From NCBI RefSeq assembly GCF_009660225.1, contig NZ_CP045920.1:1674001-1738000 (forward strand): a DNA stretch of 64,000 nucleotides, read 5' to 3'. The notes below the pieces were generated by a model. The model had not been told where the DNA came from, did no database searches, and saw only the letters and a program-made list of their open reading frames with translations. The position numbers were made by a program, and so were the translations under genes. Positions 1 through 64,000 of this stretch are shown piece by piece (the stretch's first letter is position 1; each line of letters opens with the position of its first letter). The DNA comes from Pseudactinotalea sp. HY158. Lineage in GTDB: Bacteria; Actinomycetota; Actinomycetes; Actinomycetales; Beutenbergiaceae.

Positions 1-234
1 TCCGCGATGGAGTACTCGCGCCGCTACGGACTCGACGCCCGGCGCCTCGGCGCGCTGACGGATCGGGCCATCGTGCTCCACCCCGGGCCCATGAACCGCG
101 GCCTCGAGATCTCCGCGGCCGCCGCCGACTCCGAGCGCTCCGTCGTGCTCGAGCAGGTGACCAACGGCGTCGCCGTGCGCATGGCCGTCCTCTACCTCAT
201 CCTGGCCGGTTCGGCCGAAGGGATCCCCGCGTGA
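1..234 (+). CDS. pyrB: Aspartate carbamoyltransferase catalytic subunit, C-terminal end (partial)
   Basis: This is the last 77 codons of a gene that begins before the window. The residues around [11 protein letters not shown] and the closing helix with [13 protein letters not shown] are the conserved C-terminal part of aspartate carbamoyltransferase, which condenses carbamoyl phosphate with aspartate in the second step of pyrimidine synthesis. The HPGPMNRG segment belongs to the substrate-binding loop region of the family. The stop codon overlaps the GTG start of pyrC by four bases (GTGA), so the two are translationally coupled. The identification is firm, but nothing can be said about the N-terminus or the promoter. 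Confidence 0.93.
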
Positions 235-1550
235 CCACCTACCTCATCCGTCAGACCCGACCGCTCGGCGCCGACCCCGTCGACCTCCTCCTGGACGGGG
301 GCACGATCGCCGACCTCGCCCCGCGGATCGACCCGCCCGAGGCTGCCGTCGTCGTCGACGCCGCCGGCACGATCGCCCTGCCCGGCCTCGTCGACCTGCA
401 CACCCACCTGCGGGAGCCGGGCCGCGAGGACGCCGAGACGATCCGCTCGGGCACCCGCGCCGCCGCCATGGGCGGGTTCACCTGCGTGCACGCCATGGCC
501 AACACCTCCCCGGTCGCCGACACCGCCGGCGTCGTCGAGCAGGTGTGGCGACGCGGCCTCGAGGCCGGCTGGTGCGAGGTCCGCCCCGTCGGCGCCGTCT
601 CCGTGGGGCTCGCGGGCAAGGAGCTCGCCGAGCTCGGCGCGATGTCCGAGTCCGACGCCGCCGTACGCGTCTTCTCCGACGACGGCATCTGCGTGCACGA
701 CCCGGTGCTCATGCGCCGGGCGCTCGAATACGTCAAGGCGTTCGACGGCGTCATCGCCCAGCACGCACAGGAGCCGCGCCTGACCGAGGGCGCGGTGATG
801 AACGAGGGCGTCGTCTCGGCCGACCTCGGGCTGCCGGGCTGGCCGTCGGTGGCGGAGGAGGCGATCATCGCCCGCGACGTGCTCCTCGCCGAGCACGTCG
901 GGTCCCGGGTGCACATCTGCCACCTGTCGACCGCCGGCTCCGTCGACATCGTCCGCTGGGCCAAGGCCCGTGGCATCGACGTGACCGCCGAGGTCACCCC
1001 GCACCACCTCGTGCTCACGGACGAGGCCGTGCGCGGCTACGACCCGCAGTTCAAGGTCAACCCGCCGCTGCGCACGGCCGCCGACGTCGAGGCCGTGCGT
1101 GCGGGCCTGGCCGACGGCACGATCGACATCGTGGCCACCGACCACGCCCCGCACCCCGCCGAGGCCAAGGACTGCGAGTTCGGGGCGGCCGCGTTCGGCA
1201 TGACCGGCCTCGAGACCGCCGTCTCCGTCGTCGCCGAGTCGATGATCGACAATCCCGCCCACGACTTCGACTGGGCCGACCTGGCCCGGGTCATGTCGGC
1301 CACCCCCGCCCGGATCGGCCGGGTCGCGGGCCAGGGCCGGCCGATCCGGGCCGGCGAGCCCGCCCACCTCACGCTCGTCGACCCCGGCGCGACCTGGCGC
1401 GTCGAGCCCGCGGCGCTGACGACCGCGAGCGAGAACACCCCGTTCGCCGGCCGCGACCTGCCCGCCCGCGTCCTCGCCACCTTCTACGGCGGCCGGGCCA
1501 CGGTGCTCGACGGCCGCCCGGTCGACGCACCGCGCGAGGCGGGACACTGA
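231..1550 (+). CDS. pyrC: Dihydroorotase
   Basis: This 439-residue protein converts carbamoyl aspartate to dihydroorotate, the third step of pyrimidine synthesis. It is an amidohydrolase-fold enzyme with the zinc-binding HxH motif at His57 and His59 in [10 protein letters not shown], and the late catalytic aspartate in ATDHAPHP. This marks the class I dihydroorotases typical of Gram-positive bacteria. The GTG start overlaps the pyrB stop, and the stop at 1548-1550 overlaps the next ATG by one base. Length matches the family (about 430). It sits in the pyrB-pyrC-X-carA-carB-pyrF operon. Confidence 0.96.
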
Positions 1551-2086
1551 TGCCCTACGTCCTTCCCGTGCTGCTGCTCGCGGCGGCCACCGCCCTCATC
1601 CTCTCGGCCATGTACCGCAGCTGGCGCCGGCGCGCCCGCGGCGTCGTCGTGACCGACCTGCCCGCGCTGCCGGCCGGGAGCCCCGCCGCCCCCGCAGATC
1701 CGCCCGTCGAGGGCGTCTACGTCTCGACGACGATCGCCGGCCGGCCGTGGGAGCGGGTGCTCGCCCAGGGCCTGGGGGCCCGCTCGGCCGTGGACATCCA
1801 GGTCCTGCCCGCGCGCGCCGGCCTCCCCGGCGGCGTCCTGCTCACCCGTCGCGGCGCGCGCGACGTCTTCATCCCGGCCGGGACCATCCACGACGTCCAT
1901 CGCGCCAGCGGCATGATCGGCAAGGTCGTCGACACCGACGGTCTCGTCGTCATCACCTGGCAGGTGGGTGAGACGCTCCTCGACACCGGCCTGCGCACCC
2001 GCTACGGCGCCGACCGTGCCCGCCTGCACGACCGCATCCACTCCCTCCTCGTCGCGACCGGCGAGAATGCCAACCCGGAAGGTTAA
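1550..2086 (+). CDS. Small membrane-anchored protein of the pyr operon (PH-like, unknown function)
   Basis: This 178-residue protein has one N-terminal membrane helix (about residues 3-20, [19 protein letters not shown]), then a basic stretch WRRRARG that predicts a cytoplasmic C-terminus. The soluble part (about 55-175) looks like a small beta-rich domain, with VEGVYVSTT and [14 protein letters not shown] gene of this kind sits between pyrC and carA in many actinobacteria (Rv1382 position in M. tuberculosis). Its ATG overlaps the pyrC stop, so it is a true operon member. No enzymatic motif is visible, and its link to pyrimidine synthesis is positional only. Confidence 0.8.
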
Positions 2087-2094
2087 GGACCCAC

Positions 2095-3269
2095 ATGACT
2101 GCTGCGCATGACCCAGACGCTGCGGTGCTCGTCCTCGAGGACGGCACCACCTACCGGGGCCGGGCCTACGGCCGACGAGGCACGACCACCGGCGAGGTCG
2201 TCTTCACCACCGGGATGAGCGGCTATCAGGAGACCCTGACCGACCCCTCCTACCACCGCCAGATCGTCGTCATGACGGCCCCGCACATCGGCAACACCGG
2301 CGTCAACGACGAGGACGCCGAATCCGCCGGCCTGCAGGTCGCCGGACTCGTCGTGCGCGACCCGGCCCGACGCACCTCCAGCTGGCGCGCCACCGGAGAC
2401 CTCGCGAGCGAACTGACCGAGCAGGGCGTCGTCGGCATCAGCCACCTCGACACCCGGGCGCTCACCCGCAGGCTCCGCGACGCCGGCGTCATGCGCGCCG
2501 GGATCTTCTCCGGCGACTCGCTTCCCGCCCACCTGGGCGCCGACGAGAGCGCGGCGCTCCTCGCGACCGTGCTCGCCGAACCGGCCATGGCCGGGGCCGA
2601 CCTCGCGCGGGAGGTGACGACACCCGAGGCCTACGTGCTCGAACCGAGCGGCTCGTTCGCGGGAACGGAACCCCGCGCCGTCGTCGTCGCGATCGACCTG
2701 GGCATGAAGGCGATGACCGCCAAGCGCCTGACCGAGCGCGGCGCCCGCGTGCACGTGCTGCCGGCGGACGCGACCTACGCCGACATCGCCGCCCTCGCAC
2801 CCGACGGGGTGTTCTACTCCAACGGGCCCGGCGACCCGGCGGCCGCGACCGACGTCGTCGCCACGATCCGCGAGGTGCTCGACGCGAAGACGCCGTTCTT
2901 CGGGATCTGCTTCGGCAACCAGCTGCTCGGCCGCGCCCTGGGCTTCGACACCTACAAGCTCACCTTCGGGCACCGGGGGATCAACCAGCCGGTGCAGGAC
3001 CTGGCCACCGGGAAGGTCGACATCACGAGCCACAACCACGGCTTCGCCGTCGACGTCCCGATCGGTGAGCCGGTCACCGCCCCGCACGACGGCGGCCGGT
3101 TCGGCCGGGTCGAGGTGAGCCACATCTGCCTGAACGATCGTGTCGTCGAGGGCATCCGCGCCCTCGATCTGCCCGCGTTCGCCGTTCAATACCACCCCGA
3201 GGCCGCGTCGGGACCGAATGACGCTGCCCACCTGTTCGACCAGTTCCTCACCATGATGAAGGGCGCCTG

Positions 3270-3270
<1 letters not shown>
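2095..3270 (+). CDS. carA: Carbamoyl-phosphate synthase small (glutaminase) subunit
   Basis: The 391-residue glutaminase subunit hydrolyses glutamine and channels ammonia to CarB for carbamoyl phosphate synthesis, feeding both pyrimidine and arginine pathways. The N-terminal CPSase small-chain domain spans about residues 10-150. The class I glutamine amidotransferase domain follows, with nucleophile Cys272 in FFGICFGNQ and the His367/Glu369 pair in QYHPEA. Length and motifs are standard. It lies 8 bases after the small membrane gene, and its TGA overlaps the carB ATG by one base, which suits a 1:1 subunit ratio. Confidence 0.97.
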
Positions 3271-6676
<3,406 letters not shown>

Positions 6677-6680
<4 letters not shown>

Positions 6681-7612
6681 GCGCCGCGACCGACCGGCCG
6701 GGTGGCGGGCGGCCCGGTTTCGGGGTGCGGCTGGGCGCGGCGATGGCCGCGCGCGGTCCGCTGTGCGTGGGCGTCGATCCCCACCCGCAGCTCCTGGCCG
6801 CGTGGGGGCTGGCGGACGACGTCGCGGGCCTTCGGGAGTTCTCGCTGCGGGTCGTCGAGGCACTCGGCTCCCGGGTGGCCGCCATCAAGCCGCAGGTTGC
6901 GTTCTTCGAGCGGCACGGCAGCGCCGGGATGGCGGTGCTCGAGGAGGTCGTGGCCGCCTGCGCGGCCCTGGACCAGCTGACCATCCTCGATGCGAAGCGG
7001 GGCGACATCGGCTCGACCATGGCCGGCTACGCCCACGCCTATCTCCACCCGGACAGCCCGCTCGCGGGGGACGCCGTGACCCTCTCGCCATATCTGGGCT
7101 TCGGCTCCCTCGCGCCCGCGATCGAGCTCGCCCGGGAGCACGGGCGCGGGGTCTTCGTGCTCACCCTCACGTCCAATCCCGAGGGTGCCGAGGTCCAGCA
7201 CGCCCGGGGCGCGGACGGCGCGAGCGTCGCCGGGGCGATCGCCGCCGCGGCGGGGCGACTCAACGCCGGATCACTCGGATCACGCGAATTACCCGAATCA
7301 CTCGGATCGGGCGAATCGACCGGGGACCCGGCGGGCCGGCTCGGCGACGTCGGCCTCGTCGTCGGCGCCACGCTCGGCCCGGTCGCCGAGCGACTCGGGA
7401 TCGACCTGGCCGCGGTCGCCGGACCGCTCCTCGCCCCGGGACTCGGGGCGCAGGGCGCCACGGCCGCGGACCTGGCCGCGGCGTTCGGCCCCGCCCGCTC
7501 ACAGGTACTGGCCAACTCCTCCCGCGCGATCCTGGCCGCCGGCCCGGAGGCCGGCGCACTCCGGGCGGCCGCCGCCCGCACCACCGCCGAGCTGCGCGCG
7601 GCGCTGGCGTGA
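6677..7612 (+). CDS. pyrF: Orotidine 5'-phosphate decarboxylase
   Basis: This 311-residue enzyme makes UMP, the last step of the pathway. It is the longer, type 2 form of OMP decarboxylase found in actinobacteria, with the active-site Asp105-Ala-Lys107 and Asp110 in [24 protein letters not shown] near the N-terminus and NSSRAIL near the C-terminus are typical. A Gly/Ser/Glu-rich insertion at about residues 198-215 is encoded by six 9-base repeats and lies in a loop where the family normally has little. The GTG start overlaps the carB stop. pyrD and pyrE are not in this window. Confidence 0.95.
7268..7321 (+). repeat. Six-unit 9-base tandem repeat inside pyrF
   Basis: Six 9-base units resembling GGATCACTC (GGATCACTC, GGATCACGC, GAATTACCC, GAATCACTC, GGATCGGGC, GAATCGACC) encode [18 protein letters not shown]. 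The units have drifted, but the period is exact and in frame. Confidence 0.85.
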
Positions 7613-7748
7613 GGGGGACCGCCCGCCGGCCGGGTCGCCCGGGTCCCGGCCCCAGGCCGGCCGGGCGGACGCGGGGATCGGGCCGTGCTAGGTTCGCCTG
7701 CATGAGCGTCATCCTGAACACGCCCGCCGCGGCGGAACGAGGTGGTCC

Positions 7749-8060
7749 GTGGCACTGCCAGAACTGAGCCCCGAACAGCGCGCGGCCGCACTCGAGAAGG
7801 CCGCCGCCGCCCGCACCGCGCGGGCCGAGGTGAAGAATCGACTGAAGTACAGCGGGGGACGGATCTCCGAGGTCATCGAGCTCGCCGGGGAGAACGAGGC
7901 CGTGAGCCGACTGCGCGTGCTCGCGCTGCTCGAATCCCTGCCCGGAGTGGGCAAGGTCAAGGCACGGGCCATCATGGCCGAGGTGGGTATCGCCGAGTCT
8001 CGGCGCGTCCGCGGCCTCGGCCCGCATCAGATCGCCGAGCTGGTGGACCGGTTTGGCTGA
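7749..8060 (+). CDS. mihF: Actinobacterial integration host factor (mIHF)
   Basis: This 103-residue nucleoid protein has the actinobacterial mIHF signature: a basic N-terminal helix ([21 protein letters not shown]) and a helix-two-turn-helix region with [21 protein letters not shown]. It bends DNA and supports nucleoid structure and phage integration. It is unrelated in sequence to proteobacterial IHF. GTG is used as start. The gene lies directly upstream of gmk, overlapping it by 8 bases, the same order as in M. tuberculosis (mihF-gmk-rpoZ). Length and neighbourhood both support the call. Confidence 0.94.
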
Positions 8061-8619
8061 GTCCCACCGCAGCCGGCTCACCGTGCTCGCCGGGCCGACC
8101 GCCGTGGGCAAGGGCACGGTCTCCGCCGATCTGCGCGCCCGCTTCCCGCGCGTGTGGCTCTCGGTCTCGGCCACGACCCGCGCTCCTCGCCCCGGCGAGG
8201 TGGACGGCGTGCACTATCACTTCCTCACCCCGCAGCGCTTCGCCGAGCTCGTCGCCCAGGGGGAGTTCCTCGAGCACGCCATCGTCCACGGTCGCCACCA
8301 CTACGGCACGCTGCGCCGTCCCGTCGAGGACGTCCTCGGCCGGGGCGGCCTCGCGCTGCTCGAGATCGACCTCCAGGGGGCCCGGCAGGTGCGCCGCACG
8401 ATGCCCGATGCCCGCTTCGTCTTCCTCGCGCCACCGAGCTGGGAGGAACTCGAGCGCCGGCTCGTGGGTCGCGGCACCGAGGACGCCGAGGAGCGGTCCC
8501 GCCGCCTCGCCACGGCCACGATCGAGCTCGCGGCCGAGCCGGAGTTCGACCACACGATCGTCAACGACGAGGTCCACCGCGCGACCGACGAGCTCGTCAC
8601 CCTCATGGAGGGTGCCTGA
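8053..8619 (+). CDS. gmk: Guanylate kinase
   Basis: This 188-residue kinase phosphorylates GMP to GDP. The P-loop GPTAVGKG covers residues 14-21, followed by the GMP-binding region [17 protein letters not shown] and the lid segment. The usual P-loop of the family is GPSGVGKG, so Thr-Ala here is a mild variation. The start is a TTG inside the end of mihF; the 8-base overlap argues for coupled translation. An alternative later start is not obvious before the P-loop. rpoZ follows after a gap that contains a promoter-like element. Confidence 0.95.
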
Positions 8620-8670
8620 CCGTCGCCGCCGGTGGCCCGTGTCACCCGAGCGGGCCCGGCCCGGAGCGAG

Positions 8671-8721
8671 TAGGATGGCCGAGCGCCCAGCGCGCCCACC
8701 GACCGAGTTATGAGGTTTTTC
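8671..8721 (+). promoter_or_regulatory. Probable rpoZ promoter (-10 TAGGAT) and ribosome-binding site
   Basis: TAGGAT at 8671-8676 is a good actinobacterial -10 hexamer, and GAGG at 8712-8715 lies 6 bases before the ATG at 8722. Together they suggest that rpoZ has its own promoter besides read-through from gmk. Confidence 0.5.
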
Positions 8722-8985
8722 ATGTCCGGAACCGTCGCCGTGCCCGAAGGCATCACCGACCCGCCGATCGATGATCTGCTCGAGGCCAGTGACTCCAAGT
8801 ACGCCCTGGTGATCTGGAGCGCCAAGCGCGCCCGCCAGATCAACGCCTACTACGCGCAGCTGAACGAGGGCCTGCTCGAATACGTCGGCCCGCTCGTGGA
8901 GACCGAGCCGCAGGAGAAGCCGCTCTCGATCGCGATGCGCGAGATCAACTCCGGGCTGCTCCAGCCGATCACGATCAAGGACTGA
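8722..8985 (+). CDS. rpoZ: RNA polymerase omega subunit
   Basis: This 87-residue omega subunit assists assembly of beta-prime into RNA polymerase. The actinobacterial motif [22 protein letters not shown], the segment [14 protein letters not shown] and the C-terminal helix are all present. An upstream in-frame ATG at 8710 would add MRFF, but the GAGG at 8712-8715 sits at the right distance for the ATG at 8722, so I use that start. It lies between gmk and coaBC as in other actinobacteria. Confidence 0.95.
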
Positions 8986-8996
8986 CGGGCCCGGGC

Positions 8997-10238
8997 GTGC
9001 GGATCGTTCTCGGCGTCGCCGGGGGCATCGCCGCCTATAAGGCCGTGCTCCTGCTGCGACTGCTGCGCGAGGCCGGCCACGAGGTCCGGGTCGTGCCCAC
9101 GAGCGCCGCCCTCGAGTTCGTCGGAGCCCCCACGTGGGAGGCGCTCTCCGGCCGGCCGGCACGCCCGGACGTCTTCTCCGGGGCGCTCGAGGTGGACCAC
9201 GTCCGCATCGGCCGCGAGGCGGACCTGGCGATCGTCGCCCCGGCGACCGCGGACCTGCTGGCCCGCGCGGCCGGCGGTCACGCGGACGACCTGCTCTCCT
9301 CGACGCTGCTCACCCTCACGGCGCCGGTGCTCATGGCCCCGGCGATGCATACCGAGATGTGGCAGCACCCCGCGACCGCCGCGAACGTCGCGACCCTGCG
9401 CGCCCGCGGCATCCACGTCCTCGACCCGGACTCCGGCCGCCTCACGGGCAGCGACACCGGTCCCGGGCGGCTTCCGGAACCCGAGGCCATCATGGCCGCG
9501 GCCCTCGCCCTCGTTCCGTCGGCGGCGCGAGCGGGCGAGCCGGGGGCACCGGCCGGACCGCTCGGGGGGCGGACCGTCGCGATCTCCGCGGGCGGGACAC
9601 GCGAACCGCTCGATCCCGTGCGCTTCCTCGGCAACCGATCCTCCGGCCGGCAGGGTCTCGCCCTGGCCCGGGCCGCGGTCGCGGCCGGTGCCCGGGTGCG
9701 GCTGGCCGCGGCGAACGTCGACGCCGGCCTCCTCGCGGGTCTTCCCCGCGGGGTCGAGGTGCGCGCGGTGGAGACCACCGCCGAGCTCGACCGGGCCATG
9801 ACCGCCTGGGCCGCCGACGCGGACCTGCTCGTCATGGCCGCCGCCGTGGCGGACTACCGCCCCGCCCGCCCGGCCGCCGCCAAGCTGAAGAAGACGGCCG
9901 GCCCGCCGACGATCGAACTCGTGCAGAATCCCGACATCCTCGCGGGACTCGTGGCCGGACGTCGCCCCGGCCAGGTGATCGTCGGCTTCGCCGCCGAGAC
10001 CGGCGACGACGCGGGATCGGTGCTCGAGCACGGCCGCACCAAGGCCCGAAGCAAGGGGGCGGATCTGCTCGCCGTGAACGAGGTCGGTGCGAGCGCCGGC
10101 TTCGGCGACGTGCCGAACCGGGTCACCCTCGTGGACTCCTCCGGCCGCGTGCGCGGCGAGGCCCACGGGAGCAAGGACGACGTCGCCGCGGCCCTCCTCG
10201 ACGTCGCCGCCGCGCTGCTCGCCCCGTCCGTCGACTGA
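8997..10238 (+). CDS. coaBC: Bifunctional phosphopantothenoylcysteine decarboxylase/phosphopantothenate-cysteine ligase
   Basis: This 413-residue bifunctional enzyme catalyses two steps of coenzyme A synthesis. The N-terminal flavodoxin-like CoaC domain (about 1-175) starts with VLGVAGGIAAYKA and carries the decarboxylase motif APAMHTEMW. The C-terminal CoaB ligase domain (about 190-405) has ISAGGTREPLDPVRFLGNRSSG, AAAVADYRP and the lysine pair AKLKK. GTG start, 11 bases after rpoZ. Size and order match Mycobacterium Dfp. The short Ala/Gly linker between the domains is not repeated in 9-base units. Confidence 0.95.
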   Translation: MRIVLGVAGGIAAYKAVLLLRLLREAGHEVRVVPTSAALEFVGAPTWEALSGRPARPDVFSGALEVDHVRIGREADLAIVAPATADLLARAAGGHADDLLSSTLLTLTAPVLMAPAMHTEMWQHPATAANVATLRARGIHVLDPDSGRLTGSDTGPGRLPEPEAIMAAALALVPSAARAGEPGAPAGPLGGRTVAISAGGTREPLDPVRFLGNRSSGRQGLALARAAVAAGARVRLAAANVDAGLLAGLPRGVEVRAVETTAELDRAMTAWAADADLLVMAAAVADYRPARPAAAKLKKTAGPPTIELVQNPDILAGLVAGRRPGQVIVGFAAETGDDAGSVLEHGRTKARSKGADLLAVNEVGASAGFGDVPNRVTLVDSSGRVRGEAHGSKDDVAAALLDVAAALLAPSVD

Positions 10239-10305
10239 ACGCGATCCACCCGTCCACCGGTTGAACGCCGACGGGCCGTCGGCGGTCGCCGTCGGAGCGA
10301 GGGGA

Positions 10306-10319
10306 TAGTCTCCCTTGTT

Positions 10320-10322
<3 letters not shown>
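10306..10322 (+). promoter_or_regulatory. Likely leaderless metK promoter
   Basis: TAGTCT at 10306-10311 resembles a -10 hexamer and ends 8 bases before the GTG of metK at 10320. No purine-rich ribosome-binding site lies in between, so transcription probably begins at or next to the start codon. Confidence 0.4.
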
Positions 10323-11528
<1,206 letters not shown>

Positions 11529-11612
11529 CCGAGACCGCCGGGGAAGTCGGGACACCCGGGATGGTCGGGGGAGCCGGCGACGTGGACGCGCGTTGACGAG
11601 GAGGTGAGGAGG

Positions 11613-13993
11613 ATGGCGGTGCCGGAGACGAGCGGCTCCCAGCCGAGCCTGCTCGACCCCGGCGCGATCCTCCCCGGCCGCGCTCCCGCCGAGTTCGTCG
11701 GGAGCGCGGCCGTGCTCGTCGACACCCCGGTGCCACACCTCGACCGCACCTTCGACTACGGGATACCGCCCGCGCTGGCCGGCGACGTCCGGGCGGGGAT
11801 CCGGGTCCGGGTCCGATTCGCCGGGAAGGACCGCGACGGCCTCGTGCTCGCCGTCGGACCCACGACGGCGCAGACCACCGCACCGCTGCGGCGCGTCGTC
11901 TCACCCCTGCCGGTACTCACCCCCGACGTGCTCGCCGTGGCCCGGGAGATCGCCGCCCACTACGCCGGCACCCTCGGCGACGTGCTCCGGCTCGCCATCC
12001 CGCCCCGGCACGCCCGCACCGAGAAGAGCGTGCGGGCCGAACGGCCGGAATCCGCGCCGGCCGCCGAGCCGGAATCCGCTCGACCGGTCGAGCCCGTCCA
12101 CCCCCGACCCGCCGGGGATCCCGAGGATCTCCTCGGCCACGCCGGCGCCGAGCTCAGGTCGGCGCGGCTCGCGCGTGCGGACGCCGCCTGGTCCACCTAT
12201 GGCGGGGGCGGCGCCCTCATCCGGCGGCTCGTCGCCGGCGACGCCCCGCGTGCCGCCTGGTGCGCCGTGCCGTGGCCACGCTCTGTGCCCCCGGCCACTC
12301 AGGCCGACCGGGCCGACCAGGCCGACCGGGACACCCCGACGGGCCCCGCCTGGGCCGAGTCCGTCGCCGCGGCCGCGGCCGCCACGGTCACCGGCGGCCG
12401 ATCGGCGCTCCTGCTCGTGCCCACCGCCACCGAGGTCGACCAGCTCGCCGCCGCGCTCTCGGACTGGGAGCTCGACCACGTCACCCTGACCGCCGAGGCC
12501 GGGCCGGCCGCCCGCTATCGCAGCTTTCTCCTCGCCCTGACCGGCCGGGTCCGCATCGTGCTCGGCACCCGCTCCGCCGCCTTCGCGCCGCTGGCCGACC
12601 TCGGCCTCGTCGTGTGCTGGGACGACGGCCACGACGCCTACTCCGACCCGCGCGCTCCCTACCCGCACGCGCGGACGATCCTCACCCGCCGCGCCGAGCA
12701 CTCCGGCGCGGCCGCGCTGTTCGGTGGCTATGCCCGCAGCGTCGAGGCGCAGGAGCTCGTGCACTCCGGGTGGGCGCGGGAGCTCGCGGCGCCCCGGGCG
12801 GTGCTGCGGGCCGGCACGGCCCGGATCGTCGCCCCGGACGAATTCGACCTGCAGCGCGAGGGCCGGCCGGCCGGGCCCGCTTTCCCCGCCCCGCCTGGGA
12901 GGTGGCCCGCCGCGCCCTCGAGCACGGGCCCGTGCTCGTGCAGGTGCCGCGCGCCGGCTACATCCCGCTCCTCACCTGCGCGCACTGCCGGGAACCGGCG
13001 CGCTGTTCGCGCTGCTCCGGCCCGCTCGCCGTCGACGGGCGCGACCCGGCCGGTGCTCCCGGTGCTCCTAGTGCTCCCGGTGCTCGTGTAGACGGGCGCC
13101 CCGCGGCGGAGTCCGGGATGCTGCGCTGCCGCTGGTGCGCCCGCCTCGCCGGCACCGGCGACGACGATCCGGCCGGTGACCCCGCGCGCACCGGAGACGA
13201 CACCCGCACCGATGACGACGGTGCCGGCGGTGCCGGCGGTGACCCGGGGGCCGGAGGCTGGCGTTGCCCCCACTGTCACGGCACCCGGTACCGCGCGAGT
13301 CAGGTCGGCAGCGACCGCACGGCGGAGGAACTCGGGCGCGCGTTCCCCGGGACCCCCGTGGTCGTCTCGGGGCGGACGGCGGGCATGGTGGCGGCCGTCG
13401 ACGGGCGCGCCCGGCTGGTCATCGCCACTCCGGGCGCCGAGCCCGTGGCCGCCGGCGGCTACCGGGCCGCGATCTGCCTCGACGCCGCCCTGCTGACGAA
13501 CCGGCCGGAGCTCGGCGCCGGCGTGGAGGCGCTGCGACGCTGGCTGCGCGCGGCCGCGCTCGTGCGCCCCGACGGCACGGTCATGGTGCTCGGGCAGGGT
13601 GCCCCCGCGGTCGTTCAGGCCCTCGTGCGATGGGATCCGGCGGGATTCGCAGCCCGTGAACTCGCCGAGCGCACCGAGCTGGGATTCCCGCCCGCCACCC
13701 GGATGATCGCGGTGACCGGCACGGCGAGCGACCTGCGATCCTTCCGGCGCCATTGCCGCCTCCCGCGTGGGGCCATCGAACTCGGGCCCGTCCCGATCGC
13801 GGGCGGCGGGCCCGATCCCGGGCCGGGGGACGGCCTCGTCGCCGCCCACGAGCCGCGGCTGCGGCTGCTGCTGCGGATCGAGCGTTCCCGCGGCGCCGAG
13901 CTGAGCGCCGCGGTCGTCGCGGCCCAGGCCGTCCGCAGCGCCCGCAAGGACGGGGCACCCGTGCATGTGCGGGTCGACCCGGACGTAGTGTAG
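11613..13993 (+). CDS. priA: Primosomal protein N' (PriA), interrupted by an apparent one-base frameshift
   Basis: Two frames together encode one actinobacterial PriA, a replication-restart factor. The first runs from 11613 to about 12885 and carries the N-terminal DNA-binding region (PVPHLDRTFDYGIP). The second continues from about 12885 to 13993 with VPRAGYIPLLTCAHC, the zinc-binding cysteine pairs and the C-terminal ELGFPPATRM. Adding one C to the CCCC run at 12884-12887 restores PRPAWEVARRALEHGP. As in other actinobacteria, the Walker A helicase motif is absent (ATVTGGRSALLLVPT). Two 9-base repeat tracts sit in linkers. ATG 11613 is chosen for GGAGGTGA upstream; a GTG at 11604 is possible. 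Real pseudogene or sequencing error cannot be decided here. Confidence 0.85.
12300..12335 (+). repeat. Four-unit 9-base tandem repeat in priA (first tract)
   Basis: Four units alternating CAGGCCGAC and CGGGCCGAC, the last one decayed, encode QAD RAD QAD RDT in the loop before the degenerate ATPase core. Confidence 0.85.
13052..13087 (+). repeat. Four-unit 9-base tandem repeat in priA (second tract)
   Basis: Four units of GGTGCTCCC type encode GAP GAP SAP GAR between zinc-binding cysteine pairs, followed further on by an Asp/Gly-rich insertion before the last CPHC pair. Confidence 0.85.
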
Positions 13994-14087
13994 GAGCCGG
14001 ACACCGAGAATTCCGAGGACACCTGATCACCGGCGAGCACCTCGGAGCACCAGCGAGGATGCGGCACCGACGAGCGAGAGGGACGCG

Positions 14088-14756
14088 ATGAGCAAGGCGA
14101 GCGGAACGGGAGCGGTGAGCACCGTCGTCTACGATCTGGGCCAGGTGCTCATCGGCTGGGATCCGAACCGGGTGTGGTCGCGCACGATGAGCCCCGAGCA
14201 GATCAGCGAGTTCACCGAGACGATCAACTTCCGTGCGCTCAATCACAGCCTCGACGCGGGGCGCCCGTTCGAGGACGCCCATGCCCAGGTGCGCGCCACG
14301 TGGCCCGCGCACGCCCTGCCGCTGCGCCAGTACTGGGACGCCTTCGCCGACTCGCTCACGGGGCCGATCCCCGGGTCCGCCGAGCTCGTGGCCGAACTCC
14401 ACGCGGCGGGGATCCGGCTGCTCGGGCTGACCAACTGGTCCGCCGAGACGTTCCACCACGCCCGGGAGGCGGCGCCCGCCCTCGGCCTTCTCGAGGACAT
14501 CCTGGTCTCCGGCCGAGAGGGGGTGGCCAAGCCCGATCCGGCGATCTTCTCGCTGCTCATCGACCGGTTCGGGCTGCGGCCGGCCGAGACCGTCTTCGTC
14601 GACGACTCGCTGCCGAATGTCGAGGCCGCCGAGGCCGCCGGTCTGCGCGGCATCCACTTCCGCTCGACCGCCGACCTGCGCCGGCGCCTCGCCGACCTCG
14701 GCCTCCCGGTCGATCGCGGGCGCGGCCCGTCCGACGCCCCGCCCCGCACTGCCTAG
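14088..14756 (+). CDS. HAD-family phosphatase
   Basis: This 222-residue protein belongs to the haloacid dehalogenase superfamily, in the YihX-like group. The nucleophile Asp16 lies in VVYDLGQVLIGW, where the second aspartate of the classic DxD is replaced by Gly, as in several YihX homologues. Other motifs are GLTNWS, Lys in AKPDPAIF and the metal-binding VFVDDSLPN. A helical cap is inserted after motif I. It probably acts on a small phosphorylated metabolite; the substrate is not evident. It sits between priA and fmt, 94 bases after priA, and its stop overlaps the fmt promoter hexamer. Confidence 0.85.
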   Translation: MSKASGTGAVSTVVYDLGQVLIGWDPNRVWSRTMSPEQISEFTETINFRALNHSLDAGRPFEDAHAQVRATWPAHALPLRQYWDAFADSLTGPIPGSAELVAELHAAGIRLLGLTNWSAETFHHAREAAPALGLLEDILVSGREGVAKPDPAIFSLLIDRFGLRPAETVFVDDSLPNVEAAEAAGLRGIHFRSTADLRRRLADLGLPVDRGRGPSDAPPRTA

Positions 14757-14769
14757 ACTGTCCCGCATG
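14754..14769 (+). promoter_or_regulatory. Likely leaderless fmt promoter
   Basis: TAGACT at 14754-14759 is followed by exactly 7 bases and then the fmt ATG at 14767. The hexamer includes the stop codon of the preceding gene. There is no ribosome-binding site between them. Confidence 0.5.
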
Positions 14770-15741
14770 CGTCTGTTGTTCGCGGGCACCCCCGCCGTGG
14801 CCGTGCCGGCGCTGGGCGCGCTGCTGGAATCCGAACACGAGGTCGTCGCCGTCCTCACCCGCCCACCCGCGCCCGCGGGGCGGCGACGCACCCTGCGCCC
14901 GAGCCCCGTGCACGAGGCCGCAACGGCCGCGGGACTCGAGGTGATCACCGCGACCCGGCCGCACGAGGAGCCGGCGCTCACGCGGCTGCGGGAGCTGGAC
15001 CTCGACTGCGCCGCGGTCGTGGCCTACGGCGCCCTCCTGCGGGAGCCGGCGCTCAGTCTGCCCGTCCACGGCTGGATCAACCTGCACTTCTCCCTGTTGC
15101 CGGCGTGGCGGGGCGCCGCGCCCGTGCAGTACGCCGTCATGGCGGGCGACGAGATCTCCGGCGCCTCGACCTTCCGGATCGAGGCCGGCCTCGACACCGG
15201 GCCGGTCTTCGCCACGATGACCGAGCGGATCCGCCCCCGGGACACGGCCGGCGACCTGCTCGACCGGCTCGCCCACGCCGGACCCGCGCTCCTGCGGGCC
15301 ACCCTCGATGCCGTCGCGGCGGGCACGGCGGACCCGATCCCGCAGCCCGCCGAGGGGGTCTCCCTGGCCCCCACCCTGACGAGCGCGGACGGGCGGATCG
15401 ACTGGCGCCACCCCGCGGCGGCGATCGATCGCCGCATCCGCGGTCTCACCCCGGCGCCGGGCGCGTGGACCCGGGACGACCGGGGTCGCTACAAGCTCGG
15501 CCCGGTCGAACCGGTCGCTTCCGCGACGAGCGCGACGAATGCGACGACCGGCACGGGCAGCACGGCCGTCCCCTCCCTCGCGCCGGGGCGGGTCGGCATC
15601 GACGAATCCGGCGTCATCGTCGGCACCGGCTCCGTGCCCGTCCGGCTCACACGGATCGCGCCCCCCGGCAAGCCGTGGATGGCGGCGTCGGACTGGGCGC
15701 GCGGGGCACGACACGACATCGGATTCGAGGTGGATGAATGA
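14767..15741 (+). CDS. fmt: Methionyl-tRNA formyltransferase
   Basis: This 324-residue enzyme formylates initiator Met-tRNA. The N-terminal formyltransferase domain contains MRLLFAGTPAVAVPAL, the catalytic region INLHFSLLPAWRGAAPVQ and the aspartate in GLDTGP. The C-terminal OB-like domain (about 205-310) has a repeat-encoded insertion rich in Ala, Thr and Ser near residues 253-265. The start at 14767 fits the N-terminus of the family and the -10-like hexamer 7 bases upstream. The stop overlaps the rsmB ATG by four bases. Confidence 0.96.
   Translation: MRLLFAGTPAVAVPALGALLESEHEVVAVLTRPPAPAGRRRTLRPSPVHEAATAAGLEVITATRPHEEPALTRLRELDLDCAAVVAYGALLREPALSLPVHGWINLHFSLLPAWRGAAPVQYAVMAGDEISGASTFRIEAGLDTGPVFATMTERIRPRDTAGDLLDRLAHAGPALLRATLDAVAAGTADPIPQPAEGVSLAPTLTSADGRIDWRHPAAAIDRRIRGLTPAPGAWTRDDRGRYKLGPVEPVASATSATNATTGTGSTAVPSLAPGRVGIDESGVIVGTGSVPVRLTRIAPPGKPWMAASDWARGARHDIGFEVDE
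15523..15558 (+). repeat. Four-unit 9-base tandem repeat in fmt
   Basis: Units GCGACGAGC, GCGACGAAT, GCGACGACC and a decayed GGCACGGGC encode ATS-like triplets in a loop of the C-terminal domain. Confidence 0.8.
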
Positions 15742-17291
15742 GCCAGGGTGAGCACAGCGGCGACTTCCGGGACTCCCGCGCCGGCCGGCCGCCGCGCCGC
15801 CGTGGCGGCCGCGCCCCCGCGGCGACGCGGAGTGGGCAGCGGCCACGGGAGCGGAGCCGAACGGCCGACCCGGCGCGCCTGCTCGCCTACGAGGTGCTGC
15901 GCGCCGTTGCGGAGAGTGATTCCTACGCCAACCTCGTGCTGCCGCCGCTCATGCACCGGCGCGGGGTCTATGGGCGCGATGCGGCCTTCACGACCGAGTT
16001 GACCTACGGCACGCTGCGGCTGCACGGCCGCTACGATCCGATCATCGCGATCGCCGCGGACCGCGACATCCGCAAGCTGGACGACGACCTCCTCGATGTG
16101 CTCCGGCTCGGCTGTCATCAGCTCCTCGCGATGCGGGTGCCGTCCCACGCCGCGGTCTCCGAGACGGTCGCGCTGGCGCGGACCGTGCTCGGGGCCGGCC
16201 GAGCCCAACTGGTCAACGCGGTGCTGCGGCGGGTGAGCGAACGCGGGCTCGACGACTGGCTCACCGAGCTCGCGGACCGGTCCACCGGCGAGGACGAGCG
16301 GCTCGCGCGCCTCCACTCCCACCCGCAGTGGATCGTGCGGTCGCTGCGGCAGGCGCTCGACGGCACCGGGGAGGAACTGGTCGAGGCCCTCGAGGCGAAC
16401 AACAGCCCCGCCGAGGTCACCCTGGTGATCCGGCCCGGCCTCACCACGAAGACCGACCTGCCCGAGACCACCCGGGGACGGTACGCGCCGACCGCCCGGG
16501 TCCTGCGCGGGGGAGACCCGGGTGCCCTGAGCGTCGTACGCGAGGGGCTCGTCGGGGTCCAGGACGAGGGCTCCCAGCTCGTCACCCTGGCCCTCGCGAC
16601 CACGCCGATCGAGGGACCCGACCGGACCTGGCTCGACCTGTGCGCCGGCCCGGGGGGCAAGGCCGCGCTGCTCGCCTCCTGGCTCGGGGCACGCACGGGC
16701 GGCCCCGCCCCGTCCGATCCCGCGGACCACCCCCACGGGCAGGACCACCGCCCCCGGACCCGCCGCCTCGTCGCGAACGAGCTCTTCCACCATCGGGCCG
16801 ACCTGGTGCGCGCCTCACTGCGGGCCATCCCCGACTCGATCGACGTCGAGGTGCGCACGGGGGACGGGCGGATGGTCGGGGAGTACGAGCCGCAGACCTA
16901 CGACCGGGTGCTCGTCGACGCCCCCTGTACCGGCCTGGGCGCGCTGCGCCGCCGTCCGGAGGCGCGCTGGCGCCGCAGCACCGCCGATCTCGCCTCCCTG
17001 GCGGGGGTGCAGCGGGAGCTGGTCATCTCCGCGATCGAGGCGACCCGGATCGGCGGCGTCGTCGGCTACGTCACCTGTTCGCCGCATGTCGCCGAGACCA
17101 CCTTCGTGATCGCCGACGTGATCAAGCGGGCCGCCAAGCTCGGGATGCCGGTCGAGGTCGTGGACGCCGCCGCGGCACTCGCCCAGGTCGCCCTGACCCC
17201 GCTGCCCGATCAGCAGGGCCCGTACGTGCAGCTGTGGCCCCACCGGCACGGCACCGACGCGATGTTCCTGGCGATCCTGCGCAGGGTCTGA
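15738..17291 (+). CDS. rsmB: 16S rRNA (cytosine-5) methyltransferase RsmB, copy 1
   Basis: This 517-residue enzyme combines an N-terminal NusB-like RNA-binding domain (about 45-175) with a C-terminal SAM-dependent methyltransferase that modifies C967-type positions of 16S rRNA. The SAM motif [16 protein letters not shown] has the usual lysine at residue 308. The two cysteines of the catalytic mechanism are Cys397 in DAPCTGLG and Cys447 in [10 protein letters not shown]. The basic Arg/Gly-rich N-terminus is poorly conserved. Its ATG overlaps the fmt stop. A diverged paralogue follows 172 bases downstream. Confidence 0.95.
   Translation: MSQGEHSGDFRDSRAGRPPRRRGGRAPAATRSGQRPRERSRTADPARLLAYEVLRAVAESDSYANLVLPPLMHRRGVYGRDAAFTTELTYGTLRLHGRYDPIIAIAADRDIRKLDDDLLDVLRLGCHQLLAMRVPSHAAVSETVALARTVLGAGRAQLVNAVLRRVSERGLDDWLTELADRSTGEDERLARLHSHPQWIVRSLRQALDGTGEELVEALEANNSPAEVTLVIRPGLTTKTDLPETTRGRYAPTARVLRGGDPGALSVVREGLVGVQDEGSQLVTLALATTPIEGPDRTWLDLCAGPGGKAALLASWLGARTGGPAPSDPADHPHGQDHRPRTRRLVANELFHHRADLVRASLRAIPDSIDVEVRTGDGRMVGEYEPQTYDRVLVDAPCTGLGALRRRPEARWRRSTADLASLAGVQRELVISAIEATRIGGVVGYVTCSPHVAETTFVIADVIKRAAKLGMPVEVVDAAAALAQVALTPLPDQQGPYVQLWPHRHGTDAMFLAILRRV
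17208..17261 (+). repeat. 54-bp block identical to the end of rsmB copy 2 (18949-19002)
   Basis: These 54 bases in rsmB copy 1 are identical to 18949-19002 in copy 2, encoding [18 protein letters not shown]. The coding sequences on either side differ at many third positions. This points to strong constraint or recent gene conversion. Confidence 0.85.
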
Positions 17292-17293
17292 AC

Positions 17294-17312
17294 GCCGGCG
17301 AAACCCGCCGGC
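17294..17312 (+). terminator. Hairpin after rsmB copy 1
   Basis: GCCGGCG and CGCCGGC arms of 7 bases flank a 5-base loop, starting 3 bases after the rsmB stop. There is no clear T-run, as is usual for high-GC terminators. Confidence 0.45.
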
Positions 17313-17463
17313 CCGCACGAGCACGCGTGACGGCGCCGTCGTTCGCGTTCCGGGCACGATGTGGATAGGCTGCGTGCAGACGGTCCCAGACCCCGACCCT
17401 CGACTTGAATTCCATCAGGGCCACCTCGATGGCCCTCGTGCGCGATGTCGGGTAGGTGGCTGA

Positions 17464-19032
17464 ATGTCAACACAGGAGTTCTCGAAGACCGGGGCCGTCG
17501 ACGTGACGGGTGTCCGCCGGGCGACCGGGGTGGCGTCCGCCGTGGGCCTCATTCGGTCCCGCCGGCGCGCCGCGGAGCATGCCTGGGCGGTCGATCCGGC
17601 CCGCACCACGGCGTATGCCGCGTTGCGGGCGGTCGTGCACGGCGAGTCGTTCACCGAGTGGGTGCTGCCGGCGCTCATGCGCCGTCACGGTGTGTACGGC
17701 GGAGACGCCGCCTGGACCACGGAGTTGACGTATGGGACCCTGCGGCTGCGGGGCCGGTACGACCGGATCATCGCGATCGCGGCCGCGGGGCGGCTCGGCG
17801 AACCCGATGACGAGGTGCTGGACGTGCTGCGCCTCGGCTGTCACCAGCTGCTGGCGATGCAGGTTCCTGCGGGCGCCGCCGTCTCGGAGACGGTGGCGTT
17901 GGCGCATGCGGAGCTCGGCCAGGTCCGGTCGCAGTCGGTCGCGGCGGTGTTGCGACGGGTGGCCGAGCGGGATCTGGACGCCTGGCTGGAGCGGATCGAG
18001 GCGGCTGCGGCCTCCGAGGACGAACGGTTGGGCCGGATCCACTCCCATCCGCAGTGGATCGTGCGAGCCTTCCGTCAGGGGCTCGGCGCGGCGACGGAGG
18101 AGCTGACCGCGCTGCTCGAGGCGAACAACGCGCCCGCGCCGATCACGCTCGCAGTGCGCCCCGGGCTCGTGGACCTGGTGGATCTGCCGCAGACGACCCG
18201 GGGCCGGTACGCCCCAACGGCACGGGTCCTTCAGGCCGGGGATCCCGGTGCGTTGACCATGGTCAAGGAGGGCCTGGTCGGCGTGCAGGACGAGGGCTCC
18301 CAGTTGCTCACGCTGGCGTTCGCGACGGCCCCGATCACGGGACCGGATCGGACCTGGCTCGACCTGTGCGCCGGCCCGGGAGGCACGGCGGCGCTGCTCG
18401 CGTCGTGGCTCGCGGCCCGCACCGGTAGCCCGCTTCACGAGGAGGTCCCCGAGCCGGGGGAGGCCGAGGCGGGCCATGGGCAGGACCGGCGCCGGCGCAC
18501 CCGCCGGCTCGTTGCGAATGAGCTGTTCCAGCAGCGCAGCGATCAGGTGCGCGCGGCTCTCAGGGCGATTCCGGGCTCGATCGACGTGACGGTGCGCACC
18601 GGGGACGGCCGGCTCGTCGGGGGGCACGAGCCCGCGGCCTACGATCGCGTGCTCGTCGACGCGCCGTGCACGGGCCTGGGCGCGCTGCGCCGACACCCCG
18701 AGGCCAAGTGGCGTCGCAGCACGGCGGACCTGGCGAGGTTGGCCGCACTTCAGCGGGAGCTGACACTGTCGGCGATCGCGGCCACGCGCGTGGGCGGGAT
18801 GATCGGCTACCTGACCTGTTCACCCCACGTGGCCGAGACGCGCTTCGTCGTGTCGGACGTGATCAAACGGGCCGCCGCGGCCGGTACGCCGGTCGCCGTC
18901 GTCGACGCGGTCGAGGTGCTCGACCGGGTCGCCGTGACCGAACTCGCGGATCAGCAGGGCCCGTACGTGCAGCTGTGGCCCCACCGGCACGGCACCGACG
19001 CGGTGTTCCTCGCCCTCCTGCGCCGCACCTGA
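17464..19032 (+). CDS. RsmB-like RNA methyltransferase, tandem paralogue (copy 2)
   Basis: This 522-residue protein is homologous to the upstream RsmB over its whole length, including the NusB-like domain and the methyltransferase core. Both catalytic cysteines are kept: Cys402 in DAPCTGLG and Cys452 in [10 protein letters not shown]. The lysine of the SAM-binding motif is replaced by threonine at residue 308 ([14 protein letters not shown]). The C-terminal 54 bases at 18949-19002 are identical to copy 1, although the rest has clearly diverged. GGTAGGTGG lies 4 bases before the ATG, and a TAGGCT hexamer at 17366-17371 may be its own promoter. It may have a different RNA target or reduced activity. 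Confidence 0.88.
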
Positions 19033-19048
19033 TTCGAGCGGCCGACGT

Positions 19049-19804
19049 TCAGGGTTCCCCACCGACGCGCCCGGGCCCCGTCCGGCCTTCGACGATGCGC
19101 TCCGGCGGCAGTCGGCGTTCGGCGACCTCGCGCGCCACGTCGGTCAGCCGGTACCCGTTCCGGCGAGCGAAATCGCGGAGGGCCCGGAAGGCCTCGTCCA
19201 CGGTGGTCCGATCCCGCTCGGCGAGGACGCCCTTGGCCTGTTCGATGACGATGCGGCTGTGCAGCGCGTGCTCGAGCTGCGCGACCAGGACATCACGGCG
19301 GCCGCCGGCACGGGCGTGGACGATCCCGATGGTGGCCACGTCCGCGAGCGCTCGCGCGAGGCTCAGCGCTTCGATGGGCAGGTCGCCGGGGGTCGTGCCG
19401 AACAGGGTCACGGCGCCGATGACCTCGTCGCGCGATCGCAGCGGGATCGCGTGCACCGCCGCGTATCCCTGCTCGAGCGCCAGCCTCGCGAACCGCGGCC
19501 AGCGGCTCGTCGCCTCGTTCAGATCCGCGACCCGCACCATCTCGCCGGTCCGGTGGCAATCGCGGCAGGGGCCCTCGCCGGCCTGCGCCTGGTACAACTC
19601 CACCAGTCCCGCCCGCTCATCGGAGGACGCCATCACCTGCAACGAACCGTGCTGGTCCGGCAGCAGCAGCGCGGCCTCGGCGACGTCGACCAGCAGCACG
19701 ATCTTCGCCACGAGGAGGTCGAGGAGGTCGGCGACGTCATAGTCGCCGACCAGCAGGTCGGCGAGCTCGCTCACCGCACCGGCCAACGTCCGTTCTCTCA
19801 TCAT
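19049..19804 (-). CDS. GAF-ANTAR RNA-binding regulator
   Basis: The protein has an N-terminal GAF domain (about residues 15-165) and a C-terminal ANTAR domain (about 175-235) with the RNA-binding helices [31 protein letters not shown] proteins bind paired hairpins in mRNA leaders and prevent termination. I place the start at the ATG of 19804 because GGAGGAGG lies 8 bases upstream; a GTG at 19843 would add 13 residues. No cognate kinase lies alongside, so the GAF domain itself may sense a ligand or redox state; it includes a GPCRDC cysteine pair. It is convergent with rsmB copy 2 and divergent from rpe. Confidence 0.85.
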
Positions 19805-19932
19805 TCCCGCGGCCTCCTCCCCGTCGACGCCGAGCCGGCTCACCGGTCGCCTCAGCGGGCGCGGTCGATCTGGGCGACGAGCCTATCGCTCGCCCGCGCC
19901 GCCGGCTCGGCCCCCGGCCTGGCGGGCCCGGC

Positions 19933-19948
19933 TACTGTGGGTCCGGTG
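19933..19948 (+). promoter_or_regulatory. Likely leaderless rpe promoter
   Basis: TACTGT at 19933-19938 is followed by 7 bases and then the GTG of rpe at 19946. No ribosome-binding site is present. Confidence 0.45.
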
Positions 19949-20617
19949 ACGATCCGAATCTCTCCGAGCGTGCTCAACTCCGACCTCGCCGACCTGGCCG
20001 GGGAGGTGGCCCGCATCGGCAACGCCGACTTCGTCCATCTCGACGTGATGGACAGCCACTTCGTGCCGAACCTCACGTTCGGGCTGCCCGTGGTGGAACG
20101 CCTGCTTCAGCGGATCACGCTGCCGGCGGACGTGCACCTGATGATCGCCGATCCCGACACCTGGGCACCCGAGTACGCGCGGGCGGGTGCGGCCTCGGTC
20201 ACATTCCACGCCGAGGCCTCGGCCGCGCCCGTGCGCCTCGCCCGGGAGCTGCGGGCCGCCGGCGCCCGGGCCGGCATCGCGCTCAAACCCGCCACCGACA
20301 TCGCCGCCTACGTCGACCTGCTGCCGGAGTTCGACATGGTGCTGCTCATGACCGTCGAACCCGGCTTCGGCGGCCAGTCCTTCATCGAGGGCACGCTCGG
20401 CAAGATCGCCCGCACCCGGGCGGCGGTGGACGCGACGGGCCGCGACATCTGGGTCCAGGTCGACGGCGGCGTCTCCCGCGCGACCATCGGCGCCGCCGCC
20501 CGCGCCGGCGCGGACATGTTCGTGGCCGGCTCCGCGGTGTATTCGGCCGCCGACCCGAACGCCGAGATCGAGGCCCTGCGCCGGCTGGCGCAGGCAGAGC
20601 GCACCCCCGCGGCCTGA
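19946..20617 (+). CDS. rpe: Ribulose-phosphate 3-epimerase
   Basis: This 223-residue TIM-barrel enzyme interconverts ribulose 5-phosphate and xylulose 5-phosphate in the pentose phosphate pathway. The metal and substrate motifs are complete: [33 protein letters not shown] and WVQVDGGVS. The start at GTG 19946 gives the family N-terminus [17 protein letters not shown]-like. Ribulose 5-phosphate is also a riboflavin precursor, and rpe sits next to riboflavin genes in many actinobacteria; here an FMN riboswitch follows instead of biosynthesis genes. Confidence 0.95.
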
Positions 20618-20636
20618 CCCGGCGGGCACGAGGCGA

Positions 20637-20642
20637 TATACT
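20637..20642 (+). promoter_or_regulatory. Promoter -10 element before the FMN riboswitch
   Basis: TATACT is a near-consensus -10 hexamer, rare in this GC-rich sequence, located 15 bases before the riboswitch P1 stem. Confidence 0.55.
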
Positions 20643-20657
20643 CGGCCCCGAGTTTGA

Positions 20658-20790
20658 CGTGCTCCGGGGTCGGTGAAATTCCGAGCCGGCGGTGACAGTC
20701 CGCGACCCGCGCGCCCAGCATCATCGGGCGAACGGTTGACCTGGTGGAATTCCGGGACCGACGGTGAGAGTCCGGATGGGAGGAAGCACG
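20658..20790 (+). ncRNA. FMN riboswitch (RFN element)
   Basis: The conserved RFN core is easy to read: GGGGTCGGTGAAATTCCGA, CCGGCGGTGACAGTCCGCGA, the variable arm, then GGTGGAATTCCGGGACCGAC and GGTGAGAGTCCGGATGGGAG. The P1 stem pairs CGTGCT (20658-20663) with AGCACG (20785-20790). It should bind FMN and repress the genes downstream when FMN is plentiful. It lies 84 bases before the permease ATG. Three further hairpins follow and probably form the expression platform. The match to the family consensus is strong. Confidence 0.96.
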
Positions 20791-20791
20791 C

Positions 20792-20867
20792 GGCGCATCC
20801 GACATGCGCCGTCTCCAGGCGAACGCGCGTGGCGTCGCCTGCCCCGGACGATACGTCCGGGAAGGTG
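20792..20867 (+). promoter_or_regulatory. Probable riboswitch expression platform with hairpin beside the ribosome-binding site
   Basis: Three hairpins are visible: GGCGCAT/ATGCGCC (20792-20810), AGGCGA/TCGCCT (20817-20840) and CCGGACG/CGTCCGG (20844-20860). The last one directly abuts the ribosome-binding site GGAAGGTGG (20859-20867) of the permease gene. There is no T-run, so control of translation initiation seems more likely than termination. Confidence 0.5.
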
Positions 20868-20873
20868 GACGCG

Positions 20874-21608
20874 ATGCTCACCCGCCGGCTGGTCGCGCCC
20901 CTGGTGTTGGGCGCCGTCGGCGTGCTGCTGTGGTCGCTCCTCGCGCCGGTCGCCGGCCCGCAGGTGCTGCCGGGCCCCGGTGCGGTGGTCTCCCGTCTCT
21001 GGCTGGAGCTGACCGCAGGGGGCCTCCTCGGCCACGCCGTCGTCACCCTGGGCGTGAGCGTCCTGGGCTGCGTCTTCGGTGTCGCCATCGCGTTTCCGCT
21101 GGGCTATCTCATCGCCCACATCCCGGTCGTCTCGGCCGCCATCGGGCCCTATCTGGCCGCATCCCAGGCGATCCCCGCGGTGGCCCTCGCGCCGCTGCTG
21201 GTCGTCTGGGTCGGCTACGGCGCCCTGCCCACAGCCCTGCTGTGCACCCTCATGGTGTTCTTCCCGATCACCATCAACACGGTGCTCGGCTTCACCCGGC
21301 TCGATCCCGACATCATCGGCGCCGCCCGCGTCGACGGCGCCGGCCAGGTCATGCTGCTCACCTGGATCGAGTTCCCCCTCGCGCTTCCGGCGATCCTCGC
21401 CGGGGTCCGCAACGGGTTCGTGCTCTCGGTCACCGGAGCGGTGGTCGGGGAGTTCGTCATGGGTGGCCAGGGGCTCGGGCAGCTGCTGGCGGTGTACCGC
21501 GATCGCGGTGACACCGCCGGCCTCATGGCGGTCCTCGGCGCGCTCGTGCTCGCGGCCATCGCCCTGTTCGGGCTGGTGCGCCTACTGGAGAGGAAGCTGG
21601 AATGGTAA
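20874..21608 (+). CDS. ribX: Riboflavin ABC transporter permease, RibX-like
   Basis: This 244-residue inner-membrane protein belongs to the BPD permease family close to ThiX, SsuC and RibX. It has about six hydrophobic helices and the EAA-loop signature (AARVDGAGQVMLLTWIEFPLALP split across residues 130-152) that contacts the ATPase. The upstream FMN riboswitch identifies riboflavin or a precursor as the cargo, as known for RibXY of Chloroflexi. The ATG at 20874 has GGAAGGTGG 6 bases upstream. It overlaps the lipoprotein gene by 7 bases. No ATP-binding subunit gene lies nearby, so one must be shared from elsewhere. Confidence 0.82.
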   Translation: MLTRRLVAPLVLGAVGVLLWSLLAPVAGPQVLPGPGAVVSRLWLELTAGGLLGHAVVTLGVSVLGCVFGVAIAFPLGYLIAHIPVVSAAIGPYLAASQAIPAVALAPLLVVWVGYGALPTALLCTLMVFFPITINTVLGFTRLDPDIIGAARVDGAGQVMLLTWIEFPLALPAILAGVRNGFVLSVTGAVVGEFVMGGQGLGQLLAVYRDRGDTAGLMAVLGALVLAAIALFGLVRLLERKLEW

Positions 21609-22657
21609 CGATCCGCCGTTCGATCGTGGGGACGACGCTGCTCACCCTGGGAGCGCTCGCGCTCGCCGCCTGTGGTGCGGGAGGTGGGGGAGCGGCCGAT
21701 GGCGCCTCGGGTGCCGGCTCCCCGCCGGGGCAGGGGGGAGGGGGAGCGGACACGCCGGTGACGATCGGACTCACGTACGTGCCGAACATCCAGTTCGCGC
21801 CGTGGTACGTCGCCGAGGAGGCCGGCTACTTCACCGACGCCGGGGTCGAGGTCACCCTGCGTCATCACGGCCAGGACGAGGATCTCTTCGGGGCCCTCGC
21901 CGCGGGGGTCGAGCAGGTCGTCGTCTCCGCCGGCGACGAGATCCTGCAGGCCCGTTCCCAGGGCGTCGACGTGGTCGACTTCGCCACCGTCTACCAGGAC
22001 TACCCCGTGCGCCTCGTCGTCCCGGCGGACTCGCCGATCCACACGCTGGCCGACCTGCGGGGCGCGAGCATCGGGATCCCCGGTCGCTACGGGCAGAGCT
22101 GGTTCGGGCTGCTCGCCGCCCTCGAACAGGCCGGGCTGACCGAGCACGATGTGACGATCGCGGAGATCGGCTTCACCCAGCAGACCGCCCTGAGCGCCGG
22201 CCGGGTCGATGCCGTGGTCGGATTCGTCAACAACGACGTGCCCAAGTTCCGTTCCGCGGGGCTGGCCGTGCGGGTCCTCGACCAGGATCCCGTGCCGCTC
22301 GTGGGGGTGGGGATGGGCGCGGCCGGCGCGATGATCGACTCCGAGCCGGCCGCCCTCGCCGGAATCCTCACGGCGGTGCACCGGGCCGTCCAGGACATCG
22401 TCGCCGATCCCCAGGTGGCGATCGACGCGGCCCGGGAGCACATCCCCGGCACGATCACCCCGGACCAGGAGGAGGCGATGCGGCGGAGCATCGAGGCGAC
22501 GATCCCGCTCTACGGGGACGTCGACGCGGCGGCCTGGGGCACGCCCGAGGTCGGGCGCTGGCAGGGGATGGCCGACTTCATGTCCGCCCAGGGGCTGCTC
22601 GAGGGCGCCGTCTCGCCCGGTGAGGCCGTGACCGACGAGATCGCCGCGAACCAGTAG
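21602..22657 (+). CDS. ribY: Riboflavin-binding lipoprotein, RibY-like (NMT1/THI5 family)
   Basis: This 351-residue substrate-binding protein starts with a lipoprotein signal peptide ending at the lipobox LAAC (Cys24), then a Gly/Ala-rich spacer to about residue 50. The mature domain has the NMT1/THI5-like features: [21 protein letters not shown] and [10 protein letters not shown]. Known relatives bind thiamine pyrimidines, sulfonates or riboflavin; the riboswitch upstream favours riboflavin. Its ATG lies inside the end of the permease gene. It is followed 11 bases later by hisE, which has its own promoter-like hexamer. Confidence 0.82.
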
Positions 22658-22668
22658 GCTGGGCCGTC

Positions 22669-22932
22669 GTGAAGACCTTCGAGGAACTGTTCGCAGAGCT
22701 GACACACAAGGCACGCACCCGACCCGAGGGCTCGGGCACGGTGGCACAGCTGGACGCCGGGGTGCACGGCATCGGCAAGAAGATCGTCGAGGAGGCGGCC
22801 GAGGTGTGGATGGCCGCCGAATACGAGACCGATGACGACACGGCCCTGGAGGTCTCGCAGCTGCTCTACCACCTCCAGGTGCTCATGGTGGCCAAGGGCC
22901 TCACTCTCGACGACGTCTACAAGCACCTTTAG
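22669..22932 (+). CDS. hisE: Phosphoribosyl-ATP pyrophosphatase
   Basis: This 87-residue all-alpha MazG-like enzyme performs the second step of histidine synthesis, hydrolysing phosphoribosyl-ATP to phosphoribosyl-AMP. The metal-binding motif [13 protein letters not shown] and the later [13 protein letters not shown] are intact. The GTG start is preceded by TAGGCT (22655-22660) at 8 bases and lacks a strong Shine-Dalgarno, so it may be leaderless. hisG follows after 8 bases, the normal hisE-hisG pairing in actinobacteria. Confidence 0.95.
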
Positions 22933-22940
22933 AGGAACGA

Positions 22941-23783
22941 ATGTTGCGGATCGCTGTACCGAATAAGGGCGCCCTCGCCGGCCCCACCTCCGACCTGCTC
23001 CGGGAGGCGGGCTACCGCCAGCGCGGCGAGGGCCGGGAGCTCGTGCTCATCGACCCGGAGAACGAGGTCGAGTTCTTCTACCTGCGCCCGCGCGACATCG
23101 CGGTGTACGTCGGCGCCGGCACGGTCGACGCCGGGATCACCGGCCGCGACCTCATGCTCGACTCCGGGGTCGAGGCGGTCGAGCATCGCCGCCTCGGCTT
23201 CGCGCGCTCCACGTTCCGGTTCGCCGCACCGGTGGGGACGATGGCCTCGCTCGGCGACATCCGGGGCAAGCGCGTGGCCACCTCCTATGCGGGGGTCGTG
23301 CGCGACTACCTGCGCGACCACGACGTCGAGGCCACGGTCGTGCGGCTCGACGGCGCGATCGAGTCGACCGTGCACCTGGGCGTGGCCGACCTCGTGGCCG
23401 ACGTGGTCGAGACCGGTGCGACCCTGCGGGCCGCCGGACTCGAGGTCTTCGGGGAGAAGATCCTCGAGTCCGAGGCCGTGCTCATCCGACCCACCGGCGA
23501 GCCGCGGGCGGGCATGGAGATCCTCGACCGGCGCATCAAGTCCGTCCAGGTCGCCCGGCAGTACGTGATGATGGACTACGACGTGCCCGAGGACCTCGTC
23601 GACGTGGCGGTCTCGATCACGCCGGGGCTCGAATCGCCCACCGTCTCCCCGCTCCATTCCGATGGCTGGATGGCCGTGCGGGCGATGGTCGACGCGGAGC
23701 AGGCGCACCGGACCATGGACCGGCTCTACGACCTGGGTGCCCGGGCGATCCTGGTCACCTCGATCGAAGCCTGTCGCCTCTGA
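22941..23783 (+). CDS. hisG: ATP phosphoribosyltransferase, long form
   Basis: This 280-residue enzyme starts histidine synthesis by joining ATP and PRPP. It is the long form with a C-terminal ACT-like regulatory domain (about 210-280), which normally confers histidine feedback inhibition and makes HisZ unnecessary. Motifs include LRIAVPNKGAL, VDAGITGRDL and the PRPP-site region DLVADVVETGATLRAAGL. RBS AGAGGAACG lies just before the ATG. It is co-transcribed with hisE. Confidence 0.95.
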   Translation: MLRIAVPNKGALAGPTSDLLREAGYRQRGEGRELVLIDPENEVEFFYLRPRDIAVYVGAGTVDAGITGRDLMLDSGVEAVEHRRLGFARSTFRFAAPVGTMASLGDIRGKRVATSYAGVVRDYLRDHDVEATVVRLDGAIESTVHLGVADLVADVVETGATLRAAGLEVFGEKILESEAVLIRPTGEPRAGMEILDRRIKSVQVARQYVMMDYDVPEDLVDVAVSITPGLESPTVSPLHSDGWMAVRAMVDAEQAHRTMDRLYDLGARAILVTSIEACRL

Positions 23784-23786
23784 CCG

Positions 23787-24233
23787 ATGTCCGAGACCAC
23801 GGCCTCGCCGCTCCGCCCCCGGGCCACCCGGTGGGTCGCCGGCGGGCTCGTGGTACTCACGCTCGGCGGGGCCGCCACCCTCATGGTCATGCTCGCGCTC
23901 GACGGCCTGCTGCAGTCGATGTTCGCGCTGTGGATCATCGCCCTCGCACTCGGGGCCGCCGTGTTCCTGCTGCTGCAGGCGCTCGTCGTGGCCCGTGCCA
24001 CCGCGCAGGGTCTCTACGTGCGCAACCTCGTGCGGCGGCGGCTCCTCCCGTGGGAGTCGATCGTCTCGGTGCGGTTCGGTCCGGACCGGCCGTGGGCCCA
24101 GCTCGACCTGGACGACGGCACGACGTGGCCGGTCATGGCGATCCAGTCCGCCGACGGCGCCTACGGGCACGAGCAGGCGCGGCGGCTTGCCGGCTGGGTG
24201 CAGGACCGGGAGGGGACCGATCCGAATCCGTGA
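23787..24233 (+). CDS. Two-helix membrane protein with PH-like domain
   Basis: This 148-residue protein has two hydrophobic helices (about residues 17-38 and 46-66) and a short C-terminal beta-rich region with LYVRNLVRRRLLPWESIVSVRFG, the pattern of bacterial PH-like domains found in small actinobacterial membrane proteins. Such a gene follows hisG in many actinomycetes. It starts 3 bases after hisG and is probably in the same transcript. Function is unknown. Confidence 0.75.
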   Translation: MSETTASPLRPRATRWVAGGLVVLTLGGAATLMVMLALDGLLQSMFALWIIALALGAAVFLLLQALVVARATAQGLYVRNLVRRRLLPWESIVSVRFGPDRPWAQLDLDDGTTWPVMAIQSADGAYGHEQARRLAGWVQDREGTDPNP

Positions 24234-24257
24234 GGGCCGGGTCCGAAGCCGTGCGGA

Positions 24258-24590
24258 CTAGAGGTACAGGCCCGTGGAGACCTCGACCCGTTCTGCGGCC
24301 ACGGCGTGCAGGTCCTTCTCACGCAGGATGACGTAGCTGTGGCCCTGGATCTCCACCTCGTGTCGGTTCTCCGGCGCGAAGAGCACGTGGTCGCCGGTGG
24401 TCACGTGACGCACCTCGGGCCCCGTTCCCAGCACCTCCGCCCAGACCAGCCGGGACGCCATCTCGGCCGTCGCGGGGATGAGGATCCCGCCGGCGCTGCG
24501 GCGCTCGGAATCCGCGTCCGGTCGCACGATCACGCGGTCGTGCAGCATCATGATCGGCAGGGTGCCACTGGTGAGATCAGCCACGGTCAC
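24258..24590 (-). CDS. GroES-like (Cpn10-fold) protein
   Basis: This 110-residue protein matches the co-chaperonin fold: LHDRVIVRPDADSERRSAGG includes the position of the mobile loop, followed by ILIPATA, VLGTGPEV, DHVLFAPENRHEVEIQGH and YVILREKDLHAV. It is not the usual groES beside groEL, and the mobile loop is degenerate compared with canonical GroES. Homologues ending in TGLYL are common in Micrococcales. The GTG start at 24590 lies inside the end of the DUF3866 gene (14-base overlap), so the two form an operon. A start at an internal ATG is possible. Confidence 0.8.
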   Translation of the reverse strand: MTVADLTSGTLPIMMLHDRVIVRPDADSERRSAGGILIPATAEMASRLVWAEVLGTGPEVRHVTTGDHVLFAPENRHEVEIQGHSYVILREKDLHAVAAERVEVSTGLYL

Positions 24591-25659
24591 CCAGCCTAGT
24601 CGCCGCGTACCGCCCCGCCGCCGCGGCGGCGAGGAACGGGGCGGGATCCTGGTCGTGGCCGCGGCCCATCGTGCTCAGCCGTACGGGCGAGGTGGCGAGC
24701 GCCTCGTCGAGGCCCGTGACGGGCTCGGTCACGAGGGTGTGCCGGCCCGGGAGGGTGCCCGCCTGCCGGTGCACGAGGTCACCGAGCCCGCCCGGCAGGT
24801 CGGGCACGACGATCGTCGCCGGGGCGAGCGCCACGCGCCCGTACGCGGTGAGGGAGTGGTGGGAGATGCCCCGATGCCGCTCGCGTGGGTCGGCGCCCGA
24901 GACCCGCAGGCTCCCGATCGGTCGGCCGCCGAGGACCGCGGCGGCGTTGAGGACATCGCCCGCGTGCGTGCCGGAGAAGCCCCACCGGGTGCCGGTGCCG
25001 AGGTTTCCCGGCCCCTGGGCCACGATGGCGAGATCGGCGCCGGCCACGTGCCGGGCGGCGAGCAGCCCGGTGTGGACGTTCACGGCCTCGAGGTCGCCCC
25101 CGTAGGCCTGCCCGACCGTGATGACCGAGGCGATCCACGCGGCCTCCCGCAGGGCGCTGATCGTCCGGGAGAACGCGGCCGGCAGGGCGCCGCCGTCGGT
25201 CATGACGTAGGCGATCCGTGCCCGAGGGGCGCGGGCCCGCACGCCCGCCGCGATCGCGGGGAGTGCCGAGTGGAGATCGGCCGTGATCACGGGCAGGCCG
25301 CCGAGGTCGTCGGCGGTGGCGAGCACCTCGTGATGGGGGGACTCCTGCTCGTCGACGCCGAGCCGGACCGTCTGCATCGGGGTATAGCGGGCCTTGACGA
25401 TGTGACCCGGGGCCGGCGGCGGGTCGGCCGGGAGTCGGTCGGGGATCGCCACGACGAACGCGAAGCCCCCCGTTCCCAGCCCCTTGGCGAGCGCCGCCGC
25501 GGACAGCAGCACCCGCTCGCCCACGCGGGCCACCCCCACGAGATCCGTGTAGGCGAGCGCGCGCACCGGCGTGCCGTCACCGAGTTCGGCCCGCAGCTGC
25601 TGCACCCCGGGCCAGCCCTCGTCCTCGGCCCGGACCGTCGCCTCTCGCCAGATCATCAT
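24577..25659 (-). CDS. DUF3866 family protein
   Basis: This roughly 360-residue protein matches the actinobacterial DUF3866 family, which has no known function. Visible features are GHIVKARYTPMQTVRLGVDEQESPHHE split over residues 85-115, a Gly-rich region VAQGPGNLGTGT and the conserved GISHHSLTAYGRVAL. It has no signal peptide or membrane helix. It precedes the GroES-like gene in the same direction, and the genes overlap. It is divergent from pafB. ATG codons at 25659 and 25656 are equally possible starts. Confidence 0.82.
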   Translation of the reverse strand: MMIWREATVRAEDEGWPGVQQLRAELGDGTPVRALAYTDLVGVARVGERVLLSAAALAKGLGTGGFAFVVAIPDRLPADPPPAPGHIVKARYTPMQTVRLGVDEQESPHHEVLATADDLGGLPVITADLHSALPAIAAGVRARAPRARIAYVMTDGGALPAAFSRTISALREAAWIASVITVGQAYGGDLEAVNVHTGLLAARHVAGADLAIVAQGPGNLGTGTRWGFSGTHAGDVLNAAAVLGGRPIGSLRVSGADPRERHRGISHHSLTAYGRVALAPATIVVPDLPGGLGDLVHRQAGTLPGRHTLVTEPVTGLDEALATSPVRLSTMGRGHDQDPAPFLAAAAAGRYAATRLGDRG

Positions 25660-25761
25660 GCCTCGCAACGTACCGTGCCCGCCCCGTCCCATGCTGCGAT
25701 CCGGCCCGATCCGGCCCGAGCGTCTCCCGCCGGCCCGATCCGTCCGATGCGCCGGTGCGGC

Positions 25762-25810
25762 TAGGCTGACTCCCATGAGAACGCCGGGCCGTCCGGGGAC
25801 CGAGGAATGA
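25762..25810 (+). promoter_or_regulatory. pafBC promoter with a leaderless 11-codon upstream ORF
   Basis: TAGGCT at 25762-25767 is followed 7 bases later by ATG 25775, which opens the short ORF MRTPGRPGTEE. Its TGA overlaps the pafB ATG at 25807. GAGG at 25802-25805, within the short ORF, is the only ribosome-binding sequence for pafB, but its spacing to the ATG is very short. Confidence 0.4.
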
Positions 25811-26904
25811 CGGCAGTCCCCGCCCACGAACGCCTCCTCGACCTCGTGATCGCCCTGACGCAGGCGCGCCCGATGATGACCAAGGAGCAGATCCGTCGGC
25901 GGGTGCGCGGCTACGAGGGCTCCGGCGAGGGCGGCGGTCGTGCGCAGGAGGCCTTCGAGCGCAAGTTCGACCGCGACAAGGAGACCCTGCGCAGGCTGGG
26001 CGTTCCGCTGCTCACCCTCACGAGCGTCGTCCACGAGGACGAGGTGGGCTACCGGATCGACATGGACGACTACGAGCTGCCGCGGGTGCGGCTCACCACG
26101 GCCGAGCTCGGCGTGCTCTCGCTGGCGGCCGAGGCCTGGCAGGACTCCCAGGTGGCGCGATCGGCGCGGCGCGCGCTCACGAAGCTGCGCGCCCGCAGCC
26201 CCCAGGAGGCCGGGGAGACGGGCCCGGGTCCGTCTCCATGGCTCGCCGGCGCGGCGGTGCTGTCGGCGCCGCAGGAGTCCCTGGCCGACCTGCTCGGGGC
26301 GATCACCGACCGGGTCGCGGTCGCGTTCTCCTACCACGCCGCCCGCACCGGACGCACGAGTGGGCGACGGGTCGAGCCGTGGCGCATCGTCGCCCGCGAA
26401 CGCGGCTGGTACCTCGTGGGGTGGGACCGTGACCGGCGGGACCGGCGAACCTTCCGGCTCTCCCGGATCGAGGGGGCCGTGACCCGCCTCGCCGAGGGCG
26501 CGCCGATCGAGATTCCCCCCGCGGAGGTGGACCCGGCGGAATCCGGCGGGTCTCCAGGGTCCACAGGGCCTACTCGGTCTGCTCGGTCTGCTCGGTCTGC
26601 TCTCGTGACGGCGGAGCTCGCCGTCCGTACCGATCGGGCCGGCCGCCTGCGCGCCGCCGGGCGCGTGACCGGACGACTCGGCGGGCGGGCGGGCGAGCGG
26701 GACGGCGCCGGCGAGGAGCGGGACGTCCTCGAGATCGAGGTCGCGGACCCGGAGACATTCGCGGGCGAACTCGCCGGCTACGGGGACGCCGTCGTCGTCC
26801 TCGCCCCCGCCGACCTGCGGGCAGCCGTGCTCGCGCGGCTCCGGGCGGTCGCGGGCCTGGCGGAACAGGCGGGCGAGGCGCCGGCCGAGGGGAGCGCGTC
26901 ATGA
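25807..26904 (+). CDS. pafB: WYL-domain transcriptional regulator PafB
   Basis: This 365-residue protein has an N-terminal winged-helix region, a WYL domain (about 170-230, with WRIVARERGWYLVGWDRDRR) and a C-terminal WCX-like region. PafB with PafC activates the RecA-independent DNA damage response in mycobacteria and relatives, sensing single-stranded DNA through the WYL domain. A six-unit 9-base repeat inserts GSPGSTGPTRSARSARSA at about residues 248-265, in the linker between WYL and WCX. The stop overlaps pafC (ATGA). Confidence 0.92.
   Translation: MTAVPAHERLLDLVIALTQARPMMTKEQIRRRVRGYEGSGEGGGRAQEAFERKFDRDKETLRRLGVPLLTLTSVVHEDEVGYRIDMDDYELPRVRLTTAELGVLSLAAEAWQDSQVARSARRALTKLRARSPQEAGETGPGPSPWLAGAAVLSAPQESLADLLGAITDRVAVAFSYHAARTGRTSGRRVEPWRIVARERGWYLVGWDRDRRDRRTFRLSRIEGAVTRLAEGAPIEIPPAEVDPAESGGSPGSTGPTRSARSARSALVTAELAVRTDRAGRLRAAGRVTGRLGGRAGERDGAGEERDVLEIEVADPETFAGELAGYGDAVVVLAPADLRAAVLARLRAVAGLAEQAGEAPAEGSAS
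26548..26601 (+). repeat. Six-unit 9-base tandem repeat in pafB
   Basis: Units GGGTCTCCA, GGGTCCACA, GGGCCTACT and three identical CGGTCTGCT encode GSP GST GPT RSA RSA RSA. The three identical units suggest recent expansion. Confidence 0.9.
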
Positions 26905-27881
26905 CGGATCACGCCCCCGACCGGCTGGCCCGCCTGCTGGCGCTCATCGCCTACCTCGAGGAGAACCCGGGCGTGCCCGTGGCCCGGGTCGCCGAACACT
27001 TCGGCGTGCGCGAGCAGCAGGTGCTCGAGGACGTGAACACGCTGTGGGTCAGCGGCGCCCCCGGCTACCTGCACGGCGACCTCATCGACTTCGCGGCCGA
27101 CGAGTACGACCACGGCGTGCTCACGCTCACGGACGACCAGTCGATGTCCACCCCGCTCCGACTCGATCCGGCGGAGGCCGTCGCGCTCCTCGTGGCCCTG
27201 CAGTCGCTGGCCGCCGTCATCGGGGAGAACGCGCTCGTGGCCTCCACCTCCGTCAAGCTGCGCGAGGCCGCGGGCGACGCCGCGCGGCTGACCGAGGCGG
27301 TCCGCATCGACGGCCCCGAGCCCGCCGAGCATCGCGGCCTGCTGGCCACGGCGATCTCCGCCGACCGGCGAGTGCGGCTGCGCTACCTCTCCGGCGCCGA
27401 CGAGGAGACCGAGCGGGACGTCGACCCCCTCACGCTCCTGACCGACGGGCAGCACTGGTACCTCGACGCCTGGTGCCACCGGGCCCGCGCGCCCCGGCAG
27501 TTCCGGCTCGACCGAATCCTCTCGGCCTCGGCCCTGCCGGTCCCGCGCGCTCGGCACGCCGGACATGCTGGGCATGCCGGGCGGCGCGGACCGGGGGCCG
27601 CCGGCGACCAGGTCGCCCTGCGACTGGCCGGCCGGGCGCGCTGGGTGGCCGATCAGGTGCCGCACACCCGGGTCGACGACCACGACGACGGCTCCTTCAC
27701 CCTCCACCTCGGCGTGACCGACCCCCGCTGGCTCCGGCGGCTGTGTCTCGAACTCGGCCCGCTGCTCCTGGGCGTCGGCCCAGGGCCCGTGGCGCGGGAC
27801 GTGGCGGGCTCGGCGCGGGCCGCACTCGAGGCCTACGCCGCGTTCGAGCGCCCCGACGCGGCCGGCGAACAGCTCCCATAG
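26901..27881 (+). CDS. pafC: WYL-domain transcriptional regulator PafC
   Basis: This 326-residue partner of PafB has an N-terminal helix-turn-helix (LLALIAYLEENPGVPVARVAEHFGV split, residues 10-40), a WYL domain (about 155-215, LTDGQHWYLDAWCHRAR) and a WCX domain. The pair binds as a heterodimer to promoters of DNA repair genes. A three-unit 9-base repeat at 27552-27578 encodes RHA GHA GHA in the linker. It overlaps pafB by 4 bases. In Mycobacterium the pafBC genes are also followed by tatA and tatC, as here. Confidence 0.92.
   Translation: MTDHAPDRLARLLALIAYLEENPGVPVARVAEHFGVREQQVLEDVNTLWVSGAPGYLHGDLIDFAADEYDHGVLTLTDDQSMSTPLRLDPAEAVALLVALQSLAAVIGENALVASTSVKLREAAGDAARLTEAVRIDGPEPAEHRGLLATAISADRRVRLRYLSGADEETERDVDPLTLLTDGQHWYLDAWCHRARAPRQFRLDRILSASALPVPRARHAGHAGHAGRRGPGAAGDQVALRLAGRARWVADQVPHTRVDDHDDGSFTLHLGVTDPRWLRRLCLELGPLLLGVGPGPVARDVAGSARAALEAYAAFERPDAAGEQLP
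27552..27578 (+). repeat. Three-unit 9-base tandem repeat in pafC
   Basis: Units CGGCACGCC, GGACATGCT and GGGCATGCC encode RHA GHA GHA, located in the same WYL-WCX linker as the repeat in pafB. Confidence 0.75.
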
Positions 27882-27973
27882 GGGCCCATCGGTCAGGTCA
27901 CGGTTGGGCCGCAGATGCGTGCCCCGTTCATCCGCGGTGGAACGCGTGCTCATCGCTGGGTTAACCTGTGCGG

Positions 27974-28363
27974 ATGCAGTGGGTCATCGTCTGGAGCGTG
28001 CTCGTCGTCGCCACGCTCGCCGGTGCCACGTGGCTGGCCCTGCGGCTCTATCGGCAGGTCCGACGCTTCCTCGCCCAGTTGCGGGACACGACGATCGTGC
28101 TCGAACGGCTCGAGGAGCGGATCGAGGAGCTGACCGAGCTACGCGGCCCGGATCCCGCGTTCACCCCGGATCTGGCGGCGAGCCCGGAGCGGCGGATCCG
28201 GCTGCGTGCCCGGATCGAGGAGAACCGCGCGCGGCGCCGCCGGCGCACGCAGGAACGACGCCGCCGGACGCTCACCCGCTGGCAATTGGAACGCGTGGTC
28301 GCGGCGCGACCGGACCCGCGGTCTAGAATGAACCACACACCTTCCACACAAGGCGGAGAATAG
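27974..28363 (+). CDS. Small single-pass membrane protein, unknown
   Basis: This protein of about 129 residues has one N-terminal membrane helix (about residues 2-24, WVIVWSVLVVATLAGATWLA) and then a strongly charged, Arg-rich, probably helical cytoplasmic tail (LRARIEENRARRRRRTQERR). TAACCT at 27962-27967 ends 6 bases before the ATG at 27974, suggesting a leaderless start; a GTG at 27968 is less likely because it would touch the hexamer. It precedes tatA by two bases, but no role in Tat export is known. Confidence 0.65.
   Translation: MQWVIVWSVLVVATLAGATWLALRLYRQVRRFLAQLRDTTIVLERLEERIEELTELRGPDPAFTPDLAASPERRIRLRARIEENRARRRRRTQERRRRTLTRWQLERVVAARPDPRSRMNHTPSTQGGE
28324..28329 (+). promoter_or_regulatory. 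Probable tatA promoter -10 (TAGAAT)
   Basis: A good -10 hexamer inside the end of the preceding gene, 36 bases before tatA; GGAG lies at 28355-28358. Confidence 0.4.
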
Positions 28364-28365
28364 TC

Positions 28366-28671
28366 ATGGGTCTGAAGAATCCAGTCATCTGGCTCGTCCT
28401 CATCGGGATCGTCATCGTGCTCTTCGGCGCCTCGAAGCTGCCCGACATCACCCGGAACGTGGGCAAGTCCCTCAAGATCTTCAAGCAGGAGGTCCGCGAG
28501 CTCAAGGACGACACGAACGTGAACACGGGCACCACCGGTTCGACCGCGGCCACGCCCCCCGTGGTCGAGGGAACCGCGTCCGCCCCGTCGCCGCAGGCCG
28601 CCCCCGCACAGCCCGAGCAGCCGCCGGCCGCGCCGCATCCGAGCACGCCCCCCGCCGACACCAACCGGTAG
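28366..28671 (+). CDS. tatA: Sec-independent translocase subunit TatA
   Basis: This 101-residue protein has the TatA plan: a short N-terminal membrane helix (IWLVLIGIVIVLFGASKLP), a hinge, and an amphipathic helix (DITRNVGKSLKIFKQEVREL). A long Pro/Ala-rich acidic-to-neutral tail follows. TatA multimers form the pore for folded proteins with twin-arginine signals. The FGASKLPDI motif is standard for actinobacterial TatA. tatC follows after 6 bases. Confidence 0.95.
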   Translation: MGLKNPVIWLVLIGIVIVLFGASKLPDITRNVGKSLKIFKQEVRELKDDTNVNTGTTGSTAATPPVVEGTASAPSPQAAPAQPEQPPAAPHPSTPPADTNR

Positions 28672-28677
28672 TCGTCC

Positions 28678-29562
28678 GTGGCCCAACGTCCCGGACTCTC
28701 CCGCAAGGGAAATCCGGAAGGAAAGATGGCGCTGGGCGACCATCTGCGGGAGCTGCGGCGGCGCTTCATGCTCGGCGCGATCGGCCTCGTCGTCGGCGCC
28801 GTCATCGGGTGGCTCGCCTTCGACCTCGTCTTCGCGATCCTGCAGGAGCCGTTCGACAAGCTGAACGACCGGGGCCTGGTCGCCAAGCTGAACTTCACCG
28901 CGATCGCCTCGTCCTTCGACCTGAAGATCCGGATCTCCCTCTTCGTCGGCACGCTCGTGTCGGCCCCGTGGTGGCTCTACCAGATGTGGGCCTTCATCAC
29001 CCCGGGCCTGACCAAGAAGGAACGCCGCCGCACGATCGCGGTCGTGGCGGCCGGGGTGCCGCTGTTCCTCGCCGGTGCGACGATGGCCTGGCTGGTCCTG
29101 CCCAAGGCCGTGGCGATCCTCACGCAGTTCACCCCCGAGGGCGTCGTCAACTTCATCGACGCGAACGTCTACCTCAAGTTCGTCATGCAGTTCGTGCTCG
29201 CCTTCGGGGCGGCCTTCCTCATGCCGCTGTTCATGGTCGTGCTCTCGGCCATGGGCATCGTCAAGGGGAGGACCTGGCTGCGCGGCTGGCGCTGGGCGAT
29301 CCTGGCGATCTTCCTCTTCTGCGCGATCGCGACGCCGACGACCGACGTCGTGTCCATGTTCATCATGGCCTCGCCGATCATCGCCCTCTACTTCATCGCG
29401 GTCTTCTTCAGCGTGCGACAGGACAAGCGGATCGCGAAGCGCCGGGCCGCGCTCGACGCCGAACTGGCCGCCGAGGACGAGTCGGCGGGTTCGGCAGGGT
29501 CGGGGGAGCCTGCGGAGACCATCGGGGCGAATCCGGCGGATGTGACAGACCGGTCCCGATGA
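28678..29562 (+). CDS. tatC: Sec-independent translocase subunit TatC
   Basis: This 294-residue membrane protein carries six predicted helices and the TatC signatures MALGDHLRELRRRF and the region before helix 3 with WWLYQMWAFITPGLTKKE. It recognises the twin-arginine signal peptide. The GTG start gives an N-terminal extension of about 16 residues before the conserved MALGDHL; an ATG at that Met is a possible alternative start. The C-terminal cytosolic tail contains a short Ser/Ala/Gly stretch in a 9-base rhythm. It overlaps the next gene by 4 bases. Confidence 0.95.
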   Translation: MAQRPGLSRKGNPEGKMALGDHLRELRRRFMLGAIGLVVGAVIGWLAFDLVFAILQEPFDKLNDRGLVAKLNFTAIASSFDLKIRISLFVGTLVSAPWWLYQMWAFITPGLTKKERRRTIAVVAAGVPLFLAGATMAWLVLPKAVAILTQFTPEGVVNFIDANVYLKFVMQFVLAFGAAFLMPLFMVVLSAMGIVKGRTWLRGWRWAILAIFLFCAIATPTTDVVSMFIMASPIIALYFIAVFFSVRQDKRIAKRRAALDAELAAEDESAGSAGSGEPAETIGANPADVTDRSR

Positions 29563-30539
29563 GGCGATCGCACCGGTTGGGTGTGATCGTCAATCCGGTC
29601 GCCGGCCACGGCCGCGGCCGCACCGGCGGGCACACCGTGCTGACCGAACTGGCGCGATGCGGCTACGAGGTCGTCGACCTCTCCGGGCAGAGCGCCACCG
29701 ACGCGCTGCGTCATGCGCACTCCGCCCGGGCGGACTACGACGCGCTCGTGGTCGTCGGCGGGGACGGGATGGCCCACCTCGGCTTCAACGCCGTGGCCGG
29801 CACGCCGACCCCGCTCGGTCTCATCGCCGTCGGCTCCGGGAACGATCTCGCCCGCAGCCTCGGGCTGCCGATCCACGACGTGCCCGCGGGCATCGCCCTC
29901 ATCGGCGCCGCCCTGAGCGGCCCGCCGCGGCGCATCGACGCCATCGAGACCACCGTCGCGGCGCCGCACCCGGCGCGCGTCTCGACGCGGCCGGACGGGC
30001 TCGACTGGGCCGCGGCGATCGTCTCGGCCGGCTTCGACGCCGCCGTGAACGACCGGGCCAACTCCTACCGCAGGCCCCGGGGCGGGGCACGGTACGTGCG
30101 TGGGGTGCTCGCGGAGCTGCGCACGTTCCGACCCTACGGCTACCGGCTCACGATCGACGGCGCCACCCGGGAGTTCGACGGCGCCCTCGTCGCCCTGGCG
30201 AACGGTCGCACCTTCGGCGGCGGCATGGCGATCGCCCCGGACGCCCGCCTCGACGACGGGCTCATCGACGTCGTCATCGCCCGCGACATCGGCCGGGCCG
30301 AACTCCTGCGCGTGTTCCCGCGGGTGTACCGGGGCACCCACGTCGATCACCCCGCCGTGGAGGTCCTCCGGGCCCGGCACGTGCGGATCGAGGCGATCGA
30401 GGGCCATCCCAGCCCGGTCCCGGTGGCCTTCGCCGACGGCGAACCCCTGGGGGCCGTGCCCCTCGAGGCCACGATCCGGCCCGGCGCCGTGCGCTTCCTG
30501 GGACCCGGCAGAGGCGGGCACCCGCGCGCCGTAGGCTGA
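29559..30539 (+). CDS. Diacylglycerol/lipid kinase family protein
   Basis: This 326-residue protein belongs to the DAGK catalytic-domain family (YegS/DgkB group). It has VIVNPVAGHGRGR near the start, the ATP loop VVGGDGMAHLGFNAV and GSGNDLARSLGLP. The usual GGDGT is GGDGM here, a substitution next to the catalytic aspartate that should be noted. It probably phosphorylates a membrane lipid such as diacylglycerol. It is translationally coupled to tatC and followed by helY; the order tatC-dgk-helY is common in actinobacteria. Confidence 0.87.
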   Translation: MRRSHRLGVIVNPVAGHGRGRTGGHTVLTELARCGYEVVDLSGQSATDALRHAHSARADYDALVVVGGDGMAHLGFNAVAGTPTPLGLIAVGSGNDLARSLGLPIHDVPAGIALIGAALSGPPRRIDAIETTVAAPHPARVSTRPDGLDWAAAIVSAGFDAAVNDRANSYRRPRGGARYVRGVLAELRTFRPYGYRLTIDGATREFDGALVALANGRTFGGGMAIAPDARLDDGLIDVVIARDIGRAELLRVFPRVYRGTHVDHPAVEVLRARHVRIEAIEGHPSPVPVAFADGEPLGAVPLEATIRPGAVRFLGPGRGGHPRAVG

Positions 30540-30546
30540 CACCATG
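30532..30546 (+). promoter_or_regulatory. Possible leaderless helY promoter
   Basis: TAGGCT at 30532-30537 ends 6 bases before the helY ATG at 30544; no ribosome-binding site is visible. Confidence 0.35.
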
Positions 30547-33357
30547 ACCTCCCCGGCAGAACGCTACGCTGCATCGCGCTCCCGCTCGAGTCGGTCGAAG
30601 CGCTTCGAGCTCGGCTACTCCTTCGCCCTCGACGAGTTCCAGCGGGAGGGCTGTCGGGCGATCGACGAGGGCCGCGGCGTGCTCGTGGCGGCCCCGACCG
30701 GCGCGGGCAAGACCGTGGTGGGCGAGTACGCCGTCCATGCGGCGCTGGCGACGGGGCGCAAGGCGTTCTACACGACGCCGATCAAGGCGCTGAGCAACCA
30801 GAAGTTCGCCGACCTCACCGCCGTGCACGGGGCCGAGAACGTCGGCCTGCTCACGGGGGACACGTCGATCAACGGTCAGGCACCGATCGTGGTGATGACC
30901 ACCGAGGTCCTGCGGAACATGCTCTACGCGGGCTCGGATGCGCTGCGCGGGCTCGGCTACGTCGTCATGGACGAGGTGCACTACCTGGCGGACCGGTTCC
31001 GCGGGCCCGTCTGGGAGGAGGTCATCCTCCATCTCGCGGACGACGTGCAGCTCGTCTCCCTCTCGGCCACGGTCTCCAACGCCGAGGAGTTCGGGCAATG
31101 GCTCACCGAGGTCCGCGGCGACACGGCGGTGATCGTCTCCGAGCACCGGCCCGTGCCGCTGTGGCAACACGTGATGGTCGGGCCCCGGCTCGTCGACCTG
31201 TACGCCTCCGAGGTCGACCCGACCGCACCGGGGGTCAACCCGCCGATCTCACCGGATCTCGTCGAGGCCATCCGGGACGCGGAGAGCTCCCGTCCGGGCT
31301 CCCGCGGCGGCGGCCCGGGCCGGCGGGGCTCCGGCGGAGGGCACCGGCGGGGACAGCGCGGCGGACACCGGCCCTGGCAGGTGCGCCCCGCCCCCCGCTC
31401 GATCGTCGTGGACCGCCTCGACCGGGCCGGACTCCTGCCCGCGATCGTCTTCATCTTCTCCCGTGCGGGCTGCGACGCCGCGGTGCTGCAACTGCTCACC
31501 TCGGGCGTGCAGCTGACGACGCCGGCGGAGCAGGACCGGATCGAGGAGATCCTCGCCGAGCGGACCGCGGCCCTCCCGCGGGAGGATCTCGAGGTGCTCG
31601 GATTCTGGAGCTGGCGACAGGCCCTGCTCGCGGGCGTCGCCTCCCACCACGCCGGCCTCCTGCCGGTCTTCAAGGAGACGGTCGAGACGCTCTTCACGGC
31701 GGGGCTGATCAAGGTCGTCTTCGCCACCGAGACCCTCGCCCTCGGCATCAACATGCCGGCGCGCAGCGTCGTGCTCGAGAAGCTCGACAAGTGGGACGGC
31801 CAACGCCACGCGGACATCACGGCGGGGGAGTACACCCAGCTCACGGGCCGGGCCGGCCGGCGGGGGATCGACGTCGAGGGGCACGCGGTCGTGCTCTACT
31901 CCTCCGGGATGGACCCGGTGGGCATCGCCGGGCTCGCGTCCCGACGGACCTACCCGCTGCGGTCCGCCTTCCGGCCCACGTACAACATGGCCGTCAACCT
32001 CATCGACGCCACGGGGGCGGCCCGGGCGCGAGAGACCCTCGAGACCTCCTTCGCCCAGTTCCAGGCCGACCGGGCCGTGGTCGGGCTGGCGCGGCAGGCG
32101 CGCGCGCACACCGAGGCCCTCGAGGGCTATGCCGAGGCGATGTCGTGTCACCTCGGCGACTTCGGAGAGTACATCGAGCTGCGCGATCGCATCAGCCGAC
32201 GCGAGAAGGAGCTCTCCCGCTCCCGATCCCGGGAGCAGCGGGAGGCCGTGGCGGAGGCGGTCGCCGGGCTGCGCCGGGGCGACGTCATCCAGCTGCCCGG
32301 CGGGCGCCGGTCCGGGCATGCGGTCGTGCTCGAACGCCCCGACCGCGCCGACCTCGACGGGCCGAGCGTGCTCGTGCTCACGGACGAGTCCCGGGTCCGC
32401 CGCCTCGGTGGCGCCGAGCTCCCGTACGGCACCCGCGCGATCGCCCAGGTGCGCATCCCCAAGCAGTTCAACCCGCGTCGTCCACACGACCGCAAGGATC
32501 TCGGCGCGAGCATGCGGGCCGCGCTCGGCGCCCTCGCCCACGCCGCTCCCGGCCCCGAGCGGCTGCCCTCGAGGGCCGGCTCGGACGACGACCTCGCCCG
32601 CCTCCGGGCGGCGCTGCGGGCCCACCCCTGCCACGGCTGCGCCGAACGGGAGGACCACGCCCGGTGGGCGCAGCGATGGCACCGGCTCAAGGTCGAACAC
32701 GACAAGCTCATGCGCCGGATCGAAGGCCGCACGAGCTCGATCGCCCGGGACTTCGACCGCGTGTGCGAGGTCCTCCTCGCGCTCGGATACCTCGACGACT
32801 CCGGCGCCGAGGAGGAGCCGGCGGGCGGGGGCGGGCTGACCGTGACCGAGCAGGGGCGGCGGCTGCGCCGGATCTACTCCGAGCGTGACCTCATCGTCGC
32901 CGAGAGCCTGCGCGGACGATTCTGGCAGGACCTGGACGCCCCGGAACTCGCGGCCGTCGTCGCCGGGGTGCTGTACGAGGCCCGCGGGGACGAGGTCTCC
33001 CCGTTTCCACCCGTCCCCGGTGGGCGGGAGGGGCAGCTGGGCCGGGCGCTCCTGCGGACCGTCGCGGTGAGCCACGACGTCGCCGCGCTCGAACGCGGCA
33101 CGGGCCTGACGGCCGGGGACCCGCTCGATCTCGGGCTCGTCCTCCCGATGCTGCGCTGGGCCTCCGGCGACGGACTCGACAGCGTGCTCAGCGGCGCCGA
33201 CCTCGCCGCGGGCGACTTCGTCCGCTGGGCCCGGCAGGTGCTCGACCTGCTCGACCAGCTCACCCTCACCGCCCCGACCGCCGCGCAGCGCGACCGGGCC
33301 CGGGCGGCCATCCGGCTCGTGCGCCGCGGGGTCGTCGCCCAGGACGTCTTCGGCTGA
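30544..33357 (+). CDS. helY: Ski2-like DEVH-box RNA/DNA helicase HelY
   Basis: This 937-residue superfamily 2 helicase has Walker A APTGAGKT at residues 50-57, the DEVH box at 143-146, the SAT motif VSLSATVSNAEEF, and motif VI QLTGRAGRRGID. The C-terminal DSHCT-like domain with LRGRFWQDLDAPELAAVVAGVLYE is typical of Ski2/Mtr4 relatives. An Arg/Gly-rich insertion (about 252-280) interrupts the linker between RecA domains. It presumably unwinds structured RNA or nucleic acid during decay or stress. Position downstream of tatC is conserved. Confidence 0.93.
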   Translation: MTSPAERYAASRSRSSRSKRFELGYSFALDEFQREGCRAIDEGRGVLVAAPTGAGKTVVGEYAVHAALATGRKAFYTTPIKALSNQKFADLTAVHGAENVGLLTGDTSINGQAPIVVMTTEVLRNMLYAGSDALRGLGYVVMDEVHYLADRFRGPVWEEVILHLADDVQLVSLSATVSNAEEFGQWLTEVRGDTAVIVSEHRPVPLWQHVMVGPRLVDLYASEVDPTAPGVNPPISPDLVEAIRDAESSRPGSRGGGPGRRGSGGGHRRGQRGGHRPWQVRPAPRSIVVDRLDRAGLLPAIVFIFSRAGCDAAVLQLLTSGVQLTTPAEQDRIEEILAERTAALPREDLEVLGFWSWRQALLAGVASHHAGLLPVFKETVETLFTAGLIKVVFATETLALGINMPARSVVLEKLDKWDGQRHADITAGEYTQLTGRAGRRGIDVEGHAVVLYSSGMDPVGIAGLASRRTYPLRSAFRPTYNMAVNLIDATGAARARETLETSFAQFQADRAVVGLARQARAHTEALEGYAEAMSCHLGDFGEYIELRDRISRREKELSRSRSREQREAVAEAVAGLRRGDVIQLPGGRRSGHAVVLERPDRADLDGPSVLVLTDESRVRRLGGAELPYGTRAIAQVRIPKQFNPRRPHDRKDLGASMRAALGALAHAAPGPERLPSRAGSDDDLARLRAALRAHPCHGCAEREDHARWAQRWHRLKVEHDKLMRRIEGRTSSIARDFDRVCEVLLALGYLDDSGAEEEPAGGGGLTVTEQGRRLRRIYSERDLIVAESLRGRFWQDLDAPELAAVVAGVLYEARGDEVSPFPPVPGGREGQLGRALLRTVAVSHDVAALERGTGLTAGDPLDLGLVLPMLRWASGDGLDSVLSGADLAAGDFVRWARQVLDLLDQLTLTAPTAAQRDRARAAIRLVRRGVVAQDVFG

Positions 33358-33426
33358 GCCCGCCGGCCCCGACACGGACCGGCGGCCGCCGTCGGGTGCG
33401 CATGCCTCCTGGGTGAGAATGGGGGC

Positions 33427-34317
33427 ATGACTCTGCTGCTACGCAACGGCACCATCCACTCCGTGGGCGACCCATTCGCCACCGCGGTGCTCATCGACCG
33501 GGGCACGATCGCCTGGATCGGCCAGGAGAGCACCGCCGACACGCTGGCGGCGGAGACCGTCGTCGACCTCGACGGCCTGCTGCTGACCCCGGCCTTCGCG
33601 GATGCGTGGGCGCCCGCGGGGGAGGGCGCGGTGCCCCCGGGAGTCGTCGCCGCACAGGTGGCGGCGCCGGCCACCCTGGCCGCGCCGGGACTCGAGGTGA
33701 CCGAGATCGCCGCGGTCCACGTGCGGGAGGCGGGAGCCCTCGGCGCCGCGCTCGAGCGAGCGAGCGCCGGCCCCGTGGCCGGAGGGCCCCCGCGGCTGCA
33801 CCTGCCCGGATCACTCACCCTGACCGACGGCGACGTCGAGGCGATCGTCCGCGCGCACGCCGTCGTCGTCACCGCGGCAGCCGACGGCGGATTCGCCCTC
33901 CCGCTCGCCCGCCTCGTCGCCGAGGGGGTGCTCGTCGCCTTCGGAAGCGGCGGCCGGGACTGGCACGATCCGTGGTCGACCATCACGGCGGCCGTGAGCA
34001 CCGGACCCGCACCGCTGACAGCCCGGGCGGCCTTCAACGCCCACAGTCGTCAGGTCTGGCGCCTCGGCCCGCCCGCCGCGATTCCGCGGGGCACGATCGC
34101 CGTCGGCTCTCCCGCCTCGGTGGCCGGCTGGGCCGTCGAGGCGCTCGCCGTGCAGACCCCGGACGAGCGGGTCGCGTCCTGGTCGACCGATCCGCGCGCG
34201 GGCACGCCGCTGCTCCCGGCGCTCGGCCCCGGCGAGGTCCGCCCCGTGCACGCGTTCACCCTCGCCGGCGGCGAGGTCGTCGCGTGGGACGAGTCGATCC
34301 TTCCCCGTCCAGCCTGA
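33427..34317 (+). CDS. Amidohydrolase-like protein lacking metal ligands
   Basis: This 296-residue protein begins like an amidohydrolase composite domain (LLLRNGTIHSVGDPFATAVLIDRGTIAWIG split, residues 3-34). Where the family has the metal-binding PGFVDAHVH, this protein reads LTPAFADAWAPAGE, so both histidines are gone. It is shorter than usual (about 300 against 400-500), and the central barrel looks reduced. The C-terminal part with ARAAFNAHSRQVWRL and AGWAVEAL keeps the family layout. It may be a non-enzymatic descendant. The ATG is preceded by GAGAAT and GGGGG. Confidence 0.7.
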   Translation: MTLLLRNGTIHSVGDPFATAVLIDRGTIAWIGQESTADTLAAETVVDLDGLLLTPAFADAWAPAGEGAVPPGVVAAQVAAPATLAAPGLEVTEIAAVHVREAGALGAALERASAGPVAGGPPRLHLPGSLTLTDGDVEAIVRAHAVVVTAAADGGFALPLARLVAEGVLVAFGSGGRDWHDPWSTITAAVSTGPAPLTARAAFNAHSRQVWRLGPPAAIPRGTIAVGSPASVAGWAVEALAVQTPDERVASWSTDPRAGTPLLPALGPGEVRPVHAFTLAGGEVVAWDESILPRPA

Positions 34318-34439
34318 CACGCCGACGGGGCCCAAGTCACCCGCGCCGATCGTGGGCGCCTGACCTGCGCAGACGTTGCTGACCTGCACGAACACGGGTT
34401 TGTGCGAAGCCGGTGTCGTCGGTATCTTCGTGAGGCGTG

Positions 34440-34455
34440 GCTTCGTCAACGAAGC
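34440..34455. promoter_or_regulatory. Inverted repeat upstream of lnt
   Basis: GCTTCGT and ACGAAGC arms are separated by 2 bases, in the 281-base gap before lnt. It could be an operator; no protein can be assigned. Confidence 0.3.
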
Positions 34456-34585
34456 ACGGGCCGGCCGGATCCGCGAGTTCCATAGAAAACGTCCACGGCA
34501 GCGCCGTGACGGACCGAAGGACGCGCGGACCGGCCGGGCCATCCTCGCCGCGCCACCCCGCGTCCGATGCGTCGCGACGGCACCG

Positions 34586-34601
34586 TATCCTGGAGCATAT
34601 G
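34586..34601 (+). promoter_or_regulatory. Likely leaderless lnt promoter
   Basis: TATCCT at 34586-34591 is followed by 7 bases and then ATG 34599. This decides the lnt start against a longer in-frame reading from 34437. Confidence 0.45.
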
Positions 34602-36116
34602 CACACTCCGCGCCGCCTCACCACCCTCGTGTCGGCGGCCCTCGCCGGAGTGCTCACGGACGCGGCGTTCCCGCAGCGGAATCTGTGGCCGCTGGCCCTC
34701 GTGGGGATGGCGATGCTCTTCCTGGCCCTGCGCCGGGACTCGGCCCGGTGGGCCGTCCTGGTCGGCTTCACGTGGGGCGTCGGCTTCTTCCTGCCCCATC
34801 TGTGGTGGGCGCGCGAGGCGGTCGGGCCCGTACCGTGGATCGCGCTGTCGGTCGCGGAGAGCCTGATCATGGCGGCGGGCTGCGCCTGTTACGTGTGGAT
34901 CCGGCGGATGCCCGGGCTGCGCCGGGGCGGCCTCCTCGCCGCGATCGCCTTCGCCGCCGCCTGGACGAGCGCCGAACAGGTGCGTCAGGTCTGGCCCTTC
35001 GGCGGGTTCCCCTGGGGGCGGCTCGCGTTCTCCCAGACGGACGGCCCGCTCCTGGCACTCGCCGGAGTGGTGGGCGCCATCGGCGTGTCCTTCGTCGTCG
35101 CCCTCCTCGGCGGCGTCGCCGGGGTCGGCTGGCAGGCGGTCCGCCGGTTCGATCTCGTGCGGGTGCCGGCGGCCGTGCTCATCCTCGCGCTCGGGCTCGG
35201 GGCCCCGCTGCTCATCGGCCTCGACACCCGGGCAGAGGCCGGCACCCTGCGAGTCGGGGCCGTGCAGGGGAACGTGGCCGAGCCCGGGCTGGACGCGTTC
35301 GGCGAGGCCCTCCAGGTGACCACCAACCACGTCCGCGGCACGCAGCGGCTCATCGCCGAACACGGACCGGTCGACCTCGTCGTGTGGCCCGAGAACGCCG
35401 CGGACCGCGACCCCCGCTCGAACCGGCAGGCCCGCGCGCTCGTCGAGGAGGCGGCAGCGAGCGCCGGGGTCCCGATCCTGGTGGGCACGGTGCGCTACAC
35501 CGACGACGCCCGCTATAACGAGATGCTCATCTGGGATCCGGTCACCGGGGCGGGGGACGCCTACGCCAAGCAGATCCCGGCGGCGTTCGCCGAGTACATC
35601 CCGATGCGCTCGATCGCCCGGAAGTTCTCCGCGGCGGTCGACCTGGTCCAGGTCGACATGGCCCGGGGCACGGAGGTGGCGAACCTGACCGTGCCGCTGG
35701 CGGACCGTTCGGTCGACGTGGGAACGATCATCTGCTTCGAGGTCGCCTACGACTCGGTGGCCCGCGACGCCGCCCTCGCCGGCGCGGAGTTCCTGCTCGT
35801 GCCGACGAATAATGCGACGTTCGGGTACACCTCGGAATCGACCCAGCAGTTCGCGATGTCCCGGTTCCGGGCGGTCGAGCACGGCCGGGCGGTCGTTCAG
35901 ATCTCCACCGTGGGCGTCTCCGGGGTGATCATGCCCGACGGGTCCGTCTCGGAGCAGACCGGGCTGTACACGGCCGAGGAGTTCGCGGCCGACCTCCCGC
36001 TGCGCACCTCGATCACGCTCGCCGACCGCCTGGGCGACGCCCCCGTCGTCCTGCTGCTCGCGCTCACCGGGATAGGGTTCACTCTGGGAGTGGTCTCCCA
36101 CCGCCGTCACCGCTGA
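34599..36116 (+). CDS. lnt: Apolipoprotein N-acyltransferase
   Basis: This 505-residue enzyme adds the third acyl chain to lipoproteins. The N-terminal half has several membrane helices, the C-terminal half a nitrilase domain. The catalytic triad can be placed: Glu in VVWPENAADRD, Lys in AYAKQIPAAF and Cys in IICFEVAYDS. A final membrane helix ends the protein. In mycobacteria Lnt is fused to or adjoins the polyprenol-phosphomannose synthase Ppm1; here the two are separate, neighbouring genes. The in-frame region 34437-34598 is not conserved-looking and is excluded. Confidence 0.93.
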   Translation: MHTPRRLTTLVSAALAGVLTDAAFPQRNLWPLALVGMAMLFLALRRDSARWAVLVGFTWGVGFFLPHLWWAREAVGPVPWIALSVAESLIMAAGCACYVWIRRMPGLRRGGLLAAIAFAAAWTSAEQVRQVWPFGGFPWGRLAFSQTDGPLLALAGVVGAIGVSFVVALLGGVAGVGWQAVRRFDLVRVPAAVLILALGLGAPLLIGLDTRAEAGTLRVGAVQGNVAEPGLDAFGEALQVTTNHVRGTQRLIAEHGPVDLVVWPENAADRDPRSNRQARALVEEAAASAGVPILVGTVRYTDDARYNEMLIWDPVTGAGDAYAKQIPAAFAEYIPMRSIARKFSAAVDLVQVDMARGTEVANLTVPLADRSVDVGTIICFEVAYDSVARDAALAGAEFLLVPTNNATFGYTSESTQQFAMSRFRAVEHGRAVVQISTVGVSGVIMPDGSVSEQTGLYTAEEFAADLPLRTSITLADRLGDAPVVLLLALTGIGFTLGVVSHRRHR

Positions 36117-36133
36117 GGAAAGGCACGGACTGC

Positions 36134-36883
36134 ATGCGCACCGTGGTGATCATCCCCACCTATAACGAGCGGGAGGCTCTGCCGATCACGCTCGCCGCGC
36201 TGCGCGCGGACGTGCCCGAGGTCGACGTGCTCATCGTCGACGACAACTCCCCGGACGGCACGGGCCGCTGGGCCGACGAGTACGCGGCCGGCGACCCGCG
36301 GGTGCAGGTGCTTCACCGCAGCTCCAAGGACGGGCTCGGGCGGGCGTACATCGCGGGCTTCCGCTGGGCGCTCGCGCGGGGGTACGCCTCGATCGTGGAG
36401 ATGGACGCGGACAGCTCGCATCGCTCGCTCGACCTGCCGGCGCTGCTGCGCGCCGCGGCCGATGGGGCCGACCTCGTGATCGGCTCCCGGTGGGTGCCCG
36501 GCGGGGCGGTCGAGAACTGGCCGCTGCACCGGCAGCTCCTCTCGCGCGGGGCGACGACCTACACGCGGCTGGCGATGGGCCTGCCCGTGCGCGATGCCAC
36601 CGCCGGGTTCCGGGTCTATTCCGCGCGGCAGCTCGGCTCCCTCGACCTCGACGAGGTGGACTCCCAGGGCTACTGCTTCCAGATCGACATGACGTGGCGG
36701 GTGTACCGGGCGGGCGGGCGGATCGTCGAGGTGCCGATCACCTTCGTCGAACGCTCCGAGGGCCAGTCGAAGATGTCCGGGGCGATCGTGCGCGAGGCGC
36801 TGGTCAAGGTGACCGGCTGGGGTGCGGCCCGACGGTGGCAGCAGCTGCGCGGCCTCGTGCGGCCCGGCCCGCGCTCGGCCTGA
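36134..36883 (+). CDS. ppm: Polyprenol monophosphomannose synthase (glycosyltransferase family 2)
   Basis: This 249-residue GT2 enzyme transfers mannose from GDP-mannose to polyprenyl phosphate, making the donor for protein and lipoglycan mannosylation. Motifs are VIIPTYNEREALP, VDDNSPDGTG, the metal-binding MDADSSHR and RDATAGFRVYS. It lacks membrane helices at the C-terminus, so it is the catalytic (D2) part only. It starts 17 bases after lnt with GGAAAGGCA upstream, which fits a joint lipoprotein maturation and glycosylation operon. Confidence 0.92.
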   Translation: MRTVVIIPTYNEREALPITLAALRADVPEVDVLIVDDNSPDGTGRWADEYAAGDPRVQVLHRSSKDGLGRAYIAGFRWALARGYASIVEMDADSSHRSLDLPALLRAAADGADLVIGSRWVPGGAVENWPLHRQLLSRGATTYTRLAMGLPVRDATAGFRVYSARQLGSLDLDEVDSQGYCFQIDMTWRVYRAGGRIVEVPITFVERSEGQSKMSGAIVREALVKVTGWGAARRWQQLRGLVRPGPRSA

Positions 36884-36919
36884 GGATCCCGGGCCCGGGC
36901 CCCGGTCACGCGAGCGAAG

Positions 36920-36956
36920 CCGAACGGGGCGCCGCGGTCCGCGGCGCCCCGTTCGG
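36920..36956. terminator. Perfect 37-bp bidirectional hairpin between ppm and rbpA
   Basis: Two perfectly complementary 18-base arms (CCGAACGGGGCGCCGCGG and its complement) flank one T. It lies between the convergent ends of ppm and rbpA and can terminate both. Confidence 0.75.
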
Positions 36957-36970
36957 AAATCCGGTGTGGC

Positions 36971-37315
36971 TCAGGCGCTGCGGCGGCGCAACTGTCCGGA
37001 ACGGAGCAGGTCGAGGCGCTCGTCGAGCAGCTCCTGCAGTTCGGCGCGGGTACGCCGTTCGAGCAGCATGTCCCAGTGGGTGCGCTGCTTCTTGCCGGGC
37101 GCGTCCTCGGGGCGCTGGGCGTCGCGGAGCAGTCCCTCCCCGACCGGAGTCTCCCAGACCGGGGGGATCTCGGCCTCGGCCGAGAAGGGCACCACGACGA
37201 CACGACCGTCGGGCAGGTCGTAGGTCGCTTCGACCCGGGGAGCGAACTCGACCCCGGACTCCGTCTCGAGACTCTTGGATCCGATGCTGGATCCACGCAG
37301 TGAACGTTCGGCCAT
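36971..37315 (-). CDS. rbpA: RNA polymerase-binding protein RbpA
   Basis: This 114-residue transcription factor stabilises the open complex formed by the primary sigma factor in actinobacteria. It shows the sigma-interaction domain [23 protein letters not shown] and the basic linker PGKKQR. The core domain ([28 protein letters not shown]) lacks all three zinc cysteines found in the Streptomyces protein, like the mycobacterial form. GAGGAGAG lies 5 bases before the ATG. It is divergent from nadE. Confidence 0.94.
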
Positions 37316-37532
37316 CGTGTCTCTCCTCTGGCTAGTGCTGGGCGCGGGGTGGCCGCGCGTCGCATGGGGGATAACGCCCGATCATGCAGCGATGTTCCCA
37401 CGCGGTGGTGAAGGTGATGTGAACGTCTCGCCCGGAGGTCGTGGCGCGCGTCACCACCCCGGCCTCCATGCAGGCCGCACCCAGGGGATTCCCAGGTGCG
37501 CGCGGAGTCGCCGCGGGAGGAAGTGCGGCAGG

Positions 37533-38366
37533 ATGGGCGGCATGCATCGCCTCCAGGAACTCATCATCGCGACGGTCGGTGCGCGGCCCCGGATCGATCC
37601 GCCGGCGGAGTTGCGCCGCCGGATCGACTTCCTCCGGGACTACCTCGCGCGCACGGGCCTGGGAGGGTTCGTGCTCGGGATCTCCGGCGGCCAGGACTCG
37701 ACCCTGGCAGGCCGGCTCGCCCAGCGAGCCGTCACCGAACTGCGTGCGGACGGCGCCCGCGTCGTCTTCGTCGCCGTGCGCCTGCCGTATCGGGTCCAGT
37801 TCGACGAGGACGATGCGCAGAAGGCCCTCGACTTCATTCAACCGGATGAAGTCATCACCCTTGACGTTGGCGGGGCGACGGACGCGCTCGTCGCGCAGGG
37901 GAGCGCCGCCGGCGCGGCGTGGGGAGACGTCACGCGCGGAAACGTCAAGGCCCGCCTGCGCATGACCGCCCAGTACGCGATCGCGGGGGAGCGCTCGCTC
38001 GCGGTGCTCGGCACCGACCACGCCGCGGAGGCGGTCACGGGCTTCTACACCAAGTTCGGGGACGGCGCCGCCGACCTCACCCCGCTCGCCGGCCTGACGA
38101 AGCGGCAGGGGCGGGCGCTGCTCGTCGCCGCGGGCAGCCCGGCCGCGCTGTACGAGAAGGTGCCGACGGCCGACCTGCTCGATCAGGACCCGGGCCAGAG
38201 CGACGAGGCGAGCCTCGGACTGACCTACGACCAGATCGACGACTACCTCGAGGGCAAGACGATCGAGGAGCGCGCGGCCGCGGACCTCGAGGCGAAGTTC
38301 TGGGCCAGCCGGCACAAGCGCCGGCAGCCGATCGGCCCCGACGACACCTGGTGGCGCGAGGCCTGA
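37533..38366 (+). CDS. nadE: Ammonia-dependent NAD+ synthetase
   Basis: This 277-residue enzyme makes NAD from nicotinate adenine dinucleotide and ammonia. The PP-loop is SGGQDS at residues 51-56; further family motifs are [19 protein letters not shown] and [15 protein letters not shown]. There is no glutaminase domain, so it uses ammonia. The start at 37533 has GGGAGGAA 10 bases upstream; ATG 37542 is also possible but worse placed. The sequence ends with the normal DTWW segment. Confidence 0.94.
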
Positions 38367-38486
38367 GGGCGGGCGTTGCGGCGTCGGGCCATTGACGGTC
38401 CGAGTCGTGGCGCTAGGGTGAAAGTGTGCTGGTGGGGGTCGACTTGAGGGAACGTCCACGGCGGCAGACGACGCAGTCGTGAGCAG

Positions 38487-38834
38487 ATGGGGGTCGGTGC
38501 AATGGTGGGACTGATCGGCTACGTCATCCTCCTGGCGATCGGAGTGGGATTGTCGGCTGCGGGGTGGGGTGCCGCGGCGGAGGTGTTCGCGCTCGTCGTC
38601 ATCGGCTCGCTCATCCTGCTGTGCAGCTGGGCGCTGCGCCGCAATCACCGGCAGGGTCGATCCGTGCGCGGCGGTGTCCTGGCGCTCGCCGCCTGCGCCG
38701 GTTGCCTCATCATGACCGGTGCCCTGTACGCGACGGGCCGGCTCGGACTCGGGCTCGCCGTCGCGGCCCTGTCCATCCTTCCGGCGCACCTCCTCAGGAG
38801 GGCGATCGAGACGCCGGAGCCCGCATCCGTGTGA
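38487..38834 (+). CDS. Small hydrophobic membrane protein, unknown
   Basis: This 115-residue protein has three to four hydrophobic helices (about 8-26, 30-48, 62-82, 88-102) and a basic loop RRNHRQGRSVRGG in the middle. No family was recognised. A TAGGGT hexamer at 38413-38418 could be the promoter. The start is uncertain between ATG 38487 and ATG 38502. Codon usage looks like the neighbours, so it is probably real. Confidence 0.55.
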   Translation: MGVGAMVGLIGYVILLAIGVGLSAAGWGAAAEVFALVVIGSLILLCSWALRRNHRQGRSVRGGVLALAACAGCLIMTGALYATGRLGLGLAVAALSILPAHLLRRAIETPEPASV

Positions 38835-38889
38835 AGCCGTCGTCGGCGACCTCGAGGCGACGGGCGGGCCGCCCACCTCGCGGCCGTGC

Positions 38890-39591
38890 TCAGGCGGGCC
38901 CGACGACCCTGGCGAGGGTGGCGGCCAGATCGCCCGGGCGGGTGAACTGCGGCCAGTGGCCCGTCGGCAGGTGAACGATCGTGACGTCGTCCATGCGCGC
39001 GAGTTCGGCGGTCGCGGGCTCGCCCGCGGCCATCCACGCGCGGAGCTGCTCGGGCGTGAACTCGCACGAGACGACGGTCGCGGGGATCGTGAAGCGGGCC
39101 TCGTCGTGGAGGTCGAGTTCGTCCGAGGCGACCCGGGCCGGGGCCGGGATCGCCCGGGCGCGCAGGTCCGCCCGCAGCTCCTCGGTCAGGTCCACGAGGT
39201 CCGCCTCCTCGAAGACGTCCCAGTCGGGCAGCGGGATCACCCCGCCGGTGACCGGCAGGTCGGGGGCGACCCGTGAGCCGGGACCGCCGGGCACGGCGTC
39301 GACGTAGACGAGTCGGGCGACGCGTTCCGGGCGAGCGTCCGCGGCCGCGTGGACCACGGCGGCGCCCGCGGAGTGCCCCACGAGCACGACGTCGTCATCG
39401 AGCCCGTCGATCAACTCGACCACCGCGGCGATCTGATCGGCGAGGGTGACCTCGCTGCGGCGCCCGTCGTAGCGCCCGGCGCCGGGCAGGGTGACGGGAT
39501 GGGCATGATGATCGATCACCTCGAGCAGCGGCACCACCCCGGACCAGGAGGAGGCGTCGAGCCAGAGACCGGGAACGAGGAGGATGCGCAT
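38890..39591 (-). CDS. Alpha/beta-hydrolase
   Basis: This 233-residue protein has the alpha/beta-hydrolase signature: LLVPGLWLDASSW at the oxyanion region, the nucleophile Ser74 in VLVGHSAGAA, an aspartate in VYVDAVPGG and the catalytic His in LPTGHWPQF. It resembles the salicylate-esterase-like group of small actinobacterial hydrolases. The ATG at 39591 gives the family N-terminus. It is divergent from the AraC-like gene. Its substrate cannot be inferred. Confidence 0.82.
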   Translation of the reverse strand: MRILLVPGLWLDASSWSGVVPLLEVIDHHAHPVTLPGAGRYDGRRSEVTLADQIAAVVELIDGLDDDVVLVGHSAGAAVVHAAADARPERVARLVYVDAVPGGPGSRVAPDLPVTGGVIPLPDWDVFEEADLVDLTEELRADLRARAIPAPARVASDELDLHDEARFTIPATVVSCEFTPEQLRAWMAAGEPATAELARMDDVTIVHLPTGHWPQFTRPGDLAATLARVVGPA

Positions 39592-39685
39592 GGGGCCAGC
39601 GTAGTGATCGACGCGGCGAAGCGGGCGGCAACCGGATCCCGGTGCGCGCTTGGAGCAGGAGCGGCTTCGTGGAAGGATCGTCGGC

Positions 39686-40150
39686 GTGGGCGGCGCGGAA
39701 CAGCAGGAGCGACTCGCCGCACTCGTGCGCCTGCGGCGAGTCCGCGACCGCATCGACCGGGAATACGCCTCCCCGCTCGACGTGCCGACGCTGGCGGCCG
39801 GGGAGTTCATGTCCGCGGGGCATTTGAGTCGGGAGTTCCGGCGAGCCTTCGGCGAGTCTCCCTACAGCTATCTCATGACCCGCCGGATCGAGCGGGCGAA
39901 GGCGTTGCTGCGCCGCGGCGACGTCACCGTGACCGAGGCGTGCTTCGCCGTCGGCGGCTCCTCCCTGGGAACCTTCAGCACCCGCTTCACCGAACTCGTC
40001 GGGGTCACGCCGAGCGAGTACCGGCGCCGCCACGCCGACGAGACCGCGGGTATCCCCGCCTGCCACGCCAAGCAGGTGAGCCGCCCGATCCGGGACACGT
40101 CGGAAATCGAGAAGCGCCGCGACGTCGCACGGCATAGCGTGCAGCCATGA
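39686..40150 (+). CDS. AraC-type DNA-binding regulator without sensor domain
   Basis: This 154-residue protein consists mainly of the double helix-turn-helix of the AraC family (residues about 20-115, with LDVPTLAAGEFMSAGHLSREFRRAFG and VGGSSLGTFSTRF). There is no ligand-binding domain. GTG 39686 is chosen because GGAAGG lies 9 bases before it; a TTG at 39650 is less likely. Its stop overlaps the VOC gene (ATGA), so regulator and enzyme are co-translated, a frequent pairing in actinobacteria in which the VOC partner may serve as the ligand sensor. Confidence 0.83.
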   Translation: MGGAEQQERLAALVRLRRVRDRIDREYASPLDVPTLAAGEFMSAGHLSREFRRAFGESPYSYLMTRRIERAKALLRRGDVTVTEACFAVGGSSLGTFSTRFTELVGVTPSEYRRRHADETAGIPACHAKQVSRPIRDTSEIEKRRDVARHSVQP

Positions 40151-40554
40151 CGATCACCATTCACCATGCCTTCCTGCCCCAGACGGATCCGGACGCCGCG
40201 ATCCGGTTCTACCGCGACGTCCTCGGTTTCGAGGTCCACCGCGACGTCGAGAACGACGGTCTGCACTGGATCACCGTCGGCCCTCCAGGCCGGCCCGAGA
40301 CCACCATCGTGCTGCATCCGCCCGCGGTCGACCCCGGGCTGACCGAGGACGAGCGGCGCACCGTGCTCGAGCTCATCGCCAAGGGCAGCTACGCCGGGCT
40401 CACGCTCGCGACCGACGACCTGGACGGACTGTTCGAGCGGCTCGTCGCCGCGGGGGCCGACATCCTGCAGGAGCCGGCCGATCAGTTCTACGGGGTGCGC
40501 GACGCCGCGGTCCGGGACCCGAGCGGCAACCTGCTGCGCATCAACCAGGCCTAG
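40147..40554 (+). CDS. VOC-family (glyoxalase/dioxygenase-like) protein
   Basis: This 135-residue single VOC protein has two beta-alpha-beta-beta-beta modules, with ITIHHAFLPQTDPDAAIRFYRDVLGF at the start and DAAVRDPSGNLLRINQ at the end. Such proteins bind metal and act on or sequester small molecules, including drug resistance functions. It is translationally coupled to the upstream AraC-like regulator. Substrate unknown. Confidence 0.85.
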   Translation: MTITIHHAFLPQTDPDAAIRFYRDVLGFEVHRDVENDGLHWITVGPPGRPETTIVLHPPAVDPGLTEDERRTVLELIAKGSYAGLTLATDDLDGLFERLVAAGADILQEPADQFYGVRDAAVRDPSGNLLRINQA

Positions 40555-40591
40555 CCCGACCGACCACCGACGCCCGTGCTGAAAGGCGACC

Positions 40592-42973
40592 ATGACGACG
40601 TCCGCCCCGTCCGCCCCGTCCACCCGTCCGCTCGCCGACGGCCACGACCTCATCCGAGTCGTCGGCGCGCGCGAGAACAACCTCGCCGACGTCTCGGTGG
40701 AGCTGCCCAAGCGGCGCCTGACCGTGTTCACCGGCGTCTCGGGTTCCGGTAAGAGTTCGCTCGTGTTCGCCACGATCGCCGCCGAGTCGCAGCGGATGAT
40801 CAACGAGACCTACAGCGCGTTCCTGCAGGGCTTCATGGCGAACCGGGCCCGGCCCGACGTGGACGTGCTGGACGGGCTGACGACCGCGATCGTCGTCGAC
40901 CAGGAACGCATGGGCGCCGATCCGCGCTCGACCGTGGGGACCGTGACCGACACGGGAACGATGCTGAGAATCCTCTTCAGCCGGCTCGGAACCCCGCATA
41001 TCGGGTCGCCGCAGGCCTTCTCCTTCAACGTCGCCTCGATCAGCGGGGCGGGGGCGGTGACGTTCGAGAAGGAGGGCAAGAAGGTCAAGGAACGCCGCGA
41101 CTTCAGCATCCTCGGCGGCATGTGCGCCCAGTGTGAGGGCCGCGGGCAGGTGAGCGACTTCGACGTGACCGCCCTGTTCGACGCGGACAAGTCCCTCAAC
41201 GAGGGCGCCCTGACGATCCCCGGCTACAGCATGGACGGCTGGTACGGCCGGATCTTCCGGGGGGCCGGGTTCTTCGATCCGGACACGCCGATCCGGGACT
41301 TCTCGACGCGGGAGCTCGACGCCCTGCTGTACTCCGGACCGGTGAAGATCAAGGTCGAGGGCATCAACGTCACCTACGAGGGACTCGTGCCGAAGATCCG
41401 CAAGTCGTTCCTGAGCAAGGACCGCGACGCGATGCAGCCGCACATCCGCGCGTTCGTCGACCGGGCGATCACGTTCGGCACGTGCCCGGACTGCGGGGGC
41501 ACCCGGCTGAACGAGACCGCCCGCTCCTCACTCGTCGCCGGGAGGAGCATCGCCGACGTGAGCGGGATGCAGATCTCCGATCTGGCCGAGTGGATCCGCG
41601 GGCTCGACGAGCCGTCGGTGGCGCCGCTGCTCGACTCCCTCTCGGCGACCCTCGACTCCTTCGTGGAGATCGGCCTCGGCTACCTCTCCCTCGACCGGCC
41701 CGCGGGCACGCTCTCGGGCGGGGAGGCCCAGCGTACGAAGATGATCCGGCACCTCGGCTCGGCCCTGACCGACGTGACCTACGTGTTCGACGAGCCGACG
41801 ATCGGCCTGCACCCGCACGACATCGAACGCATGAACACCCTCCTGCTGCGACTGCGGGACAAGGGCAACACCGTGCTCGTGGTCGAGCACAAGCCGGAGA
41901 TGATCGAGATCGCCGATCACGTGGTCGACCTCGGACCCGGCGCGGGATCGGCCGGCGGGCACATCGTCTACCGCGGCGATGTGGCGGGCCTGCGCGCCTC
42001 GGACACCCTGACCGGGAGGCACCTGGACGACCGGGTGGGGCTCAAGGCGGCCGTGCGCACGCCCGCGGGCCGGCTGCCGGTCCGGGGCGCCTCCACCCAC
42101 AACCTCGCCGGCGTCGACGTCGACATCCCGCTCGGGGTGCTCACCGTGCTCACGGGCGTCGCGGGCTCGGGCAAGAGTTCTCTCGTGGACGGTTCGATCT
42201 CGGGCCTGGACGGGGTCGTGACGGTCGACCAGCAGGCGATCCGCGGTTCCCGGCGATCGAATCCGGCCACCTACACGGGCCTGCTCGATCCGATCCGCAA
42301 GGCCTTCGCGAAGGCGAACGGCGTCAAGCCCGCGCTGTTCTCCTCCAACTCGGCCGGCGCATGCCCGGTCTGCAACGGCGCCGGCGTGATCTACACCGAC
42401 CTCGGTGTCATGGCCACGGTCGAATCACCGTGCGAGGAGTGCGGCGGCAAGCGTTTCCAGGCCGAGGTGCTCGACTATCGCCTCGCGGGTCGGAACATCG
42501 CCGAGGTGCTCGCCCTGCCCGCGGCGGGCGCCCACGAGTTCTTCGCGGGGGAGGGGGCCGTGCCGGCCGCAGCCACGATCGCGCGCCGGCTCGACGAGGT
42601 CGGCCTCGGCTACCTCACGCTGGGCCAGCCGCTCACGACCCTCTCGGGCGGGGAGCGGCAGCGCCTCAAGCTCGCCATGCACCTGGGCGAGCGGGGCGGG
42701 ATCTACGTGCTCGACGAGCCGACGACGGGACTGCACCTGGCCGACGTCGACCACCTGCTCGGGCTGCTCGACCGGCTCGTGGACGCAGGCAAGTCGATCA
42801 TCGTGATCGAACACCACCAGGCCGTCATGGCCCACGCGGACTGGATCATCGACCTCGGCCCGGGAGCCGGCCACGACGGCGGGCGCGTCGTCTTCGAGGG
42901 CACCCCGGCCCAACTCGTGGCGGACCGATCGACACTCACCGGCGAGCACCTGGCGGCCTACGTCGGTCGGTGA
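40592..42973 (+). CDS. UvrA-like ABC ATPase (UvrA2 class)
   Basis: This 793-residue protein has the UvrA architecture of two ABC modules: Walker A GVSGSGKSS and GVAGSGKSS, signatures LSGGEAQR and LSGGERQR, and Walker B YVFDEPTIGL and YVLDEPTTGL. Zinc-finger pairs CAQC, CPDC, CPVC and CEEC are present. It is about 150 residues shorter than UvrA (about 950), mainly by lacking the UvrB-binding insertion, the pattern of UvrA2/DrrC-like proteins linked to drug tolerance. It lies 37 bases after the VOC gene and may share its transcript. It is not the housekeeping uvrA. Confidence 0.9.
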   Translation: MTTSAPSAPSTRPLADGHDLIRVVGARENNLADVSVELPKRRLTVFTGVSGSGKSSLVFATIAAESQRMINETYSAFLQGFMANRARPDVDVLDGLTTAIVVDQERMGADPRSTVGTVTDTGTMLRILFSRLGTPHIGSPQAFSFNVASISGAGAVTFEKEGKKVKERRDFSILGGMCAQCEGRGQVSDFDVTALFDADKSLNEGALTIPGYSMDGWYGRIFRGAGFFDPDTPIRDFSTRELDALLYSGPVKIKVEGINVTYEGLVPKIRKSFLSKDRDAMQPHIRAFVDRAITFGTCPDCGGTRLNETARSSLVAGRSIADVSGMQISDLAEWIRGLDEPSVAPLLDSLSATLDSFVEIGLGYLSLDRPAGTLSGGEAQRTKMIRHLGSALTDVTYVFDEPTIGLHPHDIERMNTLLLRLRDKGNTVLVVEHKPEMIEIADHVVDLGPGAGSAGGHIVYRGDVAGLRASDTLTGRHLDDRVGLKAAVRTPAGRLPVRGASTHNLAGVDVDIPLGVLTVLTGVAGSGKSSLVDGSISGLDGVVTVDQQAIRGSRRSNPATYTGLLDPIRKAFAKANGVKPALFSSNSAGACPVCNGAGVIYTDLGVMATVESPCEECGGKRFQAEVLDYRLAGRNIAEVLALPAAGAHEFFAGEGAVPAAATIARRLDEVGLGYLTLGQPLTTLSGGERQRLKLAMHLGERGGIYVLDEPTTGLHLADVDHLLGLLDRLVDAGKSIIVIEHHQAVMAHADWIIDLGPGAGHDGGRVVFEGTPAQLVADRSTLTGEHLAAYVGR

Positions 42974-43023
42974 ACCCGCCGTCCCGAGGGGGGACGGATG
43001 CACGGATCACCTGGGAGATCTGA

Positions 43024-43036
43024 TACCACAGTGGTA
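43024..43036. promoter_or_regulatory. Operator-like palindrome of the RHH/Doc operon
   Basis: TACCAC and GTGGTA arms flank a single A. The right arm overlaps a -10-like TACCGT (43035-43040) that ends 6 bases before the antitoxin ATG. This is the usual place for autoregulation by ribbon-helix-helix antitoxins. Confidence 0.55.
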
Positions 43037-43046
43037 CCGTCGAGTG

Positions 43047-43250
43047 ATGGCGATGACACTACGGCTGAGCGCGGAGGACGAGCGTGCGTTGGCGCAGCTC
43101 GCCGACGACGAGGGGATCAGCCGCAACGAGGCGGTCCTGCGAGCGATCCGTGAGGCCGTCGCCCGGAGCGGGCACGAAGGGAGGGTCGCCGAGTTGTCAG
43201 AACGCGCGCGCCACCGATACGCGGATGTGCTCGAGCGCCTGGGTCGGTGA
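43047..43250 (+). CDS. Ribbon-helix-helix antitoxin of a Doc-type system
   Basis: This 67-residue protein has the CopG/Arc ribbon-helix-helix pattern in its first 45 residues (TLRLSAEDERALAQLADDEG then SRNEAVLRAIREAV) and a charged C-terminal tail that would neutralise the toxin. The start could also be GTG 43044 or ATG 43053; ATG 43047 is 6 bases from the -10-like hexamer. Its stop overlaps the doc GTG (GTGA). Pairing of an RHH antitoxin with Doc, rather than Phd, is known in actinobacteria. Confidence 0.8.
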   Translation: MAMTLRLSAEDERALAQLADDEGISRNEAVLRAIREAVARSGHEGRVAELSERARHRYADVLERLGR

Positions 43251-43615
43251 CCACGCTCCTCACCCTTGAGGATCTCCTCGGCCTCGTCGGTGACCTCCGG
43301 GTCGGCCCCGTTCGCGACCTGGGTCTCCTCGCCTCGGCCGCGCACCGGCCGGGCGTACGGCTCTTCGGCGTGGACGCGTACCCCTCCCTCGACCTCAAGG
43401 CCGCCGCCCTCCTGCAATCCATCGTCGGCAATCATCCGCTGGTCGACGGCAACAAGCGCCTGGGGTGGCTTGCGACGGTGGTCTTCTACGGGCTCAACCG
43501 TGTTGATCTGCAGGCGCCGGACGACGAGGCCTTCGACGCGGTCATGCGGGTCGCCGGTGGTGCTCACGAGCTGGAAGGGATCGCCGCGACGCTCGGAACG
43601 TGGCACGGGCACTGA
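43247..43615 (+). CDS. doc: Doc-family (Fic-fold) toxin
   Basis: This 122-residue protein has the Fic/Doc core motif HPLVDGNKRLGW, with His63; the phenylalanine of HxFx is Leu here. Doc phosphorylates elongation factor Tu and stops translation. The compact size without extra domains fits Doc rather than an AMP-transferring Fic protein. It is coupled to the RHH antitoxin gene by a 4-base overlap. The motif is complete, so the toxin is probably active. Confidence 0.88.
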   Translation: MTTLLTLEDLLGLVGDLRVGPVRDLGLLASAAHRPGVRLFGVDAYPSLDLKAAALLQSIVGNHPLVDGNKRLGWLATVVFYGLNRVDLQAPDDEAFDAVMRVAGGAHELEGIAATLGTWHGH

Positions 43616-43631
43616 TCGGGAGCCGGGTGCG

Positions 43632-44093
43632 CTAATCGAGGCAGAACTCGTTGCCCTCGGGGTCGGCCATGACGATGAAGCCGTTCGAGAGCGGGGGAGC
43701 GGGCTCGAACCGCTCGAGCCGGCGTGCTCCGAGCGCGAGGAGCCGCGCGCACTCGACCTCGAGCGCGGCCATCCGCTCGGCCCCGGCGAGCCCGGGTGCG
43801 GCCCGCACGTCGAGGTGCACGCGGTTCTTCGCCGTCTTGGGCTCGGGCACCCGTTGGAAGAACAGGCGCGGACCGGCGCCGTCCGGGTCCTCGAGCGCCG
43901 CTGCGGAGTTGTGCTCCTCTGCCGGCACGCCCGCCCGGGTGAGGAACTCCTCCCACGCGGCGAGGACGTCCCGACCCTCCTCGACCTCGACACCCGGGGG
44001 TGCCGGAAGCCGGTACCCGAGCACCTCGGCCCAGAAGGTCGAGAGCGCGGCCGGATCGGCGGCGTCGAACGTCACCTGGAATTCTCGGGCCAT
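43632..44093 (-). CDS. VOC-family protein
   Basis: This 153-residue VOC protein starts with FQVTFDAADPAALSTFWAEVLGY and ends with IVMADPEGNEFCLD, the standard beginning and end of this actinobacterial group. It contains RVHLDV in the middle, a usual metal-ligand strand. It is convergent with doc and 18 bases downstream of the aminotransferase gene, which is transcribed in the same direction. Substrate unknown. Confidence 0.85.
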   Translation of the reverse strand: MAREFQVTFDAADPAALSTFWAEVLGYRLPAPPGVEVEEGRDVLAAWEEFLTRAGVPAEEHNSAAALEDPDGAGPRLFFQRVPEPKTAKNRVHLDVRAAPGLAGAERMAALEVECARLLALGARRLERFEPAPPLSNGFIVMADPEGNEFCLD

Positions 44094-44111
44094 GGCCGCC
44101 TCCTCGATCGG

Positions 44112-45338
44112 TCAGCGCCGCCGGAGGCGCATCTCCTCAAGGTACTCCGCGATGCGCCCGATGGCCTCCTCGAGCGTCGCCACGTCGGGCAGGGTGACGA
44201 GCCGGAAGTGGTCCGGGGCGGGCCAGTTGAAGCCGCGCCCATGGGTCACGAGCAGGTGCTTGCTCCGCAGGAGGTCGATGACGAACTTCTCGTCGTCCTC
44301 GATCGGGTAGATCTCGGGATCGAGCCGCGGGAAGCAATACAGCGCACCGTCCGGTCGAACGGAGGAGACGCCCGGAATCTCGTTGAGCAGCCGGTCCGCG
44401 AGCATCGACTGGTCGTAGTACCGCCCGCCGGGCACGATGAGTTCCTCGACGGACTGGTAGCCGCCGAGCGCCGTCTGGATCGCGTGCTGACCGGGAACGT
44501 TCGCGCACATGCGCATGTTCGCCATGAGGGTGAGGCCCTCGAGGAAGTCCGAGGCGAGATGCTTCGGACCGGAGACGAGTAGCCAGCCCGCGCGGTAGCC
44601 GCAGACCCGGTAGGCCTTCGACAGTCCCGAGAACGTCAGGCAGAAGACGTCGTCCGCCGCGAAGGTCGCCGTGTGGTGGTGGCGGGCACCATTGAAGAGG
44701 ATCTTCTCGTAGATCTCGTCGCTGAAGATCGTCAGGTCGTGGCGGCGGGCGATGTCGACGAGCGCCCGGACCATCTCCTCGCTGTAGACGGCACCGGTCG
44801 GGTTGTTCGGGTTGATGAGCACGAGCCCGTGGGTGTTCGGGGTGATCTTCGATTCGATGTCGGCCAGGTCGGGCATCCACCCGTTCGCCTCGTCGCACAG
44901 GTAGTGCACCGGCGTACCGCCGGCGAGCGAGACGGCCCCCGTCCACAGGGGATAGTCCGGGGCGGGCACGAGGATCTCGTTGCCGGTGTCGACGAAGGTC
45001 TGCAGCACCATCGAGATGAGCTCGGAGACGCCGTTGCCGATGAAGACGTCGTCCACGTGCGTATCGGTCAGGCCGTGGGACTGGTAGTACTGCGCCACGG
45101 CGGTGCGGGCCGAGAAGATGCCGCGGGAGTCGGAGTACCCCTGCGCCTCGGGCAGGTGGTGCACGACGTCGGCGAGGATCGAGGGGGGAGCATCGAATCC
45201 GAACGGGGCGGTGTTGCCGACGTTCAGCTTGAGGATGCGGTGTCCCATGGCCTCGAGGCGCTGGGCCTCCTCGAGGATGGGGCCGCGCACGTCGTAGCGG
45301 ACGTTCTTCAGCTTCTGACTCTGGATGATCCTGCGCAC
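44112..45338 (-). CDS. Pyridoxal-phosphate aminotransferase, AlaA-like
   Basis: This 408-residue class I aminotransferase closely resembles alanine transaminase AlaA. The PLP lysine is Lys241 in FSGLSKAYRVCGYRAGW. Other fold-type I landmarks are INPNNPTGAVYS and SDEIYEKILF, and the first residues RRIIQSQKLKNVRYDVRGPI split the N-terminal arm typical of AlaA. It probably interconverts alanine and pyruvate with glutamate. GTG start at 45338. Confidence 0.92.
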   Translation of the reverse strand: MRRIIQSQKLKNVRYDVRGPILEEAQRLEAMGHRILKLNVGNTAPFGFDAPPSILADVVHHLPEAQGYSDSRGIFSARTAVAQYYQSHGLTDTHVDDVFIGNGVSELISMVLQTFVDTGNEILVPAPDYPLWTGAVSLAGGTPVHYLCDEANGWMPDLADIESKITPNTHGLVLINPNNPTGAVYSEEMVRALVDIARRHDLTIFSDEIYEKILFNGARHHHTATFAADDVFCLTFSGLSKAYRVCGYRAGWLLVSGPKHLASDFLEGLTLMANMRMCANVPGQHAIQTALGGYQSVEELIVPGGRYYDQSMLADRLLNEIPGVSSVRPDGALYCFPRLDPEIYPIEDDEKFVIDLLRSKHLLVTHGRGFNWPAPDHFRLVTLPDVATLEEAIGRIAEYLEEMRLRRR

Positions 45339-45402
45339 GGGCCCATCATCGCAGGCCCGGCGGGCGGCGCGCAGCCGTGCCGGGGGAGTGTCGCCGGGGC
45401 GC

Positions 45403-45431
45403 GGCCGCGGGGGAGGGCCTGCCCCGCGGCC
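45403..45431 (-). terminator. Hairpin after the sigma-associated gene
   Basis: GGCCGCGGGG and CCCCGCGGCC arms (10 bases) enclose a 9-base loop, 11 bases past the stop of the leftward gene ending at 45442. Confidence 0.5.
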
Positions 45432-45441
45432 ACGGCGACGA

Positions 45442-46536
45442 TCAGGACTCGTCGAGGCCGCCGACCCACCGGGCCGGCTCGAAGGCCTCGAGCCAGAACA
45501 CGGCGGGGGACTCGGAGCCGGTGGCCGCGCCGGTCAGGTCCACGCCCTCGGTCCCCAGGAGCGCGCCCGTCACGGGGTCGGCGATGAGCACGCTCACGGT
45601 TCCCGTCTCGGGGGAGAGGTAGGCGAGGGTGACGCCGTCGCGGCCGAGGCGATCGGTCGTGGTGCCGAGCGAGTACAGGTCGTCCTGTCGGGCCAGGGAG
45701 TTCCAGAACGCCGCGAGCAGGTCCGGCGGCACGGGCCGTGTCCGGACCATCATCGCGAGGGCGTCGGCGAGGCAGTCGATCCGCGCGGCGGCCACCCCCA
45801 GGTCGCATGTGTGCGGTCCCCGGGCGTGGGAGACGGCCTCCAGCAGTGGCCCCGGGTCTCGCGGAAGCCGGTCCGCCCGGAGCACCCCCGCGTCGTGATC
45901 GGCGGGCAGCTCGTAGTCGAGGAGCGCCGGACCCGAGAGGTCGACGTCGGGAAGGCTCGTGGAGCCGTCCCGACTCAACGCGGTCCCGCGGACCTCCCGG
46001 AAGCGCATGCTCCCGTCCGTCGTACTCGCCCAGGTCCGGCGTTCGACGGGGGCGACGACGAGGCGGGTCCGCTCGTCCTCGTGGACGGCCTCGAGTGCCC
46101 AGTACGCGGACTCGACGAGGGAGACGTCACCGGCGTGCTCGGCGACCGGCGTGGCCGCGGCGACGGCCGCCAGGTCCGCGGCCACGGGTGCTCCGGAGGG
46201 AGCGCTGCCGTCCGCGACCGACCCGATCGCCGAGGCCGAGTAGGTGAGCATCGGCGGCGTGGCCGCCTGCGCCGGTGTCGGGCGCAGCGCCGGAGCGAGA
46301 ATGAGCGCGCCCACGGCGACGGCGGCGGCGGCCCCCAGCCAGCGGCCGCGGCCGGACTCGCCGCCCCGCCCGCGGCGAGTGCCCGTGGGGCGCCGGCGCG
46401 GACCGGTGGAGACCCCGTCGTCCCGGATGATCGCCTCGTCGAGGCTCGCGCGGATCCGGGCCAGCGCCGCGCGGTCGCCCTGTGGCCCGGGACGCATCCG
46501 CTCGAGCAGGTCCATGGGGTCGGCCGTGGAGTTCAT
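45442..46536 (-). CDS. Membrane protein paired with ECF sigma factor (CU044_5270-like), copy 1
   Basis: This 364-residue protein has a short basic cytoplasmic N-terminus, one membrane helix at about residues 66-82 (WLGAAAAVAVGALILAPAL) and a large external domain. It begins MNSTADPMDLLERMRPGPQG, a pattern of actinobacterial proteins encoded right after ECF sigma factors that likely serve as anti-sigma or sensor partners. No zinc HxxxCxxC motif is visible. The external domain includes TTTDRLGRDGVTLAYL, also found in the second copy at 50677-51750. It overlaps the sigma gene by 4 bases. Confidence 0.78.
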   Translation of the reverse strand: MNSTADPMDLLERMRPGPQGDRAALARIRASLDEAIIRDDGVSTGPRRRPTGTRRGRGGESGRGRWLGAAAAVAVGALILAPALRPTPAQAATPPMLTYSASAIGSVADGSAPSGAPVAADLAAVAAATPVAEHAGDVSLVESAYWALEAVHEDERTRLVVAPVERRTWASTTDGSMRFREVRGTALSRDGSTSLPDVDLSGPALLDYELPADHDAGVLRADRLPRDPGPLLEAVSHARGPHTCDLGVAAARIDCLADALAMMVRTRPVPPDLLAAFWNSLARQDDLYSLGTTTDRLGRDGVTLAYLSPETGTVSVLIADPVTGALLGTEGVDLTGAATGSESPAVFWLEAFEPARWVGGLDES

Positions 46537-47138
46537 GATGTCCGTCCTTCCGGGAGGAGTCCGTGCAGGGTGTCGATCGATCCCGTGCCGGGGGAGTCGG
46601 CGCCGGCCGACCGGGGAGTGTCGATCTCTCGCCGGAGCCGGTCCCGGGCGCGGTGCACACGCACCTTGAACGCGCCGAGGGAGCATCCGGCCACGGCCGC
46701 GGCCTGCTCGTAGCTCAGTCCGTCCCAGGCGATGAGCAGCAAGGCCTCGCGCTGTCGTGGGCCGAGCTGGGCGAGCCCGCGCAGCAGGACGTCCCGTTCG
46801 ACGACGTGCACGTCGACACCGACCCCGGACGCCGTCGAGCGTTCGAGCCGGGCGAGCTCCGTCTCCAGGGCACGCCGGCGATAGCTGGAGCGTCGGTGGG
46901 AGCGGATCGTGTTGCGGGCGACGACGAGCAGCCAGGGCAGCGGCTCCCCGGGGACGACGGCGAGCCGACGCCACGCGATGAGGAACGTCTCGGCGACGAC
47001 CTCCTCGGCGAGATCCGGACCGACGTGGCGGATGGCGTATGCGAGCACGCGGCCGCTGCATTCGTCCCACAGGTGCGCGAATCGCTGCGCCTCGGGCCGA
47101 CCGGTCATGTCGGGTATCGGTTGCTCATCCGTGCTCAT
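46533..47138 (-). CDS. ECF RNA polymerase sigma factor, copy 1
   Basis: This 201-residue sigma-70 family protein has region 2 (FAHLWDECSGRVLAYAIRHVG and EEVVAETFLIAWRRL) and region 4 (LGPRQREALLLIAWDGLSYEQAAAVAGCSLGAFKVRVHRARDRL split). The start at ATG 47138 gives MSTDEQPIPDM; a longer frame upstream runs into the VapBC remnant. It is coupled by ATGA to the membrane protein gene. Upstream GTAAC-type sequence in 47160-47170 may be an ECF -35, but this is weak. Confidence 0.88.
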   Translation of the reverse strand: MSTDEQPIPDMTGRPEAQRFAHLWDECSGRVLAYAIRHVGPDLAEEVVAETFLIAWRRLAVVPGEPLPWLLVVARNTIRSHRRSSYRRRALETELARLERSTASGVGVDVHVVERDVLLRGLAQLGPRQREALLLIAWDGLSYEQAAAVAGCSLGAFKVRVHRARDRLRREIDTPRSAGADSPGTGSIDTLHGLLPEGRTS

Positions 47139-47146
47139 ATTAGGGA

Positions 47147-47314
47147 ATGGCCGCCCGAGCCCGAAAGTTACCGGGCACGGCGAATTCCCTCGCGGTGGGA
47201 GAGCGCCGCCGGCGGGTCGAGGAGCTCGCAGGATGCCTCGCGTATGCGGGACCGAGCATCTCGCTCGAGGAGATGGACTCCGCGATCGCCGCGGGAGCGC
47301 GCGGAACGCAATGA
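47147..47314 (+). pseudogene. Antitoxin remnant upstream of the interrupted vapC (VapB-like, N-terminus missing)
   Basis: Fifty-five codons end in ELAGCLAYAGPSISLEEMDS and overlap the vapC ATG (ATGA). This resembles the toxin-neutralising C-terminal tail of AbrB-type VapB antitoxins. The DNA-binding N-terminal half is absent: a stop codon precedes the only ATG and the space upstream belongs to the divergent sigma gene. I infer a truncated antitoxin. Confidence 0.45.
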
Positions 47315-47370
47315 TCGGAGTGGACACGAACGTTCTGGTTCGGTTCCTCGTTCAGGACGATCCGGAGCAG

Positions 47371-47378
47371 GGCAGACG
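47371..47378. repeat. Target-site duplication, left copy (GGCAGACG)
   Basis: The 8-bp sequence GGCAGACG directly flanks the left end of the element and matches 48799-48806 on the right. Confidence 0.88.
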
Positions 47379-47405
47379 AGTAGTGCCCCTTAGAGTGGTG
47401 TAGCG
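47379..47405 (+). repeat. Left terminal inverted repeat of the IS
   Basis: Matches the complement of 48772-48798, with the perfect core GAGTGGTGTAGCG and the block CCCTT. Confidence 0.82.
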
Positions 47406-47501
47406 CGGTCGCCCAGCTCGTCCCGGTCGTGGACGTGGGTGCGGCCACCGCGTGATCCTTCGAGTCAACCTTCTACCGAATCCTCGAACGGAGTCATCAC
47501 G

Positions 47502-48749
47502 ATGACCGCACCACATATTGTCGACCCTGGCGGCCTGCTCAGTGAAGCCCTGAGCGAAGCAAGCCCGGATCTGATGCGTTCGCTGTTGCAGACGATGATC
47601 AACGCGCTGCTGTCCGCGGACGCCGACGCCGTCGTCGGCGCCGAGTACGGCCGGCCCAGCGCCTCGCGTACGGCGCAGCGTAACGGCTACCGCCACCGCG
47701 ACCTGGACACCCGCGTGGGGACCGTGGACGTGGCCATCCCCAAGCTGCGCAAGGGCAACTACTTCCCCGAGTGGCTACTCGAGCGGCGCAAGCGGGCCGA
47801 GTCGGCGATGATCACCGTCGTGGCCGACTGCTACCTGGCCGGGGTGTCCACCCGCCGGATGGACAAGTTGGTCAAGACCTTGGGGATCGACTCACTGAGC
47901 AAGTCGCAGGTCTCGCGGATGACGGCCGACCTGGACCAGATCGTCGAGGACTTCCGCCACCGCCCCCTGGATGAGGCGGGACCGTTCACGTTCGTCGCGG
48001 CCGACGCGCTCACGATGAAGGTCCGCGAGGGCGGGCGCGTGGTCGCCACCTCGGTACTGCTGGCGACCGGGGTCAACGCCGACGGGCACCGCGAGGTCCT
48101 CGGCCTACGCGTGGCCACCAGTGAGACCGGGTCGGCGTGGAACGAGTTCTTCGCCGACCTCGTCGCGCGCGGCCTGACGGGCGTGCGCTTGGTCACCTCC
48201 GACGCCCACCAGGGCTTGAAGGAAGCGATCGGGGCGAACTTGACCGGTGCCGCGTGGCAACGGTGCCGTACCCACTACAGCGCGAACCTGATGGACGTGA
48301 CACCCAAGAGCATGTGGCCGGCCGTCAAGGCCATGCTCCACAGCGTCTATGACCAGCCCGACGCACCCAGCGTGCAGGCCCAGTTCGACCGGCTCATCGA
48401 GTACGTCGACGAGAAGCTGCCCGACGCGGCCGAGCACCTCACCGGCGCACGGGAGGACATCTTGGCGTTCACCGCGTTCCCCAAGGACGTGTGGACACAG
48501 ATCTGGTCGAACAACCCCCAGGAGCGTCTCAACCGCGAGATCCGCCGCCGGACCGACTCCGTGGGCATCTTCCCCAACCGCAACGCCATCGTGCGCCTCG
48601 TCGGCGCCGTCCTGGCCGAGCAGACCGACGAATGGGCCGAAGGCCGGCGCTACCTCGGCCTCGACGTCCTCGCCCGCTGCCGCATCACCCTCATCACCAC
48701 CACCGACCCCGAGATCGGAGCCGAAACCATGCCCGCCCTGACCGCCTGA
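47502..48749 (+). CDS. IS256-family transposase
   Basis: This 415-residue mutator-type transposase has the DDE triad: Asp168 in FVAADALTMKV, Asp234 in VTSDAHQGLK and Glu341 in NNPQERLNREIRRR. The N-terminal zone includes ERNGYR-like QRNGYRHRDLDTRVG, typical of the family. ATG 47502 starts the conserved MTAPHIVDPG, with CGGAG upstream; a GTG at 47439 would add 21 residues without support. No internal stop or frameshift is present. Confidence 0.95.
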   Translation: MTAPHIVDPGGLLSEALSEASPDLMRSLLQTMINALLSADADAVVGAEYGRPSASRTAQRNGYRHRDLDTRVGTVDVAIPKLRKGNYFPEWLLERRKRAESAMITVVADCYLAGVSTRRMDKLVKTLGIDSLSKSQVSRMTADLDQIVEDFRHRPLDEAGPFTFVAADALTMKVREGGRVVATSVLLATGVNADGHREVLGLRVATSETGSAWNEFFADLVARGLTGVRLVTSDAHQGLKEAIGANLTGAAWQRCRTHYSANLMDVTPKSMWPAVKAMLHSVYDQPDAPSVQAQFDRLIEYVDEKLPDAAEHLTGAREDILAFTAFPKDVWTQIWSNNPQERLNREIRRRTDSVGIFPNRNAIVRLVGAVLAEQTDEWAEGRRYLGLDVLARCRITLITTTDPEIGAETMPALTA

Positions 48750-48771
48750 ACCCCTACGAAGGATCACCCAC

Positions 48772-48798
48772 CGCTACACCACTCCAAGGGACTTGACC
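48772..48798 (-). repeat. Right terminal inverted repeat of the IS
   Basis: Complementary to 47379-47405 as described for the left end. Confidence 0.82.
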
Positions 48799-48806
48799 GG
48801 CAGACG
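48799..48806. repeat. Target-site duplication, right copy (GGCAGACG)
   Basis: Second copy of the 8-bp target duplication. Confidence 0.88.
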
Positions 48807-49158
48807 TGCGCTCGCGCTGTTCACGCGGATGACGGTGAACGATTCGGGCTATGTCACGACCGTCGTGCTCGCGGAGGCCTACCGGGTGCTCACGCGGGCC
48901 TACCGACTCGCGCCGGCCGATGTTCTGACCGCCCTGAGTGAGTTGCTCGACCGGGACGGCGTCGAGATCCAGGACCGCGAGGTCGTGCGGCAGGCGTTGG
49001 CACTGGCCTCGACCGGCGCTCAGTTCCCGGACGCCATGATCGCGGCGCACTGCGCAGCGCGTGGCTGCCTTGAGGTCGCGAGTTTCGACCGGTCGGCACA
49101 GGCGCACCTCGGCTTCGTGGCGCCCTGAGGCTCGTCTACGCCCGATCACCCAACTCCG

Positions 49159-49172
49159 ATAATGTGCATTAT
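49159..49172. promoter_or_regulatory. AT-rich inverted repeat in the toxin-antitoxin region
   Basis: ATAATG and CATTAT arms are separated by TG, in an unusually AT-rich stretch between the vapC fragment and the intact vapC. It may be a leftover operator or a small terminator. Confidence 0.3.
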
Positions 49173-49265
49173 GTCATTTGTGGTGTCACGCTCGAACGTC
49201 CGCGCTCGGTTCCGGCCGGCTGATCCGGCTTGCGCCCGGTTCCCTGGTCACCGCCGGTTCCCTGG

Positions 49266-49700
49266 TCACCGCAGGAGCTGCTCGGGTGTGTACCGGCGGA
49301 CGTCGAAGCGGGAGGAGTCGTTGTCGTAGCTGACGATGCTCGCGCGGTGCTCGACCGCGAGCGCGGCGAGGTGCGCGTCGTTGACGAGGTTGCCCGCAGT
49401 GCCGAGCTCGTCGAGCAACGAGGACAGGATGCCGAGGTGCCGCTCGCCGGGATGGAGGATGCGTCCGCCCGGTGCCGAGATCCAGTCGTCGACCTGCGCG
49501 AACGCCTCCGCGCTCGACAGCGGCGCACTGAAGATTCCGGGCCGGGTCGACAGTCGCACGAACGCCACGATCGCGATCCAGCCGAATCCGACCGTATCCT
49601 CCCCCGCGAGCGCTCGTTCGAGCCACTCCAGGGCGGAGGCGTGGTTCCTGGCGTCCTCGTTCACCGCGTACAGCAGAACGTTCGCGTCGACCACCCTCAC
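49266..49700 (-). CDS. vapC: VapC-type PIN-domain ribonuclease toxin
   Basis: This 144-residue PIN protein starts VRVVDANVLLYAVNEDARNH, with the first metal aspartate at residue 5, and continues with AFVRLSTRPG, LVNDAHLAALAVEH and SIVSYDNDSSRF. These match the Mtb-type PIN family. VapC toxins cleave specific tRNA or rRNA sites when freed of VapB. GTG start overlaps the vapB stop by 4 bases. It is intact, in contrast to the interrupted vapC next door, to which it is only distantly related. Confidence 0.9.
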   Translation of the reverse strand: MRVVDANVLLYAVNEDARNHASALEWLERALAGEDTVGFGWIAIVAFVRLSTRPGIFSAPLSSAEAFAQVDDWISAPGGRILHPGERHLGILSSLLDELGTAGNLVNDAHLAALAVEHRASIVSYDNDSSRFDVRRYTPEQLLR

Positions 49701-49951
49701 GTGCCCACCTGCAGGCGCCGGATCAGTTCGTCGTCCTCGAGGGTGCCGGCCAGGCTCAACGCGCGATCCAGGTCCACGGCCGCCGCGCCCATGCGCCGCG
49801 TTCGAGTGATCCTCCCCCGCTTCGGCGCCTTCGAAGGGTCCCCCGCACGAATGGCGTCGTTCAACGCTCGCTTGAACGAGACTCCACGCTCGGCCATGAG
49901 CCGGCGCACCAACGCCTCGGTGTCGGCGTCCAGCGTGACCGTCGTGCGCAT
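49697..49951 (-). CDS. vapB: VapB-type antitoxin
   Basis: This 84-residue protein starts MRTTVTLDADTEALVRRLMA, the ribbon-helix-helix beginning of VapB antitoxins in this PIN subgroup, followed by ERGVSFKRALNDAIRAG and a charged tail with DELIRRLQVGT. It neutralises VapC and should repress the operon together with it. The ATG lies at 49951, divergent from the sigma factor operon on the right. Overlap with vapC indicates coupled translation. Confidence 0.9.
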   Translation of the reverse strand: MRTTVTLDADTEALVRRLMAERGVSFKRALNDAIRAGDPSKAPKRGRITRTRRMGAAAVDLDRALSLAGTLEDDELIRRLQVGT

Positions 49952-50146
49952 TCTGACAGCATAGCATCACTCGGTTTGATGGGTCGCTGTCGTGATTCGA
50001 GTGGGTCGACTCCCATCCATCCCACCGGCCCGCCACCTCGCCCGCGGTCCGGCGCAACGATCGGCATCATGGATGTGACGAGAGCCCACCTGCCGGAGAC
50101 GTACCGGGTGAGAGCACGCCCGTCCCCTACTCCCCGGTGGTCGCCC

Positions 50147-50680
50147 ATGTCCGATGAAGAACGGTTCAATCGCCTGTACGCGGCGCACCGCGCCGATCTC
50201 GAACGATTCGTCTACCGACGCGTGCCCCCGTCACACGTCGAGGACGTCGTGGCCGAGACGTTCCTGACCGCCTGGCGCCGCCTGGACGACGCGCCCGCGG
50301 AGCCGCGGCCCTGGCTGTTCGGCATCGCCCGGAACGTGCTGCTGCGCAGCATCCGCACGGCAGGCCGCTGGAACTCCCTCCAGGTGCGACTCGCGGCCGA
50401 ACCCGCCGGTCCGAGTGAGGAACTGGCCGGAACCGTGGCCACCCGCACCGACCTGACCCGCGCCTGGGCCAGGCTCACCCCCGGCGAGCAGGAGGTGCTC
50501 GCGCTGGTGGCCTGGGACGGGCTGAGTCCGAAGGAGGCGGCGGGCGTGCTCGGCTGCCAGACCGGGACCTTCCGCATGCGCCTGCTGCGCGCCCGCCGCC
50601 ACCTCCTCCACCTGCTCGAACGCCTCCCCGACCCCGGCCCGCTCCGCGCCGAGCCGCTCCCCAAAGGAGTCCTCTCATGA
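50147..50680 (+). CDS. ECF RNA polymerase sigma factor, copy 2
   Basis: This 177-residue sigma factor is homologous to that at 46533-47138. It has region 2 (FNRLYAAHRADLERFVYRRV, VEDVVAETFLTAWRRL) and region 4 (LTPGEQEVLALVAWDGLSPKEAAGVLGC). ATG 50147 gives MSDEERF with GGTGG upstream; an upstream in-frame ATG at 50069 is possible. Its stop overlaps the membrane-protein gene (ATGA), the same design as copy 1. Confidence 0.87.
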   Translation: MSDEERFNRLYAAHRADLERFVYRRVPPSHVEDVVAETFLTAWRRLDDAPAEPRPWLFGIARNVLLRSIRTAGRWNSLQVRLAAEPAGPSEELAGTVATRTDLTRAWARLTPGEQEVLALVAWDGLSPKEAAGVLGCQTGTFRMRLLRARRHLLHLLERLPDPGPLRAEPLPKGVLS

Positions 50681-51750
50681 TCACCAGCGACAGTACCCTC
50701 CTTCGCGACCTCGCCGACCTCGACCCGGCGGCCGGCTGGACCGGCACGGACCCCGCCACCGCCGACCGGACCCGCGCGCGGATCCACGCGCAGTACCGCG
50801 CCGACAACACGACGGAGCCAGCGCCCGGCGCTGTCCCGAGGCGGCACACCGGCCGGCGGCTCGTGCTCACCGGAGCGGCCGCGGTGCTCGTGCTCGGCCT
50901 CGTCGGCGTGCTCCCGAGCCTCGTCGACGGCGGCCTGACGACTCCCCCGGCCGCTGCGATCCCGATGCTCGACTTCGAGCAGCCCGACGGCGCCCCCGCC
51001 GGCGCCGAACTCGCCGGGCTCGCCGCCGACCTGCGGGCCGCGCCCGCGGAGCCCGAGACGGGCCGGTACTTCTTCAGCCATTGGCGGTCGGTCGGCTACT
51101 CCATGGGCGAGACGGAGGTATCGGACGGCCACTGGGAGGTCGACCGACTCATCCGCCGAGAGTACGACTACTACCGGTGGGGTGACGGGAGCGATGGCTC
51201 CGGCGGGGAACTCGCCGTGCGGAACGGCGTGCCGGAACCGGGGAGCGTGTACGGGCCCGGCGAGGAGTGGTCGCCCGCCAGCGCCACCGTTCCGGGCACG
51301 GCCGAGGAGGTGCTGGAGAGCACGACTCGCTTCGGCGGTACCGCGGGCCGCTACCCGGGCAACTATCTGTTGAGCGACTATTCCTCGCTGGCACCGCGAC
51401 TGACCGCCGAGGACCGCGCCACCTATGTCGACGCCTTCGCACTCGCCGGCGACGTCACCTCCTATGGCCGAGCCACCGACCGGCTCGGCCGCGACGGTCT
51501 CGCGTTCGGCGCCACGCGGGTCGTCGTCGACGAGGGCACCGAGATTCCGATCGAGATCGTCGTCCTCCTCGACCCGGACACCGGCGTGGTGCTCGAGGAG
51601 GACACGATCTTCCCGAACGACCTGCCCGGGGCGCCCGCCGTGGTCGAGGAGTACCGGCTCCTCGTCGAGGCCGGCCACCACGACTCCGTGCCACCGTGCG
51701 GCGACCAGGGGTGCCCGGGCGTCGAGGGGGCGGGCGCGGTCACCGACTGA
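50677..51750 (+). CDS. Membrane protein paired with ECF sigma factor (CU044_5270-like), copy 2
   Basis: This 357-residue protein has a cytoplasmic N-terminus (ITSDSTLLRDLADLDPAAGW), a membrane helix at about residues 66-84 (LVLTGAAAVLVLGLVGVLP) and an external domain with GRATDRLGRDGLAFGATRVV, which parallels TTTDRLGRDGVTLAYL in copy 1. It ends with a cysteine pair CGDQGC. The likely role is anti-sigma or signal sensing for the sigma factor upstream. It overlaps the convergent SRPBCC gene by 11 bases. Confidence 0.78.
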   Translation: MITSDSTLLRDLADLDPAAGWTGTDPATADRTRARIHAQYRADNTTEPAPGAVPRRHTGRRLVLTGAAAVLVLGLVGVLPSLVDGGLTTPPAAAIPMLDFEQPDGAPAGAELAGLAADLRAAPAEPETGRYFFSHWRSVGYSMGETEVSDGHWEVDRLIRREYDYYRWGDGSDGSGGELAVRNGVPEPGSVYGPGEEWSPASATVPGTAEEVLESTTRFGGTAGRYPGNYLLSDYSSLAPRLTAEDRATYVDAFALAGDVTSYGRATDRLGRDGLAFGATRVVVDEGTEIPIEIVVLLDPDTGVVLEEDTIFPNDLPGAPAVVEEYRLLVEAGHHDSVPPCGDQGCPGVEGAGAVTD

Positions 51751-52249
51751 GCCCGGCCGGCGGCTGCTCACGCAGCCGTCGCGCCAGGCCGGCGCTGCCG
51801 GCGGCCATGATCCGCCCGTGTGCCCAGCGGGCGAGCGGCGCCAGCAGGCGCACGAGCCGACGATCCGAGACGACGCACCACCCGATCCGCATCCTGGTCA
51901 CCGGGGCGCCGTCGGTGGCATCGGAAGCGGCGGCAGAGTCGGCGGGGTCGGCGGCCCAGAAACCGCTCCCCCGCAGCTGCCCGCGCACCCCGAACGTCGA
52001 TCGCCGCGGCGGCTCGGATCGGGTCAGTTCGAGGGTGAACCGGAGCCGATAGCCGAGCGGGCTGCGCACGACGACCTGCGCCGCCTGCGGTTCGGCATCC
52101 GTCGACGGCGCCGACGACCGGACCGACTCGATCCCGCTCCACCAGTCCGGCCACGCCTCGACCTCGGCGAGCACGCGCCAGACCGCCTCCGCCGGGGCCG
52201 GGGCCACCCAGGTGGAGACGAAGTGGAACACGCGCGACTCCCCCGCCAT
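51740..52249 (-). CDS. SRPBCC-family (polyketide cyclase/START-like) protein
   Basis: This 169-residue protein begins FHFVSTWVAPAPAEAVWRVL and has AWPDWWSGIESV and LRFTLELTRSEPPRRSTFGV, the helix-grip pattern of SRPBCC ligand-binding proteins. An Ala/Asp/Ser-rich insertion (about residues 110-125) is encoded by about three 9-base units at 51925-51955. The ligand is unknown. The 3' end overlaps the convergent sigma-associated gene. Confidence 0.8.
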   Translation of the reverse strand: MAGESRVFHFVSTWVAPAPAEAVWRVLAEVEAWPDWWSGIESVRSSAPSTDAEPQAAQVVVRSPLGYRLRFTLELTRSEPPRRSTFGVRGQLRGSGFWAADPADSAAASDATDGAPVTRMRIGWCVVSDRRLVRLLAPLARWAHGRIMAAGSAGLARRLREQPPAGLSR

Positions 52250-52289
52250 CGGTTCCGTGTGTCGATGACCGGACACCGGGCGCGCGGGA

Positions 52290-52634
52290 CTACGGGCGGC
52301 GCGGATCGTGGGAGAGCTCCTCGAGCGCGAGCGTCGAATGGGCGTAGGCCCCGCCCGCACGCATCTCCGCGGCGACCCAGATCGCCTCCATGATCTGCTC
52401 GTCGCTCGCTCCCCGGCGGCGGGCGAGGCGGGTATGGCCCCGGATGCAGAACGGGCACTGGGTGGTGTGGGCCACCGCGACGGCGATGAGCTGCTTCGTC
52501 TGCTCCGACAGGGCGCCGTCGGCGAAGACGGCCGCGGAGAACGCCTCGTACGCCTCGTGCGTGCGCGGCGCGAGCCCCTTGCGCCGGTCCGCGATCTCGG
52601 GCGTGGTGGGGTGGTACATGGATTCCGCTGGCAT
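52290..52634 (-). CDS. AhpD-like carboxymuconolactone decarboxylase-family protein
   Basis: This 114-residue protein has the AhpD redox motif with Cys60 and Cys63 in TTQCPFCIRGHTRLA and His67 after it, the arrangement of alkylhydroperoxidase-type proteins. It may reduce peroxides or act as a disulfide carrier. GGGAGGT lies 4 bases before the ATG at 52634. It lies between the SRPBCC gene and the glucosidase, all leftward. Confidence 0.88.
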   Translation of the reverse strand: MPAESMYHPTTPEIADRRKGLAPRTHEAYEAFSAAVFADGALSEQTKQLIAVAVAHTTQCPFCIRGHTRLARRRGASDEQIMEAIWVAAEMRAGGAYAHSTLALEELSHDPRRP

Positions 52635-52746
52635 GGCGACCTCCCAGGTCGGCCGGGCGCGCCCACCTGGCGGCTCACCGGCGAGTTCCTTCGGGCGACG
52701 CCGGTGCCCGACCCGATATCGACGATACGCCGATCCTCGCCTCCGT

Positions 52747-54144
52747 TCAGGTGCCGGCGGGGCCACCGGCGGCGATGATGTCCGCATACCAGCGGCCGGA
52801 GTCCTTGACGGTGCGCCGGAGCGTCTCGAAGTCGACGTGGACGATCCCGAAGCGGCGGTCGTATCCGAAGGACCACTCGAAGTTGTCGAGCAGCGACCAC
52901 ACGAAGTAGCCGCGCACATCCGCCCCGCCGGCGCGGGCCCGCTCGACGGCGCCGATGTGCGCCCGCAGGTACGCCTCGCGTTCGACGTCGCGCACCCGTC
53001 CGTCCGCGCCCAGCTCGTCCGGATAGGCCGCGCCGTTCTCGGTGACGATGAGCGGCAGCCGCGGGTGCTCGGCGCTCAGCCGCACCAGCACCTCGGTCAG
53101 GCCCGCCGGCTCGACCAGCCAGCCCATCTGGGTGCGCTCGCCCGGCGGGTCGAGGAACTCGATGTCGCTCGCACCCACCCAGGGGTTCCCCGCGCCGTGG
53201 CCGCCGCCGGCGTCCGGTCGGCGTCCGGGAGCGAAGCGCACGCGGGAGGTCGTGTAGTAGTTGACCCCGAGTGCGTCGAGCCGCTGCCCGATCCGGCGCA
53301 GGTCGCCGTCGCGCACGAAGTCGAAGTCGCTCACGTGGGCGACGTCGGCGAGCAGGTCCGGCGGATACCCGTGACCGGTCATCGGGTCGAGGAAGATGCG
53401 GTTGCCCACGGCGTCGATCCGGCGGGCGGCGTCCACGTCGCGCGGATCGCCCGGATCGTCCGGGCGCACGACGTGCACGTTGAGCGCGGCCGAGACCGGG
53501 GTGTCGTCGCCGAGCACCGATCGGATCGCCTGGGTGGCGAGCCCGTGGGCGAGGTTGAGGTGATGGGCGGCCGCCAGCGCCGCCGCCGGCTCGCTCCGGC
53601 CCGGGGCGTGCACGCCCGAGCCGTAGCCGAGGTAGGCCGAACACCACGGCTCGTTGACCGTCGTCCACAGGCTCACCCGGTCGCCGAGCCGGCGGGCGAC
53701 CTCGCCGGCGTAGTCGGCGAACGCGTAGGCGGTCTCGCGTTCGGGCCAGCCGCCGGCGTCCTCGAGTTCCTGCGGCAGATCCCAGTGGTAGAGCGTGAGC
53801 ACCGGCTCGATGCCCGCCTCGAGGAGGCCGTCGATGAGCCGGGAGTAGAAGTCGATGCCGAGCGGGTTCACCGGGCCCCGCCCGTGCGGCACGATCCGCG
53901 ACCACGAGGTGGAGAACCGGTAGGCCTGGAGCCCGAGCGCGGCCATGAGCTCGACGTCGTCGATCAGGCGGTGGTAGTGCCCGGCGGCGACATCGCCGGT
54001 CTCCCCGCGCGCGGTCCGCCCGGGAGTGTGGGAGAACGTGTCCCAGATGGAGCGCGTGCGCCCGCCCTCGGCCGCGGCCCCCTCGACCTGGTAGGCGGCC
54101 GTCGCGGCGCCCCACAGGAAGGGAGGCCCGGCGCCGGTGGTCAC
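52747..54144 (-). CDS. Glycoside hydrolase family 1 beta-glucosidase
   Basis: This 465-residue GH1 enzyme has the acid/base Glu165 in [14 protein letters not shown] and the nucleophile Glu369 in [11 protein letters not shown]. The N-terminal [15 protein letters not shown] and the C-terminal [16 protein letters not shown] are both standard. There is no signal peptide, so it is cytoplasmic and would act on imported disaccharides. No sugar transporter or LacI regulator lies beside it. GTG start at 54144. Confidence 0.94.
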
Positions 54145-54150
54145 GTCAGG

Positions 54151-54771
54151 TCACTCGAACGGGGCGGGGTCGCCCGCACCGACGCGGAGCACCTCGGGGG
54201 CGTCGTCGATGAACTGGACGACGGTCGTCGGCTCCCCGAAGACGTCACCGGAATCGATCACGGCATCGAGCTCGTGGTCGAGGAGATCCTTGATCTCCCA
54301 GCCCTGGGTGAGCGCACCCTCGTGCCCCGGCAGGATGAGCGTGGAGGAGAGGATCGGCTCCCCCAGCTCCTCGAGCAGGGCCTTGACCACGGGGTGCTCG
54401 GGGATGCGGACCCCGACGGTCTTCTTCTTCGGGTGGAGGAACTGCCGGGGCACCTCCTTCGTGGCGGGCAGGATGAAGGTGTACTGGCCCGGGGTCGCCG
54501 CCCGCACGGCCCGGAAGACCCGGTTGGAGATGTGCACGAACTGGCCGAGCTGGGAGAAGTCGGCGCACACGAGCGTGAAGTCGTGCCGGTCCCCCAGCCC
54601 CCGCAGCCGCAGGATGCGCTCCTTGCCGGACTGGTTCCCCAGGGCCGACCCGAGGGCGTACATCGAGTCCGTGGGATAGGCGATCATGCCGCCCTCGCGC
54701 AGGATCTCGGCGGCCGCGCGGATGCTCCGCACTTGTGGATTGACGGGATGGACATCGAAGTAGCGTGCCAT
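54151..54771 (-). CDS. YciO/Sua5 family threonylcarbamoyl-AMP synthase-like protein
   Basis: This 206-residue protein resembles YciO more than Sua5/TsaC. It has the family pocket motifs GGMIAYPTDSMYALG, KKKTVGVRIPEHP and ILSSTLILPG. TsaC makes the threonylcarbamoyl-AMP for t6A tRNA modification; YciO proteins have the same fold with uncertain or weaker activity. KERILRLRGLGDRHDFTLVC is typical of YciO. It is transcribed leftward between pyruvate carboxylase and the glucosidase. Confidence 0.88.
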   Translation of the reverse strand: MARYFDVHPVNPQVRSIRAAAEILREGGMIAYPTDSMYALGSALGNQSGKERILRLRGLGDRHDFTLVCADFSQLGQFVHISNRVFRAVRAATPGQYTFILPATKEVPRQFLHPKKKTVGVRIPEHPVVKALLEELGEPILSSTLILPGHEGALTQGWEIKDLLDHELDAVIDSGDVFGEPTTVVQFIDDAPEVLRVGAGDPAPFE

Positions 54772-54789
54772 GAACCAACCCTATCGATC

Positions 54790-54831
54790 CCGGCGGGCCC
54801 GGGGTGGAGAACGCCGCCCCGGGCCCGCCGG
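54790..54831 (-). terminator. Strong hairpin after pyruvate carboxylase
   Basis: Perfect 15-base arms CCGGCGGGCCCGGGG and its complement enclose a 12-base loop, 6 bases after the pyc stop. Confidence 0.75.
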
Positions 54832-54836
54832 CGTGC

Positions 54837-58241
<3,405 letters not shown>

Positions 58242-58370
58242 GAACCTTCCTCAACAACGTCGACAGCGGGATTTCCTGCAAACTACTCCCCCATCCGGCC
58301 CCGGCGCGCAGCAGTCTCACGCACGCGGCCGTGCCCTCCCCTCCTGCGAGCCGGCGGCGACGGGCGCGGG

Positions 58371-58405
58371 CCATGCCATGCCATGTCACGCCATGCCACG
58401 CCGCG
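58371..58405. repeat. Seven pentamer repeats upstream of pyc
   Basis: Seven consecutive CCATG-type pentamers (CCATG three times, TCACG, CCATG, CCACG, CCGCG) lie in the 249-base gap between merR and pyc, about 130 bases before the pyc start. The gap otherwise holds no gene. Confidence 0.6.
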
Positions 58406-58490
58406 TGGCCCACGAGACCTCGCGCCACGGCGCGGACCGACCGGGGCGAGTGTCCGCCTCGGTCGTCGCCACCGGGATACGGCGGCGGTG

Positions 58491-59072
58491 TCAGCCGATC
58501 TTGCGCGAGCGACGCCGGGCGAGCTCGTCGAGCCCGGTGCCCTCGTCGGCGGCGCGTTCCGTGGGGAACTCGGCGAGGCTTCCCTCGACCTCGCGCCAGA
58601 CCCGTCCGACGGCGATGCCGAAGACGCCCTGGCCGCCCTGGACGAGGTCGAAGACCTCATCGGCCGAGGTGCATTCGTACACGCTCGCGCCATCGCTCAT
58701 GAGCGTGATCTCGGCGAGGTCGTCGACCCCGCGTTCGTGCAGGTGGTCGACCGCGGTGCGGATCTGCTGCAGGGAGACGCCGCTGTCGAGGAGGCGCTTG
58801 ACCACCTTGAGGACGAGGATGTCGCGGAAGCTGTACAGGCGTTGGGTGCCGGAGCCGGTGGCTCCCCGGATGCTCGGTTCGACGAGTCCGGTGCGGGCCC
58901 AGTAGTCGAGCTGGCGGTACGTGATGCCGGCCGCGCGGCAGGCGGTCGACCCCCGGTATCCGGTCGCCTGGTCGAGATCGGGAAGGGTGTCCCCGAACAG
59001 CATCCCCTGGGCTCGTTGGGGGGCGTGGGATGCCACGTCCGCGGCCACGTCGTTCCCGCTCACGCCACTCAC
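58491..59072 (-). CDS. MerR-family transcriptional regulator (Rv1830-type)
   Basis: This 193-residue regulator has a MerR winged-helix domain at about residues 38-110 (YRGSTACRAAGITYRQLDYW, TGLVEPSIRGATGSGTQRLYSF) and a C-terminal effector part with VDDLAEITLMSDGASVYECT. It corresponds by position and sequence type to Rv1830, downstream of the bifunctional nuclease gene. GTG start at 59072 with GAGGAGAG upstream. A TACAGT hexamer near 59097 on this strand may be the promoter. Confidence 0.88.
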   Translation of the reverse strand: MSGVSGNDVAADVASHAPQRAQGMLFGDTLPDLDQATGYRGSTACRAAGITYRQLDYWARTGLVEPSIRGATGSGTQRLYSFRDILVLKVVKRLLDSGVSLQQIRTAVDHLHERGVDDLAEITLMSDGASVYECTSADEVFDLVQGGQGVFGIAVGRVWREVEGSLAEFPTERAADEGTGLDELARRRSRKIG

Positions 59073-59347
59073 TCTCCTCGACGGCAGTCGACACCACTGT
59101 ACGCCCCGGGCGTCTCATGCCACAGGGCCGGTGTTCTCTGGCTAACGTAGGGCCGCGGAGGCGCCGCGTCAACGATCCGCGCCGCGGGACGTGCCCGGCG
59201 TGTCGGGACGGCGTGTCTCACCTTCGAGTAGAGGTTGAGGGTGGCCGGTGGTCGCCCGTGGATTTCCGCGGGATTCCCGGGCCGCGCACCTCCCGGGAGG
59301 CGGCCGGTGGCACCGGACCCGTCCGGGGTGAGGCTGCACACGCCGGG

Positions 59348-59899
59348 CTACTCGTCCTCCTCGTCGGGATCCTCGTCGTCGTCCTCGTGCTCGTCCTCGC
59401 CCAGGAAGTCCTCCGGGCTGACCGTATCGAGGAAGTGGCGGAACTCCGCGACCTCCTCGTCGGGATCCGCGTGGTTGGCGAGGTAGATCTCGTCGCCGTC
59501 CGGCAGGAGTTCCACGCCGGCCTCGGCGAGCACGGCCTCCGCGCACCAGATCCCCACCCCGGCCCGGACCGCCAGCGCGATCGCATCCGAGGCGCGGGAG
59601 TCCACCCGCCGGTCGTTCGTGAGCACGAGTTCGGCGATGAAGGTGCCGTCGGTGAGCGAGACGATGTGCACCCGCAGCAACTCGGACCCCACGGCGTTCA
59701 GGCTCGCGAGCAGCAGCTCGTACGGCCCGGGCCGCGGGGAGTGCAGGCCGCTCTGGGCGGCGGCGATGGCCACGCCCTCGTGCGGGCCGATGAGGATCGG
59801 CAGGGTGAGTGCTCCGTCGCTCTGCTGCAGGAGCACCACCACATCGTGCGCCGAGCTGGAGACCCGCACGCGCACCCCGAGAATGTCCATTCGCTGCAT
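59348..59899 (-). CDS. Bifunctional nuclease family protein (DUF151)
   Basis: This 183-residue protein matches the DUF151/BFN family: MDILGVRVRVSSSAHDVVVLL at the start, LPILIGPHEGVAIAAAQSG and the motif VDSRASDAIALAVRAGVGIW. Members have ribonuclease/DNase activity or bind nucleic acid. A strongly acidic tail ends the protein (about residues 168-183, almost only Asp and Glu). It lies between two MerR genes, the conserved order of Rv1828-Rv1829-Rv1830. A start at the internal ATG 59890 is possible. Confidence 0.9.
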   Translation of the reverse strand: MQRMDILGVRVRVSSSAHDVVVLLQQSDGALTLPILIGPHEGVAIAAAQSGLHSPRPGPYELLLASLNAVGSELLRVHIVSLTDGTFIAELVLTNDRRVDSRASDAIALAVRAGVGIWCAEAVLAEAGVELLPDGDEIYLANHADPDEEVAEFRHFLDTVSPEDFLGEDEHEDDDEDPDEEDE

Positions 59900-59958
59900 G
59901 AGACCAAGGTACGCTCCGGGCCACCGTGAGCGAATGGTTTTGACGGAGGAGATGATCC

Positions 59959-60711
59959 TCAGAGCCGCTCGATGCCGTCCGTCACGAGCGCCGCGTGGAG
60001 TCGCGTGAGCACCTGGGCGAGCTCACCGGCCTGCGCCTGCGCGGCGGCCTCCGCGGACCCGCGCGTTCGATGGGAGCGGATCGGGGCGGTGATCTGCTCG
60101 ATGAGGTCGACCTGGCGGTCCGCGGCGATCCGCAGGGTACGCAGGTGCCGGGGCGCAACGCCGTACTCGGCCAGGCTCGCGGCCTCGCTCACGACCGGGA
60201 GCACCCCCGGTCCGTACCGGCGGCCCCGATCGGCCACGATGATGCCGGCCTCCGCCAACTCGGCCACGAAGGTCGCCTCGAGGCCGGCCGCCTCGGCCAG
60301 CTGCGCGATCGACATGCGCGTGCGGGTAGCGGCCGCCGTGAGCTCGCCGTCCTCGGTCACGACCCGCGCCCCGGGCGCCGGCGCCCCGGCCCCCGCACGG
60401 TCGAGTTCACGCAGCCGCTCCCGGATCACCTTGAGCGGCAGGAACGAGTCCCGCTGGGCGGCGAGGGCGAATCGGAGCCGCTCGACGTCGGCCTGGGAAT
60501 AGGTGCGATAGCCCGACGGGGTGCGGTGGGGGGTGACGATGCCCTGCTCCTCGAGGAACCGGATCTTCGAGATCCGGACCGTGGGGAACTCCTGCGTGAG
60601 GATCGACAGCGCGGTGCCGATGCTCATCGTGGGAGTGCGCGAGACCCCGAACGGCCACTGCTCGGTGTGCGGATCGTCTGCGCCGGAGGAGGCGGCGGAC
60701 AGTGCGTTCAT
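59959..60711 (-). CDS. ftsR: MerR-family regulator FtsR (Rv1828-type)
   Basis: This 250-residue regulator has an N-terminal MerR-like winged helix (MSIGTALSILTQEFPTVRISKIRFLEEQG and SGYRTYSQADVERLRF split) and a C-terminal helical domain. Its Corynebacterium homologue FtsR activates ftsZ; the mycobacterial homologue is Rv1828. ATG 60711 overlaps the garA stop (ATGA), but the family core starts at Met29, so a later start cannot be ruled out. An Ala/Pro/Gly-rich linker separates the domains. Confidence 0.9.
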   Translation of the reverse strand: MNALSAASSGADDPHTEQWPFGVSRTPTMSIGTALSILTQEFPTVRISKIRFLEEQGIVTPHRTPSGYRTYSQADVERLRFALAAQRDSFLPLKVIRERLRELDRAGAGAPAPGARVVTEDGELTAAATRTRMSIAQLAEAAGLEATFVAELAEAGIIVADRGRRYGPGVLPVVSEAASLAEYGVAPRHLRTLRIAADRQVDLIEQITAPIRSHRTRGSAEAAAQAQAGELAQVLTRLHAALVTDGIERL

Positions 60712-61268
60712 CGGTCGGCGGCGCTCTCGGGGCCGGCGGCCGTGCCGGTGGCCGGCCGGTTCGGGCTCGGATGGAACGTCAGCCGGTACTTGCCGATCTG
60801 CACCTCGTCGCCCGCGCGGAGCGTGGCGGTCTCGATCCGCTCGCGATTGACGTAGGTGCCGTTGAGGCTCCCGACGTCGCGCACCGTGAAGCCGCCCGCC
60901 GCGGACAGGAACTCGGCGTGCTTGCGGGAGACGGTCACGTCGTCGAGGAAGATGTCGGCACGGGTGTGCCGCCCGGCGGTCACCCGTTCGGCGTCGAGGA
61001 GGAACCGGGCGCCCGCGTTCGGGCCGTGCTGAACGATGAGCAGGGCCGAGGCGGGAGGCAGTGCCTCGATGGCCGCGCGATCCCCCGCGGCGATGGCCGA
61101 GGGCGGGGCGTAGTCCGGATCGACCGAACCCACCCGGTCGAAGGTCGCGGTGGTGTGCACGTCCGGGCGCGCGGGTGACTCCACGGCGTGCTCCTGCTGC
61201 TCCTGGTCCCGGCCGGCCGCAGACTGGGCGGACGCGGGGTCCGGAACCTGTGGGCCCTGGGTCGTCAT
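60708..61268 (-). CDS. garA: FHA-domain metabolic regulator GarA
   Basis: This 186-residue protein has a C-terminal FHA domain (about residues 75-175) with AGRHTRADIFLDDVTVSRKH and VRDVGSLNGTYVNRE. The N-terminal part includes TTATFDRVG, resembling the twin-threonine site phosphorylated by PknG or PknB. GarA controls 2-oxoglutarate dehydrogenase and glutamate dehydrogenase. The first 50 residues are a Gln/Ala-rich extension. It is coupled to ftsR. In Mycobacterium, gcvH lies just upstream; here it does not. Confidence 0.92.
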   Translation of the reverse strand: MTTQGPQVPDPASAQSAAGRDQEQQEHAVESPARPDVHTTATFDRVGSVDPDYAPPSAIAAGDRAAIEALPPASALLIVQHGPNAGARFLLDAERVTAGRHTRADIFLDDVTVSRKHAEFLSAAGGFTVRDVGSLNGTYVNRERIETATLRAGDEVQIGKYRLTFHPSPNRPATGTAAGPESAADR

Positions 61269-61354
61269 GGTCGTTCCTCGCTCATCTGCGCATCGAAGTG
61301 ATGCCTAGAACCTTACCGTTCGGTCGAGGGTGAGGCGATGCCCGGCTCGCGCGG

Positions 61355-62173
61355 TCATTCCTCGGTCACGGGCGTCGCATATTCGGGAGGGGACACGGTA
61401 CGCACCGCATCGATGCGAATCAATTCCGACGTCGTCATCTGCACCGCGGCACCCGCGTTCCGGAACCCGGCGAGCGCTCCCCCGGGGATCTCCAGCGCGC
61501 CCGCGATCGTGTCCGGGTTGCCGATCGCCGACCACAGATAGGGCGGGGAGATGATCTGGCCGTCGGCGAGGAGCTCACCGCCGGCGTCGAGGAAATAGGA
61601 ACTGGCCACGATCCGGACACCGCTCACCGAGATCGCCTCGGCTCCCGAATTACGAAGCTCCTCGAGCATGTGCACCATGTCCTGGGCCGCGACGCCGTGG
61701 TCGGGATCGTCCACCCGCACCGTGACGCCCTGGCCCTCGACGGGCACCGTGCCGGCGAGGATTCCCTGCAGCGTCGCGTAGTTGCGAAGGTAGCGGCCCT
61801 GGTCGGAGCCCGACTGGAGATTGCTGCGGTCGAGGCGCAGCTGGGAACGTTCGGCCGTGAGGTCCTCGTTGCGCTGGGTGACCTCGTCGAGGAGCCGCAC
61901 GAGGTCGTCCTGCCGCATGCTCGAGAGCTCGTCGGTCTGGGTCTGGCGTACCTGCACGACGACGGCGAATCCCACGAGCATGGTGAGCACGCCGATCAGG
62001 GCGCTCGTGCGCCGGCCGATCCGGCGCCGCCGTGGCCGGTCCGTGCCCGCTGTGTTCGCTGGGCCCGCTGTGTTCGCTGTGGGCACTGTGTTCGCTGTGC
62101 CCTGTGGGTCCGCTGTGCCCTGTGGGTCCGGGGCGTTCGCTGTGCCCTGCGAGTCGGGGTTCTCCTCGGCCAT
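61355..62173 (-). CDS. DUF881 family membrane-anchored protein (second of two)
   Basis: This 272-residue protein has a repetitive N-terminal segment (residues about 1-44, DPQGTA and TAN motifs), a basic stretch RPRRRRIGRR, one membrane helix (about 55-73) and a coiled coil (TDELSSMRQDDLVRLLDEVT onward). The external DUF881 domain follows with GVTVRVDDPD and ISVSGVRIVASSYFLDAGG. Corresponds to Rv1825. The N-terminal repeats are encoded by 9- and 18-base units at 62041-62160. Confidence 0.87.
   Translation of the reverse strand: MAEENPDSQGTANAPDPQGTADPQGTANTVPTANTAGPANTAGTDRPRRRRIGRRTSALIGVLTMLVGFAVVVQVRQTQTDELSSMRQDDLVRLLDEVTQRNEDLTAERSQLRLDRSNLQSGSDQGRYLRNYATLQGILAGTVPVEGQGVTVRVDDPDHGVAAQDMVHMLEELRNSGAEAISVSGVRIVASSYFLDAGGELLADGQIISPPYLWSAIGNPDTIAGALEIPGGALAGFRNAGAAVQMTTSELIRIDAVRTVSPPEYATPVTEE
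62041..62160 (-). repeat. 9/18-base tandem repeats in the DUF881 gene
   Basis: Units around CCTGTGGGTCCGCTGTGC and TGTGTTCGC recur in 9-base register, encoding DPQGTA twice and several TANT/TAG triplets in the cytoplasmic tail before the membrane helix. Confidence 0.75.
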
Positions 62174-62175
62174 CG

Positions 62176-62508
62176 TCACGCCTTGAAGACGTGGCGGCGG
62201 ATGGAGGCCGCGTTGGAGAAGATCCGGATGCCCAGCACGACCACGACCGCGGTCGACAACTGCGCCCCCACTCCGAGCTGATCGCCGAGGAACACGAGGA
62301 AGCAGGCGACGAGCACGTTGAACAGGAACGACGTCACGAAGACCCGCTCGTCGAACGTGGCCTCGAATCGCGCGCGCACGGCCCCGAGCAGCGCATCGAG
62401 GGCCGCGACCACCGCGATCGGAAGGTAGGGCTGCAGCTCCACGGGGATGTTCGGCTTGAACAGCAGGCCGAGGACGATGCCGATGACCAGTCCGGCGACG
62501 GCGACCAT
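62176..62508 (-). CDS. DUF1290 small membrane protein
   Basis: This 110-residue protein has three predicted membrane helices and the DUF1290 (small basic protein) pattern GIVLGLLFKPNIPVELQPYL, ALDALLGAVRA and RVFVTSFLFNVLVACFLVFLG split. It always sits between two DUF881 genes in actinobacteria (Rv1824) and is thought to belong to the cell envelope or division machinery, without proof. It is two bases from the following DUF881 gene. Confidence 0.9.
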   Translation of the reverse strand: MVAVAGLVIGIVLGLLFKPNIPVELQPYLPIAVVAALDALLGAVRARFEATFDERVFVTSFLFNVLVACFLVFLGDQLGVGAQLSTAVVVVLGIRIFSNAASIRRHVFKA

Positions 62509-62586
62509 TCAGTCTCCTTCCTCGACCGGACCCGGGTGCCCCGCGCACGTGTGTCCACGCCGGGGGTGGGGCAAGTCTGACACGGG

Positions 62587-63408
62587 CTACCCCTGCTCTG
62601 TGACGTAGTGGAGCTTGGGCGCGGTCCCCGCCGGCAGGGCGAGATCGGCGGCCTGGACGACCGAGCTGCCGATGCCGTACATCGAACCGAGCGTGGCCAG
62701 TTGCGCGGCCGCGGTGCTCCGCGCGAACTCCGTGCGCAGACCGTTCGGGTCGCCGATCGCCTCGACCTCATAGGGCGAGACGAGCGGCTTGAGGTCGACG
62801 AGGATCGCCTCGCCCGCCGAGCGGATCGCCGTGCCCGCGCTCACGCGATGCCCGTTGATGGCGATCGCCTCGGCCCCCGCGGCCCACAGCGCGTTGACGA
62901 CGAGCTGGAGGTCGACGTCGAACACGCGGGCCGGGTCGTCGCCCCCGACGGCGCGGGTCGAGTCCTCCAGGGTCACCGCGACCCCCGGTCCGGTCACCGC
63001 GATCGTGCCGGCCGAGACGGCGGCATCGCGCGCGCGGGAGAGGAACTCCTCGCTCACGTCCCCCTGCTCCGCCTGCAGCTCGTTGATCTCCCCGCGCAGG
63101 CCCGCGATGTCCTCCCGCAGGCCGTCGGCGATCGCGACCCGGTCGCGGATCTGCTCCTCGAGCACGCCGCGGGCACTCAAGGCGCTGTCCACCGGGGCAC
63201 GCAGCTGTCGGGCGGCCCACACCCCGCCGACCCCGATCGCGATCGCCAGGAGCAGCACGAACAGCTCCTGCAGCCGCGACCCGCGCGGGCGCGCGCCCCC
63301 GCTCCCCCGCCGTTCGGCCATCGCCGCATAGCCGGGATCGAGCGGTCGCTCCATCACCTCGGTCAGCAGCGTCATGGACGCGTCGGGACGACGCGGCTGC
63401 TCAGCCAT
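62587..63408 (-). CDS. DUF881 family membrane-anchored protein (first of two)
   Basis: This 273-residue protein has a cytoplasmic tail, a membrane helix at about residues 47-66 (LFVLLLAIAIGVGGVWAA), a coiled coil (EEQIRDRVAIADGLREDIAG) and the DUF881 domain with VTGPGVAVTLEDS and AEAIAINGHRVSAGTAIRS. It corresponds to Rv1823. It follows pgsA and precedes DUF1290 in one leftward operon. No 9-base repeat is present here. Confidence 0.88.
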   Translation of the reverse strand: MAEQPRRPDASMTLLTEVMERPLDPGYAAMAERRGSGGARPRGSRLQELFVLLLAIAIGVGGVWAARQLRAPVDSALSARGVLEEQIRDRVAIADGLREDIAGLRGEINELQAEQGDVSEEFLSRARDAAVSAGTIAVTGPGVAVTLEDSTRAVGGDDPARVFDVDLQLVVNALWAAGAEAIAINGHRVSAGTAIRSAGEAILVDLKPLVSPYEVEAIGDPNGLRTEFARSTAAAQLATLGSMYGIGSSVVQAADLALPAGTAPKLHYVTEQG

Positions 63409-63523
63409 GGCACCCTCCGCTGCGTCTAGGTGGGATCGGGCGGTTCCACGGCGATTCTATGCGCCGGTGGTCAGGCGTCCGTGCCCACCTCGGCCCCGTG
63501 CCCACCCGGCCCGGTCCGACCGG

Positions 63524-64000
63524 TCAGAGCGCCGGGCGCGCCCGGGCACCCGTGCGGAGCACGTCCCGGAACTGATGGAGGTAGAGCGCGCCGGCGCACC
63601 AGTAGAGGAAGACCCCCCAGAGCACCGCCGCCCACCCGATGACGTAGGACACCTCACCGACGACCCCGTCCACCTCGGCGAGCAGGAGCAGCGGGAACGC
63701 GTACATGAGCGCCATCGTGCCGGCCTTCCCGGCGAGGTGGACCGGGTAGCCGGGGAAGCCTCGGCGCGCGAGGACGGGCAGCGTGAGGCCCACGAGCAGC
63801 TCCCGTGCGGCGATCGCGGCCACGAGCCACCACGGGATGAGTGCGCGCGCGGCCATGCCGATGAGCGTGACCGCGATGAACAACCGGTCGGCCATCGGAT
63901 CGAGCAGCTTGCCGAGCTTGGACATCTGGTCGAAGCGGCGCGCGATATAGCCGTCGACGTAGTCGCTCAGGCCGGCCACGGCGAGCGTGACGACGGCGAG
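63524..64000 (-). CDS. pgsA: CDP-alcohol phosphatidyltransferase, partial (5' end outside window)
   Basis: The visible 158 residues lack the N-terminus. The family motif DxxDGxxAR(x8)GxxxDxxxD is complete in SDYVDGYIARRFDQMSKLGK followed by LLDPMAD. Several membrane helices follow. By position (Rv1822, pgsA2, before DUF881) it is a PgsA-like phospholipid synthase, probably making phosphatidylglycerol phosphate or cardiolipin-type lipids. The stop is at 63524. The substrate cannot be told from the motif alone. Confidence 0.9.
   Translation of the reverse strand, partial: LAVVTLAVAGLSDYVDGYIARRFDQMSKLGKLLDPMADRLFIAVTLIGMAARALIPWWLVAAIAARELLVGLTLPVLARRGFPGYPVHLAGKAGTMALMYAFPLLLLAEVDGVVGEVSYVIGWAAVLWGVFLYWCAGALYLHQFRDVLRTGARARPAL

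Follow-up and report, generated by a model that had tools for sequence, protein, structure and literature searches.

The locus between rpe and hisE in the actinomycete Pseudactinotalea sp. HY158 raises a twofold question: what do transport genes do behind an FMN riboswitch at a place where riboflavin biosynthesis genes might be expected, and how does this bacterium obtain its riboflavin? A preliminary description had read the locus as RibXY-like uptake that took the place of synthesis. We analyzed it within a window of 64,000 nucleotides (the whole stretch of DNA under study, contig NZ_CP045920.1), together with the complete source genome and its relatives. The reading which we favor, at a probability of roughly 0.8, is that of an FMN-switched RibXY riboflavin importer which borrows its ATPase and serves a cell that has no riboflavin synthesis and has kept ribF. 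The features of the locus are collected in Table 1.

Table 1. Features of the rpe-hisG locus (positions are those of the window)
Feature	Position	Strand	Basis
rpe, ribulose-phosphate 3-epimerase, left border of the slot	19946-20617	+	TIGR01163, 246.7 bits (cut-off 212.6); PF00834
Promoter-like pair CTGACC-17-TATACT, just 5' of the aptamer	20614-20642	+	Consensus match only
FMN riboswitch aptamer	20656-20792	+	RF00050, 86.8 bits, E 2.1e-18, model 1-138 of 138
Hairpin CCCGGAC-GATAC-GTCCGGG, candidate sequestor; 3' arm enters the ribX ribosome-binding site	20843-20861	+	Sequence reading
GGGAAGGTGG, likely ribX ribosome-binding site	20859-20868	+	Sequence; 5 bases before the ATG at 20874
ribX, COG0600-type ABC permease, 244 aa	20874-21608	+	PF00528, 89.2 bits
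ribY, NMT1/THI5-fold substrate-binding lipoprotein, 351 aa	21602-22657	+	PF09084
hisE, right border of the slot	22669-22932	+	PF01503
hisG	22941-23783	+	TIGR00070, 172.9 bits (cut-off 75.75)

ribX and ribY are alone in the slot, which, as had been claimed, holds nothing but transport genes. The arrangement is tight: the reading frames of ribX and ribY overlap, 11 bases separate ribY from hisE and 8 bases hisE from hisG, and the series rpe-FMN riboswitch-ribX-ribY-hisE-hisG has no space for an ATPase gene. The likely start of ribX, judged from the sequence, is the ATG located 5 bases 3' of AAGGTGG; a listed open reading frame with a start at 20673 begins within the aptamer. The promoter-like pair was observed once, whereas shuffling of the region gave 0.1 on average. 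On the other side of rpe, the window carries two tandem rsmB-type genes (15738-17291 and 17464-19032, about 70% identical to each other), compared to a single copy in the other family loci examined. Between the second of them and rpe lies a gene encoding a GAF-ANTAR protein (19049-19843, minus strand), for which the other slot loci examined showed no counterpart.

The FMN riboswitch, which the preliminary description had placed at 20658-20790, was confirmed by a covariance-model search. The match covers the full consensus model, lies above the curated cut-off (86.8 vs. 66.2 bits for the gathering threshold) and is the sole one at that threshold in a cmscan of the entire window, in which the TPP riboswitch (RF00059) gave no match. 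The genome as a whole contains no other FMN match. As for the way in which this RNA may act, no terminator-like site was found in 20560-22960 and hisE-hisG begin 11 bases downstream of ribY, which together fit translational control; if exerted at the ribosome-binding site, such control would spare hisE-hisG.

The hairpin at the ribX ribosome-binding site is a plausible candidate for the sequestor, and pairing calculations lend it modest support. These were performed for 22 leaders, i.e. those of 21 of the 24 family genomes and of G025 (G001, G015, G019 and G057 were left out). Pairing of the ribosome-binding site reached a mean of 0.63, compared to 0.54 with shuffled upstream sequence (Wilcoxon p 0.0017, the leaders of kin not being independent of one another); three of the 22 leaders fell below their own control, and only three were at or under 5%. 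For the leader of the window the value was 0.84 vs. 0.65, with 7% of the shuffles equally high. A local hairpin arm was present in or adjoining the ribosome-binding site in all 22 folded leaders, a count made without a control. The whole-leader fold was no better than that of shuffles (z -0.99), and in the window the tail-platform pairing of the aptamer was no better than chance, 28 of 100 shuffles being as low.

The identity of the two proteins is best seen from their relatives. Over 183 aa, RibX shares 57% identity with a Streptomyces camelliae protein whose annotation reads riboflavin ABC transporter permease RibX, and RibY is 46% identical over 298 aa to the RibY of the rosB cluster of the same species, while RibY and another NMT1 paralogue from its own genome share 29% identity only. 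Thus, a permease and an NMT1-type binding protein stand together behind an FMN riboswitch and, via the S. camelliae pair, are clearly related to a pair with a published transport function. According to the accessible text of PMC11039241, the S. camelliae RibY (WP_270086808.1) is 70.87% identical to that of S. davaonensis, and ribXY of roseoflavin-making Streptomyces was termed a riboflavin import system in 2024. The assignment of the pair to RibXY, made in the preliminary description, is upheld by these identities. It should be added that relatedness was judged here against S. camelliae instead of by the threshold given in the accessible part of PMC4418817, namely more than 38% identity with 80% coverage to the RibY of C. 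aurantiacus. A tblastn search of 72,556 plasmid records with RibY returned one record, S. camelliae NZ_CP115301.1 (45.8% identity); a search of genome contigs for a named relative gave one weak match, from another phylum, at 26% identity; and no NCBIfam equivalog scored above its cut-off for either RibX or RibY.

RibY bears a lipobox-like LAAC whose Cys24 is nearly invariant in an alignment of 21 rows, in which RHHG (R87-G90) and other residues are invariant. The best solved match of its AlphaFold2 model (pLDDT 88.9) is 3ix1 (Z 32.2, rmsd 3.5, 295 aligned residues, 23% identity), and the closest solved proteins, 3ix1 and 4nmy, bind thiamine precursors or thiamin. With a fold and nearest solved relatives of the ThiY/THI5 and thiamin-binding kind, one could argue that the substrate of the pair is a thiamine precursor or some other small molecule and not riboflavin. 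We consider this highly improbable, as an FMN match is located 5' of ribX in 23 of the 24 family genomes, the relatives sharing 46-57% identity are a pair from a flavin-antibiotic cluster, and histidines H88/H89 of RHHG are retained in S. camelliae and absent from ThiY (3ix1) and from two paralogues of the same genome. RibY thus has a fold of the thiamine-precursor binding type, with close kinship and the mode of control pointing to riboflavin as its ligand.

Having no ATPase of its own, RibXY would borrow that of another ABC system; in Chloroflexi, too, the ATPase is outside the ribXY operon (PMC3766115, accessible text). A profile search with TIGR01184 in the source genome, G005, G009, G011 and G012, with a blastp comparison of the first ten matches of the source genome and 16 from the other four, revealed no universal orphan ATPase. 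The three best COG1116-type ATPases of the source genome each adjoin another transport gene set, and the single one found in G009 at E <= 1e-44 lies beside a permease-like frame of its own. A search for TPP or other riboswitches beside other ABC systems gave no match in 13 loci.

Where, then, does the riboflavin come from? The source genome is a single contig of 3,652,490 bases, 99.33% complete. Searching all of it for the biosynthetic genes, a check proposed in the preliminary description, gave no match to ribH (PF00885), ribB (PF00926), ribE (PF00677) or ribA (PF00925), and for ribD (TIGR00326) only two matches far below the cut-off (38.4 and 30.3 bits vs. 156.35), which cover different halves, as would be expected of other deaminases and reductases. 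In 14 genomes serving as positive controls, ribH, ribB and ribD were detected in all 14, ribE in 11 and ribA in 10. The ribF gene is retained in the source genome (PF06574, 149 bits). What this gene content best predicts is a riboflavin auxotroph supplied by RibXY, though an alternative route of a novel type would escape family searches. A cell lacking the pathway would also lack 5-amino-6-ribitylaminouracil made by way of RibA and RibD and would be unable to form the F420 deazaflavin by the usual route (the pathway link is taken from the accessible text of PMC12855090).

The mechanism that we propose is as follows. RibX, as the permease, and RibY, as a flavin-binding lipoprotein, would make up an ABC riboflavin importer of the RibXY type, powered by the borrowed ATPase. 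The leader RNA would sense FMN: when FMN is plentiful, the aptamer would close, the ribX ribosome-binding site would become hidden in the hairpin and less importer would be made, with ribY, which overlaps ribX, following it by translational coupling. The cell would live on imported riboflavin, which a RibF-type kinase/FAD synthase would convert to FMN and FAD.

The same arrangement is found throughout the family. In all 24 family genomes the best ribY match is at the rpe-hisE locus, and 23 of the gene maps show rpe and then ribX-ribY-hisE-hisG; that of G001 reads ribY-hisE-hisG, its contig starting inside ribY. The gap between rpe and the riboswitch carries 1 to 4 kb of other sequence in some of these genomes. 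The main groups of the family come out alike in the RibXY tree and the marker tree (inside a seven-member rib-less clade the order differs, with weak support), so that ribXY is likely old and vertically inherited in this family. In one genome, G017, which has no ribH, ribB or ribE, ribY is in two pieces in different frames (L026, about 5851-6710), due to either a frameshift or a sequence error.

The capacity for synthesis is not uniform within the family, since ribH and ribB are both present in 14 genomes and both absent in ten. Each of the ten has one FMN match, before ribXY, while 13 of the 14 have two, before ribXY and before the rib operon; in G001 only the latter is present. In the 14 ribH-positive members the rib operon is at another locus and has its own FMN riboswitch; none of rpe, hisE and hisG occurs in the 14 rib-operon loci examined. 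Co-occurrence of ribXY in the slot with a rib operon elsewhere in 14 of 24 genomes implies that loss of synthesis and the presence of ribXY in the slot are separate events.

We surveyed the contents of the slot in 59 relatives from the order, source genome included, and could assign a state in 52 of them (the remaining seven are G026, G035, G040, G041, G052, G053 and G056). Besides the 24 family genomes, ribXY occupies the slot in G025 and G057, which makes 26 of 59; G057 was seen from the rpe side only, with no hisE or hisG within the 15 kb read. Rib genes are in the slot of ten (G027, G028, G032, G036, G037, G039, G044, G045, G046 and G050), nine of them with both rpe and hisE seen and G036 with the hisE side only. 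Seven have ribM alone (G029, G034, G038, G047, G048, G051 and G054), preceded by an FMN match in four; ribM here means PF04973 of the PnuX/RibM type, assigned by profile in four and by similarity in the rest. In a further seven the slot is empty (G024, G033, G042, G043, G049, G055 and G058), and in two it holds other genes (G030 and G031). ribM is also found among the slot's rib genes, between ribE and ribBA in G027, G039 and G045, and before ribD in G028.

Two side observations belong here. In the draft genome G033 (L062, contig C42), rpe and hisE are adjacent and an FMN-ribXY unit lies a few kb from hisG; its ribH match has an internal TAG, and ribB and ribE were not found in this draft. In three ribH-less genomes of family f4 (loci L053, L054 and L057) the FMN riboswitch precedes an ECF-RibU-type gene, a third importer in the order, called by Pfam for the L054 protein and by similarity for L053 and L057.

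The rib genes in the slot of ten relatives, with an FMN match in front of them where the rpe-side sequence and the match were both seen, speak for the idea that ribXY captured the riboswitch from a rib operon formerly located in the slot and, by replacing it, turned the organism into an auxotroph. We nevertheless regard this as unlikely. In the 14 ribH-positive members, too, ribXY occupies the slot, and the rib operon is elsewhere, which makes ribXY in the slot separable from lost synthesis and rules out in-situ replacement as the direct cause of auxotrophy. Of the replacement of synthesis by uptake proposed in the preliminary description, the absence of the pathway therefore stands, and the exchange of rib genes for ribXY as the cause of auxotrophy does not. 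The closest case to such a replacement that we have seen is G054, though with ribM: it has FMN-ribM in the slot and no ribH, ribB or ribE, while its family mate G037 has rib genes there. An older exchange of rib genes for ribXY, in the family ancestor, is plausible and fits the pattern across the order.

How the source genome came to have ribXY without synthesis can be approached through the rib operons of its family. Comparison of their flanks (six-frame frames of at least 110 aa) showed flanking gene families in common within genus g6 and in two g3 pairs (G002/G018 and G010/G014), two further ones being shared by G002 and G014; around the operons of G007, G016 and G001, none of the flanking gene families recurs in another set. 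The operon of G007 lies between an aldo/keto reductase gene and ettA; in the congeneric G012 and G016, these two genes are separated by 645 and 931 bp, respectively, with no rib genes. In G000, a thioesterase gene is 142 bp from ettA; these two are direct neighbors in 14 of the 24 family genomes, and their spacing is 3.8 to 5.7 kb in the seven-member rib-less clade. Turnover of the position of the rib operon within the family is thus clear, and horizontal regain of the operon is possible.

A single clade for all 14 family operons was rejected by the AU test (p-AU 2.55e-05), a result that depends on G001, a draft of 580 contigs (89% complete, 4% contamination) whose rib operon could be on a stray contig. 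A common origin of the G007 and G016 operons was not rejected (p-AU 0.116), despite branches longer than in the marker tree. Changes in ribH counted by hand on the marker tree number about 3-4 whether the ancestor had the pathway or not.

One history compatible with this is that the ancestor of the family was a prototroph whose rib operon lay outside the slot, and that the source genome and others lost this operon, leaving ribXY as their sole source. We would give it slightly less than even odds. Without G001, a single origin of the remaining 13 operons was not rejected on a quick tree (p-AU 0.149), and a ribE-type gene alone persists in three of the ten genomes with no ribH or ribB (G006, G012 and G023, the last a 92% complete draft in which the absence of these two genes may be a gap). 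Against it, family rib operons sit at unrelated places, and no rib genes occupy the G007 operon site in the congeners of G007 or in G000. The solitary ribE genes found in G006 and G012, too, lie at places that differ from each other and from those in G020, G022 and G023, and they scatter in the RibE tree. These lone genes are of a two-domain type (L071 of G006, 7525-8094; L072 of G012, 6965-7543). The other history, put forward only tentatively and with the odds against it, is that the slot serves flavin supply and has repeatedly changed its cargo: an ancestral swap of ribDEBAH for ribXY would have led to auxotrophy, from which the source genome never recovered, while other genera regained rib operons with FMN riboswitches elsewhere. 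Should synthesis have been regained repeatedly, this would run contrary to the usual one-way picture of vitamin auxotrophy.

Whichever history applies, an FMN-switched RibXY importer ties a known transport system to a concrete and testable vitamin dependence in a bacterial family, and across the order one chromosomal slot serves now the synthesis, now the import of a vitamin, with an RNA switch of the same type in control. The rpe-ribXY-hisE slot was not found described in the literature searched, a coverage outside of which most subscription journals lie. The parts and the general idea are already known; fixation of ribXY in the slot throughout the family, and exchange of the slot's contents across the order, were not met in that literature. 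An actinobacterial RibXY, which the preliminary description had held to be new, is not: Table 2 in the accessible text of PMC4418817 listed, in 2015, FMN-riboswitch ribXY both for Actinobacteria that have the biosynthetic pathway and for others that lack it, that is, the same parts, the same phylum and both metabolic backgrounds as here.

The locus can be set beside three known systems. Like RibXY of the Chloroflexi Chloroflexus aurantiacus and Roseiflexus castenholzii, it has a permease and an NMT1-type protein behind an FMN riboswitch and no ATPase in the operon, and the C. aurantiacus pair rescued an E. coli riboflavin auxotroph (accessible text of PMC4418817); the phylum and the locus are different, and the likeness drawn here is one of parts. 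The rosB-cluster RibXY of Streptomyces is the pair closer in sequence, as the identities to S. camelliae given above indicate. There, unlike here, the genes are part of an antibiotic cluster, with ribX and the binding protein gene between those for riboflavin synthase and rosB and with ribA nearby, and no FMN riboswitch match was found in the 12.9 kb read. This cluster is carried by a 273 kb linear plasmid (L148, NZ_CP115301.1, 4253-7748). Finally, the freshwater actinobacterium acI strain A4, according to the accessible text of PMC5301498, likewise has no rib operon and has its sole FMN riboswitch before a transporter gene, the rib operon having been exchanged for an FMN-controlled PnuX; its transporter is the PnuC-like PnuX/RibM, whereas that of Pseudactinotalea sp. 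HY158 is RibXY.
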